A DNA stretch of 58,022 nt, from assembly GCA_002706065.1 (NCBI GenBank), contig PAJM01000003.1:10226-68247 (forward strand), given 5' to 3'. Below, piece after piece: positions 1 to 58,022 of the stretch (position 1 is its first letter; every line of letters starts with the position of its first letter). The DNA comes from Methanobacteriota archaeon (GTDB lineage Archaea > Thermoplasmatota > Poseidoniia > Poseidoniales > Poseidoniaceae). The notes beneath the pieces are model-generated. The model had not been told where the DNA came from, made no database searches, and saw only the letters and a program-made list of their open reading frames with translations. The position numbers and the translations under genes were made by a program.

Positions 1-621
1 GTCATGCCACCTGAAGCAGAGTGGCCGATTTCAGATGCCTCATCGCTGGATGCAAAAATCACGATTCAAAAACTGAAAGATTCGATTGCTGTCCCCGTTA
101 TTTTCACAGTCCGACCTCCAAGAGAGGGCGGATTTTTCCCAGGAACAGAGGATGAGCGAATCGAAATTCTCCAGCAAGCGATTGACTCGGAAGTCACGTG
201 GATTGATTTGGAATCCTCTATTGAGGAAAGTGCAGCAGAAGGTTTGATGGCTGCTGCCAAGAAAAACGGGTGCAAAATCGTCTTCTCAAGCCATGACATC
301 AACGGAACACCAAACTCTGAAGACATTGCATCGTTTGTTCGAGACAACGCAGAGAAAGTCGATCTTGTCAAATTCTGTTCAACTGCCCATTCACATCTCG
401 ACGCTTTGCAAATCATCGATGCAGCGATTGACTTGAAAGGAGAAGGTTTTGATTACAGTGTCATGGCCGTCAACAGCGGAGGCGACTGGGCGCGCATTCA
501 CGCCCCCATCCTCGGCGTTTCAATGGTATACGCAACAATGTCGATGGAACACCGCATCAGTGACAAGGGACTCATCAACGTTCGAGATCTGCGCGATGCT
601 TGGACCCTCCTTGAGTACTGA
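1..621 (+). CDS. aroD: Type I 3-dehydroquinate dehydratase, 5' end truncated by window edge
   Basis: Translation has FTVRPPREGGFF, FSSHDINGTPN (catalytic His region) and VDLVKFCSTA (Schiff-base Lys region). The N-terminal first strand is missing, so the gene starts outside the window. Confidence 0.85.
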   Translation, partial: VMPPEAEWPISDASSLDAKITIQKLKDSIAVPVIFTVRPPREGGFFPGTEDERIEILQQAIDSEVTWIDLESSIEESAAEGLMAAAKKNGCKIVFSSHDINGTPNSEDIASFVRDNAEKVDLVKFCSTAHSHLDALQIIDAAIDLKGEGFDYSVMAVNSGGDWARIHAPILGVSMVYATMSMEHRISDKGLINVRDLRDAWTLLEY

Positions 622-629
622 TACCGAAA

Positions 630-1670
630 TCACTGGTTCAGTGATGGCATAAGTTGCTTTTCCGTTTCAATTTGCGGCTCAAGCCCAGCGTTCATGTAAC
701 GTCGATTGATGATGACGGGTGCAAGCATAATCGACATAAAGAAGACGAAGAACGTGATCGAAACCGTCCAATTCGGAAGAACAACCGAGCGTTCTACAGT
801 TGAAACCGAGACATCAGCCGTGAGAATCTTGTTCTGAACACCTGCATCGCCTCTCCGAGAATTATCCCATGCATCGATGACAATGAAGAATTCTTGATAG
901 GTCGTCCCGGAGAAGAGAGAGGAGTACACTTCAGGCCCGTCCAATGCTACACTCATCACCACTGAATCAGTATTCTCGTAAACATGCGCATCTCTGTACG
1001 TTTTCCACCCTGTTACGTCAAACGCAGCCCACTCTGGAGACACTTCGGTCACAAATTCATCATCGCTCAAACTCTCTCGATTGAACCAAAAACCGAAATC
1101 ATCACCGTGCATGCGGTCATAGGAAAGTTCGTAACTTTCGTACTGAGATGTCGTCATCAAATACACATCAGCACTAGCGGGGACGGTAGCACCTGCTACA
1201 AGGCCTTGAATTTCCACACAAATAGTGGTCCTATGATCGCTCGAGAGATTGACCCGTAATGCACCAACGCTATCGTTTCCGATTAAGATGTTCGTTGCGA
1301 TGTTGGTCCGAAGCGTTCTCAACGGATTTGGTGAATGATAGGACTGATACATCCAAGGCATTTCAGGAGAGAGGGTTGGATCGTACCCCTCATTCGTGGA
1401 GTCTGCCGGTTCTGAGGTCCTTCCTTTACCACGACCGTCATCGTCCCAATCCTCATCAAAATACAAACCTCCCCAGTAACTGTTGTGGGGAACTTCAGCG
1501 TGATGAGAAATGGTTTCATTCCAAACAATTTGCGACAACTCACCTTTGCAGTCATCGGTCGCTGCTGAGGCAAAACCATGATTCGGAGAAAACACACCAC
1601 TCAGCAAGGGGAACACGAGAATCGTTAGCAAAATCAAGGCTCGCCTTTGCAACATCTTCTCACCCCTCAA
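630..1670 (-). CDS. Secreted/membrane-anchored hypothetical protein
   Basis: 346 aa ORF with N-terminal signal-like hydrophobic stretch, a C-terminal TM (NWTVSITFFVFFMSIMLAPVII) and a short cytoplasmic tail. Same strand as, and just downstream of, the PKD protease. Confidence 0.75.
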   Translation of the reverse strand: MRGEKMLQRRALILLTILVFPLLSGVFSPNHGFASAATDDCKGELSQIVWNETISHHAEVPHNSYWGGLYFDEDWDDDGRGKGRTSEPADSTNEGYDPTLSPEMPWMYQSYHSPNPLRTLRTNIATNILIGNDSVGALRVNLSSDHRTTICVEIQGLVAGATVPASADVYLMTTSQYESYELSYDRMHGDDFGFWFNRESLSDDEFVTEVSPEWAAFDVTGWKTYRDAHVYENTDSVVMSVALDGPEVYSSLFSGTTYQEFFIVIDAWDNSRRGDAGVQNKILTADVSVSTVERSVVLPNWTVSITFFVFFMSIMLAPVIINRRYMNAGLEPQIETEKQLMPSLNQ

Positions 1671-1706
1671 ACAGATGTTTGACGAAGAGGTTCTTGAGAC
1701 ATTCGT

Positions 1707-4700
1707 TCACTCACGTCGGCGCAACGGTCGGATGTAGCCACTTTCGTCGTTTCTACGCTCTTGTTTGGAGAGGATTCTCGGAGCAGGTGGAGGAGTGTGA
1801 TGGTCCATTCCGAGCAGCCCACCATCATCGGCATGCTCAACTTCGTAGGTTTCCGCATTTTGCTTGGCCTCTTCCTCAATTTCATTGGGTTGCCGCATGA
1901 CCAACCATCCGAGGATGAGCGCAGCGATAATCAACACAATAATTCCTAGCGCATCACTTCCTGCATCTGAAATCCACGACTTCCATTCATCCCAGCTGAA
2001 ATCCGACAAGGACGGGTCAGCATCTTGCTCCGGCAGGATGGTCACTTCAGTCTCAGCCACATCACAGAGATTCATACCGTCGCAAACCCTAACGCGCAGG
2101 ACTGGTTCACCAGGATCATCCCAGACGACGGTAGCCAGTGTTGCGAGGGTATTGGTCGAAGTAAACCAGTCGTTGTCGACAATACCATCTTCATCCGCAT
2201 CCCGAAGGATGTCTTGCTCCCACTCGATTATCAAATCATTGCTGATGGCTTCATCACGGTCCGAGTTGGAGCCATCGAGAACATTGAGATCTCTATAGAA
2301 CACAAGGTCTGCCAATGATTCAGCGTCCGAGACATTGACGATCACTGCTGTCGAAAAGTCCTCATAAATCTCATCTGGAAGGTCGATACCTCCGATTTCC
2401 GGTGGGGAATCAACGTGGATGTTGAATTCCGCACGGGTTACGTCCCCGGTACCAAAGGCGTCGCGTACGGTCAGTTTTACTGTGTACAAACCAGGACGTT
2501 CGTAGGAATGCCAAGGCATTGGATCGTGAACGATTGGGGTTGCATCTCCGAAGTCCCACGTGTACTCGACCAAGCCATTCCAATCCGGCGAAAGTTGCTC
2601 GAGTGGAACATACTTGCCCTCGAACTTTTGGTCTCCATCTCGGGTTCCACTGGAGTCGAAATACAGCATTGCACCGGGTATTGCAACGTTGACACCGTTC
2701 TCATCAAAGGTTCGAGACCACTGATCCGGCAATCCATTCTCAGGGAAAACATCGGTATCCATCAATAACTCTCCCTCTACCCAAGCATCGAGAATTTGCA
2801 GTTCGATGATCGGAAGCGGGTTTGCTACGACAACGACAATGACTCTTGGACTGCTTTCTGCACCGTTTTCATCCGTCACAACGAGTTGAATGGTTTGCTC
2901 ACCAGGTTCAGTAAAGGAGTACGCAGGGAGTGTTTTGTTGCTGAACGTGCCGTCTGGGAACGACCAATTGAATGACAAATCATTGTACGTACCTGTTGAC
3001 CCATCAACATCGAAACTGGTTCGTCCATCAAACGAGTACGGAACATTGACTTGGGCATCCGTTACCAAGAAGTCAATTTGTGGAGCTCCTGTTGCACCAG
3101 ATTCCTTGACGATGTAGTTGGCAACAGGTAACTGATTGATGACATTCACTCGAAGTTCAGCGATTGATACGCCGCCATCTTCATCGGTCACGGTTACAGT
3201 GATGTTCTTTATTCCAGGAGTGTCCCACGCTGGTGCAGGATACAATGCAGCAGACGTGGTCGTTGAGAAGTCGTCGTTTCGATCGACTTCAACGCCATCA
3301 AGGTTCACACCGTCTTCAAACACCCAGCCGAGCGAGAGGTTCTCTCCATCGTCGTCTGTAAAGACATCAGGCATCAGCAGTGGTGTGTAAGTATAGGTCG
3401 TAAGTTCATCAGAGAAAATTTGGTACGGAAGGCGATTGTTGACAATGACTTCGATGGTTTTCTGTCCAACATTGATTCCGTCGGAAACCGTCAATGTCAG
3501 AACATACGTCTGGTTTGGACCCACAACATCACCCCATTCGTGGTTGGCTGTGTAGAGGCCAATTCCAGATGTTAGCGACGTTCCATCGCCCCAATCCCAT
3601 TCAAAGTCAAGGAATTCCAACGGCACGTTGTCAGCCGTTTGATACGCAGAGAAAATGATGCGTTGGTTGGTGAAAATTTCGATTCGTTCGGCAACCACAT
3701 TGTTGTTGACCGTTATGATTGGAATTGGTTCTGAATCGTCCGTGATGTTAATTTGGTTGACACTCACATCGGACCACGTTCCTCCAACATCCATGATTCG
3801 GAGTGTTGTATTGTAGATGCCTGCTTGTGCGAACGAGCGAAGAGGTGAACGTAATCCAGAGGTCATGTTGTCGTCGAAGTCCCAAGTGTACGCAACAGGT
3901 TGATCGAAATACGGCAATGTATTGTTGTCCAACGAAAGCCCCCATGCATCGAATCCGTCTCCAGTGAACTGAATCTTTTCGTACGTCTGGCTTGTGTTGG
4001 TAGAGACTGATGCATTTGCGACCGGCGCCATGTTGGTCAACGCTTGTGGAGCTGTTGTTTCAGTATCAAGCACGGCTCCAAGCATGTTTTTCATGGTAAA
4101 TTGAATGGTGTATTGGTCGTTTTTGTTGGCCGTAAAGTAGACATCGTTCGGCACATGAACGCCTCCTCCAGCCTGAACTCGAGTTGAAATCGTGTCCACG
4201 ACGGTACCGTTGCTGTCTCGAACAAGAGCGTCAACATCCAAATCTTCGAAGAAAGCGTTCGAGAGGATCGAGTAATTGACTTGGACTGTGTCGGCTGTAC
4301 CATCTCCGTCACGGTCACCGAGAGTTGTTCCGTTCAACATCATCGTAGCAGGAGAAGTGATTCGTGCAGCTTCGATGTCAATTGTTCCTTGAGGATACGA
4401 GGGGCCACAAGAAGTGTAATCGCAGTCAGCGACTGTACTGGCGTACCAGACGATGGCATAGACTTCATCGGTCAGATTGCCAAATCCTTGAATCAAGCCA
4501 GTTGCTACGTTGTTGTTGAAATCCAAATCTTGCGTTGACCACAGACCATCAGCTGTTGATTTGTAAACAAGAACTCCATCAAAGTTCGATACATCGGAAG
4601 TTACTCGAAGTGTCAACGGAGCAGGAGAAGCAGACCCCGGTGTGAATTTGAACGATCGAATACCCCAGCCTTCCATGGTATGGCCGGTCGAACTCCATGG

Positions 4701-5885
4701 AGTTGACCAGTCGGAATTGGTATCAGCAGGAGTGATTCGACAAAACGTTGAACCTCCGCATGACGGATTGAGATCGAGGTTGGAGAAGCCGTAGATTCCT
4801 TGATCTGAGTCAATGGTTGCTGCGATGGAAAAGTTGGCGAAGATTTCTCCCATGGTCCTTCCAATCTTCCCGGATTGTCCAGAAACCGGTGAAAGTGCCA
4901 AGTTTTCGACTCCAAGACCACCTGTTGCAGAATCTTGAACGAGTTGCCGAATCGCTGGGCCACCTCCCAAGTGGTCTGCAAGATACATCGTGAAGATGAA
5001 CCCCGCGCCATAGTCGGCATTCCGTTGATTCCACCAGCGGACGCTTAGGTCGGATTGTTGAGTCCAGCCGTTGAGATGACCTGCAAGCGTGCCATCTGCC
5101 CCGAAGCAGAGATAGATTGCAACATCCGCATTTCCTTCATCCAGCCAAGCGTTCTCGTAGGGATCCTGAGCGTTGTGTAGGAGATGTTCGAGTTCATGCG
5201 CAATGATCGATTTACCCCATGTTAAGGTGATGTCCGCAAAGTCGACGTAAACTACCTCACGTGTGGCAGCACTACCGGGAGAAAAATAACCGCCGATGTT
5301 GTAGGCGCCGTCGATGTCATAGATGACAATTTCAACCTGACAATTGTTATCGTTGTCAGGAGGTGCAAGACCTCGTCCGTCTTGGTAATCTTTTCCGAAG
5401 TACGTGGTCATTGTTGGGTAAATTGTTTGATCCCACGTCGATGCAAGGTTTTGGAGAACGGTTGATGAGAGTGTGCGACCGGATTGGACAAGGAATGCAA
5501 CAGTTGCTGTTGTTTTGGCCACATAGACGTTGGTTGAACCGCCCGAAATCGGGACCGTCAGAGTGTCGCCGACAACATGCTGTGAACAAGTCGAACGCGC
5601 CATCGATGGTTGGTACCGAATATCATCGACGCCTGGGCGGCCTGCATCAATCCATGCTTGTTTGATGAATGCGGTCGCTGAAACCACCGGTTGCTCTTCT
5701 TCGATGAGTAGGTATTGTGAGCCCGCATCGACATCGAAATTCGTCAAATCGCCGTACACCGTGCCGATATCTTCCGTAATGTCTTCGACATCGTTCTCCG
5801 TTTCATTCGCTGCAACTTGAGCAACGATCGACGTCATCATGAGAAAGACGAGGAAAAGGGCTTTACTGGAGCGTCGTTCAGACAT
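1707..5885 (-). CDS. Large secreted HExxH zinc metallopeptidase with multiple PKD-type domains and C-terminal TM anchor
   Basis: 1392 aa; IIAHELEHLLHNAQDPYENAWLDEGNAD (HExxH plus downstream Glu); repeated PKD-like YTWDFDD / WDWGDGT / YTWDFGDATP motifs; signal peptide; C-terminal TM (ALGIIVLIIAALILGWLVM). Confidence 0.88.
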   Translation of the reverse strand: MSERRSSKALFLVFLMMTSIVAQVAANETENDVEDITEDIGTVYGDLTNFDVDAGSQYLLIEEEQPVVSATAFIKQAWIDAGRPGVDDIRYQPSMARSTCSQHVVGDTLTVPISGGSTNVYVAKTTATVAFLVQSGRTLSSTVLQNLASTWDQTIYPTMTTYFGKDYQDGRGLAPPDNDNNCQVEIVIYDIDGAYNIGGYFSPGSAATREVVYVDFADITLTWGKSIIAHELEHLLHNAQDPYENAWLDEGNADVAIYLCFGADGTLAGHLNGWTQQSDLSVRWWNQRNADYGAGFIFTMYLADHLGGGPAIRQLVQDSATGGLGVENLALSPVSGQSGKIGRTMGEIFANFSIAATIDSDQGIYGFSNLDLNPSCGGSTFCRITPADTNSDWSTPWSSTGHTMEGWGIRSFKFTPGSASPAPLTLRVTSDVSNFDGVLVYKSTADGLWSTQDLDFNNNVATGLIQGFGNLTDEVYAIVWYASTVADCDYTSCGPSYPQGTIDIEAARITSPATMMLNGTTLGDRDGDGTADTVQVNYSILSNAFFEDLDVDALVRDSNGTVVDTISTRVQAGGGVHVPNDVYFTANKNDQYTIQFTMKNMLGAVLDTETTAPQALTNMAPVANASVSTNTSQTYEKIQFTGDGFDAWGLSLDNNTLPYFDQPVAYTWDFDDNMTSGLRSPLRSFAQAGIYNTTLRIMDVGGTWSDVSVNQINITDDSEPIPIITVNNNVVAERIEIFTNQRIIFSAYQTADNVPLEFLDFEWDWGDGTSLTSGIGLYTANHEWGDVVGPNQTYVLTLTVSDGINVGQKTIEVIVNNRLPYQIFSDELTTYTYTPLLMPDVFTDDDGENLSLGWVFEDGVNLDGVEVDRNDDFSTTTSAALYPAPAWDTPGIKNITVTVTDEDGGVSIAELRVNVINQLPVANYIVKESGATGAPQIDFLVTDAQVNVPYSFDGRTSFDVDGSTGTYNDLSFNWSFPDGTFSNKTLPAYSFTEPGEQTIQLVVTDENGAESSPRVIVVVVANPLPIIELQILDAWVEGELLMDTDVFPENGLPDQWSRTFDENGVNVAIPGAMLYFDSSGTRDGDQKFEGKYVPLEQLSPDWNGLVEYTWDFGDATPIVHDPMPWHSYERPGLYTVKLTVRDAFGTGDVTRAEFNIHVDSPPEIGGIDLPDEIYEDFSTAVIVNVSDAESLADLVFYRDLNVLDGSNSDRDEAISNDLIIEWEQDILRDADEDGIVDNDWFTSTNTLATLATVVWDDPGEPVLRVRVCDGMNLCDVAETEVTILPEQDADPSLSDFSWDEWKSWISDAGSDALGIIVLIIAALILGWLVMRQPNEIEEEAKQNAETYEVEHADDGGLLGMDHHTPPPAPRILSKQERRNDESGYIRPLRRRE

Positions 5886-5989
5886 ATCAAATCCTCGGGA
5901 AAATGTGGTGACGTATCACAAACCATTGTATCGAAATGAGGTATTTAATACCCCGCGTCATTAGCATCAATACACAGGAGCGCTTGTGC

Positions 5990-7129
5990 ATGAGGTCAAT
6001 ATGTCTCATTACCATACTCCTTTTGGCTTCGGTTGGACCCTCTGTTGTGTCTTCAGAGTCTGTTTGTACAGTGATTGAGACACTGGAATTTGACGGTCAG
6101 AACGCCAACGAAAGTGTGACCACGCAAGTCGAATTCGGAAATCGAGTTCCAGGTAGTAACGCATCGATGGAACTGCGGAATTGGTTTATGGAAACAAGGC
6201 CCAACTTTCAATGGACACTCGACCCGCATTCCCGAGAAGGCTACAATCTCACCAACCTCGAAGGTCGGTTAATTCCAGATGACGCTCAAGAAAATGGCTC
6301 TGTGATTGTTCTTGCCGCCCACTATGATTCGAGAGACCGAGCAGAACGAGACCCTGATCCGAACATGACGGATGTGCCGATTCCAGGAGCAAACGACGGT
6401 GGAAGCGGCGTAGCCGTTTTGTGGGAACTCGCTCGAATTCTACCATCAATCGGTCTTGAACACGAGGTTTGGATTCTCTTGACCGATGCGGAAGATCAAG
6501 GACCAATCCCTTCAATGCTTGGAGCGAAAGCATGGGCAGAAAACAGGTCCGAGGAAGACATTTTACGCATTGATGCTTTTCTTCTCGTGGACATGATTGG
6601 TGATGCTGATTTGAAGATTTATCGAACCCATCCGCCAAACCTCAACAATGCTGAAGGGAACCGTTTGTGGGGGGCAGTGGAGAACCTCTCTGGCCCGCTT
6701 GGCTTGTTGGATAACATCACAGATTGCAACGGCAATCCTGGCATCGACATCGTCAATTTTTCGAGAACCGATGGGGTGATTGATGATCACGTCCCCATGC
6801 TTAACGTGGGGATTCCTGCAATCGATTTTATTGACATACGTTACGGTGAGAACGCTACGGAATGGCAAGGCTACTGGCATACGCATGAAGACACCCCTGA
6901 CAAAGTCTCAGCAGAATCTCTGGCCCACATCGGACGACTGATTGAACTCGGACTTCGAGAAGGCTCTTGGCTCACTTCTCAAGAAAACTTGTCAGAGGTT
7001 GATTCGCCCAATGTAGATGATTCGTCCTCAACCTTCAGCACCATGGTAACGGCCACTCTGCTCACAATGATCGCCTTGATTTTACTCATTTTCCTTGGGT
7101 TGCACGAAAGCGTGCGTTTGAAACGGTAG
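5990..7129 (+). CDS. Secreted M28-family zinc peptidase / glutaminyl cyclase-like, with C-terminal TM
   Basis: VLAAHYDSR...GANDGGSGVAVLWELAR...LLTDAEDQG motifs; signal peptide from the ATG at 5990 (ORF extends to 5936); C-terminal hydrophobic helix. Confidence 0.85.
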   Translation: MRSICLITILLLASVGPSVVSSESVCTVIETLEFDGQNANESVTTQVEFGNRVPGSNASMELRNWFMETRPNFQWTLDPHSREGYNLTNLEGRLIPDDAQENGSVIVLAAHYDSRDRAERDPDPNMTDVPIPGANDGGSGVAVLWELARILPSIGLEHEVWILLTDAEDQGPIPSMLGAKAWAENRSEEDILRIDAFLLVDMIGDADLKIYRTHPPNLNNAEGNRLWGAVENLSGPLGLLDNITDCNGNPGIDIVNFSRTDGVIDDHVPMLNVGIPAIDFIDIRYGENATEWQGYWHTHEDTPDKVSAESLAHIGRLIELGLREGSWLTSQENLSEVDSPNVDDSSSTFSTMVTATLLTMIALILLIFLGLHESVRLKR

Positions 7130-7196
7130 GTCTGCGTGCGCGGATACACCGGGAAGACATCGAATTCGCGCACAGAAAAACCAACGAGGGCTCATC

Positions 7197-8021
7197 ATGG
7201 ACATAAACGAACGACGTGAAGCATTGCGAGCACGTGTTCGCAAGCAATTGTCTGGCGTGGAGGAGGAAGAAGAACTCGTCGTTCAGGATTCTGAAATTGT
7301 CGCTTCGACCACAGAAGGGGATGAACTGATTTTGATCGATGAACGCAATGGGCTACTTGCCCTAGCTTCATCGCTTATCTTCATCGGAAGCATACTCGGA
7401 ATCATCACCGGTATTCTTCTCCTGCAAGGGAATCCAGCTGAATTACTCAGTGATACACTCGAACAAGACAGCGTCGTCGACGTCTACGGAATCGTCTTGG
7501 AAGGAGCGTCGGGTGAATCGATGGAAGGAGTTCTTGTTGAGTTGCTCATCGAAGAATCAAACAGTGCAGTTACCATCCAAACGGTGGAGACCAATTCCTA
7601 TGGGTATTACGAATTCCAAAACGTCGCCTCAACGACACACGTGTTGCGTGTATCATCGGACTCGTTCACAACAGTCGAACGGGTCTTTACTCCTGAGAGC
7701 GCAACCCAGGCACCGTTTACACTCACGCAAGGGAACGGAACTGTTCAAGAAGATTTCACACAAGAAAATAATGGATGGTCTCTCGAAAACGCCATTGCTC
7801 TTTCAACAGGCATCGCTCTTATCACCATCACTGCGGGATGTGTCGGCATTAATGCGGCCTATGGAGTCCGAAAAGCAACCCACTATCGAAGAACGCAATA
7901 TTTCGCAGGATTTGCATTGTTTAGCCGAGGTTTCATCGTCTTTGGACCATTTTTGATTCTCTGCGGCATGGGATTGATGATTCTTGCTCGAGAGGAATTT
8001 CAAGACTACGAGGTGGAGTAA
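7197..8021 (+). CDS. Membrane protein with carboxypeptidase-regulatory-like (Ig-like) domain
   Basis: 274 aa; TM segments flanking VDVYGIVLEGASGESMEGVLVELL...GYYEFQNVASTTHVLRVS, typical of CarboxypepD_reg-like domains. Confidence 0.65.
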   Translation: MDINERREALRARVRKQLSGVEEEEELVVQDSEIVASTTEGDELILIDERNGLLALASSLIFIGSILGIITGILLLQGNPAELLSDTLEQDSVVDVYGIVLEGASGESMEGVLVELLIEESNSAVTIQTVETNSYGYYEFQNVASTTHVLRVSSDSFTTVERVFTPESATQAPFTLTQGNGTVQEDFTQENNGWSLENAIALSTGIALITITAGCVGINAAYGVRKATHYRRTQYFAGFALFSRGFIVFGPFLILCGMGLMILAREEFQDYEVE

Positions 8022-9373
8022 TGTATCTCATCACCGTTGAAGGCGGGGATGGCTCGGGCAAAGGCGAAGCAGTTCGAATCCTTACCGAACTGTTGTCGCA
8101 TTATCCGTTCAATGAAGTTCATCGAACCCATGAGCCACGTCGCCACAGCGATCTCGGAAAATTAGCGCTGGAAGCGGTAAAACTTGGCGACAAAACTCCA
8201 CTTCAGGAAGCAGGACTCTTCGCAGCAGACCGACTCGACCACTCTCACACGTGGATTAAACCTCGACTCGAGAGAGGAGAGGTGGTCGTCTCGGATCGAA
8301 ACATCCATTCTTCCATCATCTACCAAGGTGTTGTCGGCGAACTCGGTATTGATACCGTTTGTCAAGTCAATTCAGCCTCGATGATTCCTGATCTTGTCGT
8401 TTGGATTGACTGTGATCCCGAACGAGCAATTGAACGAATCAAACATGCAACGCTTAGGATGAGTAGCGACAAACAGGAATATTTTGAAACACCTGAGATT
8501 CAAAAGACAATCCGTAAGGGATTCTATGACCTCTTCACAGGCGCTGTCAAGGTCGCCCCACCTTTCGAAAAATGCTGCATTGTAGGACCAATATTGAACG
8601 AAGGTGGATTGGATGAACTTCGTCAAAAACTGCGTAAGGAATTGCGTTCCTTTTTCAATCGTAGACCCACACCAATCAACGTCGATGCCGATAAAGTAGA
8701 CAGGTACTTACTCAATAAACTGGCTCATGATGTACAACAACAAACCCGCTTACCAGGCGCTCCGATGGAACGGACTTCAGTTCACATCGGCTGGCTGAGC
8801 GGAAAGTCCCCTGCCCAGTGGATGCAGTATGCGGAGAACGACTGGGATTCGAGTCAAGCTCGGGAATCGGACGTCCCAAGTAATCCATTTGCTCGATCGA
8901 GTTGGTCAATTCTTGGAACCTTATCCCTGATGGCGGGTTCGTGTGAAATTCCAAGATTGCACAAATCACTCGGACCACATCGAATGGTCACCCAACGACA
9001 TACACAGCGTCTTGTCAAGTGGCTCGAGGAAGCAAACTGGATTCATCGCCAACAAAATCACATACCATTTGCTGAAGGTCAAGTCTTCAAATTGCGAGAT
9101 TCCTGGATTGGTTTCGCTCGACTAACACTCGCCATGTGGCCTTTCCGCGTTGCGCTTTCCACATGGCGAAAAAACAATCCGAAGAAACCATGGGAACAAG
9201 CTCTCGAATCCGTGCTCGACCAAAGCAATGCACAACTCAGCAAAGGGGCAGAGAACGTCATCGAGCGGTTGAAAATTCTCACCAGTGGACATGAGGATTG
9301 CCCAGTTCCTGAAAATATCGAACAGTTGTTAGTCTGGTGGTCGATGCCTCCACCGGATCACTCTTCTTCTTGA
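8021..9373 (+). CDS. tmk: Thymidylate kinase-like protein with ~230 aa C-terminal extension
   Basis: MYLITVEGGDGSGKGEAVRIL...RTHEPRR...SDRNIHSSIIYQG...VVWIDCDPERAIERI matches dTMP kinase. The C-terminal half has no recognised family. Confidence 0.8.
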   Translation: MYLITVEGGDGSGKGEAVRILTELLSHYPFNEVHRTHEPRRHSDLGKLALEAVKLGDKTPLQEAGLFAADRLDHSHTWIKPRLERGEVVVSDRNIHSSIIYQGVVGELGIDTVCQVNSASMIPDLVVWIDCDPERAIERIKHATLRMSSDKQEYFETPEIQKTIRKGFYDLFTGAVKVAPPFEKCCIVGPILNEGGLDELRQKLRKELRSFFNRRPTPINVDADKVDRYLLNKLAHDVQQQTRLPGAPMERTSVHIGWLSGKSPAQWMQYAENDWDSSQARESDVPSNPFARSSWSILGTLSLMAGSCEIPRLHKSLGPHRMVTQRHTQRLVKWLEEANWIHRQQNHIPFAEGQVFKLRDSWIGFARLTLAMWPFRVALSTWRKNNPKKPWEQALESVLDQSNAQLSKGAENVIERLKILTSGHEDCPVPENIEQLLVWWSMPPPDHSSS

Positions 9374-10053
9374 GGTGGTCGCTGGAATTGAACGTTTCCT
9401 GGCAACTGAACATCACTGGGACCACTGAATTTGTTTGGCCGGGCACTGTATGCAGCAGCAAAGAAAAGGCCAAGACCAAAACCAAATGGAATACCTGTCA
9501 CCAACCGAAGGAATGCTGTTGATTCTCGATCGGTGAGCAATTGGGTGAAGCCATCAACGGCCATTGGAACTATGCAAAGAATACCAATTGCTACGAAAAC
9601 CAACGTTCTGCGGTTTGAGCGATAAACAGGTTGCAATCGTTCATCGGGAAGGATGGACAAAAACGTGTCACGAATTGTCCATCGATTCACTCCACGCCTT
9701 GAATAGATGAATCCACCAAGAGCAAGCCCTGCGAAGATGCCAACGTCACGGACACATACTGGCATTTGGTTCCCGTTGACGAACCAGGATCGCTCATGTT
9801 TGTTGTGACAATTCAAATCTCCGAATGCATAGATGGATGCACTGTAAAAATTCAAGTCAGTCCACGTGAAATTTTGGTCGTTTTCTTTGTGGAAATCCAA
9901 CATGTTTGCTCTACCCGAAAGTTCACCAATCGTTCCTGATTCTACAAGGGCAGGAGCGAGGAAGAACGAGGCAAGAAAGAAGAAACTGATTCCTCCAATC
10001 CAACGGCCGACTTTCTGGTCTCTCGTCCTTGATTCGAGACCGTTGCGTTCCAT
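9358..10053 (-). CDS. Multi-TM membrane protein, hypothetical
   Basis: 231 aa ORF with several hydrophobic helices; 16 bp convergent overlap with tmk. Confidence 0.65.
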   Translation of the reverse strand: MERNGLESRTRDQKVGRWIGGISFFFLASFFLAPALVESGTIGELSGRANMLDFHKENDQNFTWTDLNFYSASIYAFGDLNCHNKHERSWFVNGNQMPVCVRDVGIFAGLALGGFIYSRRGVNRWTIRDTFLSILPDERLQPVYRSNRRTLVFVAIGILCIVPMAVDGFTQLLTDRESTAFLRLVTGIPFGFGLGLFFAAAYSARPNKFSGPSDVQLPGNVQFQRPPQEEE

Positions 10054-10129
10054 GAGAAGTCCACTCGATTGAATGATTTAATCATTCACATATCGACGGG
10101 TTCTTTGCATCAATGTTCCTCCAAGGGTC

Positions 10130-10762
10130 ATGGCGGAGTCATCGACCGAACCCGTTGGTTTGTGGCTCGGGCTCCAAGCAGGGGCATTTCTGGGGTTGTA
10201 CTTCGGTTTCAGCCTTGCCCTTGTCTCGGCACTGACAAGCCCTGAGGAATTGATGCGCATCGTTTACCTCATCACCGTATTTCCGATGATCGGTGGAATT
10301 CTTCTCGGACCGTTTTTGGCGAAAAGAGAACGTCCTGTCGAATCGGACATTCCTCCGATTCAACGCATGATGGAAGCACTTGATGGAATGGATGAAGGTC
10401 AAGGAAAATGGAGAATCCTGAGTCACGTTCGCAGTGATGGAAGAACCGTTCGAGTCGATTTGCATGACTCGAGTCGAGTCGAAGAGATTTTGCAAGCGAC
10501 AACTCCTCTCACAAATGAGTTTCCTGTTCGATACATGGTCGGGCGCGGCGTTGGCGCAAGCAGACAACCCGAATTGCGTGCGAAAGTACTCTCAATACTT
10601 GACGCACAATTTCCGAAAACGCGGCAGTCAAGATACACATCCGCAATTGAAATTGCCCCTGAGTTGCCCGAACGACTACGGAATCAGAGGAAGCGAGTGA
10701 ATCTACTCTTGGCTATTTTTCTGCCGATTGCAACCTTCCTTGGATGGTTGGAAATGAGATAA
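10130..10762 (+). CDS. Membrane protein, hypothetical
   Basis: 210 aa; two N-terminal and one C-terminal hydrophobic helices around a soluble middle. Confidence 0.65.
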   Translation: MAESSTEPVGLWLGLQAGAFLGLYFGFSLALVSALTSPEELMRIVYLITVFPMIGGILLGPFLAKRERPVESDIPPIQRMMEALDGMDEGQGKWRILSHVRSDGRTVRVDLHDSSRVEEILQATTPLTNEFPVRYMVGRGVGASRQPELRAKVLSILDAQFPKTRQSRYTSAIEIAPELPERLRNQRKRVNLLLAIFLPIATFLGWLEMR

Positions 10763-10807
10763 ACTGTTTGTCGATTCACTTATTTTGAAGGACGTTGAGT
10801 AGTACCC

Positions 10808-11677
10808 ATGCGGGAGGTCACATTTTTTTGGAGAGTCGACCGTTTGGAGGCCATCGGCATCGGTCCTGTTCTGGATGTTGCTCAACGCATTGAGTTCCTT
10901 TCCTACATCAAACGTGTGCCAAAAGACATCCGTTGTTTGTTCAAATTTCACATTCGAGAGGGCAAAACCATTGACGACCTCCGTTCTGTTGAATCCCTAG
11001 AAGTTCTTGAGGTTGTACAAGAATCGGAAAATCTAGAGGAGGGGCACTTGGTCATTTGTCGAGTCATCCATCCGTTACCTATGCTGAATGCTCGAACCAA
11101 TGGCACCTATACCGTAGCTGGTTCAAAACTCGATGAGAACGGTTTAACGTACATCTTGCAAGGTTCGTCCCTCAAATTGCGCTTGCTTTCTGGTGTGCTT
11201 CGCTTGATGGCAAAACCAGATCGAGTAAGTGCAAGGACTTTGAAACTCACGCCACAAAACCATGAATCAGTCTTGACTGAAAAGCAACTGAAACTTGCAA
11301 AATTCGCATATGATCGTGGGTATTATGACCTTCCGAAGCGAATCAAAATTACTGAACTGGCTGAACAAATGGGTCTTGCAAGGGCAACGATTTCAGAGCA
11401 TTTGACCAAGATTGAAGGAATCCTCATGGATGACATGTTCTCCTCGATGACCGATGTTCGCCTCACAGTCGATCAAGCCCGTGCGATTGTTGAAACTATA
11501 GAGGCGGATATGGATCAAACTGAAGATTATCAAATCGAGTCGTTTGCTGGCCTTATCAAACGAATCAAAGAAAACATGGCAGAGGAGTTGCCACAAGACA
11601 CAGAACACATTCCTGAGCTCGATGTCAATCAACAACCAGAGGAAATCCTCAAACGCATCCAAGAGGACATCTCTTAA
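10808..11677 (+). CDS. Bacterio-opsin activator (Bat)-like HTH transcriptional regulator
   Basis: LTEKQLKLAKFAYDRGYYDLPKRIKITELAEQMGLARATISEHLTKIEG is an HTH_10-type domain. Confidence 0.8.
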   Translation: MREVTFFWRVDRLEAIGIGPVLDVAQRIEFLSYIKRVPKDIRCLFKFHIREGKTIDDLRSVESLEVLEVVQESENLEEGHLVICRVIHPLPMLNARTNGTYTVAGSKLDENGLTYILQGSSLKLRLLSGVLRLMAKPDRVSARTLKLTPQNHESVLTEKQLKLAKFAYDRGYYDLPKRIKITELAEQMGLARATISEHLTKIEGILMDDMFSSMTDVRLTVDQARAIVETIEADMDQTEDYQIESFAGLIKRIKENMAEELPQDTEHIPELDVNQQPEEILKRIQEDIS

Positions 11678-11692
11678 TTCGCTCATGTTTTT

Positions 11693-12661
11693 ATGAGTCG
11701 ATGTGGTGAGGAATGCATGGAGGAGATGAGGCAACTTCTCGACCGGATTTCTGACTCCGGAATCGAAGTCCCTCAATCCGTGCGGGAAGCGATGTATGGG
11801 CTTCACCTCGAGCAGTTTACGACCTACGATTTTGGTGGATTTTTCCACGACCGTCCAGTCGTATTTATGGAAACCGAAAACGGTGGTGTCAAAACCATAT
11901 CTGCACCCCACATGGTCGTCACACTCCTTCATCATCTGGAACTTTCGGAAGGACAGGAAGTTCTGGTCGTTGGCTCAAAGGGGGGATACATCGCAGCTCT
12001 TATTGCAACCATTGTTGGTGAAAGCGGAAGAGTCATTCTCATTGATCCGTCTGCTGAAATTGTCCGGCACACTGCAAATGCACTTGCAGGTTGGCCAACC
12101 GTCGACCTGAGGCAAGTTGAATCAATTGATGTTTCACCCATTGAATTACCAGGTGAGTTGAGCAGGGTCTTGATTACCGGAAGCGTTCCATCTGTACCAA
12201 CTTGGATGAAGGACCGAATCATCGAAGGAGGGTTCGTCATTGCCCCTATTGGCGATCATCATCACCAAGAATTGATGAAAGTTGAAAGGCAACTGGACAC
12301 ATTGCATCCAACATCCCTCGGTCCTGTCTCCTTTGGCCCAGTCGACATTGTTGAAAGTGAGCCTCAACCCTTATCGGCATTGGAAATTGCTGATTTAATT
12401 GAAACATTGATTGAGACATGCCATGAAATGGAACTCTGCGAAGCCGACGATCTTCAACAGTTGGGAACAATTGCCGATGAATTAAGAACCATGCAAGAAG
12501 CGAATGAAGCCGATTTGGAAGAATTCATCACTGCTCATATGCAACATTTTGTTCGACTATGGCCGATGATTCAGTTGATGTTTGCACCAACACTTGCCCG
12601 ACCTGGTGACATCGATCAGGACGATGAACCGGGGTTCCATTTCGACGAATTCAAGCCCTGA
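11693..12661 (+). CDS. Protein-L-isoaspartate O-methyltransferase-like protein
   Basis: TISAPHMVVTLLHHLELSEGQEVLVVGSKGGYIAALIA and GGFVIAPIGDHHHQELMKVER follow the PIMT layout; C-terminal extension. Start could be 11717. Confidence 0.65.
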   Translation: MSRCGEECMEEMRQLLDRISDSGIEVPQSVREAMYGLHLEQFTTYDFGGFFHDRPVVFMETENGGVKTISAPHMVVTLLHHLELSEGQEVLVVGSKGGYIAALIATIVGESGRVILIDPSAEIVRHTANALAGWPTVDLRQVESIDVSPIELPGELSRVLITGSVPSVPTWMKDRIIEGGFVIAPIGDHHHQELMKVERQLDTLHPTSLGPVSFGPVDIVESEPQPLSALEIADLIETLIETCHEMELCEADDLQQLGTIADELRTMQEANEADLEEFITAHMQHFVRLWPMIQLMFAPTLARPGDIDQDDEPGFHFDEFKP

Positions 12662-12670
12662 GGGTTTCCT

Positions 12671-13663
12671 ATGGCAGCAACGATACAATCCGCCATTGCG
12701 AAGTTGAAACACAAAGATGTCCGCCAACGACGAAGGGCCGTACGAATTCTATTCGATGCTGATGCGCATGAGAGCGTTGAAGCGTTTTCACCCTACCTTG
12801 ACGATAAGGATGTCTGGTTTCGAAACAAAGCGATTGAAGCTTATCGCCGCTGGGCTCCCAAACATGCACCGCATTTGCTTGAAGAACTTGCTAAAAACAA
12901 CCAACTCGACGGTCAGAGGTGTGTGGCAACGGTTCTTGATGCAGTACCAGACCAACAACAAGCAGCACACCTCGCACGCTTGTTGCTTGACAGCAGCGAC
13001 GATGTCGTCGTCCGCAGGGCAGTGAACCAGCTCATTTCAACTCAGGAAGCAACAGAAAAAGAATTGGAAGAGTTCCAAGCATCAGGCGATCATGTCGTAC
13101 GAGGATATGCAACAGCAGTGAACGAAGATGTCGCTCAACTTGTGCAACGTTTGGAGGATACGCACCCGGATGTTCGCCGACAAGCCGCATCCTCATTGTT
13201 GCTCATGGACCTGAAATCCAAAGATGGTGAGGCCCTTCAGAGCGCTATCGAAAATGATGATGCGTTATGGAAACTTGCAGTACCAATCGCGCTTGAGCAT
13301 GCTCGACCACGTCTTGTCGACTTGATGACAACCAAAAGCAATACGCAACGGCGTTTTCTCGTCCAATCGCTAAAGGACGTTGTTGATGAGGCTGATGATC
13401 TTCGTCTTCGTATGTTAATCGATGCGAATTGCACTTCAATCGTTGCACGGTGGCTGGTTGGGCGAAACGATCCAAAAAGCGACGAATTGCGACGGGAATT
13501 GTTGTTTGATGCGCGAGTCGACAGCATTGACAAATCAAGACTACTCGAGCGCTTATTGCACCGACAAGGGGAACAAGCGATGCAAGAACTTGCTGAACGA
13601 CTGTTGGCTGAATCTGAGGATGAACTTGTCCTGAGTGCAGCACAGAACCTATACACTGAATAG
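12671..13663 (+). CDS. HEAT-repeat-like helical protein
   Basis: 330 aa of repeated helical units (e.g. VRQRRRAVRILFDADAHESVEAFSPYLDDKDVWFRNKAIEAYRRW; HPDVRRQAASSLLLMDLKSKDG). Confidence 0.7.
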   Translation: MAATIQSAIAKLKHKDVRQRRRAVRILFDADAHESVEAFSPYLDDKDVWFRNKAIEAYRRWAPKHAPHLLEELAKNNQLDGQRCVATVLDAVPDQQQAAHLARLLLDSSDDVVVRRAVNQLISTQEATEKELEEFQASGDHVVRGYATAVNEDVAQLVQRLEDTHPDVRRQAASSLLLMDLKSKDGEALQSAIENDDALWKLAVPIALEHARPRLVDLMTTKSNTQRRFLVQSLKDVVDEADDLRLRMLIDANCTSIVARWLVGRNDPKSDELRRELLFDARVDSIDKSRLLERLLHRQGEQAMQELAERLLAESEDELVLSAAQNLYTE

Positions 13664-13677
13664 CCCAACGTCCATCC

Positions 13678-15519
13678 ATGACAAGTTCAAATGTGGTGTT
13701 TAGAGTTGATGCAACCGATGCTGCGGATCAGCGATTGGATGTCGAAATTGAAGTTAGTGCTCCGTTTCTCTCATCATCGATCAAACTCTCATTTCCACGG
13801 TGGGTGCCAGGGTCCTATTTCCTTCGCGAACCCATTCAACATGTTTCTCATCTCAAGGCATCCGATGGCAACGGAAATCCACTCAATATAACTCGCAAAG
13901 ATGTTGACTCGATTGTAATCAAAGGCGTTCATTCGGTCGATTCCGTACGGATTTCCTACAAATTACTCTGTGTGGAAAATACCGTCCGCTCGAATCATTT
14001 GGACGAAACTCATCTCCACATCATGCCTCCGTTCACGTGGTTCCTTCCCACATCAGGAATCGATCCCAAGCGAATGAACATGCCTCATCGAATTGAATTC
14101 CTCTTACCTTCTGCATGGAATGTTTCAACCCAAATGCAACTCGAGAGTTGCGAGAAAAAGGGAACTACTCAACGTCACACCTTTTCAGCGCAAAATAGAG
14201 ATGCACTGCTTGACGGTATTGCTGAATGCAATGCAAACGAGATTCACAACTTTACCGTTGGAGACCGGAAACATACCTTGCATTATTGGGATGCTGGAGG
14301 GCATGTGCCGAATGAAATCATGATGACAAGATTCATTCAAGACATGAAGAACATCATCGCTGAACACCACGCGATCTTCGGCCCATTATCCGAACCGTAT
14401 TCGACGATTCTTCACCTCACCGACGGTGGGCGCGGTGGACTGGAACACACGAATTCGCAAACATCAATGGTTCCAAGATCATCACTTCAGCCAGGGCATG
14501 TTGAAGATTACCGAGATCTTGTAAGCCTCTTTAGCCATGAATACGTCCACCAATGGAATGTGAAACGATTGAGGCCAAAACGCTTCTTGGATTACGACTT
14601 GCAACGAGAAGTAAACACGGATCTCCTGTGGTGGTTTGAAGGAGCTACATCCTGGATTGGAGATATTCTCTGTCTGCGTTCAGGAGCATGGAGTTCTGAG
14701 GATTATTTTGCAGACATGAAGCGGAAACTCAAACGCCATCATACGCGGAGTGGTTCGTCATGTCAGGCGCTCTGTGAAGCAAGTCACGAAGCATGGATTC
14801 ATCTCTATAGAAGCCATGCCTACTCGAGAGAGACGCAAATTTCTTACTATCTTGAAGGGGAACTAACGATGTTTGCATTGGATGCTGAACTTCGGAAACG
14901 ATCCAAAGGTGAAACAGGTGTTTGTGATTTGATGAAACACTTGTATGAAAAACATAACATCTACGTTGAAGATACCTCATTGAGAGGTGTCCAGTACAAC
15001 GATATTCGTAAAGCACTCACGTCGTTGCCAGGAGGGCGACGATTGGGTTCATTCCTTGATGCAATAACTAAGGAGGCAGGAAATCTCGACTTGAACAAGG
15101 CATTTTCCCGTTTTGGATTGAACTACAAACCCTCGGATGAGCCCAAACGAAAGCAGGGCACTGAAACAGTGGTTTGGGAAAACTTCGCTCAGGGATGGCT
15201 CGGAGTACATGTCCGCTCGCAAGGAAACAAACTCAAAGTTACCAGCCATATGCAAGAATCTCCAGTGCGTGAGCAACTGCAGGTTGGCGATGAGATCGTC
15301 GCCGTTGATGGGATTCGGATTGTCAATGCAGAACAATTGAAATCCAATTTGAAGGGAAAGGTTGGAACGACGGCTCGCGTCATGTACGCACGCAATTCAG
15401 TGATGCATGACATTCTGCTCAATGTATCCTTGGAACCAAACTATCCAACGGTCACGACAAGCGATGGAAACCGCTTGTGGAAATCTACGATTCGTTCTCG
15501 ACAGACTGACTCGGTGTGA
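13678..15519 (+). CDS. M61-family (glycyl aminopeptidase-like) peptidase with C-terminal PDZ domain
   Basis: LFSHEYVHQWNVKRLRP zinc motif, WWFEGATSWIGD downstream motif, PDZ-like GWLGVHVRSQGNKLKVTSHMQESPVREQLQVGDEIVAVDGIRI. Confidence 0.9.
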   Translation: MTSSNVVFRVDATDAADQRLDVEIEVSAPFLSSSIKLSFPRWVPGSYFLREPIQHVSHLKASDGNGNPLNITRKDVDSIVIKGVHSVDSVRISYKLLCVENTVRSNHLDETHLHIMPPFTWFLPTSGIDPKRMNMPHRIEFLLPSAWNVSTQMQLESCEKKGTTQRHTFSAQNRDALLDGIAECNANEIHNFTVGDRKHTLHYWDAGGHVPNEIMMTRFIQDMKNIIAEHHAIFGPLSEPYSTILHLTDGGRGGLEHTNSQTSMVPRSSLQPGHVEDYRDLVSLFSHEYVHQWNVKRLRPKRFLDYDLQREVNTDLLWWFEGATSWIGDILCLRSGAWSSEDYFADMKRKLKRHHTRSGSSCQALCEASHEAWIHLYRSHAYSRETQISYYLEGELTMFALDAELRKRSKGETGVCDLMKHLYEKHNIYVEDTSLRGVQYNDIRKALTSLPGGRRLGSFLDAITKEAGNLDLNKAFSRFGLNYKPSDEPKRKQGTETVVWENFAQGWLGVHVRSQGNKLKVTSHMQESPVREQLQVGDEIVAVDGIRIVNAEQLKSNLKGKVGTTARVMYARNSVMHDILLNVSLEPNYPTVTTSDGNRLWKSTIRSRQTDSV

Positions 15520-15931
15520 GCAACGACAGACGCTTCAGAGAAACATGAATCGGTGGCAGATAATCCGATATGCGATGCCGTGTTGTTTTTGGGGGATAGA
15601 GGTTCCGAGAAAGGGCCATATCGATGACGTCTTGCTTTGTGATGGAATCAAGTTTGGATGCAGGCCATAGTTCCAATTCAACAGACGCATCATCAAGATA
15701 ATTGATGCAGACGGCAGGAATGCGAGCAAGGTCCAATCGTTGGGCAACAGCATGCCTATGATGGCCATCGAGTATTGTCCCTGTCGCCCTATCTGCGATC
15801 AGTGGTTTGGTAAATCCGTCCCATTTCAGCGTCATTTCGAGGAGCTTCTCCATATTTTTGGGCTTGATTTCCTCGTGAGCCTTGAGCCACTCCACGGGAA
15901 CCAGCCGCACATCGTCTTCACTCCAAGACAT
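15485..15931 (-). CDS. ParB/Srx-fold protein, possibly SerK-like serine kinase
   Basis: PVEWLKAHEEIKPKNMEKLLEMTLKWDGFTKPLIADRATGTILDGHHRHAVAQRLDL and LYPPKTTRH. Start chosen at MSWSEDD; ORF extends to 16009. Confidence 0.7.
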   Translation of the reverse strand: MSWSEDDVRLVPVEWLKAHEEIKPKNMEKLLEMTLKWDGFTKPLIADRATGTILDGHHRHAVAQRLDLARIPAVCINYLDDASVELELWPASKLDSITKQDVIDMALSRNLYPPKTTRHRISDYLPPIHVSLKRLSLLTPSQSVENES

Positions 15932-15990
15932 GCTTGCGCTAACAGAATCTACGGGATAATGCTTTGTCTTGTACGGGCACGGGAGGATAA

Positions 15991-17313
15991 GTGTCGAGTA
16001 TGAATCCAACGCGCGGGATGGAAGAATTACCTCTTCTCCCAGCCCTTTCCACTATGGTTGAACAACTTCCACAAGGTTTGGTTGAAATTCTTGAGTGGTT
16101 TCGAGCAAACGGCTCACACATCTGGATTGTCGGTGGAGCAATACGTAACGCATTGTTGGGTACAGAGATCAACGAATACGACCTCGCAACAACCATGACT
16201 CCACAGGAGATGAATGCTTATCCAAACACCATTCCTACCGGGGAACGATTTGGTACCATCACGTTTCGAAATCGAGGACAAAGTTACGAAGTGACCACAT
16301 TGCGAACAGAATCGGGTTACAACGACGGAAGAAGACCCGATGAGGTTGAATGGGGTGACTCTCTTCTTGTGGATTTGTCTCGACGAGATCTGACAATGAA
16401 TTCAATTGCCGTTGATGCATCCAAACACACATACTACGATCCTTTCAACGGGTACGATGACCTACGAGAAGGTCGAATTCGTTCTGTGGGAGATCCTACA
16501 AGGCGGCTGTCCGAGGATGCCTTGCGCATTTTACGCTGCTATCGATTCATGGATCAAGGCAATGCAGGAATTTGGTGGCCAGAACAACGGCTAAGCGATG
16601 CACTTCGGCAAATAAAACCAATGATTGAACGAATCGCATCTGAGCGGATATGGTCCGAATTTCGACGGATTCTTGTGGGCCAACACACCTCTGAGATTGT
16701 CCAACGAATGGCTGATGATGGAATCCTAAAGCAGATGGTTGGCCTCGATTGGATGCAAGAAGATGTTCGAATTCAGTTGTTGAACCACCTTGAAGGAAAT
16801 GATGTCATCGATCGACTGGTTGTCATGATGCGTTCGTTTGGTAGCAACGATTGTGAACAGTTGTCGAAACGATTGCGATTGAGCAATCTTGAGAAAAAGA
16901 ATCTCATGTTTCGACATTCAAAATTAGGTCACATTCCAGAGAACATGGACTCATCGTTGCGAGTTTATGCTGTCGCCCTCGGAGCATGGAGTCACCAACA
17001 TTTGCGCATTGAACAACTGTTCGCTGAATACGAGACACCTCTCGATTCTACCCTTGACCATATTCAGCAATGCATTGAGCGATTCTCAGGTCTGAACATC
17101 AATGTTCACGTTGAACCATTGGCGAGTGGGAATTACATCATGGAACAAACCGGTATTCAGCAGGGACCCAAATTGGGCGCTTTGAAATCGTGGCTCTTCT
17201 ATGAGCAGGTTTCTCGCAATCTTCAGTCGATGGATGAGATGGAGACGCTTCTTTGCACGCTTTCATGGCAAACCGAGGATACAACGCGTTGGCCAAAACT
17301 TCAATTCCCCTGA
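15991..17313 (+). CDS. Class II (bacterial-type) CCA tRNA nucleotidyltransferase / poly(A) polymerase family protein
   Basis: IWIVGGAIRNALLGTEINEYDLATTMTPQEM; DLSRRDLTMNSIAVDASKHTYYDPFNGYDDLREGRIRSVGDPTRRLSEDALRILRCYRF. GTG start at 15991 or ATG at 16000. Confidence 0.88.
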   Translation: MSSMNPTRGMEELPLLPALSTMVEQLPQGLVEILEWFRANGSHIWIVGGAIRNALLGTEINEYDLATTMTPQEMNAYPNTIPTGERFGTITFRNRGQSYEVTTLRTESGYNDGRRPDEVEWGDSLLVDLSRRDLTMNSIAVDASKHTYYDPFNGYDDLREGRIRSVGDPTRRLSEDALRILRCYRFMDQGNAGIWWPEQRLSDALRQIKPMIERIASERIWSEFRRILVGQHTSEIVQRMADDGILKQMVGLDWMQEDVRIQLLNHLEGNDVIDRLVVMMRSFGSNDCEQLSKRLRLSNLEKKNLMFRHSKLGHIPENMDSSLRVYAVALGAWSHQHLRIEQLFAEYETPLDSTLDHIQQCIERFSGLNINVHVEPLASGNYIMEQTGIQQGPKLGALKSWLFYEQVSRNLQSMDEMETLLCTLSWQTEDTTRWPKLQFP

Positions 17314-17355
17314 CGTGATAGTCTGGTACACCGAGAAGGTCGAGGACGTGAGTGG

Positions 17356-18282
17356 ATGTCTGTTAAACAAGTGCTTCAAGCAAGAATGAAACAACACATC
17401 AACGAGATGGTGACCACCAATCCAATGATTGGCCAATTGAATACCCAATTCACGAGTTGGCTTCTCGGTTCTGGTTTGACCGGTGCTGAAATCATCAAAA
17501 TGATCGATACAAATATGGATGCAGTGATTCAACCTGTCGAACTTTCAAGTGCGCTCGAGAAGACAACGGGTACACAACCTCCTGGCTGGGTCATCAACGG
17601 CCTGATGTCGGTACTCGACATGGACAAGGACGGTAACGTAACGGTTGCTGATCTTCATACATATTTCGAAACCATTGGCTTGCCGAGTGGTGTTGAAGAG
17701 GTAACACCAGAAACAGAACCAGAAGACGAATTCGATGAACTCGACCAAGAATTACAAGATGATGCTCGAAAGCAAGCAGAGGAACTCATTCGACAACAAG
17801 AGGCTGAAAAACAGCGTTTGTTGGAAGAAGAGGAAGCGAAGAAAGCCGCTGAACGTGAGGCTGCCGAGCAAGCCAAACGAGAGGAGGAGGCTGCGAAGCA
17901 GAAACCAGATCTTATCCTCCTCAATGAGGATGGAACTCATGTCGACCATAATCGATTCATCGAGGTGTTAGCGGAAATGAAACTTGGCAGCGAGCGCCGC
18001 GAAGCGATTGCTCAATCGCCGACTCAGGTGTGCAGAATACAAATCCAGTCCATTGAGAAAACGCTCCTTGGAAAAGGATCACTCAAGAACGGTATGACCA
18101 TCGTTGGTAAAATCATCGGAGAACAAGGGTTCGAAATTGAACTCCAAACCCCATTTGATGCAACCGAGCTTGTCAACACCTTCCAGAAGAATCAAACAAT
18201 TGAGGCTGAAGCTAAAATTTGCGACTGGAATTCAGGCCGTAGGCGGGCTGTCCTTGAAGCAATTCAGTTAGACCGTCTATAG
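17356..18282 (+). CDS. EF-hand-pair protein with charged coiled coil
   Basis: Two EF-hand-like loops (DTNMDAVIQPVE and DMDKDGNVTVAD), then Glu/Lys/Ala-rich coiled coil and a C-terminal globular domain. Confidence 0.75.
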   Translation: MSVKQVLQARMKQHINEMVTTNPMIGQLNTQFTSWLLGSGLTGAEIIKMIDTNMDAVIQPVELSSALEKTTGTQPPGWVINGLMSVLDMDKDGNVTVADLHTYFETIGLPSGVEEVTPETEPEDEFDELDQELQDDARKQAEELIRQQEAEKQRLLEEEEAKKAAEREAAEQAKREEEAAKQKPDLILLNEDGTHVDHNRFIEVLAEMKLGSERREAIAQSPTQVCRIQIQSIEKTLLGKGSLKNGMTIVGKIIGEQGFEIELQTPFDATELVNTFQKNQTIEAEAKICDWNSGRRRAVLEAIQLDRL

Positions 18283-19446
18283 AAGGCTTCGAGCAACAAC
18301 GATTCGTTGGACTTCTTGGGTACCTTCGTAAATCTGAGTAATCTTTGCGTCTCTGAAGAATCGCTCAACAGGGAACTCCTTGGTGTAGCCATAACCGCCA
18401 TGGACCTGGATTGCACGCTCTGAGACCCACATTGCGGTGTCTCCTGCGTAGAGTTTAGCCATACTTGCCTCTTTGGTGTGCCGAGGTCCACCGTGCTCGT
18501 AGTGCTGTTGCTTGGCCCACGAAGCCTTGTAGACCAAGTGTCGTGCTGCGTCAATGCGTGTTGCCATGTCGGCAAGATAGCCCATGATCATCTGGTGATG
18601 TGCGATTGGTTTTCCAAAGGCTTCTCGTTCGTGAGCGTACTTGAGTGAGGCTTCATAGGCTCCTTGAGCAATTCCAAGAGCTTGTGCAGCGATACCAATG
18701 CGTGAGTTATCAAGAGCATTCATTGCGATTGGGAATCCATTTCCCGCACCCTTGATGACATTCTCAACAGGGACTTTGCAGTTTTCCAAAACAAGCGTGC
18801 ATGTGTCGGATGAGCGAATACCGAGTTTGTCTTCTTTCTTTCCGACAGAAAACCCTTCAAAGGAGGAATCGACAATAAACGCAGTCGTTCCGCCGTGCCT
18901 CTTTACACCATAGTCAGGGTGGTCCACGTCTTTGGCAAACAAAACGATGATTTTTGACTGGACTCCGTTGGTGACCCACATCTTTTCTCCGTTGAGCAAA
19001 TAGTGCGACCCGTCCTCCGAAAGTTTCGCTTTGCACGACATTGCAGCGGCATCGGTCCCAGCCCCAGCTTCAGAGAGTGAGTATGCCCCTACTTCGCCTT
19101 CTGCGAGCCTTTTCAGATAGGTTTCCTTCTGATATTCATCTCCGTGAAGAGCGATGGTTTTTGCACACAATCCGACGTGAACGCAGAACATGACCGAGAA
19201 CGATGGGTCAACGCGAGCCAACTCTTCGACAATGATCGATTCTGATATATCGTCAACGGGCATGCCACCGTACTTTTCAGGAACGGTCACACCTTGCAAA
19301 CCAAGTTCAAGGAACTGTTTCCATTCCTCAGATGGAGGTGTTTGTGTTTGGTCTCGGTGTTCCACTGTGGGCGCAAGGACCGTTTCAGCGAAATCGCGCA
19401 CCATTTCTCGAATCATGTCTTGTTCGTCGGTTGCTTTGAAGTCCAT
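18277..19446 (-). CDS. Acyl-CoA dehydrogenase
   Basis: YSLSEAGAGTDAAAM, KMWVTNG, RIGIAAQALGIAQGAYEASLKYAHEREAFGKPI, IQVHGGYGYTKEFPVERFFRDAKITQIYEGTQEVQRIVVAR. Confidence 0.95.
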   Translation of the reverse strand: MDFKATDEQDMIREMVRDFAETVLAPTVEHRDQTQTPPSEEWKQFLELGLQGVTVPEKYGGMPVDDISESIIVEELARVDPSFSVMFCVHVGLCAKTIALHGDEYQKETYLKRLAEGEVGAYSLSEAGAGTDAAAMSCKAKLSEDGSHYLLNGEKMWVTNGVQSKIIVLFAKDVDHPDYGVKRHGGTTAFIVDSSFEGFSVGKKEDKLGIRSSDTCTLVLENCKVPVENVIKGAGNGFPIAMNALDNSRIGIAAQALGIAQGAYEASLKYAHEREAFGKPIAHHQMIMGYLADMATRIDAARHLVYKASWAKQQHYEHGGPRHTKEASMAKLYAGDTAMWVSERAIQVHGGYGYTKEFPVERFFRDAKITQIYEGTQEVQRIVVARSLL

Positions 19447-19565
19447 TCGCTCACTGTAACTACGGAAGAAAGGCTCTCACTTAATGGATGTGCTACAGCC
19501 ATATCACTGCAAAAATAGCGATGATTCATATAGGAGATGTTTGAGCCGCGTATAGGTGAAATGAC

Positions 19566-19970
19566 TTGGATGAAGAAGTTGTTGAATTTAACATAGCACA
19601 CAACCGAAAATACTCGATTGACCATTTGTGGTACCAAGAGAAGGACGATGAGAAAATCATGGTCGGCATCAGCGAGTTTATGGGCGTCGAAATCGGAGAA
19701 GTACTCCGCGTTATTCTCCCGCAAGCAGAAACCGTCGTGGATGAAGGACAAGACATGTTCTCACTTTGGACCGCAGATGAAAAAATTGCCTTCACTGCCC
19801 CATTCTCGGGAACCATTACAGAAGTGAACGGGGAAGTTGAAATCAACCCTGATCTTGTCAACGAATCCGCTTATGACCTTGGATGGATTTTGGTTCTTCA
19901 ACCGTTCCAATTTGACATGGAGAATCTCCTTGAGCCTGATGAATACGTCGAGTACCTCTCAGAACTTTGA
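19566..19970 (+). CDS. Glycine cleavage system H-like protein
   Basis: YSIDHLWYQEKDDEKIMVGISEFMGVEIGEVLRVILP...DEKIAFTAPFSGTITEVNGEVEINPDLVNESAYDLGWILVL. TTG start preceded by aggtgaaatgac. Confidence 0.8.
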   Translation: MDEEVVEFNIAHNRKYSIDHLWYQEKDDEKIMVGISEFMGVEIGEVLRVILPQAETVVDEGQDMFSLWTADEKIAFTAPFSGTITEVNGEVEINPDLVNESAYDLGWILVLQPFQFDMENLLEPDEYVEYLSEL

Positions 19971-19986
19971 TCACTGAAGTGGAAGC

Positions 19987-20568
19987 ATGTCTGAATCAAT
20001 GCAGCGATTGAAGGATTCACTCCTCGCTGCCCCCATCATCTGGAAGGGCGATTATCCGTACTTTATTCATCCACTAACGGATGGAGTGCCTCGACTTGAT
20101 CCGTCTGTTCTTACATCTGTTGTTGAATTGATTGAAGCGGCTGTTGATTGGCAATCAGTCGATCTTGTCCTTGGTATTGAAGCGATGGGTTTGCCACTGA
20201 CGAGCCCACTTTCGATGCGAAACAACAAGCCTCAGGTTGTGGTCCGAAAGCGATCGTACGGCCTCGAAGGAGAAGTTGCGATCGATCAATCAACAGGTTA
20301 CTCTAAAGGTTCGATGTACCTTAACGACATCGCAAAAGATGAACGCATCCTCATCGTTGACGATGTACTGTCCACTGGAGGAACACTCGATGCCATCATA
20401 GGTGGCTTGGAAACAATTGGTGCAAAAATTGCTTCGATTGTTGTCGTGGTCGAAAAGGGTCCAGGACTGCAACAATTGCAAGAAAAATATCCGCACATTG
20501 AAATTTCATCCATTGTTCGACTCAACATGGACGGGGACAAGGTTGTCCTACTCGATGAGGTGATTTGA
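19987..20568 (+). CDS. hpt: Archaeal hypoxanthine/adenine phosphoribosyltransferase
   Basis: VVVRKRSYGLEGEVAIDQSTGYSKGSMYLNDI and ERILIVDDVLSTGGTLDAII (PRPP-binding motif). Confidence 0.85.
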   Translation: MSESMQRLKDSLLAAPIIWKGDYPYFIHPLTDGVPRLDPSVLTSVVELIEAAVDWQSVDLVLGIEAMGLPLTSPLSMRNNKPQVVVRKRSYGLEGEVAIDQSTGYSKGSMYLNDIAKDERILIVDDVLSTGGTLDAIIGGLETIGAKIASIVVVVEKGPGLQQLQEKYPHIEISSIVRLNMDGDKVVLLDEVI

Positions 20569-21674
20569 TGGATTTAAACCGACACGACTTCCAACTGGAA
20601 GAACTCATCCAACGCATTGAGAAGAATGACAACAGACTTGTTGCTCTTCAGGTCCCTGAAGGATTGAAGATGCAGGCGCTTGAGATGATGGATGAAATTG
20701 AATCAGGTTCAGGCGCAAAAGTTGTTTTGGCAGCCGACCCGTGTTATGGCGCATGTGACCTTGTCCATGATAAGATGAAGATGATGGGTGTTGAGCTCGT
20801 TGCACATTTGGGTCATTCTCAAATGAACATTAACTCAGGAATGCCAACCCAATTCATCGATGTGACCTACGATGGCGATCCAAAACTTGCGCCAGTAATT
20901 CCAATGCTCAATGCACATCTTCAGATCGCTAAGAATCGAATGGCTGAACAGTCAACAGGCGAATTGTCTGAAGAAGAGGCTCAAGAGCGATTTATGGATG
21001 CTGTTGGGCGCATGACACCACTCAAAGATACGAAACTTGGATTGGTCGGAAGCATCCAACACTTGCATCTTCTACCCGAATTCCACGACCGTCTTGAGCA
21101 AGCCGGATTTGATGTAACAATACCGATGGGAGGTGCACGTCTCACATTCCCGGGACAAGTTCTCGGATGCAACTATTCGGGTGATGATGACACGATTGGA
21201 CACTACCTCTTCCTCGGAAGCGGAGACTTCCATCCAATCGGTTTGGTTCTCCATACTGGGAAACCACTAGCGATGCTCGATCCCTATTCAGGCGACGCAA
21301 TCGAAATGTCGTTTGAGCGAATCGAACGCATTCTACGGCAACGGTTTGGTTTGATTATGTCCTCGATGGACGCTCAGAAATTTGGGATTCTCATCGGTGA
21401 AAAGCCCGGGCAGATGCGAAGAACTCTCGCCCTGAGGATGAAACGATTGCTCGAAAAACACGGGAAAAAAGGGTATCTTCTTGCGCTCGAGCATGTTGGC
21501 CCCGAATTGATTGATTTCTATCCTGTTGATGCCTTTGTTAACACAGCTTGCCCCCGAATAGCAATCGATGATGCAGTCAAATATGCGAAACCACTGATAA
21601 CACCGTTCGAACTTGAAGTCGCTCTCGGCGAAAAGAAATGGGAACTCGGATATCAATTCGATGAAATCCCCTAA
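20565..21674 (+). CDS. dph2: Diphthamide biosynthesis enzyme Dph2 (2-(3-amino-3-carboxypropyl)histidine synthase)
   Basis: Three conserved Cys contexts: DPCYGACDLVHDKM, QVLGCNYSG, VNTACPRIAIDDA; ATGA-type overlap with hpt. Confidence 0.92.
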   Translation: MMDLNRHDFQLEELIQRIEKNDNRLVALQVPEGLKMQALEMMDEIESGSGAKVVLAADPCYGACDLVHDKMKMMGVELVAHLGHSQMNINSGMPTQFIDVTYDGDPKLAPVIPMLNAHLQIAKNRMAEQSTGELSEEEAQERFMDAVGRMTPLKDTKLGLVGSIQHLHLLPEFHDRLEQAGFDVTIPMGGARLTFPGQVLGCNYSGDDDTIGHYLFLGSGDFHPIGLVLHTGKPLAMLDPYSGDAIEMSFERIERILRQRFGLIMSSMDAQKFGILIGEKPGQMRRTLALRMKRLLEKHGKKGYLLALEHVGPELIDFYPVDAFVNTACPRIAIDDAVKYAKPLITPFELEVALGEKKWELGYQFDEIP

Positions 21675-22926
21675 ACTTCATCAATTTCCGTTTGGAAAAG
21701 AGCGAGTGTTCAAGAACGGTTGGCATCAAGAACCGAACAGCATGAGCGACTATCTCGACCGAATTGGTTCAGGTTTTATCCTTCTGAACCCTGATCCCCT
21801 TGATTTTGATTACATCCCGGAAGTCATGGTTGGACGGGAAGCAATTCAAGGAACACTTGCAGGAAAATTCCATTCCATTGCTCATCCCAATGGGAGTGCC
21901 AATGTTGTGATTACGGGCCCAGTTGGAAGTGGAAAAACACTCCTTGCACGCACGTTTTGTCGCGATATTGAACATCACCTCCGAAACAAGCGTCCACTTC
22001 GAAGCGTCCACATCAACTGCAGAAACGCAACAACCAACGTTCGGGTTGCTCAACGCATCGTTCAATCATTGGACCCTGGCCACCCAGACCGTGGGCTTTC
22101 AATGGGCGAATTGTTGAGCAGTCTCAGGAAGCTGTTGAGAAACAACGGGCGTCATTTAATCATCGTCTTGGACGAGGTCGACCATCTGTTGCGCAAATCA
22201 GGCAACGACCTCATCTATCAGTTGCTTCGTATTGACGAGGACCAAGACGGTAGTGGAACACTTTCCCTTATTCTTATCAGCCAAGAACAGGTTCTTGATG
22301 TTCTTGAAAATGCTGTCATCTCTCGATTTGGCCACACGAATCACATCCCTGTCCCACCTTACGATCTCAAGGGACTCATTGCGATCGTACGTCAACGTGC
22401 AGAAGCTGCGTTGAATTCGAGGTCATGGGACGAGGATATCCTGAAACTTATCGCTACTTCTGCTGCTCCTTCAGGAGATGCTCGGCAAGTGATTGAGTTG
22501 CTCGGAGCCGCTGTGGAACACGCTGAATCGGATGGACACAAGAGCATCCTCTCCGAACATGTGCAAACAAAAGCAAGGGACGTACCACAAGTGATGCCCG
22601 AAGATGTCCTCGATGAGTTGTCGGGTCATTCGATGTTGGTTTTGCTTGGGATTTGCCGAAGACTACGAAAAGCCGAATTCATGACAAGCAAAGACGTTGA
22701 ATCAATTTATGCTGTTGTCTGCGAAGAATATGAAGTCAAACCCCGCAGCCATACAACAGTATGGAAATTCTTGAAGCACATCGAGGGTTTGAACATCATT
22801 GCAACTCGCGTCGATACGGTTGGAGAAGGTCGTGGCCGTACAACCCACATCTCCATGCCTCATGCCCTACCGATGGATGTCGCTGCTCGAATAGAAGGTC
22901 GAGTGGCGAGGAAGCTGAAGCGTTAA
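21661..22926 (+). CDS. cdc6: Orc1/Cdc6-family replication initiator
   Basis: VVITGPVGSGKTLLARTF, LIIVLDEVDHLL, SGDARQVIELLGAAVEHAES, C-terminal winged helix. Start at 21661 or 21742. Confidence 0.93.
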   Translation: MKSPKLHQFPFGKERVFKNGWHQEPNSMSDYLDRIGSGFILLNPDPLDFDYIPEVMVGREAIQGTLAGKFHSIAHPNGSANVVITGPVGSGKTLLARTFCRDIEHHLRNKRPLRSVHINCRNATTNVRVAQRIVQSLDPGHPDRGLSMGELLSSLRKLLRNNGRHLIIVLDEVDHLLRKSGNDLIYQLLRIDEDQDGSGTLSLILISQEQVLDVLENAVISRFGHTNHIPVPPYDLKGLIAIVRQRAEAALNSRSWDEDILKLIATSAAPSGDARQVIELLGAAVEHAESDGHKSILSEHVQTKARDVPQVMPEDVLDELSGHSMLVLLGICRRLRKAEFMTSKDVESIYAVVCEEYEVKPRSHTTVWKFLKHIEGLNIIATRVDTVGEGRGRTTHISMPHALPMDVAARIEGRVARKLKR

Positions 22927-22993
22927 CGATGAAATAGCATGCGGTGAGGCTAAATAGGGGTCGTTAGTCGCTTAGTTGCTAGAGGAATGCACC

Positions 22994-23509
22994 ATGGCTG
23001 ATGGAAATTCATTTGTTGCAGTGGTCAACGACACCACAACCAAGTTGACACGTACCACAAAGAACGGTAAGGAGAAGACATATTCTCCGTCATACAAGAC
23101 CGTTATTTCTGGAAACAACCATGCTCAACTGCTCGGTAAGAAAATCGGAGATGTCATCGATGGTATCTTCGTCGGCGAGGGTGAATCCACATTGACCGGT
23201 TACAAACTTGAAATTACAGGAGGCTCCGACAAAACAGGAACCCCAATGCGTCGAGATCTTGAGGGAGGTTCCCGCCAAGCAATCCTCGTCACAGCATCCA
23301 CAGGATTCAAGGGACACAATCTTGTTTCCAAGACCAAGCAGGGCGAAAAGAAGCGATTCCGATACAAGCCTGAAGGTATGCGAAAGCGACGTTTCTTCCG
23401 TGGCAACACTGTCACACAAGACACACGTCAAATCAATCTCAAGGTTGTTGATGCTGGTAACATTGGCCTCGACAAGTTGCTCGGTGAGGAAGAAGCTGCA
23501 GCGGAGTGA
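22994..23509 (+). CDS. rps6e: 30S ribosomal protein S6e
   Basis: LGKKIGDVIDGIFVGEGESTLTGYKLEITGGSDKTGTPMRRDLEGGSR is characteristic of S6e; start ATG at 22994. Confidence 0.93.
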   Translation: MADGNSFVAVVNDTTTKLTRTTKNGKEKTYSPSYKTVISGNNHAQLLGKKIGDVIDGIFVGEGESTLTGYKLEITGGSDKTGTPMRRDLEGGSRQAILVTASTGFKGHNLVSKTKQGEKKRFRYKPEGMRKRRFFRGNTVTQDTRQINLKVVDAGNIGLDKLLGEEEAAAE

Positions 23510-23551
23510 AACCCGAGAGGGTTGAATCGGTGAACTAGGAGGAATGGAAGC

Positions 23552-24790
23552 ATGGCACGAACGCTTCCTTCCCAGCCTGAAGTCAACATTGGCCTTGTTG
23601 GTCACGTCGATCACGGTAAGACCACTCTCACTCAAGCCCTGTCTGGTGTTTGGACTGACACACACTCCGAAGAGCGTCGTCGCGGTATTTCGATTAAACT
23701 CGGTTATGCTGATACGGCATTTTACAAGACCGATTCAGGGCAGTTCTACGCAACTGGACGGCATCCTGATGGCAAGAAGGACGACGAATCTGAACTTCAG
23801 CGCGTGGTTTCGTTTGTTGACGCCCCAGGTCACGAGACACTGATGGCGATTATGATCACAGGCGCATCCATCATGGACGGTGCCATGTTGATGGTCGCTG
23901 CCAACGAAACCTGTCCACAGCCACAAACTCGTGAACACTTGATGGCATTGGAAATTGCTGGTATCAAGAACATCGTAATCGTCCAGAACAAAATCGATTT
24001 GGTTTCACGAGACAGAGCCATGGAGTCCTACAACGAAATCAAGACCTTCCTTAAGGGAACAATTGCAGAGGAAGCACCGATCATTCCTGTCTCTGCCCAT
24101 CATGATGTCAATCTTGACATCCTCATCGAGGCGATTGAACAGACCATTCCTACCCCAAACAGGGATTCTGACGAACGGGCGATAATGCATATTGCTCGTT
24201 CATTCGATGTGAATCGACCGGGAACTCGCCCCACAAAGCTAACCGGCGGCGTTATTGGCGGTTCAATCGTAGAAGGTACCTTCCGAGAAGGTGATGAGAT
24301 CATCATCGGTCCTGGTCGGAAAATTGAGAACGGGAACAAATCACACTGGGAACCGATTGAAACAACCATCACGAGCATGCAAGGTGGAGGTGGAAAGCGA
24401 GACGAAATGACAGCAGGAGGTTTGTGTGGCTTTGGAACTCTGCTCGACCCATCGATAACAACTGCAGACAACCTTTCAGGACAAGTTCTTGCAAAGAAAG
24501 GTAAATTGCCAGAAGTACGTACGGAATGTGCTATTGAAATCCATTTGATGAAGAACATGGTTGCAGGTGATGGTGAACAACCAGACAAGATTTATCCACT
24601 TCGAAACAATGAGATGCTGATGGTGAATGTTGCAACCTCTACATCCGTTGGTGTTGTCAAAGGCGTGGAAAAAGGCAAGGCAAACCTGCAGTTACGGCTT
24701 CCTATTTGTGCAGATAAAGGACAGAGAGTTTCACTCTCTCGACGAGTGGGTGCACGATGGCGACTCATCGGCCATGGAACCATTCAATGA
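23552..24790 (+). CDS. eif2g: Translation initiation factor aIF2 subunit gamma
   Basis: EVNIGLVGHVDHGKTTLTQALSGVWTDTHSEERRRGISIKLGYAD...VSFVDAPGHETLMA...QNKIDLV; adjacent to rps6e. Confidence 0.96.
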   Translation: MARTLPSQPEVNIGLVGHVDHGKTTLTQALSGVWTDTHSEERRRGISIKLGYADTAFYKTDSGQFYATGRHPDGKKDDESELQRVVSFVDAPGHETLMAIMITGASIMDGAMLMVAANETCPQPQTREHLMALEIAGIKNIVIVQNKIDLVSRDRAMESYNEIKTFLKGTIAEEAPIIPVSAHHDVNLDILIEAIEQTIPTPNRDSDERAIMHIARSFDVNRPGTRPTKLTGGVIGGSIVEGTFREGDEIIIGPGRKIENGNKSHWEPIETTITSMQGGGGKRDEMTAGGLCGFGTLLDPSITTADNLSGQVLAKKGKLPEVRTECAIEIHLMKNMVAGDGEQPDKIYPLRNNEMLMVNVATSTSVGVVKGVEKGKANLQLRLPICADKGQRVSLSRRVGARWRLIGHGTIQ

Positions 24791-24799
24791 GGTGATTGC

Positions 24800-25174
24800 A
24801 TGGGCGATGTGCTCATTGATGCTTGTGGATGGGTCGCTCTCATCGATGGTTCATTCAACATCGATCTTGCACTTTCGCAGATTATTGGACCACCACACTT
24901 CATCCTGATTGACTTGGTTCTCGAAGAACTGGAGGACATCGAAGCAAGTCGTCCACGGGGAAAGAAATTGATGCTTGATCTGCTGCTCCAGCGCTCGACC
25001 TTGATTGAATACTCTACAATGCATACCGATGATGCACTCTTGGAAGTTGCAAGTGAAAGGAAGATTCCAATTCTGACCATCGACTCAAATTTAAAACGCC
25101 GAGCACTTGAAGTGGGACTTGGAATTGTTGAGGTTACTCAAGGAAAGAACATCCGCTTAGTCAATGGTCTATAG
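24800..25174 (+). CDS. PIN-domain protein (Fcf1/Utp24-like)
   Basis: 124 aa; VLIDACGWVALIDG...DLVLEELEDIEAS...LLEVASERKIPILTIDSNLKRRAL; follows aIF2-gamma. Confidence 0.82.
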   Translation: MGDVLIDACGWVALIDGSFNIDLALSQIIGPPHFILIDLVLEELEDIEASRPRGKKLMLDLLLQRSTLIEYSTMHTDDALLEVASERKIPILTIDSNLKRRALEVGLGIVEVTQGKNIRLVNGL

Positions 25175-25266
25175 AGAAAATAAAGCATGAATGGTTGATT
25201 TTAATTCATTACATTCAATTAATCGTCGGTGATTGTATTATATATCCTCACGTTTGTATTAATCTC

Positions 25267-25680
25267 ATGGCGTCCAGTCTCGAGCATGCGATGAGTGATG
25301 AACAACGTTCCCTCTGCCAAAAATTGATTGATCTTGGTGCCAACGAAAATACAGCGAGTGTTCTTCTTTGTCTCCATCATCACGGGGCAGCAACATCGAA
25401 GGATTTGCAATGTCATTGCAACATTCGCCAACCTGATGTCAGTATGGCGATATCTGAACTACGTGAAATGAATCTCGTTCACTATTCTCCCCGATCCGAG
25501 CCCTCACGTGGCCGTCCTGCTCACATCTACAGACTTCGGATGAGTCTGGAACAGTCAATTCAGCCGTTCGTCAACCGAGCCAAGAAACGTGCGAAGGAAA
25601 TTCTCAACGAAGTTGATGAAATTCATAATTTAGTCAGCAAGGTTGAACCGGATGTGAATACACAATTTACGGCAATGTAA
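25267..25680 (+). CDS. TrmB/MarR-like winged-helix transcriptional regulator
   Basis: NENTASVLLCLHHHGAATSKDLQCHCNIRQPDVSMAISELREMNLVHYSPRSEPSRGRPAHIYRL. Start at 25267 preferred over 25195. Confidence 0.78.
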   Translation: MASSLEHAMSDEQRSLCQKLIDLGANENTASVLLCLHHHGAATSKDLQCHCNIRQPDVSMAISELREMNLVHYSPRSEPSRGRPAHIYRLRMSLEQSIQPFVNRAKKRAKEILNEVDEIHNLVSKVEPDVNTQFTAM

Positions 25681-25966
25681 ACAACACATCGTCACCATGG
25701 CCGTCGAGAAGACGCAGTTTTACGCCAGCATCAATCCACGCATGAGCATAATTGATCGCTCCAAATGCTCGGATTAAGTCTCCCTTCTCGAGAAAATACT
25801 GAGCATCATTTGCGTAATCATCGGCCATGGCGAGCAATGTGTTCAACATCGATTCCTCATCTGGCGTTGAAGCAAGAGGAGTTGCTTTTCCTCTTGCTTT
25901 TTCAGTGATGGAGAGGTAGTGTTTTACTCGTTCAACAGTCAAAGTTTGATCAGGATTCAGACACAT
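25667..25966 (-). CDS. DUF357-like protein
   Basis: MCLNPDQTLTVERVKHYLSITEKA...MADDYANDAQYFLEKGDLIRAFGAINYAHAWIDAGVKLRLLDGHGDDVLFTLP. GGAGGTGATG RBS/start at 25966; overlaps upstream gene. Confidence 0.72.
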   Translation of the reverse strand: MCLNPDQTLTVERVKHYLSITEKARGKATPLASTPDEESMLNTLLAMADDYANDAQYFLEKGDLIRAFGAINYAHAWIDAGVKLRLLDGHGDDVLFTLP

Positions 25967-27002
25967 CACCTCCTTTTTGCCTACGTAGGAGTCGTTGCAC
26001 ATCGTCATTCCTACCAAGCGCTTCATAGAGTTCGATTGCTCTCGACAACCGGCCTTCATCTTCTGCAGCAAGTGCCCGCTGGAACAATTGTCGTCGTTCA
26101 TCCCAAGATCGTGCAAGTTTCGCATCAGCAGCTTCCTTTTGTCGATGGCGACGCTGCTCTTCTGCGAGATGTGGAGCGACCCAGCGACGAACCAAACCGT
26201 CTCTACGGCACGTTATCATCGAGTTTCGGCCAAGACGGATTAGGAGGTCACCAAGGTTCATCCCTTCTCCAATACGCACCTCGCCACTCTCAGAACTCAT
26301 GTGATCAAGATGGCCCTCAATACCTAGCACCCACCAACCATCGGCTGCACGTGTGGCGACCAGCGGCTCGAGCGATTCGATTTCAATTCGCTCAAGTGCA
26401 TCCCAACCATAGGGATGAGGAATCCCGTCCCACAGCTGTCCGTCTGCAGATTGCAACAACATGTGACCATCCGTCAGTGGAGAGACCCAACTCCAAATCG
26501 TTGAATCAACGACTCGGCGTTTATCTTGCTGAGCAATTTGACCGCAATACACCATTCCGCCAGTGTCCTGCCACAAGAGATGTTCTCGATCAAGCCAACC
26601 GATCAAACGTCGAACGACACCTGATTGAATGCGGCGAATACCAATTCCACTTGCATCGAAGAGATGCAAATTTCCGTCACGTCCAGCTAAGACCCATCCT
26701 CCACCAGGCCGATTGAGGAGTTGTGTGAAACCTCCTGGACTCGATCTTCCCTCGTGTACCATCGAACCATCTACGGTATTGAGAAGATAGAATGCATGGG
26801 CTGCGAGTACACCAATGCGTCCATCTGCATTGCAAATCGCATGGACCTTGAACGGCATACTACGTTGCCATTGAATCTCATTCGTTTCGTTGAAAAGAGC
26901 CAGCTCTAGCCCATACGCCACGCAAAGGTGCCCATTCACGGACTCAACTGCGCTAATTCTCGAAGGCGATTGCCAGGACCAACTCACTGACCATGTCATC
27001 AT
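25950..27002 (-). CDS. Beta-propeller-like (WD40/PQQ-type) protein
   Basis: Repeated blades such as GVLAAHAFYLLNTVDGSMVHEGRS, GWVLAGRDGNLHLFDASG, LLQSADGQLWDGIP; no signal peptide. Confidence 0.62.
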   Translation of the reverse strand: MMTWSVSWSWQSPSRISAVESVNGHLCVAYGLELALFNETNEIQWQRSMPFKVHAICNADGRIGVLAAHAFYLLNTVDGSMVHEGRSSPGGFTQLLNRPGGGWVLAGRDGNLHLFDASGIGIRRIQSGVVRRLIGWLDREHLLWQDTGGMVYCGQIAQQDKRRVVDSTIWSWVSPLTDGHMLLQSADGQLWDGIPHPYGWDALERIEIESLEPLVATRAADGWWVLGIEGHLDHMSSESGEVRIGEGMNLGDLLIRLGRNSMITCRRDGLVRRWVAPHLAEEQRRHRQKEAADAKLARSWDERRQLFQRALAAEDEGRLSRAIELYEALGRNDDVQRLLRRQKGGDVSES

Positions 27003-28726
27003 TCATCACCTCCAACAATGCCCCATGCTATCAATTGGGCGAGAGCACTCCTTGTCAATCCAAACATTCGTGAACGTCCCACCATGCGAGCATGCAAAAT
27101 TCCTGCTTTGTGAAGACGATTGCAAATTTGCGACAATCGGGCACGTTTGATTGACAATCGCTCCAATAAGGCCTTGTCAGAAGGTGAGATTGTCCGACTT
27201 TTGGCTTCTGCAACAACAATCGATTCAGAGCCTGTGAGTGAACTAAGAACGCCAATACTCAGAACGTGTTCCTCTTTCTCGGTCAATCGTGGCCTCGAGA
27301 GGGCACGCAGTTGCTCAACAAGATCTTGGCTTCCATTCAGCCCCTGAATTGAAGGCTGGAGAACCTGCGTAAGTAAACGAGTAAAGGCTTCAATGGTTTG
27401 TGAATCAATTGATCCACTTTCAGTTGGTTCCAATTCATACAACGCAGTTGGGTCAAGGTCAACAATCGATTCGAGTTCGGTGTTCTCGATGGGAGGAGAG
27501 GTCGCTTCTTTGATTTCATCCTCGGCTACGGGCAACGGCTCCTCTGCGCTCCAGAAAGCAGTTCCCTTCTCTGTTGCTTTGAATTGGCCTTCTGGAGTTG
27601 AATCCAAGTCTGTATTGACAAGTTTTCCTCGACCTCTTAAACCACCAAAGACACCTGCAAATGGCAAACTATCCGCCGTGACATAGGAATCATCCAGGGA
27701 TGTATCTTCTTCTGCTTCATCGCTGGAATCCTCTTGAATTTCAAGAGGTTCTTCAACCGGCTCATCAAGAATATCAAAGTCAAGATCGAATCCTGTTGCT
27801 TCCGTCATGCCTGGGGCCTCTTCCCATGATTTTCCATCAACACCATGTTCACCCCCTTCTGTCGTTTCTGTAGGAATATTGTCAATGGTAGGAGATACCT
27901 CCTCAACCTCTACAGCCTCAGATTGCAGTTCGGTCTCCACAGTATGCTCTTTCTCAAACGAAGAATCGGGGTGTGCAACAGCCGACTCTGGAGCGATATA
28001 GTTGCCACTGACTGCATTTCGCAGGACTTTGATGAGTGATCCTGGTTGTCCACTACGACTGAGTTGGAGCAAACGGTTTGCATCATCTGTCGACATATTG
28101 TATGGTTGAGAGGAAGCCTTTGCGATTCTACGCTCTACCAAAGCCTTGATTCCATCGAGATCTAGACTTGACATCGTTCGCAATTCAAAGCGCTGCAGCA
28201 ATTGCTCGGAAATCAGCGATTGTTGCTGAGGATTGATAGCGATGATAATCAAAGCGGGCAGTCGCTCAAAGAAGTGTAGAGAAGACCGCAGGCATGCTTC
28301 CAGAGAAGATACATCCGCCATGTCTGCATCGATTGTAACCAGTGGAAGCATCTGCCGGGAATCGTGAATCATGCGATGTAAGTCGCGACTCAATTTCTGA
28401 TAATCATGAGGAGGAGAGCCGTCAATCAATTGCGCATACATATCCTTGAGTAATTCAACTCCAGGTTCTGAAAATGCTATGCGATCGATGCCAATGTGCA
28501 GATTGGTTCTTGCACCTAAGCATTGCATGAACGACGTTTTTCCTGAACCAAATTCACCAACAATCAGAATGCGGTCGGCCGACTTAAACGAGATTTTCCG
28601 TTCCATCTCGTCGAACAGTGCATGCCGTCCTACGAGCAAATCAAATTCATGCTTGTCGAGAGGGCTGGAAGAAAATGGATCTTCACTCATTGATGGAAAA
28701 CCGAAATCGATTGTATTACCATGCAT
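26999..28726 (-). CDS. AAA/Orc-like ATPase with acidic linker and C-terminal winged helix
   Basis: RILIVGEFGSGKTSFMQCLG Walker A; ~200 aa acidic linker; LTEKEEHVLSIGVLSSLTGSE...LLERLSIKRARLSQICNRLHKAGILHARMVGRSRMFGLT wHTH. Confidence 0.75.
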   Translation of the reverse strand: MHGNTIDFGFPSMSEDPFSSSPLDKHEFDLLVGRHALFDEMERKISFKSADRILIVGEFGSGKTSFMQCLGARTNLHIGIDRIAFSEPGVELLKDMYAQLIDGSPPHDYQKLSRDLHRMIHDSRQMLPLVTIDADMADVSSLEACLRSSLHFFERLPALIIIAINPQQQSLISEQLLQRFELRTMSSLDLDGIKALVERRIAKASSQPYNMSTDDANRLLQLSRSGQPGSLIKVLRNAVSGNYIAPESAVAHPDSSFEKEHTVETELQSEAVEVEEVSPTIDNIPTETTEGGEHGVDGKSWEEAPGMTEATGFDLDFDILDEPVEEPLEIQEDSSDEAEEDTSLDDSYVTADSLPFAGVFGGLRGRGKLVNTDLDSTPEGQFKATEKGTAFWSAEEPLPVAEDEIKEATSPPIENTELESIVDLDPTALYELEPTESGSIDSQTIEAFTRLLTQVLQPSIQGLNGSQDLVEQLRALSRPRLTEKEEHVLSIGVLSSLTGSESIVVAEAKSRTISPSDKALLERLSIKRARLSQICNRLHKAGILHARMVGRSRMFGLTRSALAQLIAWGIVGGDE

Positions 28727-28796
28727 GACCGAGCAACTTCAACCAAGTATATGATATTTCACGGATTGGAGGCAATCCAAGGACCTGTTACGAGAC

Positions 28797-28888
28797 GTTA
28801 ATCAGACGGCCGTATGGCATGCGATGTCTGAATTAACGTACGCTTAACGCTAAAATAACGCGTTAATTGAAACGTTAAACCCGTTAGA
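28797..28888. promoter_or_regulatory. Cluster of TTAACG/CGTTAA hexamers between the AAA-wHTH gene and hmgR
   Basis: Exact matches at 28797-28802, 28834-28839, 28845-28850, 28862-28867 and 28874-28879, plus near-match CGTTAG at 28883-28888. Confidence 0.5.
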
Positions 28889-28942
28889 TTCTTCCGATTG
28901 ATTCATGCAGCCCGCAATCCTCGCTTGGTTTGAGGAGACGTC

Positions 28943-30238
28943 ATGCCTGTCGACAACAGCCGCCTCAAAGGCTTCTACAAACTTGATGTGGAACAACGTA
29001 GAGCGAAGATTGCGGAACTTGCTCATCTCGACCAAGAACAGGTTGCTGCCCTCGCTGCAAGTGGTGAATTGGACGATTCTGCCGCAGATCGAATGATTGA
29101 GAATGTTATTGGAACCATGTCCCTCCCTGTCGGGGTTGCGACCAACTTTATCATCGATGGAAAGCACTACGTCGTCCCATTTTGTCTTGAAGAATCAAGC
29201 GTGGTAGCGGCTGCTTCAAACATGGCAAAGCGCTGCCATGTCAAGGGTGGGTTCTCCACCAACAACGACGAACCTATCATGCTTGCTCAGATCCAACTAT
29301 TGGATATTTCTGATCACAGCAAGGCAATTCAACAAATCGAAGCCAAAAAGGAGGAACTCATGGCGCTTGCTAACAGTTTACCCTCCACCATGATACGACT
29401 CGGCGGAGGTTGTAAGGAACTATCCACTCGCTCGATTGAGACACTATCTGGCCCGATGCTCATCGTTCACATCCACGTTGACTGCAGGGATGCGATGGGA
29501 GCAAATGCCGTGAATACCATGGCAGAATTACTCGCTCCGGAACTTGAAGTGATGACTGGCGGCCGGTCGCTGCTACGTATTCTGTCTAATCTTGCTACAG
29601 AACGACTTGCACGTGTTTCTGCTACCTTCACGCCAGAAGAAATGAGCAACAACGGTGAGAGAAACGACGGAGAAGCGATTATTCAAGGCATACTCGAAGC
29701 ACATCACTTCGCTATGGCTGATGCTTACCGTGCAGCAACGCACAACAAAGGCGTCATGAACGGGATCTCTGCTGTTGCCGTTGCATGCGGGCAGGATTGG
29801 CGAGCTGTTGAGGCAGGATGCCACGCTTACGCTGCAGTCCATCATGGACGATATGGTTCCATCACTCACTGGGAAAAAGACGCTGAAGGTAATCTCGTTG
29901 GAACCATCGAGACACCGATGGCTGTTGGTATTGTTGGAGGAGCATCCAAGGTCCACCCTGTAGCCCGAGCGAATCTGGAAATTCTTGGTGTAGAGTCTGC
30001 TCAAGAATTGGCATCCATCATGGCAGCAGCAGGACTTGCACAAAATCTCGGAGCACTTCGCGCCCTAGCAACAAGTGGAATTCAGAAAGGACATATGCGC
30101 CTTCATGCCAAAAATATGGCCGTGAGTGCTGGAGCTGTTGGAGATGAAATTGAACGCGTAGCCCAACGCTTGATTTCAGAAGAAGGGCCCAAAACACAGA
30201 CCAGAGTCGCAGAAATTCTTGAAGAACTTCGCTCGTAA
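28943..30238 (+). CDS. hmgA: Hydroxymethylglutaryl-CoA reductase, class II type
   Basis: DRMIENVIGTMSLPVGVATNFIIDGKHYVVPFCLEESSVVAAASNMAK; DCRDAMGANAVNTMAELLAPELE; RILSNLATERLARV. Confidence 0.93.
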   Translation: MPVDNSRLKGFYKLDVEQRRAKIAELAHLDQEQVAALAASGELDDSAADRMIENVIGTMSLPVGVATNFIIDGKHYVVPFCLEESSVVAAASNMAKRCHVKGGFSTNNDEPIMLAQIQLLDISDHSKAIQQIEAKKEELMALANSLPSTMIRLGGGCKELSTRSIETLSGPMLIVHIHVDCRDAMGANAVNTMAELLAPELEVMTGGRSLLRILSNLATERLARVSATFTPEEMSNNGERNDGEAIIQGILEAHHFAMADAYRAATHNKGVMNGISAVAVACGQDWRAVEAGCHAYAAVHHGRYGSITHWEKDAEGNLVGTIETPMAVGIVGGASKVHPVARANLEILGVESAQELASIMAAAGLAQNLGALRALATSGIQKGHMRLHAKNMAVSAGAVGDEIERVAQRLISEEGPKTQTRVAEILEELRS

Positions 30239-30841
30239 TCACTCTTCTTCAAGCGGTAATGTGGATTGGATAAGACCATCTTCTCCAACATCCTTCAACA
30301 CTTCAGACTCCATTCCATCGAACAGACCAGCATCTGTGACCTGTTCTCTAAACCACTTGCGAACCTTTCGCAAATCGGTATGCGGACAACCAAACGCCTC
30401 AGAGAAACGACGAGTGGTGGTTAATCGTCTTGTATTTCCATCTCGGCGGCGCATGATCATCCCATGCTGTGACAACTCACGGACATAATCGTAGGCCTTC
30501 TGCCCTAGCAATTCGACCAGCCTTGATTGTGGCATCGGTTGGTGGTATGCAATCAACGCAGCGGCTTTGAGAAGTTTCTTTGGCATTTCTGTTTTGGTTT
30601 CCTTGGGTAAATGTTCAGCAACGTTGGAGCGAACTTCCATCGCCCACTTTCCACCAATTTCAACAATTCGAAGCGCACCTCCTCTTCGTCGCTTGATGGT
30701 TCCCTGGAGAGTCAGTAGTGCTTCAGAAATCTCATCTTCCTCATATCCGAGCGATTCTGAGAGATCCTTGATCGAAAGTGACTTTCCTGACCCAAAGAGC
30801 GTCGCTTCGAGAAGAGTTTCTAATGCAAGTTCTGACATCAT
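30239..30841 (-). CDS. scpB: Segregation and condensation protein ScpB
   Basis: LETLLEATLFGSGKSLSIKDLSESLGYEEDEISEALLTLQ...LIAYHQPMPQSRLVELLGQKAYDYVRELSQHGMI; adjacent to scpA and smc. Confidence 0.88.
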   Translation of the reverse strand: MMSELALETLLEATLFGSGKSLSIKDLSESLGYEEDEISEALLTLQGTIKRRRGGALRIVEIGGKWAMEVRSNVAEHLPKETKTEMPKKLLKAAALIAYHQPMPQSRLVELLGQKAYDYVRELSQHGMIMRRRDGNTRRLTTTRRFSEAFGCPHTDLRKVRKWFREQVTDAGLFDGMESEVLKDVGEDGLIQSTLPLEEE

Positions 30842-30846
30842 ACCAC

Positions 30847-32019
30847 CTACTCAACTAACCATTCATGATCTGGAAATTCAACGGCTTGGGCGTGTTGCTC
30901 TTCCTCAAGCTTCTGTTTCGCCTTCTCTTCGGCCAAACGAGCCTTTTCTGCACGCTCCTGTAGACGTTCAGCGTGCAGCATCGAGCCGGTCTTGGAATCC
31001 TGGCGTGCAACCTCTGCCTCTTCATCCGCTTCGAGTGTCGCAGCAAGAACCTCCTCAAAGGTCGAAAGTTGAGGCCATAGGTCTTCAATCATGATGACAT
31101 CATTAAGTTGATTTCCTTGAGTAATGGATGCCATTCCCTTGTGAGTGAGAAACAGACCTGCAATAAAGGAGCTCACTCGGGCGTCTTCATCATAGCCCTC
31201 AGGAACGGTTCCAAAGGCTGTTTCAAGGATTGGGACCAATGTTGTGATGACGGATTTGAGCGGCACATTGTTTGAATCCATTTCTTCTGTGGTTTGACGG
31301 AGAGCAGTCCAACACCGTTCAATATCTCCGTCGAGGTCCTCATTGTGCATACGCCCACCAACATTGGAGATCATTTCTTCAACTTCGATAGCATGAGCGA
31401 TGCGATTCTTCTCTCGCAACTTGAGTGCATCAGCATCATCAGCCGCATCCTTGAGTGCAGAGAGCAGTTCTCCAAGCGTCACAGGACGTCCTTCCTCACG
31501 GCGTACTCGTTCATCGAATAGGTTCTCCAGCACATCATCAGCATCCCCTTGAAGCACCGTATTGGTGAAATGGAATTCATGATCGTCGTATTCAGTTTCC
31601 CAACCGAAATCAAAACCCGCATCCCAATCGTCTTCGCCTTCTTGATACTGAATTCGATCAAAAAGGTGTGCAGCCTGATAATTTAGAACCTCCCATGCCA
31701 TTCGAATCAATCGTCCACACGCAGGTAAATCCAACCGATTGGCTTGGGACTTAACTCGTTTCATGAATTGGCGCAGAAACGATGTCAAATCGATATTCCA
31801 GGCGTCCAGCCCTTCACTACTGACCAGTGAAAGAACAAGAGCAACGCTTCGGTCAAACGGATCATCTAAGGTTTGATGTTCGGCTTCTTCTGTCTGAGCA
31901 ATCATTAGAATTCGGTCAGCGTAGGCGTTGATTCCTTCAAGATCATCTTCACCACTCTGCAACAGTTGGTCAATAACATCCTGACGCAAAAACCACTGAT
32001 CGAGTCCTTGCTGAATCAT
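30847..32019 (-). CDS. scpA: Segregation and condensation protein ScpA
   Basis: DDPFDRSVALVLSLVSSEGLDAWNIDLTSFLRQFM...LPACGRLIRMAWEVLNYQAAHLFDR; located between smc and scpB. Confidence 0.85.
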   Translation of the reverse strand: MIQQGLDQWFLRQDVIDQLLQSGEDDLEGINAYADRILMIAQTEEAEHQTLDDPFDRSVALVLSLVSSEGLDAWNIDLTSFLRQFMKRVKSQANRLDLPACGRLIRMAWEVLNYQAAHLFDRIQYQEGEDDWDAGFDFGWETEYDDHEFHFTNTVLQGDADDVLENLFDERVRREEGRPVTLGELLSALKDAADDADALKLREKNRIAHAIEVEEMISNVGGRMHNEDLDGDIERCWTALRQTTEEMDSNNVPLKSVITTLVPILETAFGTVPEGYDEDARVSSFIAGLFLTHKGMASITQGNQLNDVIMIEDLWPQLSTFEEVLAATLEADEEAEVARQDSKTGSMLHAERLQERAEKARLAEEKAKQKLEEEQHAQAVEFPDHEWLVE

Positions 32020-32029
32020 TCGTTACACC

Positions 32030-35000
32030 TCACTCTTCCAGTTCAATTGAATCTTCTACCGATGGTCCCTCTGATTCGCTCTCTGAAAGGGCTTCAACGA
32101 GGGATGAACGTTCTTCAATGTCCTCGTTTGTTTCAGCCGTTCGCTCAGCGAGAGAAGCCATGCTTTCGTCCTCTTCCATGTGCTTCAGCAAGCCACCCAG
32201 GCTCTGCGGGGCAGGAAGGGCATCAGGGACACGTGGCATTTCTGCGAGCGTTGCTTGCTCCTCCTTTGCCCGTTGTGCATTTTTAGCGACTGCAGATTCT
32301 GCCTCTTTGAGTGCTTGCTCACCAAGAGCGATTGCTTGTTCTTGGTCGAAATCGATGATACGCCGGCTGCATCCATCCCCACCGTGAGTGATCCCAATGT
32401 GGTGATCTGCAAGTTGCAACGAGACCTTTCGTAGCGTGACCATAATGAATTGCGCCGCTTTGCTTCGCTCACGGCACATCTTTGCGATGCATTCGGCGTT
32501 GACGCTATCGAGATTTTGATCGACCTCATCGAAGTAGTAGAATGGACTCGGGTCATAATCCTGGATGGCGAAAATCAATGCAAGTGCAGCTACGGATTGC
32601 TCACCACCTGAAAGTTGATGCCGTGTAACGTTGGAGGACTTGCCCTTGGGTTGAGCCCATAACTCAAGACCACCTTTGAACGGCTCCTCTTTGTTCTCGA
32701 GATACAATTCTCCTCGACCACCGTTGCTGAGCGATTTGTACACCTTCTTGAAGTTCTCATTGACCTTCTCAAGAACGTCGATGAGCCTTACCTTTCGCTG
32801 TTCCTCAAGGCGTTCTGCTACATCGAGAAGGTGCTTCTTCCGATCTTGGAGTTTCTTGAAATCTCCTTCCATCTCACTGAGACGTTGTTCAACAGCATCA
32901 TACTGCTCAATTGCCCTCATGTTCACCGCACCAAATTGTTCAAGTCGGCGCTCTAAGTGACGGATTCTCCGATCGATATCACCAACAGAATCGAGTGCAA
33001 TACCGTCCTCGACTGGTTCAATGCCCATCGTCTGCATTTCCATTTCAAGTTCATGCAATTCTTGTCGCTTGGCTTGTATCGTTCGTTCAAATTCGGTGGA
33101 AAGCGTCCTATGGCTTCGTGCTTGACTGGCTTTCTGGGTCAGTGTTGAGTTGAGACTTGCTCGTTCTTCAACAAGCTCAATGCGTTCATCCTCGAGTCCT
33201 TTGTTTTCCTCAAGGAATTGGGCACGCTCAGCCTCTTTCTCGGCGAGAATTGTTTCGTTTTCAGCCACACTCTCTTTGAGTATATCGGCTTGTTCGGTTC
33301 GCTTAGCGACGGCCGTATCGATTTGGACCAAACGTTCTTTTTCGCCGGATACAGTAGAAGTGAGTAAATTCTTACGCTCTGATATTGAACGAAGTGATAC
33401 CTCCGCGTTGGAACGAATACCCTCTGCTTGCGTCCGCTTTACGGTGCATTCGTGCAATCGGTCCTTCAGATGTTGAGGACTTGCATCCTCGAGAGCGGTT
33501 TGTGCACTCGCCCTGAAAATTTCCGCATCTGCAACCTTCGACTCCGTTTCATCAAGTGCTTCAAGTTGGGTACTGGCTAATGTTTCAAGACGTTGAAGAT
33601 CTGCTTTCAGGCCCTCAACACTTCCGATATTCTTGGAATGTGCTCTCTTGAATGTAGTCACCTCTGCGCGCAAGGTTTCTCTTCGGATTGCTCCGTCTTC
33701 ATTCGCAAGTTCGTTGATTTGTTGACGCAGGGATTGTTGTTCCTTGCGAACATCTGCTAACGCTGCTGAAACGGTATCTGAAATGAGTCGAAGTCGTTCG
33801 ATCTCCGCCGTCAGACGTTCGACTTCTTTCGCTCCAGCAATACCTCCGCCGAAACTTACCGACATACGGATTCTCGAACCTCCGACCATAGCGCCTCCTG
33901 CCTCAGTTACATCACCACGCATGGTTACGAGACGAACACCACCCATGTTTTGTCGAGCAATGTCCATGTTTTGGACAATGAGTGTGTTTCGTAAAGCGAA
34001 TTTTATCGCAGTATCGATTCGCGGATCATACTCAAGTAATTCATAGGCAAATCCAACGACACCTGGTTTTCGAGCAACCATCATCGCTTTACCGCCTGCA
34101 CGACTGGTTGACAACTTGTTGAGCGGAAGGAACGTGGCACGGCCTGCTTTTCGTTGAGCCAACCAGCGAATGGCCTGTGCAGCCACTTCATCGGAATCAA
34201 CCACCACTGACGTCATCGCCCCGCCGAATGCTGTTGCGAGAGCCGTTTCATGCTCAGAATCAATTGGTGCACACAATTCAGCGATTGTGCCGATGATTCC
34301 TTTGATTTCGCCACGATCTCGAGCACCGAGTATCGCTGCTGCTCCACCTGCCATCCCTTTCGAGTTTGATTTGTTCTCCAATTCTGCACGAGCTGTGCGC
34401 AATTGCCGTTCGGTTTCAGTCATCTTTCGTTCGACTGCACCTGCTTCCTCAAGGAGGCGGGACTCTGATCGTTCTGCATCAAGGATGTTCTGTGTGAGAG
34501 AGGAGCGGTCGATTTTCTTGCCGCCAGACAGTTCGTTGAATTCCGCCTCTTTTTCTTCGAGTTCGAGCCGAGATTCTTCAGCCGTCTCTTGTGCTTTCGA
34601 AAGATTGGCCTCAACCAATTCCGCTTGTGCTGCGGTACGGTCAACATCTGACTGTGCTGCTGCAACGGCTTGCTTTGCTTTATCGAGTGCCTCAATCGCT
34701 TCGCTCAACGCCCGATTCAGTTCTGCATGATTTTTGCCCGAACCCTCAAGCAACGCACGGACTGCTGCTTCTTCAGACTGAGCTTCGTCAAGCATGGTCT
34801 GAGCCTCTTCCATCTGATTTTGACTGGTCGTTGCTTCCTCGAGTAGTGCATTCAATGCCGCCTCTGCTTCTTCGTATCGTTCAAGAACTTGCTCACGCTC
34901 GTGACCATCATCGATGTTGGCTTGATGTGAATCTTCAATGCGATCTTTGTCTCGGTCGATCTGCACCCGGAGATCATGAATTGCTGCGGATAATCCATCA

Positions 35001-35911
35001 CCTTCATCCCCAAGCAGGGCATCGATTTGCTTCTGAATTTCCCCTATACGGTCATCCAATTCGACCAATTTCTTACTTCCTGCCTTGACCTGTTCTTCGA
35101 GAATGGACGCTTCTTCTGCAAAGCGCAGCTGTTCAGCAATTTGATGCTCCAATTCCATCCCAAGACTTGCGAACATGGCCTGGTAACGCTGTGATCGTGA
35201 AGTCGTAAGTTCGTCTGTGATGGATTGTGCCTTCATTGCGATTTTACGCTCTTGCTCCAGTTCGTTGAGTCGAACCTGCTGTTCTTCCTGAAGCATACCA
35301 ATGCGTTCAATATAGGAATCAACGCTTTCTTTCTGCTTTTTTGCTTTCCGAATTTCGTCATCGTATGATGTAACACCTGCAACGCCATCCAAGACCTTTC
35401 GACGTTCAATCGGCGTCATTCGTGCAAGTCCTGTTACATCTCCTTGGAGAACAATGTTGTAGCCATCGGGACGGGCGTTTGCAGCGTTCAGGAGGCGATG
35501 AAATGATTTCTGTGAGGAGTCCTCTCCATCGAGCAAATACGTGGAAACGACATTGTCCGAAGCCGTCAGACGGATTTGCCGTGTCATGCGGACTTCATCG
35601 TTCTCAAGCGGCAGCCGTCGACGGCCATTGGAAAGTACTGGGTTGCCAAAAACAAGTGTCACCGTGCAACCTCGTGCAGGCTTGTACCCTTCCGCTCCGT
35701 TGAAGATGAGCTGCTTCGTATTTTGAGCACGAATCGTTCTGGTTGATTTAGGACCGAGAACAAATTGAATTGCATCACCACAATTGGACTTCCCTGAACC
35801 GTTTGGCCCAGTGATTGCAGAGAAACCACGATCGAGGGGGATGACGACTTCGCCGCGAAATGATTTGAAGTTCTCCATCTCCAACGCTTTTAGAAACATC
35901 CCAATCCCCAT
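32030..35911 (-). CDS. smc: Chromosome segregation protein SMC
   Basis: FSAITGPNGSGKSNCGDAIQFVLG, hinge GIIGTIAELCAPIDSEHETALATAFGGAMTSVVVD, LSGGEQSVAALALIFAIQDYDPSPFYYFDEVDQNLDSVN. Confidence 0.97.
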   Translation of the reverse strand: MGIGMFLKALEMENFKSFRGEVVIPLDRGFSAITGPNGSGKSNCGDAIQFVLGPKSTRTIRAQNTKQLIFNGAEGYKPARGCTVTLVFGNPVLSNGRRRLPLENDEVRMTRQIRLTASDNVVSTYLLDGEDSSQKSFHRLLNAANARPDGYNIVLQGDVTGLARMTPIERRKVLDGVAGVTSYDDEIRKAKKQKESVDSYIERIGMLQEEQQVRLNELEQERKIAMKAQSITDELTTSRSQRYQAMFASLGMELEHQIAEQLRFAEEASILEEQVKAGSKKLVELDDRIGEIQKQIDALLGDEGDGLSAAIHDLRVQIDRDKDRIEDSHQANIDDGHEREQVLERYEEAEAALNALLEEATTSQNQMEEAQTMLDEAQSEEAAVRALLEGSGKNHAELNRALSEAIEALDKAKQAVAAAQSDVDRTAAQAELVEANLSKAQETAEESRLELEEKEAEFNELSGGKKIDRSSLTQNILDAERSESRLLEEAGAVERKMTETERQLRTARAELENKSNSKGMAGGAAAILGARDRGEIKGIIGTIAELCAPIDSEHETALATAFGGAMTSVVVDSDEVAAQAIRWLAQRKAGRATFLPLNKLSTSRAGGKAMMVARKPGVVGFAYELLEYDPRIDTAIKFALRNTLIVQNMDIARQNMGGVRLVTMRGDVTEAGGAMVGGSRIRMSVSFGGGIAGAKEVERLTAEIERLRLISDTVSAALADVRKEQQSLRQQINELANEDGAIRRETLRAEVTTFKRAHSKNIGSVEGLKADLQRLETLASTQLEALDETESKVADAEIFRASAQTALEDASPQHLKDRLHECTVKRTQAEGIRSNAEVSLRSISERKNLLTSTVSGEKERLVQIDTAVAKRTEQADILKESVAENETILAEKEAERAQFLEENKGLEDERIELVEERASLNSTLTQKASQARSHRTLSTEFERTIQAKRQELHELEMEMQTMGIEPVEDGIALDSVGDIDRRIRHLERRLEQFGAVNMRAIEQYDAVEQRLSEMEGDFKKLQDRKKHLLDVAERLEEQRKVRLIDVLEKVNENFKKVYKSLSNGGRGELYLENKEEPFKGGLELWAQPKGKSSNVTRHQLSGGEQSVAALALIFAIQDYDPSPFYYFDEVDQNLDSVNAECIAKMCRERSKAAQFIMVTLRKVSLQLADHHIGITHGGDGCSRRIIDFDQEQAIALGEQALKEAESAVAKNAQRAKEEQATLAEMPRVPDALPAPQSLGGLLKHMEEDESMASLAERTAETNEDIEERSSLVEALSESESEGPSVEDSIELEE

Positions 35912-36023
35912 TCGGTCAAATGTGACCTTAGGTCAAACACCGTACGTCGAGGACATTTAAACAATCGGTTGATTATGCGTCGGTGCACATCGTTTTCGGG
36001 GTCGGAAAAATATGCCGTTTTAT

Positions 36024-36806
36024 TCAAACAACGCCTGTCTTCCCGCACTCTTTGCACCCACCGCCTTTGCAAAATGGGCACGTCGCCCGTACCTTGGGTG
36101 AGTTTCGCGTACGGAACGGCATGAGGTTCGCATCTCGGTCGATGAGACGACTTCGACGAGAGAGGCCTTGTTGTGAGGCCGACATCGAGCGTGCCTTTTC
36201 GTTGAACGCACGTTGTACGCGTCGTTCTTTGTCACGCTCACTTTCAAGTCGCTGATAGTTTTCTTCGAACTCTGAAAGTTCGTATTTCGGCCCTCGCATC
36301 AGCATTGTACCGATGACTGCGAAGATGATTTGCACCATCCAAGGAGGAAATGGAAGCGGCGTGATATCGGCAATGCTTTCAGAGTTCGCAGATGTAGGGA
36401 GTGCCTGAAAACGATCCAAAATCGCAAGAAAGAACAACACTGCACCTGAAATGAACATCACTCGTCGAATACGCCTTGCAAGGCGCGGGTCAGAGGGCAT
36501 TCGGAAACGACCAGCAGTTACGATGAGAATACCCCAGAACAGCAAAAGGATATCCGCAGTACCCCAGGTTCCTTTCTCACTCAAACAAAACGCAGTTCCG
36601 GTTTCTTGTATTTCTTTCTCCATTTCAGGTATTGTACATCCTGGATCAGCAAGTCGGATGACGTCGAGTCGAGCAGTTCCTGCGCCTTCAACGACGTTCT
36701 CTGCAACGATTCCGAAGTGAACGTTTGCTATGACGAAAACGATTGTTGCGAGCCCAAGTAAGGCAATGAGTTTCCGCAACATGGTGTTGGCAAGAATCAA
36801 CAACAA
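36024..36806 (-). CDS. Multi-TM membrane protein with C-terminal zinc-ribbon-like motif
   Basis: Hydrophobic helices then C-terminal ATCPFCKGGGCKECGKTGVV. Confidence 0.7.
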   Translation of the reverse strand: MLLILANTMLRKLIALLGLATIVFVIANVHFGIVAENVVEGAGTARLDVIRLADPGCTIPEMEKEIQETGTAFCLSEKGTWGTADILLLFWGILIVTAGRFRMPSDPRLARRIRRVMFISGAVLFFLAILDRFQALPTSANSESIADITPLPFPPWMVQIIFAVIGTMLMRGPKYELSEFEENYQRLESERDKERRVQRAFNEKARSMSASQQGLSRRSRLIDRDANLMPFRTRNSPKVRATCPFCKGGGCKECGKTGVV

Positions 36807-36864
36807 ATAGCCCTATCGCTGGACGAACCGATGTCATCAAGAACAAACAGCCACTGGCTGGTAT

Positions 36865-38469
36865 ATGCCTCGTGTTCTCATCATAGGCACAGGCATTGCC
36901 GGCCTGTTCGCAGCCTTGCGTCTCGCAAACGAAGGTTTTGAGATTGAGATCATCACAAAACAACGACCAAAGGACTCGTCCACGAACTGGGCACAAGGAG
37001 GAATTGCAGCCATTCTTGACAAAACAAACCTCGAAGAAATCGATGGACACATCAAGGATACGCTCGATGCTGGAGACGGTTTGTGCAATGAAGAAATTGT
37101 CCGATTGGTTGTTGAAGAAGCCGGAGGGCGAATACGGGATTTGCTTTCGATCGGTGTCGAATTTGAAAAGAATCAGAAGGGTGAATTTCAACTTGCACAG
37201 GAAGGTGGCCACTCTTCAAGACGGATTCTTCACGCTAAAGATGCAACTGGAAAGGAAATTGAGCGCGCCCTTACATCAGCTGCACAAGAGCATCAACGAA
37301 TCACGATGCGTCCGAATACCTTGGCAATCGACCTCATTCAACGAGAACATGGAGCGCCAGAAAAGGGAGTTTGTGGCGTCTGGGCGCTTGACCAAGAAAC
37401 CAACGAAGTCATGACCATTCAAGGAGATGCAGTCATCCTTGCCACTGGAGGTGCAGGCCAGCTGTGGGAGAAGACAACCAACCCATCAGTGTCAACCGGC
37501 GATGGCATTGCAATGGCCTATAGAACAGGAGCTTCCATCGTCAATATGGCCTTCGTACAATTTCATCCAACAGCCCTTGTTGTTGATGGTGAGCGACCAT
37601 TTCTCATTACAGAGGCCTTGCGCGGGGAGGGGGCAATTCTCCTCGATCGAGAAGGCTATGCGTCGTGGAAATCAAGCGGAGTCAGCGACCCCTCTTCATT
37701 TTCGTTCACGTTGCAAGCATCCTCGCTGGGTTCAATGGCAACCCGAGATGTTGTAGCACGCGCCATCGACCAGCGGTGTGCCGAATCAGGTGCTTCGCAT
37801 GTGTACCTCGTCACAGAACATCTGGACAAAGCACATCTGGATGGACGATTTCCAATGATTTCCAACCGTCTGCGCAAGGACGGCCTTGAGCTTGGAATTG
37901 ATCCCCTTCCTGTAGCACCAGCTGCACACTACATCGTTGGAGGCATCCAAGTGGATGATGTGGGTTCTGCACTTCTCAAACACACGGAGAAGGCGATTCC
38001 TGGTTTGTTTGCAATTGGAGAGGTTGCTTGCACTGGAATGCATGGTGCCAACAGACTTGCCTCGAACAGCCTACTCGAAGCGGTGGTGTTTGCCCACCGA
38101 TGCTCCTCGCACCTTATCGATCAGGGAATCCTCGGAATCAATGCATCTCCCCCAAACTGGCGTTCGGATGGTTTGCATAAACTTCGAGAACATGGACCTA
38201 TTGCTCATGATCGAGCAGCATTGAACCAAACCATGCGCTTTGAAGTTGGAGTTTCAAGACGTTTTTCTCGATTGGAGCGAGCCATCAGACGACTCCGTTT
38301 GTTGGAGAAAGAAATCGACGTCATTTGGAAATCGAGCCTCCCTAGTCGGGAAATTGTGGAACTGCGAAACATGATTCTTGTTGGAATACTTGTCGCCGAG
38401 GATGCAATCACACGCCAGGAAAACAGGGGACTGCATTTCAACAAAGACCTTATCGAAGATGTTGAATGA
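36865..38469 (+). CDS. nadB: L-aspartate oxidase
   Basis: VLIIGTGIAGLFAALRLA, STNWAQGGIAAI, HSSRRILHAKDATGKEIERAL, VAPAAHYIVGGIQVD, GEVACTGMHGANRLASNSLLEAVVFAHR. Confidence 0.94.
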   Translation: MPRVLIIGTGIAGLFAALRLANEGFEIEIITKQRPKDSSTNWAQGGIAAILDKTNLEEIDGHIKDTLDAGDGLCNEEIVRLVVEEAGGRIRDLLSIGVEFEKNQKGEFQLAQEGGHSSRRILHAKDATGKEIERALTSAAQEHQRITMRPNTLAIDLIQREHGAPEKGVCGVWALDQETNEVMTIQGDAVILATGGAGQLWEKTTNPSVSTGDGIAMAYRTGASIVNMAFVQFHPTALVVDGERPFLITEALRGEGAILLDREGYASWKSSGVSDPSSFSFTLQASSLGSMATRDVVARAIDQRCAESGASHVYLVTEHLDKAHLDGRFPMISNRLRKDGLELGIDPLPVAPAAHYIVGGIQVDDVGSALLKHTEKAIPGLFAIGEVACTGMHGANRLASNSLLEAVVFAHRCSSHLIDQGILGINASPPNWRSDGLHKLREHGPIAHDRAALNQTMRFEVGVSRRFSRLERAIRRLRLLEKEIDVIWKSSLPSREIVELRNMILVGILVAEDAITRQENRGLHFNKDLIEDVE

Positions 38470-39376
38470 CGGATGAAAGCATTTGATTGAGTGGCGTTGG
38501 AAGACCAAGCATTTCTCCACGGCGACAAATCTCTTGATTGAGAGCATTGATTTCTGTTTCCCGACCTGCTCGGATGTCTTGCAACATTGAGCAATAATTG
38601 TTCTTCGTCTTCTCAAGAACATCACGTAATCGATCGATTAAAAATTCATTTGATTCAAGTTGAACTCCCCCTGCACGGGCAATTCGAGCACCTTCAAGCA
38701 TGACAGATACCGCAGATTCAAACAAGGATGGTTCCAGTAATGCACCATTCTCCTTCCCCAATATTCCCGCAATCGGATTGATGGCGATGTTCAACAGCAT
38801 TTTGTTCCAAAGCATCACGCGACCATGTTCATTCCATTGAGGGTTCAATTCCGCATCCGATAGCACATCGAGGAATGGAAGAACTGCCGCCTCATCATGC
38901 GAATCGATGAATGGCCCGATGGAAACATCTCCTCTTCCTGCCCAGTGAACAAGACCAGCTTGAGGACGGTACGCTCCATGAGTCGTGGTTGCTGCTAGGA
39001 CACGATGCGATCCAAACGCATGCACCAAGCGTTCTTCATGACCCAGCCCATTGGCTAAGGTACAAACAAGTCCATCTTGCTTCAGTAGATAGCGCGCAAC
39101 CTCCAAATGGTGATCGAACGCTGAAGATTTCCCAGTCATGAGAAGAACATCACAGGATGATTGCACTGAATCAGGTAGAGATTGTTCCTCAAGCAACACT
39201 TCCCACCGATTCGATTGAACTTGTACATCCACCAGCCCCTCAAGGCGTAATCCATCAACAGTTAGGTGAGCAGCGTGAAGGCCTCGACCAAACAGGAGCA
39301 AATCACATGAGGTTTGAGATAAACATCCTGCAATGAGCGACCCGATTGAACCAGCGCCCACAATGCCAATTCTCAA
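38450..39376 (-). CDS. Ketopantoate reductase-like (PanE/ApbA)
   Basis: MRIGIVGAGSIGSLIAGCLSQ; MLWNKMLLNIAINPIAGILGKENGALLE; SMLQDIRAGRETEINALNQEICRRG. Confidence 0.9.
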   Translation of the reverse strand: MRIGIVGAGSIGSLIAGCLSQTSCDLLLFGRGLHAAHLTVDGLRLEGLVDVQVQSNRWEVLLEEQSLPDSVQSSCDVLLMTGKSSAFDHHLEVARYLLKQDGLVCTLANGLGHEERLVHAFGSHRVLAATTTHGAYRPQAGLVHWAGRGDVSIGPFIDSHDEAAVLPFLDVLSDAELNPQWNEHGRVMLWNKMLLNIAINPIAGILGKENGALLEPSLFESAVSVMLEGARIARAGGVQLESNEFLIDRLRDVLEKTKNNYCSMLQDIRAGRETEINALNQEICRRGEMLGLPTPLNQMLSSVIQHLR

Positions 39377-41868
39377 GATTCAGCCTCCAAATAAGCACCA
39401 AAGGTAATGAGAATCGCACCATCTTGATGCGTCAGTTGGTACGTATTGATGAGTGATGATGGAACTTCAAGAGTTACATTGTTCCAGCCAGAGGAAAGGG
39501 TGTCCGGTAGCTCACTTAAATCCCAAGCCCCGTCTCCAAATGTGGCATGACGTAGTACAACGTCTGCTGCATTACTGTTGTACAACACGACTTCGAGTTG
39601 GTTGGTCGTTGCCGTCATTGGAACATCCCACAATCGGAAAGCCTCGTTGTTGTGATACACTACGAGATCGGGCCCTTCTTGGACAGTAAATTTGGTTGGG
39701 GTGTAGTCGTCTTGGTTGCAGAAAATGTACGTATCATCTTCAAATTTAACGAGAAGACGTTGATTCTCAACAATAGGTTCATCCATTGATGGCACTTTTT
39801 TATCCCCCTCAATGCTCAAATCCCATGTCCAGTTTTCCTTTTTGTCACCACTCGGAATGCCTCTATTACTTTCCACACAGAATGTTTCGTTTTCTTGATA
39901 CATCGTACCATTGCTATCAAACGGAACGCCCCAGGGATGATGTTCATCGATGATCCAACCGCTTTCCGACGCAGAAACGACATGCGGCCAAGTTGAATCA
40001 AAGCCAACAGTGAATGATGCATTTCCAATCTCAACCGTTCCTAACAGCGAACGTGCAGTGTATGGTAGGGCTTTGTCGACACCGTCCATGCAGACCGTTT
40101 TGTCATTCGAGGAAAGGGTAGAGGTCAATCCGGCTTGTCCATCCAACCACATGAAAGGCAACCATTCAGGTCCTAATTCAGGGAACGATATGTTGGCCTC
40201 AAAGGTGTCCTCTACATGGATATCCAAACATGCCAAGACCTCTTCATCGGTTCGAACGTGATGCCACTCCGATCCGACAGAAGCGTTCAGGTCAGGATAA
40301 ATTGAACCTGTCTCTTGATGTGATGTTGCATCATCAAATTCGATGTCGATTTGATAATCAATGAATGTTGGATAAAAACTCAAATTCTCATGAGCAATCG
40401 TAAATTCAAACGATTTCGTTTCCCCTGGTTCTAAGACACCAGTGCATCTTAGATCTCCACATGACATCTCAGATGTCCATATCGAAGCACCAAGAATTTT
40501 CCCCGAGACGTCATAATCACGGTCCTCCATGGACGGATTTTCGATTGTGATCATCACTGAAGCATTCCATCCATCACTCAATGAGGCATATTGATCAGCA
40601 TCGAGAATGTACGTTGCATCGTCATCCCACCGTTCAACAGCCTCGACAGGAAATTGTGGAGGTATAGCGAAGAGGATTGCAACGAAAAGGACAATACCAA
40701 GTCGGCGATGATTGTCTTCAGTAAGTGGTCGATCACCATCCATGAGGACAGGTATTCGAGCGTCACCTCCCATGAACAGCAAGAGCGGAACGGCCACTGA
40801 AAGAACCGGTATCCATATTGTAAAACCATTAAACGCATCAAAAATGAAGAATGCTGCAGTAATGAGGAGCATAAACATGAGAATTTGTGTTCCCGAACTG
40901 CGGGCTTCTTGGACACCCATACGAGCAACGAGTAATCGCCCACCAGGGAACGTTGGAATGGGCAAGAGCAGCAACCATCCAACCAGTGTCAAAAAGCCTG
41001 CAGCAAAGAAGAACGGATGACCCCAATCAAGCGTTGTTTGGAATGTGAAATCAAAGATGCTGCTGATCAATTCAATCAAAAACGGTGGATTTGCTCGGAA
41101 TGGTTCTCCGGAAAGAGAATACGAATCGGGTGTAAAAATCAGACCAAGCGTCCAAAGAACAAATCCAGAGATGAGCAGAACAAGAGGGACGGAAATGGAA
41201 GTCCAAGCCAAGGATTTGCGATCAGGCCAAGGACGAGCATCCATCCGAGGTAATGTGGGTATGAAGAAAATGCCAAACGGCCAAATGAAATAGGATGTTG
41301 ACAATCCAGAGAAAAGCCAAAGCAGAACCGAAGGGTCAGGAATAGGGAGGATATGCCCACTACGCACTCCGAATCTTGCAGAGATTCGGGTTTGAACGAA
41401 TGAAGCAATGAGCAGCGTAAAGAGAATCGGGAAGGCAAATCCAATCATTGCATCAAGGTAGACGGATTCAGCAAACCAACCACCCGTTGGCCGTCCATTG
41501 TCCATCCAACGGACTGCAGAGAGAAGCAAGGTGATGACAGAGGCAGTCCACATGTAGAAATGTATTCTCGATCCTGGGAATTGGCGATGAGGAAGCGGCA
41601 AGGCCGTTAATTGGTTCACGTCTCCTCGGCGAAGACGAGCCATCCAGCCGAGTCGTTCAAGATAGTCGTTCAATTCACTGAATTTTGCCTCCAATTCATC
41701 GGATTCAACCTCCCATGTTGGCCAGAGGCCACCCACGTGCGAGCGGATTGAGAGATAGCGTCTGACAATCCCCTCAAGGAGTTCTTTCTGGTCCCAAGCA
41801 TCCTTGTGAACAGCGAGTGGAGTTTGTTGATTTTCTCCCACTTCAGTCATATTGTTGAGTCCCCCCAA
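39373..41868 (-). CDS. Multi-TM site-2-protease (M50/EGY)-like protein lacking HExxH, with large C-terminal extracytoplasmic region
   Basis: ISARFGVRSGHILPIPDPSVLLWLFSGLSTSYFIWPFGIFFIPTLPRMDARPWPDRKSLAWTSISVPLVLLISG and GWLLLLPIPTFPGGRLLVARMG follow the S2P core layout, without catalytic motifs. Confidence 0.6.
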   Translation of the reverse strand: MGGLNNMTEVGENQQTPLAVHKDAWDQKELLEGIVRRYLSIRSHVGGLWPTWEVESDELEAKFSELNDYLERLGWMARLRRGDVNQLTALPLPHRQFPGSRIHFYMWTASVITLLLSAVRWMDNGRPTGGWFAESVYLDAMIGFAFPILFTLLIASFVQTRISARFGVRSGHILPIPDPSVLLWLFSGLSTSYFIWPFGIFFIPTLPRMDARPWPDRKSLAWTSISVPLVLLISGFVLWTLGLIFTPDSYSLSGEPFRANPPFLIELISSIFDFTFQTTLDWGHPFFFAAGFLTLVGWLLLLPIPTFPGGRLLVARMGVQEARSSGTQILMFMLLITAAFFIFDAFNGFTIWIPVLSVAVPLLLFMGGDARIPVLMDGDRPLTEDNHRRLGIVLFVAILFAIPPQFPVEAVERWDDDATYILDADQYASLSDGWNASVMITIENPSMEDRDYDVSGKILGASIWTSEMSCGDLRCTGVLEPGETKSFEFTIAHENLSFYPTFIDYQIDIEFDDATSHQETGSIYPDLNASVGSEWHHVRTDEEVLACLDIHVEDTFEANISFPELGPEWLPFMWLDGQAGLTSTLSSNDKTVCMDGVDKALPYTARSLLGTVEIGNASFTVGFDSTWPHVVSASESGWIIDEHHPWGVPFDSNGTMYQENETFCVESNRGIPSGDKKENWTWDLSIEGDKKVPSMDEPIVENQRLLVKFEDDTYIFCNQDDYTPTKFTVQEGPDLVVYHNNEAFRLWDVPMTATTNQLEVVLYNSNAADVVLRHATFGDGAWDLSELPDTLSSGWNNVTLEVPSSLINTYQLTHQDGAILITFGAYLEAES

Positions 41869-41927
41869 CGAGAACTGTACAGCCCTCCCACATCAATCAT
41901 GCCCTTTTTTCAGGGAGATGCGCAGGT

Positions 41928-42545
41928 TCACTTATTCTTGAACCGCTTGAGACGGAAAGTCTCTTCACGTTCCATTTCTTCAAGTCGAAGTTGGATGAAT
42001 ACCTTGGCTTCCTCCAACTCTGGAATGACCTTGAACTCAAGCGCGTTTACACGTCGCTTCGTTGCTTCGATTTCCTCGAGAAGGCGCTTCAGTGTTGCTT
42101 CCATTTCAGCAGCTGTGACGATTTTTTCAATCAGTTCACTGAAACTATCGCTTGCCTCATCAATGTACGGAGAAGAACCGATGAAACCGACACCGCGTTC
42201 CTCAAACGTTGACTTGAGGTTTGTTCCACTTACACTGGGAACAACAACTCCCATGATGTTGCGTCGCTCGACCTCAACCTCAGGATGGGCGCTGTTGGCA
42301 ATTGCAGCAGCTCGGACCGCAAGTCCACCTTCGATAGCGTTAGCAAGATCTATTCGTTGCTTTGCAAGGCGAAAGGCTTCAGTGATTTCTCGCTTGGCTT
42401 CAATCATTACCGCTAAGAGTTGTCGGAATTCGTGAAACAGACCATCTCGCTTCATCTTGAGAAGTTTGTATCCGTTCTTGGTTTGCTTGATGCGTCCCTT
42501 GAGTTTAATCAACTCGCTTCGGGTTGGTTTGATGTCAAGCGCCAT
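41928..42545 (-). CDS. atpD: A/V-type ATP synthase subunit D
   Basis: KPTRSELIKLKGRIKQTKNGYKLLKMKRDGLFHEF; last gene of the operon. Confidence 0.95.
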   Translation of the reverse strand: MALDIKPTRSELIKLKGRIKQTKNGYKLLKMKRDGLFHEFRQLLAVMIEAKREITEAFRLAKQRIDLANAIEGGLAVRAAAIANSAHPEVEVERRNIMGVVVPSVSGTNLKSTFEERGVGFIGSSPYIDEASDSFSELIEKIVTAAEMEATLKRLLEEIEATKRRVNALEFKVIPELEEAKVFIQLRLEEMEREETFRLKRFKNK

Positions 42546-42561
42546 GGATTCACCTCAGGAT

Positions 42562-43941
42562 TCAAGCCTTGTTGTCTGGATGATACTTCTCAATCCACTT
42601 TTGGTCAAGACGAACGAGATACTTGGTATCAATGGATGACATCAATTCCCAGCAAAGGTCAAGCGTTTCATCAATGGAACGGTCCTCATCACGAGATTGA
42701 CGGAGGAAACGGTCTTCGAAAACACCTGAGAAGTCGAGCAATTGCTTGTCACGCTCGTTGAGTGCGTCTTCACCAACAATCGCTACCAGACCACGGAGTT
42801 CACGTCCTTGTGCGTAAGCTGCGTACATTTGGTCAGATACAGACTTGTGATCTTCACGGGTGGTGTCGGCACCGATACAGGAACCCATCAATCGAGAGAG
42901 AGATGGAAGAACGTTAATCGGCGGGTAGATACCCTGTTGGTGAAGTTCACGAGAAATAACAATCTGCCCTTCTGTGATGTATCCAGAGAGGTCAGGAATC
43001 GGGTGGGTAATATCATCACCAGGCATGGTCAGAATCGGGAATTGTGTAATTGATCCCTTCTTACCCTTGACAATTCCAGCACGCTCGTAGAGCATTGCAA
43101 GGTCAGTGTACATGTAACCAGGATAACCACGTCGTCCAGGAACTTCTTCACGAGCAGCACCAATTTGTCGAAGTGCGTCACAATAGTTGGTCATGTCTGT
43201 GTAGATGACCAGAACGTGGTAATCGTGTTCGAATGCAAGATATTCTGCAGCAGTCAGCGCAAGTCGAGGCGTAATGATTCGCTCGACTGCAGGGTCGTCA
43301 GCAAGGTTGACGAACAATGCAGCGTTCTCAAGCGCACCGGTTCGCTCAAGGTCAGAACGGAAGAAATTGTACTCTTCCGCTGTGATTCCCATCGCACAGA
43401 AAACAACAATGAATTGCTCATCGCTTCCCTTCAGTTTTGCTTGTCGGGCAATTTGGAGAGCAATGTCGTTGTGTGGAAGACCAGATGCCGAGAAAATCGG
43501 CAACTTTTGTCCACGAACGAGCGTTGTACAGCAATCAATAGCGGAGATTCCAGTTTGGATAAAATCGTGAGGGCTTTGACGGCTGAATGGGTTAATTGCA
43601 GCTCCGATAATGTCTGCGTTTTCTTCTGCAACAATATCAGGCCCACCGTCTCGAGGACGGCCTGCGCCGTCGAGAATTCGGCCAACAAGGTCCTTACTGA
43701 CGGGGAGTTTGAAAACGTCGCCCATGAAGGTGACACCAGCGGTTCGGTCAATCTTTGCAGTTCCTTCGAACACTTGGACGATGACAAGATCGTCGGATGT
43801 GTCGAGAACTTGTCCGTTCTTGAGGGAGCCATCTGCGAGACGGATGGTAACAATTTCACCAAATGCAACTGGTTCTGTCTTGTTCAAGAAAACCAATGGT
43901 CCCTTGACGTCGGTAATGGTTCGGTATTCTTTTCCTGTCAT
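42562..43941 (-). CDS. atpB: A/V-type ATP synthase subunit B
   Basis: [75 protein letters not shown]. Confidence 0.97.
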
Positions 43942-43952
43942 GATATCACGTC

Positions 43953-45692
43953 CTAGTTGTCCTCCACAGTGCCAGCGATTTCATCGACCATGGATTTGAC
44001 CATGTCATCGATGGTATCGATGTATCCTTTTTCGAATCGGCCACGCATGAGTGCAGTTCGTGCTGGTACGTTCACAACATCGTTCAGTTGTGCACCAGCA
44101 GCCATTGCATTCTTTGCCGCTTCTTGGAAGCTAAGAATGGCCTTGGACATGGAGTATTGCAAGTTGATGTCGCAGTATGCGTCAACATCGTGGAATCCGT
44201 TTTGTTGCAAGAAGAATTCACGAATCATACGAGCAACTTCGAGTGTGAGTTGCTGATCAACCGGCAGTGCATCGGAACCAACAAGTTGGACAATCTCTTG
44301 CAATTCAGCTTCAATTTGCAACAAGCCACTGATTTGAGTTCGAATTTCAGGGAAATCTTGTGCAATGTTGTCACGGAACCATTGGTTGAGGCTTTGTGGG
44401 TAAAGTGAATAGGAATTCAACCAGTTAATCGCTGGGAAGTGGCGTTGTCGAGCAAGACCAGCATCCAATCCCCAGAAAACCTTGACTATCCGCAGTGTAC
44501 CTTGTGATACAGGTTCGGAAATGTCACCACCAGGTGGACTAACCGCACCGATAACAGTAACCGACCCATCGTCTCCGTTCTTGGTTTCGACACGGCCAGC
44601 ACGTTCATAGAACTCTGCAATTCGGGATGAAAGGTAAGCAGGATATCCTTCTTCACCAGGCATCTCTTCAAGACGGGAAGAAATTTCACGCATTGCTTCT
44701 GCCCATCGAGAGGTTGAGTCCGCCATCAAAGCAACGTCGTAGCCCATGTCACGGAAGTACTCTGCAATGGTAATTCCAGTGTATACAGATGCTTCACGTG
44801 CAGCAACAGGCATGTTGGATGTATTAGCAATCATGACCGTACGATTCATCAGTGGCTTACCGGTGTTCGGGTCGATCAGGTGAGGGAATTCATCCAATAC
44901 TTCTGTCATTTCGTTTCCACGTTCTCCACAACCGATGTACACAACGATTTGAGCGTCGGAGTACTTTGCGAGCGACTGTTGAGTGACCGTCTTTCCTGAA
45001 CCGAATGGACCAGGAATACCCGCTGCACCGCCCTTGGCGAGTGGGAACAGGAAGTCAAGAATACGCATACCAGTAATCAAAGGTGTATCAGGTGCGTACT
45101 TCTGTCGGTAAGGGCGAGGTGTTCGAACAGGCCACTTTTGCATCATTTGGATTTCAGAACCATCCTCAAGCGTACATACTGTTTCTGTGACATTAAAATC
45201 GCCAGATTTGATGGTCTTGACAACACCGCTCATGGTTGGAGGAACCATGATCTTGTGAACGATGGTTTCAGTTTCTTGAACGTGCCCAATGACTTGCCCA
45301 CCTTCAACAGCAGCACCCTTTTCGACGACCGCTTCAAACGTCCATTTCTTCTCAAGGTCAAACGCATCAGCATCGACACCACGAGTAATGAACACACCCA
45401 TGACTTCTTCCAAAGTTGGAAGCGGTCGCTGGATACCGTCGTAAATTTGGGTCAACAAACCAGGTCCAAGAGAAACAGAAAGTGTTTCTCCTGTGTTAAT
45501 GACTGGTTCACCAGGTCGAATACCTGACGTATCTTCGTAGACTTGGATGACTGCTTTTTCACCGTGTAATTCGATGACTTCTCCCATCAATCCTTCATTG
45601 CCCACACGGACAACGTCATACATTCCTGCGCTCATTCCGGTTGCGGTAACCACAGGTCCCGAAATTCGGTAAATTACTCCTTCTTTGCTCAT
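43953..45692 (-). CDS. atpA: A/V-type ATP synthase catalytic subunit A
   Basis: [48 protein letters not shown]; no intein; start at [13 protein letters not shown] (ORF to 45707). Confidence 0.97.
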
Positions 45693-45716
45693 GTTGTTTT
45701 CCTCCATTTTGGAACA

Positions 45717-46016
45717 TCATTTCCATAGGTCGACTCCGATTGCTCTTCGAATGGTTTCTCGGAGCGTGTTGTCTTCTTCCGTTCCGATTCCAAGAACCGT
45801 CGGAGAGACAGAACCAGACAATTGCGAGCGCAATCGGTCTGGCAAGGACGCAAGAACTGCGGAGTCAACCACAACAATTCCAACATCCTTTGAGTTGAGA
45901 AGGTCTCGGAACACTTTGATGCGTTCTTCTTCACCTTCTGGATTGTAAAGATTCGAAATACCAGCAAGCTGGAATCCGAGTGTAAATTCTGGTGTTCCTA
46001 CTACTGCAATTTCCAT
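45717..46016 (-). CDS. atpF: A/V-type ATP synthase subunit F
   Basis: 99 aa; MEIAVVGTPEFTLGFQLAGI and DVGIVVVDSAVLASLPDRLR; position in operon. Confidence 0.93.
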   Translation of the reverse strand: MEIAVVGTPEFTLGFQLAGISNLYNPEGEEERIKVFRDLLNSKDVGIVVVDSAVLASLPDRLRSQLSGSVSPTVLGIGTEEDNTLRETIRRAIGVDLWK

Positions 46017-46025
46017 GTTTTCACC

Positions 46026-47069
46026 TCATAGAATGTGAGCCTCTAGGATTTCAGGCGGCAAACCTGCAAGTCGACCACGAACGATCATTCGGAGATCGGT
46101 AACCTCCTTGACCTTCATGGCGATGTAGTGTACGATCGGTAGCGCAGATACAGGATGGAGGTAGCTCATCTTTTGCATCTGTGCGTATTCTCGTGCGTGA
46201 AGCCATGTAACAACGGCATCGAGCGATCGTTCTTTTTCTGACGCTTCAAGTGCTTCTTCGAATCCAGCGATATCGAATTTAGCGTTGCTTCGTAGTACAT
46301 CCATCATGGCGCTTCGTCCACCGTTCGCAATCGATGAGAGAGAACGTTGTGGCATCAAACGGCCACCTGGAATGAGTTCCTCAAACAACGCATTTCCTTC
46401 AATTCCGAAGGCCGATGCCTCAAGAACGTTCAAGATGTTTCGATGGTCGATTTCAGTTGCTAATACCTTACGCAGATACCGGGAATCGTTTCCGTTGTAA
46501 CCGAGCGCTTTCAATGAAGAAGCGAAGTAATGGCGGTCCAAAGCATCCTCGTAGTGAGGAAGTCGTGCATCTTCTGGGAGGCTCATGAGAGCCGATCCAA
46601 ACGACTTGCGGCGCATTTGTTGCGCAGCAGAACGTAGATCATCTGCACTCTCAAGAATCTTAATCCATGGAGTGTTGATCTCGTTCAAGTCAGGAAGAAT
46701 GTCCTTGCTCAATTTTTCGGATTCAATTCCGTTGGCAACAGCCCGTAGAACGGCCTTTGCGTTTTGATATTCGTAACGACTGGAATAAATTTCTACAACC
46801 TTACGAACTTTCCCTCTGCAATGCGAGAGCATGTTATCGAGTTCGTTCTCAAGGTTGTGCGTTAGAGCGGCTTCTACAAGATCGCCTCCTGTATATCGAG
46901 ACGCGTAGAGATTGATCTCGTTTTGATATCCGCTCTCAGCAACTGTATTCGTCAACTGGTCTGGTGATTGATTGATGAGTTGTCGCAATCGGGCTTTGTC
47001 CATCAATGCCTGTCGCCGAGCTTTTGCTCGTGAGGCTACATATGGTACGTTACCCGAAAACATTCTCAT
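46026..47069 (-). CDS. atpC: A/V-type ATP synthase subunit C
   Basis: YVASRAKARRQALMDKARLRQLINQSPDQLTNTVAESGY and C-terminal DLRMIVRGRLAGLPPEILEAHIL; position in operon. Confidence 0.93.
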   Translation of the reverse strand: MRMFSGNVPYVASRAKARRQALMDKARLRQLINQSPDQLTNTVAESGYQNEINLYASRYTGGDLVEAALTHNLENELDNMLSHCRGKVRKVVEIYSSRYEYQNAKAVLRAVANGIESEKLSKDILPDLNEINTPWIKILESADDLRSAAQQMRRKSFGSALMSLPEDARLPHYEDALDRHYFASSLKALGYNGNDSRYLRKVLATEIDHRNILNVLEASAFGIEGNALFEELIPGGRLMPQRSLSSIANGGRSAMMDVLRSNAKFDIAGFEEALEASEKERSLDAVVTWLHAREYAQMQKMSYLHPVSALPIVHYIAMKVKEVTDLRMIVRGRLAGLPPEILEAHIL

Positions 47070-47072
47070 CCC

Positions 47073-47636
47073 TCATCCAAACAGTGTTTCGTTGATTGCA
47101 GCACGTTCATCGGTCCATGTGCGGTCAAGAAGTGAGTCGAAACGGAAATCGAATGAGACCGATCCGTCCGCTGCTTCCATCATAAATCCGCCCAAGCCAT
47201 CGATTTCATCACCGATGGTTCGAGAACCCGCTTCTTTCTTCAGCGCAGCAGCATCAAGAGATACTGGTCGAATCACGAAGTCCTTTCCAGAGACGCCATC
47301 AGCTCGCTTGAGTAGGGACTTGAGGAGCGTAGCACGCCCTTTCATTCCTGGGTCAGCAAGTTGAGACTTTGCTGCATCGTAGGTTGCGTCAAGGACGCCA
47401 CGTCGTGCGATGAGCAGTTCTTTCTGGTTGCCTTGTCGAGCGCTGGCGACCATCTCTTGCGAGATTTGTTGGGCCTCACGATCGGCACGGGTTTGGGCTT
47501 CACCACGGATGGATGCTGCCTTGACTTCAGCCTCTCCGACAATTGTCTTTGCTTCCGCTTTCGCTTCGTTGATCATCGCTTCAGCCTGCGCTTCCGCAGA
47601 TGCTGCAATGTCTTTTGCAAGTGTTTCAAGTGTCAT
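47073..47636 (-). CDS. atpE: A/V-type ATP synthase subunit E
   Basis: Ala/Glu-rich coiled coil MTLETLAKDIAASAEAQAEAMINEAKAEAKTIVGEAE; position in operon. ORF extends to 47657. Confidence 0.9.
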   Translation of the reverse strand: MTLETLAKDIAASAEAQAEAMINEAKAEAKTIVGEAEVKAASIRGEAQTRADREAQQISQEMVASARQGNQKELLIARRGVLDATYDAAKSQLADPGMKGRATLLKSLLKRADGVSGKDFVIRPVSLDAAALKKEAGSRTIGDEIDGLGGFMMEAADGSVSFDFRFDSLLDRTWTDERAAINETLFG

Positions 47637-47686
47637 AGTTTCATCTCCTTCGGTCAAACAGAACGTGTCTGTTTTGAATCCAATCT

Positions 47687-47986
47687 TCAGAGGAAGAGTG
47701 GCAATGCACCGAGAATGACAATCGACTCAGGAAGAGCCGTGAAGATGAGTGCAGGACCAAACTTGGATCCATCTTCTGCAATCATTCCGACAGCAGCGCT
47801 ACCGATAGCGGCTTGGGAAATTCCAGCTCCAACGGCTGCAAGTCCCAACGCGATACCGGCACCGAGTGGGGTTCCCCAGTCGGTTGGTGCGTCGTGGCTA
47901 TCAGCGGCTGCGCCCTGAGCAATCAGGACGAGTGCGCCGAGTACAATCATCATTCGTAGGCTTGTCTTTAGGGTATTCTTGTTCAT
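47687..47986 (-). CDS. atpK: A/V-type ATP synthase proteolipid subunit K
   Basis: GAGIALGLAAVGAGISQAAIGSAAVGMIAEDGSKFGPALIFTALPESIVILGALPLFL; start ATG at 47986 just downstream of a GGAGG-like site. Confidence 0.92.
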   Translation of the reverse strand: MNKNTLKTSLRMMIVLGALVLIAQGAAADSHDAPTDWGTPLGAGIALGLAAVGAGISQAAIGSAAVGMIAEDGSKFGPALIFTALPESIVILGALPLFL

Positions 47987-48015
47987 TTTTCTACCTCCAT
48001 TTAATGTCCAGTGGA

Positions 48016-50055
48016 CTATGCTTTCCCCTCCACGTGGAGAGGCTGGCCACCGAGCGGAGAAAACATCCTGCCCGAGCCATCGTAAAACTTGCCCATCCAT
48101 TCCACAAAGTGGAGACGGGCTGCGTGAATTGTTGGTGAAAGGAGTCCAAGGGCAATCGCAAAGGTTTGAATCCCAATCCATAGAAGGAAGAAGACGACAA
48201 CGAGGAGGTAGTCTCCTGCTGAAAAGGCGTCGACCATGGATGCAAAGCCCATGGTGTTGCTGATCTCTGCAATCTTAACACCTGCTACGCCAACCGCCAT
48301 AATTCGAAGGTAAGAGAGCGTGTTGGCGAGTAGGCCAAACGTTTCGATGGGCCCCATGATGATACCACCGGCCCATCCAAAGCCTTCGAAAACGGCAAGG
48401 GCTACAATGAGGAGAAGTACTCCCGCTACGAGAACGTACGCAGGGATTGTACCAACCAACAACTCGTTGTTGCCTTTCATGAATCCGTAAATGTGGAGGA
48501 ACCCACCGCCGAGAATCATCATCCAGCTGCCCTTTTCGAAGAAGGCAGCAACGATTCCATGACCCTTCATGACATTGAAGAATCCAATGATAAATCCGAG
48601 GAAAAGATGGAATGCGCCGATGTATACCGACAGGAGTACGTAGTCTGTAAGCGCACCATCTGCTCGATGGAAGGGAACATAGGTGTGGCCAAGGCCAAGT
48701 GCTTTTCCAATACCACTCGATTTGAATCCATACGTCAAATCCTTTGTCCATGCATAGAATCCTTCCAGCGGAGACCACGATTCATCCCAGATGAATCCAA
48801 AGCCTTCTGCGAATACAAAGCCCCAGAACATACACCAGATACCCATCCACAGAAGAACAGTTGTTGCATTCTTGCCCATCGGTTCCTTAGCGAACGGTAG
48901 AGTTCGGAGCCAGAGCGCCAGTAGTACAATGACGAACCCATAACCAAAGTCGCCGAGAATCAATCCATAGAGAAGAGGGAGTGTAATCATGATCAAACTG
49001 GTTGGTTCGAACGTTCCATACTTTGGACGCCCAACAAGGTCGACAACAAGCTCGAATGGTTCCGCACTGCTACCATTTTGATAAGCGATTGGAGGTTCCG
49101 GCTCGGCATGGTGGTCATCATGATCGCCATGGTGATGATGATCGTCTACATGCTCCTCGATTTCGAGGTGCGAAACGAGGTTCTTGAGTTTTGAACGAGC
49201 CGTTTCAGAATTGTCTGAAGGGACCCAGGCATCGAGGGCAAACGCTTGGTTTGACACTGCGAGAGAGGTTGGTGATGTGAAAATCGCATCTTCTCGTTGG
49301 AGGAATTCTTCGGCGATGACAAGATTGGAACCGTGCTGCTCGGCCCAATCATCGAGTTGCTTCTGATTGGATTCTACTGCGGACTCAGCCGCAGCGATTG
49401 CAGCGCGTGCATCACTTGCTCGCTGCGCTGGTTTGCCTTCACCAGAAGGCAACTGAACTGCCTTTGCGTTGAGTTCAGCCAATGCCATCTGAACTTCAGC
49501 GGCTTTGTTTGGAGCACAAGCGACAGCAACTAGGCCAGCAGGTGCCATGAATTCGACATCATCCTTGAGGTCAGCAAAGACCTTGCTGGCTTTGGACGAG
49601 TTTGCTGTTTCCGCAACATAGACCTCAACACCAGTGTATCCTGAGAGTAGATCGAGCGAGATGTTGAGGGGTGCGAGTTTCTCGAAGATGCGGACTTGGT
49701 CTTCCAATGTCGCAATCTCCGATTCAGCCTCACGAATGGCTTCGATGCAGGCAAGAGCCTTGTCCACTTCCGACTCGAGTGTTTCTGACATTGCCTTTGC
49801 AGACGATGCAGCCATTGGGCCATCGGAGTTAAACACGGAAACATGACTTCGAACCGCACGAACCTTGAGGAGAAATGCACTCACCTTGTCAGCATCTTCT
49901 CCTTGAATTGCATGGCCAACGCCAATGCCTTCTTCGAACTGAGTGTAGTCCTCAATGTGCACGCATCCAAGATCAGAACAAGCACGGACAATGTCTGCCA
50001 TGGCGTCAACAGGTGCTGCTAACGTCATTCGAGACATCCGAACTGTCGAGAACAT
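48016..50055 (-). CDS. atpI: A/V-type ATP synthase subunit I
   Basis: 679 aa; cytoplasmic N-half and multi-TM C-half (MLGDFGYGF-like LYGLILGDFGYGFVIVLLALWLRTLPF; NTLSYLRIMAVGVAGVKIAEI). Confidence 0.95.
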   Translation of the reverse strand: MFSTVRMSRMTLAAPVDAMADIVRACSDLGCVHIEDYTQFEEGIGVGHAIQGEDADKVSAFLLKVRAVRSHVSVFNSDGPMAASSAKAMSETLESEVDKALACIEAIREAESEIATLEDQVRIFEKLAPLNISLDLLSGYTGVEVYVAETANSSKASKVFADLKDDVEFMAPAGLVAVACAPNKAAEVQMALAELNAKAVQLPSGEGKPAQRASDARAAIAAAESAVESNQKQLDDWAEQHGSNLVIAEEFLQREDAIFTSPTSLAVSNQAFALDAWVPSDNSETARSKLKNLVSHLEIEEHVDDHHHHGDHDDHHAEPEPPIAYQNGSSAEPFELVVDLVGRPKYGTFEPTSLIMITLPLLYGLILGDFGYGFVIVLLALWLRTLPFAKEPMGKNATTVLLWMGIWCMFWGFVFAEGFGFIWDESWSPLEGFYAWTKDLTYGFKSSGIGKALGLGHTYVPFHRADGALTDYVLLSVYIGAFHLFLGFIIGFFNVMKGHGIVAAFFEKGSWMMILGGGFLHIYGFMKGNNELLVGTIPAYVLVAGVLLLIVALAVFEGFGWAGGIIMGPIETFGLLANTLSYLRIMAVGVAGVKIAEISNTMGFASMVDAFSAGDYLLVVVFFLLWIGIQTFAIALGLLSPTIHAARLHFVEWMGKFYDGSGRMFSPLGGQPLHVEGKA

Positions 50056-50064
50056 GATACCACC

Positions 50065-50382
50065 TCATTGATTGAGCAATCGTTCGACGATGAGCGCAAC
50101 TGCAGCATCTTGCTTGGAGCTGGCGTCGGATTCGACGGATTCAACTGCCTTTGTGCCTTCTTTCTGAACGGACTTCACGTTCTTCATTGCAGCATCTTTT
50201 GCAGCGTCGAGCGTGGATTGGATAGAAACCTGGGCCTCTTCAGTCGCTTTAGCAACGAGATCTGCAGCATCCTTTCGGGCATCAGTTAGGATGCGGCTGG
50301 ACTCAGATTGGGCATCGGAAAGTGTCTGTTCGGCAGCCTGCTCGGCTTTTTTTATGCTCTGTAGGACTTTTTCCATTCCCAT
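50065..50382 (-). CDS. atpH: A/V-type ATP synthase subunit H
   Basis: KVLQSIKKAEQAAEQTLSDAQSESSRILTDARKDAADLVAKATEEA coiled coil; first gene before atpI. Confidence 0.88.
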   Translation of the reverse strand: MGMEKVLQSIKKAEQAAEQTLSDAQSESSRILTDARKDAADLVAKATEEAQVSIQSTLDAAKDAAMKNVKSVQKEGTKAVESVESDASSKQDAAVALIVERLLNQ

Positions 50383-50458
50383 AACAACCACTCTAAAATT
50401 CCGACTGAGAGGGGGTTTATGAGGCTAATGGAGTCTTCCGTTCAAAGAATTGAACCGC

Positions 50459-51274
50459 CTATTGCGGTTTTCGTCCACGAAATCGACTTGACATCATGAA
50501 TGGATAAAGCAGTCGACCAGATACATCTTGAAAACCGACATCTTTCATGAGGTTCCTGTAGTATTTGTTGGTCCCATAGTACGTGTATGAGCGAGCCAAT
50601 CCCTTCCATGGGTGATCTTTGGTTTTTGTGACCCACCGAGCCATCCATTGGACGACTGTACTCATCCATATACGGCCTGCGAGCCCGTGAAAATAGTTGG
50701 CTTTTCCAGCATCACACATAACCAATTGACCACCGGGTTTGAGCACTCGGAATATTTCTTCCAGACCCTTTTTCTTGTCTTGGAAGTCTCGAAATGAGAA
50801 CAAGCAGAAGACCATGTCGAAGGTATTGTCCTCGAGTGGAATGTCTTCTGCTAATGCTTGAACGTAGGCTGCTGGATCCTCGCCCCGGGTTGCTCTCGCT
50901 CCGTCGACACGCTTTTTTGCAACCTTCAGCATCGCATCCGAAGGGTCAAGACAGGTGACATCGAGTCCAACCAAGTCTTCTGCGAAGCTTCCAGGGCCAC
51001 ACCCCACCTCAAGCACTTTCATACCTTCTGTTGCATGATTGCGAACGTTTCTTCGCCATCGCTTGTCCTGTCCAAATGTCATCAACCGATTCACTCGATC
51101 ATAATCTGGAATGGTCGCTTCGAGTTGCTCCTCCAGTTCAGTCCAGGCATCCAAATCGATACCTGACGGGTCATATCCGCCTGTCGCTGCACGCTTGGAC
51201 ATGATTGACCCGCACCATCCGCACTCTTTGGAGATGTCGCTTTGTCCACGAGAGCCATCAAGCAATACGCTCAA
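50459..51274 (-). CDS. SAM-dependent methyltransferase (UbiE/Methyltransf_11-like)
   Basis: GMKVLEVGCGPGSFAEDLVGLDVTCLDPSDAML...EDIPLEDNTFDMVFCLFSFRDFQDKKKGLEEIFRVLKPGGQLVMCD. Alternative start at 51202. Confidence 0.88.
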   Translation of the reverse strand: MSVLLDGSRGQSDISKECGWCGSIMSKRAATGGYDPSGIDLDAWTELEEQLEATIPDYDRVNRLMTFGQDKRWRRNVRNHATEGMKVLEVGCGPGSFAEDLVGLDVTCLDPSDAMLKVAKKRVDGARATRGEDPAAYVQALAEDIPLEDNTFDMVFCLFSFRDFQDKKKGLEEIFRVLKPGGQLVMCDAGKANYFHGLAGRIWMSTVVQWMARWVTKTKDHPWKGLARSYTYYGTNKYYRNLMKDVGFQDVSGRLLYPFMMSSRFRGRKPQ

Positions 51275-52061
51275 CGGTTTCTGGCGTAATACCTTCTTCG
51301 GGCGTTACACGGAACACGAGCATCTTCAGATTTTCAGGTGCGTTTCGGAATTTTGAGACGATCATCGATGTTTCAAAATCCGACCCAATGGTTCGAACAC
51401 CAAAAGTCAAAACCATGTCTGCAATACTCGAAAGTTCTTGGCGAATGGATGCAGATAAACCGTTTACTGAAACCATGATCAACAAAAGACCACGGTACAT
51501 TTGTGTGTGGGCTTGAAGCATACGAATCATGGCGACAACGCGCCCTGGGTCATCACGTTGAAGGAAGAAATCTAAGCTGTCAATTCCTGCCCTGAAATAG
51601 GGGCCAAGGGCCATAATTTCGTTGGTAACTTCGGTTAGGTAATCCTGTGTTGAATCTTCAACAAAACGTGTTTGAGCAAGACGCTGAATATCTTCCAGTC
51701 GGAACCCTTCAAGTCGATATCTGCTCGCAAGAAGTTCACGTTCCAGAACATTGGCATTGTATTCTTCACCAATGGTTCGAACGTTGATGTCAAGCGGCCA
51801 GTTGTACTTCTTGAAGACCCGCACGATTTCTGGTTGAGCTTCGTTGGTCGAAATGTACAATGTATTTTCTGACTCCTCAGCGGGTGAGATAAATTGCTTT
51901 GCAAACAATTCCGCACCAGAACCGGTCTCTGTGAACGCAACCATCGTAAAACCGCGAGGGACCCCCCCGTGCATTTCGTTGTCAAATTTTGGAACGCCAA
52001 AGGAACCGACTTGTCCGAAGAAATCTTCGTCTTCCTTATCGAATGTGATGTTCTTTCGCAT
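51258..52061 (-). CDS. RecA/KaiC-like protein with degenerate P-loop
   Basis: KaiC-like layout GVPKFDNEMHGGVPRGFTMVAFTETGSGAELFAKQFI...NTLYISTNEAQPEIVRVFKKY; GSGAEL replaces GSGKT[TS]. Confidence 0.78.
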   Translation of the reverse strand: MRKNITFDKEDEDFFGQVGSFGVPKFDNEMHGGVPRGFTMVAFTETGSGAELFAKQFISPAEESENTLYISTNEAQPEIVRVFKKYNWPLDINVRTIGEEYNANVLERELLASRYRLEGFRLEDIQRLAQTRFVEDSTQDYLTEVTNEIMALGPYFRAGIDSLDFFLQRDDPGRVVAMIRMLQAHTQMYRGLLLIMVSVNGLSASIRQELSSIADMVLTFGVRTIGSDFETSMIVSKFRNAPENLKMLVFRVTPEEGITPETVERIA

Positions 52062-52072
52062 GATTCATCCCC

Positions 52073-52672
52073 TCAGTGAATAACCACCTGGCCACGATCG
52101 ACCAAATCAGTGCAATACAGGTCAAGATTCGAAAGAACCAGCGGTGGTGTCTGGTCAGGAACGTTGAGAATGACAGAGAGAACCTCGCGCTGCCGGAATG
52201 TGTTGATGAAGGTGTGAAGATACTCCGCAAGCATACGGTCTTCGTTGTAAATGGCCAAAGCATTGACGCTATCAAGGAAGACGAAATTCCGCTGCGTCGT
52301 CGTCGTACGAAGAATATAGAGCGTGCGCAAGAGCACCGATTCAAGCATGATGGGGCTATCAACAAAGTGGATGTTGGGATAGGTCACATCGGTTCCACCA
52401 AGAATCCCAGAGGAGACCAGATCGATGAACTGGATGTTCGAGACATCAACGCCAATTGATTCGAATGCTTGGATGATTTCTACTGCACCACGACTGGCGG
52501 AAATGTAAACTCCACCCATCTCAAACATTTGCATCAGCGGCAACATGGTGCTCGCAGTCACCATAAAGGCGTTCGAGTTTCCACATCGAACTTGAACCGA
52601 ACTATTGAGTGAAATGGTCGAAAGTTGCTCAGCAATGCGCTGGTCGAGTTCAAACATAATTAAGCCCCCCAC
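52073..52672 (-). CDS. RecA/KaiC-like protein without recognisable P-loop
   Basis: 199 aa; GGVYISASRGAVEIIQAFESIGVDVSNIQFID, Walker-B-like NFVFLDSVNALAIY, LSNLDLYCTDLVDRGQVVIH. Confidence 0.7.
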   Translation of the reverse strand: MGGLIMFELDQRIAEQLSTISLNSSVQVRCGNSNAFMVTASTMLPLMQMFEMGGVYISASRGAVEIIQAFESIGVDVSNIQFIDLVSSGILGGTDVTYPNIHFVDSPIMLESVLLRTLYILRTTTTQRNFVFLDSVNALAIYNEDRMLAEYLHTFINTFRQREVLSVILNVPDQTPPLVLSNLDLYCTDLVDRGQVVIH

Positions 52673-53475
52673 TTGGTTGTTTTATCACTTTGAGCACCCC
52701 ATTTCAACATCGGCGTCAACATAACGCCGAGGGGTGTCAATTCGATTGCGTGTTTTGCACGGCTGTGCGAAGTACCACGCATTTTGACAACTTGGAGGAA
52801 ACGAAGCAGGTGACCCATTCGCTCTACGTCGCCCATAACAACGATTCCGTCTGCAATGGCTTCTTCAACACCGAACGATGACCAATGTGCATTTTCAGTT
52901 GCAGAGGTAATCTCTGAAATGAGGATGGTTGTACAGCCAAGCGTTGCAAGTTTCTTTCCAAGCGTAAAGAGGAAATCACGAATCAACTGCTCGGATTTAA
53001 TCTTGTAACAAAGGGTCGTAACAGAATCAATCACTAGACGGGTAACACCAATCGTGTTGACGATATCTGTAATGGATTTGATGAGTGCATGGACATCGTC
53101 CAAATCGAACGTTGACTTGTCCAGCCCAAGCCACGAATACAAAACGTCCATGTCGAACACGTTGATCAAACCTGTATCGACCATATTCATGTCAAAAAAT
53201 GCATATTGCCGGATGTTTTCAAGCAACTTCACAGACGGCTCTGTGGCGGTAAAATGTGCGCAAGCTTCTCCGGCCAAAGCACCTCTTACGAGAAATTCCA
53301 TACCGAGTGTTGTTTTACCTGAACCACAAGTTCCAGAAGCCAAAACAGTAGAGCCGTATGGAATGCCTCCGCGAAGAATTTCATCAAGACCGTGGATGCC
53401 GGTCACACAGCGGTCTCGGGAATATGTGGATGCGGCTTGCACGGCTATCGTTTCACCCAGTTCGACCGAGTTCAT
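52660..53475 (-). CDS. KaiC-like RecA-superfamily ATPase
   Basis: TGIHGLDEILRGGIPYGSTVLASGTCGSGKTTLGMEFLVRGALAGEACAHFTATEPSVKLLENI; GVTRLVIDSVTTL; VVKMRGTSHSRAKHAIELTPLGV. Confidence 0.93.
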   Translation of the reverse strand: MNSVELGETIAVQAASTYSRDRCVTGIHGLDEILRGGIPYGSTVLASGTCGSGKTTLGMEFLVRGALAGEACAHFTATEPSVKLLENIRQYAFFDMNMVDTGLINVFDMDVLYSWLGLDKSTFDLDDVHALIKSITDIVNTIGVTRLVIDSVTTLCYKIKSEQLIRDFLFTLGKKLATLGCTTILISEITSATENAHWSSFGVEEAIADGIVVMGDVERMGHLLRFLQVVKMRGTSHSRAKHAIELTPLGVMLTPMLKWGAQSDKTTKWGA

Positions 53476-54578
53476 GAAGCATTTGATGGTTCAAAGAACA
53501 CATCTCCAGGCGTACCACTTGATTCAACGGACCATGAAGTTGCGGACAATGTGCTTCCACCCTCCCACGCAATCACTTGGTTGAGCTGCATCCGCAGCCC
53601 GGTTTGCCCACCCCATTCTGCTTTTGAAATCGTAATTGGGTTGGTTTGTCCTTCCCGAGTAAATCGGAGTTCAACGGTTCCATCAACATCATCTAAGAGA
53701 TTCATTGAACCCGTGCCGAGCAGTCCGTATTGACCCAGATCGTACATTTGAGAAGCATTTCCTTGTTCTTGAGATGACAAAGATCCCGTAAAGAGAGCAA
53801 CTGAATGACCAGTAATGACGCCCTGCTGCATCAACACTTCGTTGGATGTTGAAGGCGAACTTGTGTTGAATGACCATCCGTACAAACTTGTTGCGAATGC
53901 ATTGTCGTTGTAAACCTCAACCCACTCAGGGCCACCGCTGATTGGTCGTGTCATGACCTCCGTGATGATGAGATTTTCATTCCCTCGGCTCGCATCGTGA
54001 ACTTCGAGAGTAATCAATACCAACTCAGTTCCCATGCGAACCGTGCTCGAGGCTGTGGATGCCATCCGAGCCATGTTGAGATTTGCACCACCTTCAAACA
54101 GTACCAGATCGTTTCGAGTTTCATTGTCTGATGCGTGTATCGTAATACGCAAAAATGCGGTTAAATCTTCGTCCAATCCGAGCCCCTTGGAAAAGCTTGC
54201 AAGCGTGACATTTGACAACGCTTCGACACGGTCCAAATCGAGTTGATTGTTAGCCATAAGTCCAGTTTGGACACGACCGTCTTCGATGATCTCGGCCGTT
54301 TGGAGATGCCAGTCTTCCGTCGAATTTGCGTAATCATAACCAGCATCGCCATCACTCGGCACGAACCAACCAGAACCACTCGTTAATCGGTCAAGACCCG
54401 AGACGACGGCCTGGTCAACCTGGTCAATTTCGGTATCATTGGAGCCCATCTCAAGTTGTGCTAAGGACATGAATGCTGTCAAAATCATGAGGAAAAGTGT
54501 GAATGCTGAAAGGAACTCAATGACAGCGGTCAATCCGTTCTCATCGTCACGAAGTTGTGACCAATCGCCTCCTCCCAT
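53472..54578 (-). CDS. Membrane-anchored (pilin-like N-terminus) protein with lamin-tail-like domain
   Basis: N-terminal DDENGLTAVIEFLSAFTLFLMILTAFMSLAQ helix; LTD-like NLIITEVMTRPISGGPEWVEVYNDNAFATSLYGWSFNTSS...VITGHSVALFTGS. Confidence 0.72.
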   Translation of the reverse strand: MGGGDWSQLRDDENGLTAVIEFLSAFTLFLMILTAFMSLAQLEMGSNDTEIDQVDQAVVSGLDRLTSGSGWFVPSDGDAGYDYANSTEDWHLQTAEIIEDGRVQTGLMANNQLDLDRVEALSNVTLASFSKGLGLDEDLTAFLRITIHASDNETRNDLVLFEGGANLNMARMASTASSTVRMGTELVLITLEVHDASRGNENLIITEVMTRPISGGPEWVEVYNDNAFATSLYGWSFNTSSPSTSNEVLMQQGVITGHSVALFTGSLSSQEQGNASQMYDLGQYGLLGTGSMNLLDDVDGTVELRFTREGQTNPITISKAEWGGQTGLRMQLNQVIAWEGGSTLSATSWSVESSGTPGDVFFEPSNAS

Positions 54579-54714
54579 GCGTAGACCACAACAAGGGATG
54601 TCATGAACGTTGCCAAAAAAAAGAAGCCTTCGAATCGATTGATTTTTCTGTGATTCATGCGATGAGTCTTTGAATCATCCATGCGACCATGGTACGATGA
54701 CAGGAGCGAAGCCC

Positions 54715-57654
54715 ATGGCTGTTGCGAGAAAAAAAACCAGCCTTGGCTTGGTTGCATTGATGATGCTGTCGCTCTTTTCAGCCCTCATTGCCGCTCCAAA
54801 TGCAGCGGCCATTGAACAGGTCGATCTTGCTATCCTTTCTGGTCAGAGTCCGGTGGAAGACAGATATTATCCTGCATTTGATCCAATCACCTTCTCTGCA
54901 GAAATTGAAAATCAGGCTCTAAGTCCACAAACAACCACACGAACAATGGGATGGTACGTCTGTTCAGGGATTAAAACAGTCACTCAGTGTGTTTCCAACG
55001 ATGTAGGATCTGGGCAAATCAACATCAACGGACTCCTCGACGGAGATACTGGAACTTTCAGCGATGCAACCCCATGGTATCCGCAAGGAGCCACTGGGAC
55101 CTTCACTGTCGTGTTCAAATTGACGTACGCAGACGTCGATACAAGCGATGACGTCCTCTCGTACAACATCAACTTGACAGAAGAGTACAGCGATATTTCG
55201 GTCGATTCAAGTCAAGATCCGAGAGAGACCCTCTCAGACCTACATACATACGACGGGGAATTTGTCCTCAACACCGACCAAGATTACGTCATGAGTGTCT
55301 ATGGAACGGCACACACATGTGGGACTTGTGGATTGATTGCCTACATGGGATGGAATCTTCGAGAACTTGACGGCACACTCGTTGCCACTGAGAATCAGAG
55401 TGTGACAACCTTGCCATCAGGGGGCTATGAGCAAGCCTACACAACGTCTTTGCCAGCTTTGAATTATTCAGTTCCCGGGCGCTATATCTTCGAATTTGGG
55501 CTCATTGACAGCGCAAGTAACTTCGATGGGGACCTCAACGACTACAACGACCTTGCCCAAGTTGAAATCGTCCTAGACAACACACTTGATTTGAGAATTG
55601 CGAGCATGTACCCGTCTCACAACCCTTCATCGCCGAATTATTACTTTGGAGAAGATATGCTTTCGGTGGACATCGAAAACATTGGGAACTTTACGGTTGA
55701 AGACATACTCATCACGTTTGAGATGTTCGACGCTGTTGGAGAATCAGAGTTCATCGACACCTGCTCGCTTGACAAATTGGGGCCTGGTGAAGCATCCACA
55801 TGCATGTTCAATCTCACGAAAGTTGGCGAAGGAAAGGAACTTCGAATTTACATGCCAACTACGTTCAATGGCCGTCCTGACACGGGACCCTCCGACAATA
55901 CTCTGATTGAATTTACAGGGATTCTCGCAGGCGATATCCTGCCAATCATCACGATGAACTCCGTGTCAGGAACATACACCACTGCGGATACGATTGAATT
56001 GACAGCCATCACGAACAGTGTCGCTGCGGCTCCGCTGAATTACACTTGGATTTTGGACACAGTCATCGAAATAGGAAACGGAAGGTCAATTTCCGTTAAT
56101 GCCTCTGCATTCCCGCTGAAGGACTATGACATTGGTTTGTATGTCGAAGATGCACTCGGCTTCACCGCCGAGGCGCATGCAACAATTTCAATCATCGATG
56201 AAGTGGTCATCGATGAACTGCCACTGATGACAGGCTCTGCAGTCTCCTTAGACAAGGCCCAGTTCTCCTATGATGTTCTTCTGCCAATTGAAGGATTTGA
56301 ATACAACATCGCTGGAGGGAAAGACCCGCTTATGATCATGGATTTCAAGGTCATGCAGCTGGACAATGAGCTCCAACCTGCGCAACTGCAAAGCTTGAAT
56401 CTCGAGATTAATCTCTCCGCCTTGCTTCCAGACTCAATTCCACATGATTCCGTTGAATTCCTCGAACTACCATCGTTGGAGGACACCTACTGGGACTACC
56501 TCGAGACCCCTGACTACTTCAGTTATGATGGATTGGAAAACATCAGCCTGAACCTCAACTCCAACACGGTGGTTCTTGTGATTGGGGCTCTTCCCCAACC
56601 CAATGTGTCTCTCGCAAATCTCTCGCACACCAAACTACTTGGTGGTGCAATCGAACTTACTTGGGAACCTGAAGGTGATATCGTGAACCCATACCTTGGT
56701 GGATGGCAGATTTACAGACTTACTGTTGATGAATCGGTAGGTACCATCTTCCCAGATCCAGAAACAGAAACCAATGTCAACCTTTGGAACGAACTCCTCG
56801 CAGGCAGTGCCGTGGAGTTGGTACCAACTGATTCAGAAGGTTGGACCGACCCAGTTCCTCTGGAAACTGGCACTTGCGCATCCTATGCAATTCTGCCAAC
56901 CAATCGGGCCGGAGTCCCAGATACTTCGAGGATCAATGTCGTCATGGGTGAATCGGACAACTCAAGATTGTGCGGTGATGCGTTACCACCCACAAGCGCT
57001 GTAACCTCGTTCAGTTACACATACCGATTTACAAACTCGACGGATTGTTTCAACATGCAGCAGGACTGGAATGCATGCTATGAAGTCAACATGACATGGA
57101 CGTGGCCTGCGAACGAAGCAGATGGGGGCGTAACATGGAACATCTATCGAGTGGACAGGGAGCCAAGCACCATTGATCTCAAATTCGCAACTCCTCTCGC
57201 GACAGGCCTTATTGGAACAGAGGGAGAAACTGGCACATTCGACCAATCTGGACTCGATGTCGACGGAATACGCCCGCTTCGAACCTATTACTACGTACTC
57301 GCTCCTGTCGATGCCAAAGGCAATGAGAACACCCTCGGTCTCCCAAGTGAAAACATTCTCCGTGTGAACATGCAAGACCAATGGTGGGATTACAACCAGC
57401 ATCTCATCCCAGAGGAACCTGAACCTCCAGAACCCCCACTTGGCATTCCGTGGTTGCAAAATGTGTTGGATTACACAAAGGTCGATGAATTCCAAACAGC
57501 GGGCATGGCCGTCCTTCTCTTGGTTGTTCTCAATGCGTTGTTTATCCCGATCACAATCAAGCGACGTGCTCGATTAAAGCGCATCCTTGCTGCTCGAAAG
57601 CGTAACCAAGCAACTCGAAATATGGCTGATGAGTTCGAAGATTTCTTCGAATGA
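54715..57654 (+). CDS. Large secreted/surface protein with Ig/CARDB-like domains, C-terminal TM and basic cytoplasmic tail
   Basis: Signal peptide KKTSLGLVALMMLSLFSALIAAPNAAA; beta-rich repeats; C-terminal TAGMAVLLLVVLNALFIPITIKRRARLKRILAARKR. ORF extends to 54670. Confidence 0.82.
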   Translation: MAVARKKTSLGLVALMMLSLFSALIAAPNAAAIEQVDLAILSGQSPVEDRYYPAFDPITFSAEIENQALSPQTTTRTMGWYVCSGIKTVTQCVSNDVGSGQININGLLDGDTGTFSDATPWYPQGATGTFTVVFKLTYADVDTSDDVLSYNINLTEEYSDISVDSSQDPRETLSDLHTYDGEFVLNTDQDYVMSVYGTAHTCGTCGLIAYMGWNLRELDGTLVATENQSVTTLPSGGYEQAYTTSLPALNYSVPGRYIFEFGLIDSASNFDGDLNDYNDLAQVEIVLDNTLDLRIASMYPSHNPSSPNYYFGEDMLSVDIENIGNFTVEDILITFEMFDAVGESEFIDTCSLDKLGPGEASTCMFNLTKVGEGKELRIYMPTTFNGRPDTGPSDNTLIEFTGILAGDILPIITMNSVSGTYTTADTIELTAITNSVAAAPLNYTWILDTVIEIGNGRSISVNASAFPLKDYDIGLYVEDALGFTAEAHATISIIDEVVIDELPLMTGSAVSLDKAQFSYDVLLPIEGFEYNIAGGKDPLMIMDFKVMQLDNELQPAQLQSLNLEINLSALLPDSIPHDSVEFLELPSLEDTYWDYLETPDYFSYDGLENISLNLNSNTVVLVIGALPQPNVSLANLSHTKLLGGAIELTWEPEGDIVNPYLGGWQIYRLTVDESVGTIFPDPETETNVNLWNELLAGSAVELVPTDSEGWTDPVPLETGTCASYAILPTNRAGVPDTSRINVVMGESDNSRLCGDALPPTSAVTSFSYTYRFTNSTDCFNMQQDWNACYEVNMTWTWPANEADGGVTWNIYRVDREPSTIDLKFATPLATGLIGTEGETGTFDQSGLDVDGIRPLRTYYYVLAPVDAKGNENTLGLPSENILRVNMQDQWWDYNQHLIPEEPEPPEPPLGIPWLQNVLDYTKVDEFQTAGMAVLLLVVLNALFIPITIKRRARLKRILAARKRNQATRNMADEFEDFFE

Positions 57655-57711
57655 TTTCGTTAAACTCGAACCGTCATATTCATGACCAAACTGTTGGTGG
57701 CTCGCGACGTT

Positions 57712-57799
57712 GCGGTGATCGCATAGCCTGGCCATTGCGCTGGATTGCTAATCCAGTGGGTTAAGTCCCTCGGGAGTTCGAATCTCCCTCACCGCGCCA
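57712..57799 (+). tRNA. tRNA-Ser (anticodon GCT), 3' CCA encoded
   Basis: Acceptor GCGGTGA/TCACCGC, anticodon arm CTGGA-TTGCTAA-TCCAG, long variable arm TGGGTTAAGTCCCTC, T arm GGGAG-TTCGAAT-CTCCC, discriminator G, CCA. Confidence 0.95.
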
Positions 57800-57800
57800 C

Positions 57801-58022
57801 TTATTCCAACGGTCCAAAGAATCCCAACAGGTCTGGAGGAATGAACGAGATCAATACGAGCGTGAAGAACATCGCTCCAAGATAGCCAAGAGAACGGTAA
57901 AACGACTTCGCCGCTTTTGGCATCCGACCGTTTTCGTCAAGCGGCTCGTTGACATCGATTTGCCAGACCGATTGTGCGTACCAAATCGTGAGACCACCAG
58001 CAACGAATGCCCAGAGCAACGG
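57801..58022 (-). CDS. Membrane protein, partial at window edge
   Basis: 72 aa with two hydrophobic helices; ORF is open at the window end. Confidence 0.5.
   Translation of the reverse strand, partial: PLLWAFVAGGLTIWYAQSVWQIDVNEPLDENGRMPKAAKSFYRSLGYLGAMFFTLVLISFIPPDLLGFFGPLE

Follow-up and report, generated by a model that had tools for sequence, protein, structure and literature searches.

A conserved trio of one ATP-binding and two degenerate KaiC-like proteins linked to type IV pili in Thermoplasmatota: a candidate pilus regulator

In a stretch of 58,022 nucleotides from a Poseidoniaceae genome (hereafter the window), three KaiC-like genes follow one another on the same strand. One of them encodes a protein with an intact ATP-binding site (K1), the other two encode proteins in which this site is degenerate (K2 and K3), and the whole trio is found, in company with pilus genes, far beyond the order Poseidoniales. 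The link between the trio and pili is well supported. Our preferred reading, to which we assign a probability of roughly 0.6, is that one ATP-binding KaiC and two pseudo-KaiCs would together regulate an archaeal type IV pilus from the cytoplasm, in the manner of ArlH.

To our knowledge, little has been established about the on/off control of archaeal pili besides the archaellum. The trio, conserved and tracking pilus genes, is a concrete and testable candidate for such control, both in abundant archaea of the surface ocean and in Thermoplasmatota at large. It would also represent a natural case in which evolution has long kept two pseudo-KaiCs alongside one ATP-binding KaiC.

The locus and its gene content

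An earlier note on this DNA had grouped five genes of the same strand into one operon. All five reading frames are present at the coordinates it gave, but synteny does not bear out the membership of the last one, a methyltransferase: the operon is real, and its core consists of the gene for a lamin-tail-domain (LTD) protein together with K1, K2 and K3. The gene overlaps that had been reported hinge on the choice of start codons, and most of them vanish with the starts favoured by relatives, namely GTG 53442 for K1 (likely the true one), ATG 52657 rather than GTG 52672 for K2, and ATG 51202 rather than the unlikely TTG 51274 for the methyltransferase.

The latter is a UbiE-type enzyme (50459..51202, minus strand; PF01209, 106 bits). 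Its gene lies on the opposite strand in 3 of the 16 order-level loci (L049, L051 and L052) and is not found near the trio in the other family of the order, and because it is inverted or absent in several order-level loci we consider it a neighbour and not part of the core. In related genera, the slot is occupied by a PilA pilin gene. On the other side of the operon, a divergent gene (54670..57654, plus strand) encodes a secreted protein of large size that ends in a hydrophobic C-terminal segment and has no Pfam match; it is syntenic in 14 of the 16 order-level loci, at 25-40% identity, and its membership in the module is uncertain. Scans for promoters and terminators, made with bacterial models, remained at chance level.

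The LTD protein (53472..54578, minus strand) has an N-terminal hydrophobic helix followed by a beta-rich domain with the lamin-tail domain, and in the predicted model a helix at 7-43 precedes the beta domain. The N-terminus shows the pilin-like motif DENG-LTAVIEFLSAFTLFLMILTAF, and A18, V19, E21 and F22 are invariant; a Pfam search returned no pilin match. The lamin-tail model PF00932 gives 29.2 bits, under its cut-off of 34.3, and a fold search led to lamin-B1. The gene adjoins K1 in 16/16 order-level loci. In another family, a homologue (L109:3104-4222) lies upstream of the trio; it reaches 44.3 bits with PF00932 and is the only one in which a canonical RRDKKG-ISRIVEF start was seen. When an LTD profile was run against the phylum-level trios, this homologue, itself part of the training set of the profile, was the only neighbouring LTD gene recovered. 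Probably, the LTD protein acts as a minor pilin or as a surface protein associated with the pilus.

One intact and two degenerate KaiC proteins

K1 (52660..53475, minus strand) is an intact KaiC-like protein, as had been proposed: it reaches 177.8 bits with the KaiC model PF06745 and its Walker A motif, GTCGSGKTT, is complete. Identity among K1 proteins amounts to 75-91% within the order and 45-54% across the phylum. The Glu-Glu pair of KaiC aligns with Thr-Glu in K1, so that the active ATPase envisaged in the earlier note is at most putative. Circadian KaiC, with its double KaiC domain and equivalog scores of 408 or 546 bits, was considered and rejected as an identity for K1, where only one KaiC domain is present and the scores are 130.1 and 102.4 bits.

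For K2 and K3, the reference values are the PF06745 cut-off of 26.6 bits and the pattern GxxGxGK[ST] for an intact Walker A motif. K3 (51258..52061, minus strand) scores 59.9 bits and, in agreement with the earlier description of a broken P-loop, reads TETGSGAEL, with the Lys and the Thr/Ser of Walker A gone; one or both of these residues are missing from the K3 of every family aligned. In K2 (52073..52657, minus strand) the P-loop region is replaced (CGNSNAF), and the absence of a P-loop, also pointed out before, extends to all families aligned. The K2 of the window remains below the PF06745 cut-off, at 23.1 bits, and its orthologues in other families are above it, at 30.7 and 27.6 bits. Since nothing notable emerged when the K2 sequence was compared with solved structures, a fold search was used; its best matches, from a medium-confidence model, were KaiC proteins (E about 1e-5). 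Profile-profile comparisons of K2 with K1 and K3 are weak (probability 8-15%), but K2 and K3 align over almost their full length. K3 can be assigned to the KaiC fold by sequence and K2 by profile and fold search, so the two degenerate proteins do not belong to unrelated folds.

The loss of ATP-binding residues in both proteins could be taken as a sign that K2 and K3 are functionless, decaying duplicates of K1. Conservation across the phylum refutes this reading, which we regard as hardly credible. Each protein has invariant motifs of its own: SP[TI]MLE and DSVNxLAIYN in K2, and the segment EEYN..VLERELxASRYRLEGF..LAQTRF together with a DSLDFF motif in K3. Moreover, in the family of the window and in loci where both genes occur, K2 retains 79-90% identity against 47-60% for the neighbouring V-ATPase subunit I, K2 and K3 both being better conserved than the latter. 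As, in every family examined, the P-loop is absent from K2 and incomplete or absent in K3 while other motifs are kept, selection, and not decay, would be acting on K2 and K3.

Conservation in the order and the phylum

The gene set is conserved as a unit, LTD-K1-K2-K3 in both families of Poseidoniales, with this order kept in 16/16 loci examined, and K1-K2-K3 throughout the phylum. The survey covered Thermoplasmatota; the best 80 records of one contig scan included ones of Thermoplasmatota type. Across this phylum the trio recurs in the same order, with K1 intact, K2 devoid of a P-loop and the P-loop of K3 never complete. Among the phylum-level loci, K1 adjoins K2 in 78 of 80, and K3 comes next in 61 (directly in 58) and is missing in 12 others. 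Because the K2 family is present in 228 of the 390 genomes of the phylum, the arrangement goes far beyond chance.

Linkage to pilins and to a pilus motor

The earlier note had considered a role in an envelope machine plausible, and two lines of evidence now back it: the linkage to pilin genes and the co-occurrence with a pilus motor. As regards the first, 51 of 80 loci outside Poseidoniales have, downstream of the trio and in its orientation, a gene for an archaeal pilin of PilA type (a class III pilin, called by Pilin_N over its cut-off), and pilin motifs downstream of the trio number 78 on its own strand and 0 on the other. In sister genera (L055, L057, L058, L060 and L061) a pilin gene stands directly after K3, with an overlap of 4 nt in L055. 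A homologue of this pilin (45% identity) exists elsewhere in the genome of the window (L205:1647-2153); in the family to which this genome belongs, pilin and trio are mostly not adjacent any more. Within the order, PilA pilins, as judged by Pilin_N over its cut-off, occur in 14/14 trio-bearing and in 0/13 trio-free genomes.

Concerning the motor, the window contains none, as previously remarked. The genome it comes from has an archaellum operon elsewhere, with its own ArlH (L043:7574-8296) ahead of ArlI (C13/C30), and close relatives possess a second pilus motor, whose ATPase was not detected in the window genome (83% complete). This second motor, tracked by the trio within the order, is a PilB3-like pilus ATPase. 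Among the genomes of the order's second family, 14 have both the trio and the second ATPase, none has the trio alone, 2 have the ATPase alone and 57 have neither, and outside the order the pilus ATPase is found in 135 of 144 K2-bearing against 59 of 100 K2-less genomes; these counts are not phylogenetically independent, and those from the order may go back to a single loss or a few losses. The same classification of the second family for the archaellum ArlI gives 6/8/15/44, that is, no association, and on this basis the archaellum was rejected as the partner of the trio. Given the many genomes that have a pilus ATPase and lack the trio (59 outside the order), the trio is not a required part of the pilus.

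A general KaiC device, such as a diel timer or a component of some other cellular process, might merely share genomes and neighbourhoods with pili. Consistent with this, most genes flanking the phylum-level trios are not conserved, 29 of the 80 loci have no pilin motif downstream (some because the contig ends), and nine K2-bearing genomes outside the order have no detected pilus ATPase. Nevertheless, chance can hardly explain the strand bias of 78 to 0, nor the way in which trio and pilus genes coincide, genus by genus, inside the order, and K1 is a single-domain protein far under the cut-offs for circadian KaiC (130.1 against 408 bits), so that we judge such a device improbable.

Proposed mode of action

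Under the reading that we prefer, the pilus regulator, K1, K2 and K3 would be paralogous proteins of the KaiC/RecA fold acting together in the cytoplasm, where K1 would bind ATP and K2 and K3 would be pseudo-ATPases with structural or regulatory roles as its partners. By analogy with ArlH on ArlI, the trio would most likely dock on the assembly ATPase or the platform of a PilB3-type type IV pilus, possibly in the form of a mixed ring seated on the motor ATPase, and K1, through its nucleotide or phosphorylation state, would decide whether pilins are assembled. The LTD protein would belong to this same pilus system, one substrate of which would be the PilA-type pilin encoded after K3 in related genera. 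Gene order, conservation, the loss of P-loops, the linkage to pilins and the co-occurrence with the pilus motor are observed, whereas a physical complex, its form as a mixed ring, a contact with the ATPase and a function as a switch are what we infer. A more ambitious formulation, that a phylum-wide hetero-oligomeric KaiC ring with one nucleotide-binding and two pseudo-ATPase subunits is a dedicated cytoplasmic switch on the type IV pilus motor and a previously undescribed class of pilus regulator, is advanced tentatively, as something short of an even chance.

In the loci examined, the trio was never found beside the operon of the pilus ATPase and platform. That it sits with pilins instead would also fit a signalling unit acting on the transcription of pilin genes, in which a KaiC hub with two pseudo-KaiC adaptors would relay an environmental signal to a regulator having pilins among its targets. 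KaiC homologues, inactivated ones included, have been proposed as archaeal signalling hubs (as cited in PMC5847659), and the KaiC-like CirA of Haloferax overlaps with the transcriptional control of archaella, its deletion raising pilin genes (PMC13286277). However, profile searches found no DNA-binding or receiver domain in the proteins of the trio, and no conserved transcription regulator lies beside it; we hold this alternative to be rather unlikely, and return to the pilus regulator in comparing it with described systems.

Relation to known systems

Links between KaiC proteins and pili are already known. The KaiC-like ArlH is an auto-kinase that binds to ArlI and modulates it (PMC8978795). 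The trio resembles ArlH (FlaH) in being made of single-domain KaiC-like proteins that would serve a type IV pilus-like machine, and ArlH is the best NCBIfam match of K3. On the other hand, K3 and K1 score 49.6 and 34.1 bits against an NCBIfam ArlH cut-off of 215, and the trio comprises three paralogues instead of one, lies outside the arl operon and follows a different pilus motor.

Several KaiC families (arCOG01171, 01174, 01175, 01172 and 01173) have been associated with archaeal pilus loci (Makarova 2016, PMC4858521). They too are KaiC-domain proteins whose genes lie close to, or together with, those of pili, and a regulatory role has been proposed for them, but the text of that work, compared by description, mentions neither the LTD pilin-like gene nor a conserved grouping in which one KaiC is intact and two are degenerate. 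The inactivated KaiC hubs of the 2017 mBio proposal, as cited in PMC5847659, share with the trio KaiC folds with lost ATPase sites in signalling; relative to what is cited there, the present case has two distinct inactivated families and one intact partner, in one operon and over a whole phylum. In the literature compared, of which the 2017 proposal itself was not part, we found no description of this three-part module.

A precedent for a mixed ring exists in Elongator, whose subunits Elp4, Elp5 and Elp6, all of the RecA fold and with degenerate ATP sites, form a heteromeric ring. Proteins of the trio or their orthologues present weak similarity to the Elp4 (PAXNEB) and Elp5 (Iki1) models, PAXNEB reaching 35.9 bits on one K3. 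Kinship with Elp4/5/6 was nonetheless set aside: across the phylum, PAXNEB matches numerous KaiC-like proteins and, being common to many unrelated archaeal KaiCs, this similarity does not indicate a specific relationship with Elp4.

Gene content and conservation of the module

The ORF check of the window places five frames on the minus strand, as an earlier note had claimed: a lamin-tail-domain (LTD) protein (53472..54578), three KaiC-like genes, K1 (52660..53475), K2 (52073..52657) and K3 (51258..52061), here called the trio, and a UbiE-type methyltransferase (50459..51202). The overlaps described between them are an artefact of choosing the longest ORFs, since relatives favour later starts (GTG 53442 for K1, ATG 52657 for K2, ATG 51202 for the methyltransferase) that leave little or no overlap. 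The proposed state of the three KaiC-like proteins was borne out: K1 has a complete KaiC domain and an intact Walker A, K3 a KaiC domain whose Walker A lacks the lysine and the Thr/Ser, and K2 no P-loop. K2 of the window is a marginal KaiC match in Pfam, its orthologues exceed the Pfam cut-off, and a fold search with its structural model, whose mean pLDDT is 67.6 and whose C-terminus is weak, returned KaiC first. Because Thr-Glu in K1 aligns with the Glu-Glu of KaiC, ATP hydrolysis by K1 is, judging from sequence, not assured.

Within Poseidoniales, LTD-K1-K2-K3 is unbroken in 16/16 loci covering both families; K1 is 77-93%, K2 63-90%, K3 55-83% and the LTD protein 34-52% identical to its counterpart in the window. 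The methyltransferase, which the earlier note had included in the unit, is not core: three of these loci (L049, L051 and L052) carry it inverted, and it is missing near the trio in the other family as well as in two loci from the family of the window. K2 and K3 are each present in 14 of 21 genera. A divergently transcribed secreted-protein gene (window 54670-57654), fast-evolving in sequence, keeps its place beside the module in 14 of the 16 loci, and its product may be a surface partner.

Profile searches, run with K3 first and K2 second, found relatives throughout Thermoplasmatota (K2 in 228/390 genomes), and named relatives back the placement in this phylum. The order and strand of K1-K2-K3 are constant in these regions, and in some of them an additional gene separates K2 from K3. 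Among 80 named contigs, the best 80 matches of the contig scan, K1 adjoins K2 in 78 and K3 lies downstream of K2 in 61 (directly in 58); 12 have no K3 nearby, and the remaining contigs end close to K2 or are unscorable. In every family aligned, the P-loop is absent from K2 and incomplete in K3, and despite this loss SP[TI]MLE and DS[VI]N are retained in K2, and KQF and SLDFF in K3. A gene of ~370 aa lies between K2 and K3 in two families (L108:3751-4875 and L109:6285-7400); the L109 product marginally matches the methanogen output domain MetOD1, a hint of signalling input.

Possible pilin-like partners

The LTD protein is predicted to form one long helix at the N-terminus and then beta domains (mean pLDDT 86.6); a fold search matches one of these domains to the lamin tail. 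Its N-terminal motif is nearly invariant and is similar to the beginning of a small protein whose gene lies next to a second pilus motor (FGQVHVLEMLTLFWLFFMSATF). In another family, a homologue upstream of a trio starts RRDKKG-ISRIVEF and carries an LTD domain over cut-off. The LTD protein is probably a minor pilin.

Among the same best 80 named contigs, 51 loci have a class III pilin motif downstream of, and co-oriented with, the trio; these motifs number 78 on the trio strand vs 0 on the opposite one, and one downstream gene product is a Pilin_N match (48.5 bits). A pilin gene lies directly 3' of K3 in the Poseidoniales loci L055, L057, L058, L060 and L061, overlapping K3 by 4 nt in L055, and the L055 and L057 pilins pass the Pilin_N cut-off. 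The window's own genome (GCA_002706065.1) encodes a homologous pilin on a separate contig, 45% identical across 159 residues, with the moaA-like gene that also flanks the L055 pilin close by.

A giant surface-protein ORF continues at its end, without a change of frame, through a transmembrane helix and a charged stretch into a complete prepilin domain (DEMAVSPVIATILMVAITVV...), apparently a surface-protein/pilin polyprotein. It is found at L203:2-5017 (own genome, contig C38) and L204:2-4780, and as single frames of 4,513-4,710 aa in genomes G002, G008, G017, G030, G044, G047, G066 and G073; it is present in the trio-bearing genomes tested.

Which pilus machine

ArlH, a hexameric KaiC-like protein, autophosphorylates and binds and modulates the archaellum ATPase (PMC8978795), and an association of KaiC families with pilus loci of archaea is known (PMC4858521). 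The own genome holds an archaellum operon that includes separate ArlH and ArlI genes; the archaellum genes occur twice (contigs C13 and C30) with identical matches (ArlI 100%), which probably reflects redundancy in the assembly and not a real duplication. The archaellum is distributed over the two families examined much as in Marine Group II (PMC6336850), which is one of the grounds for inferring the order Poseidoniales.

The second motor in relatives consists of an ATPase that matches PilB3_C weakly, together with small pilin-like proteins and two proteins of platform type. As raw genome counts, uncorrected for shared ancestry, trio and second ATPase in the second family occur together in 14 genomes, the ATPase alone in 2 (both <80% complete), the trio alone in 0 and neither in 57, vs 6/8/15/44 for trio and archaellum ArlI (both, trio alone, ArlI alone, neither); outside the order, a related ATPase is present in 135/144 K2-bearing vs 59/100 K2-free genomes; and PilA-type pilins pass the cut-off in 14/14 trio-bearing vs 0/13 trio-free genomes tested, five of the latter having an archaellum. 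The second ATPase was not found in the own genome, an 83%-complete assembly, and is present in near relatives.

By analogy, the simplest extension is that the trio would serve a PilB3-type pilus as ArlH serves the archaellum, with two pseudo-ATPase partners; we infer a K1-K2-K3 complex, its ring geometry and its contact with the motor. KaiC-pilus association and inactivated KaiCs are already known in general; the literature searched, which does not include the key 2017 paper, yielded no account of a conserved set of one intact plus two degenerate KaiCs, nor of its LTD partner.

The own genome also encodes a further pilus-like system (L045:3279-5838, contig C23), in which a 414-aa PilB/TadA-type ATPase adjoins two short platform-like membrane proteins, and a lone protein with an intact KaiC domain whose gene lies away from any pilus locus (L044:6109-6828, contig C21).
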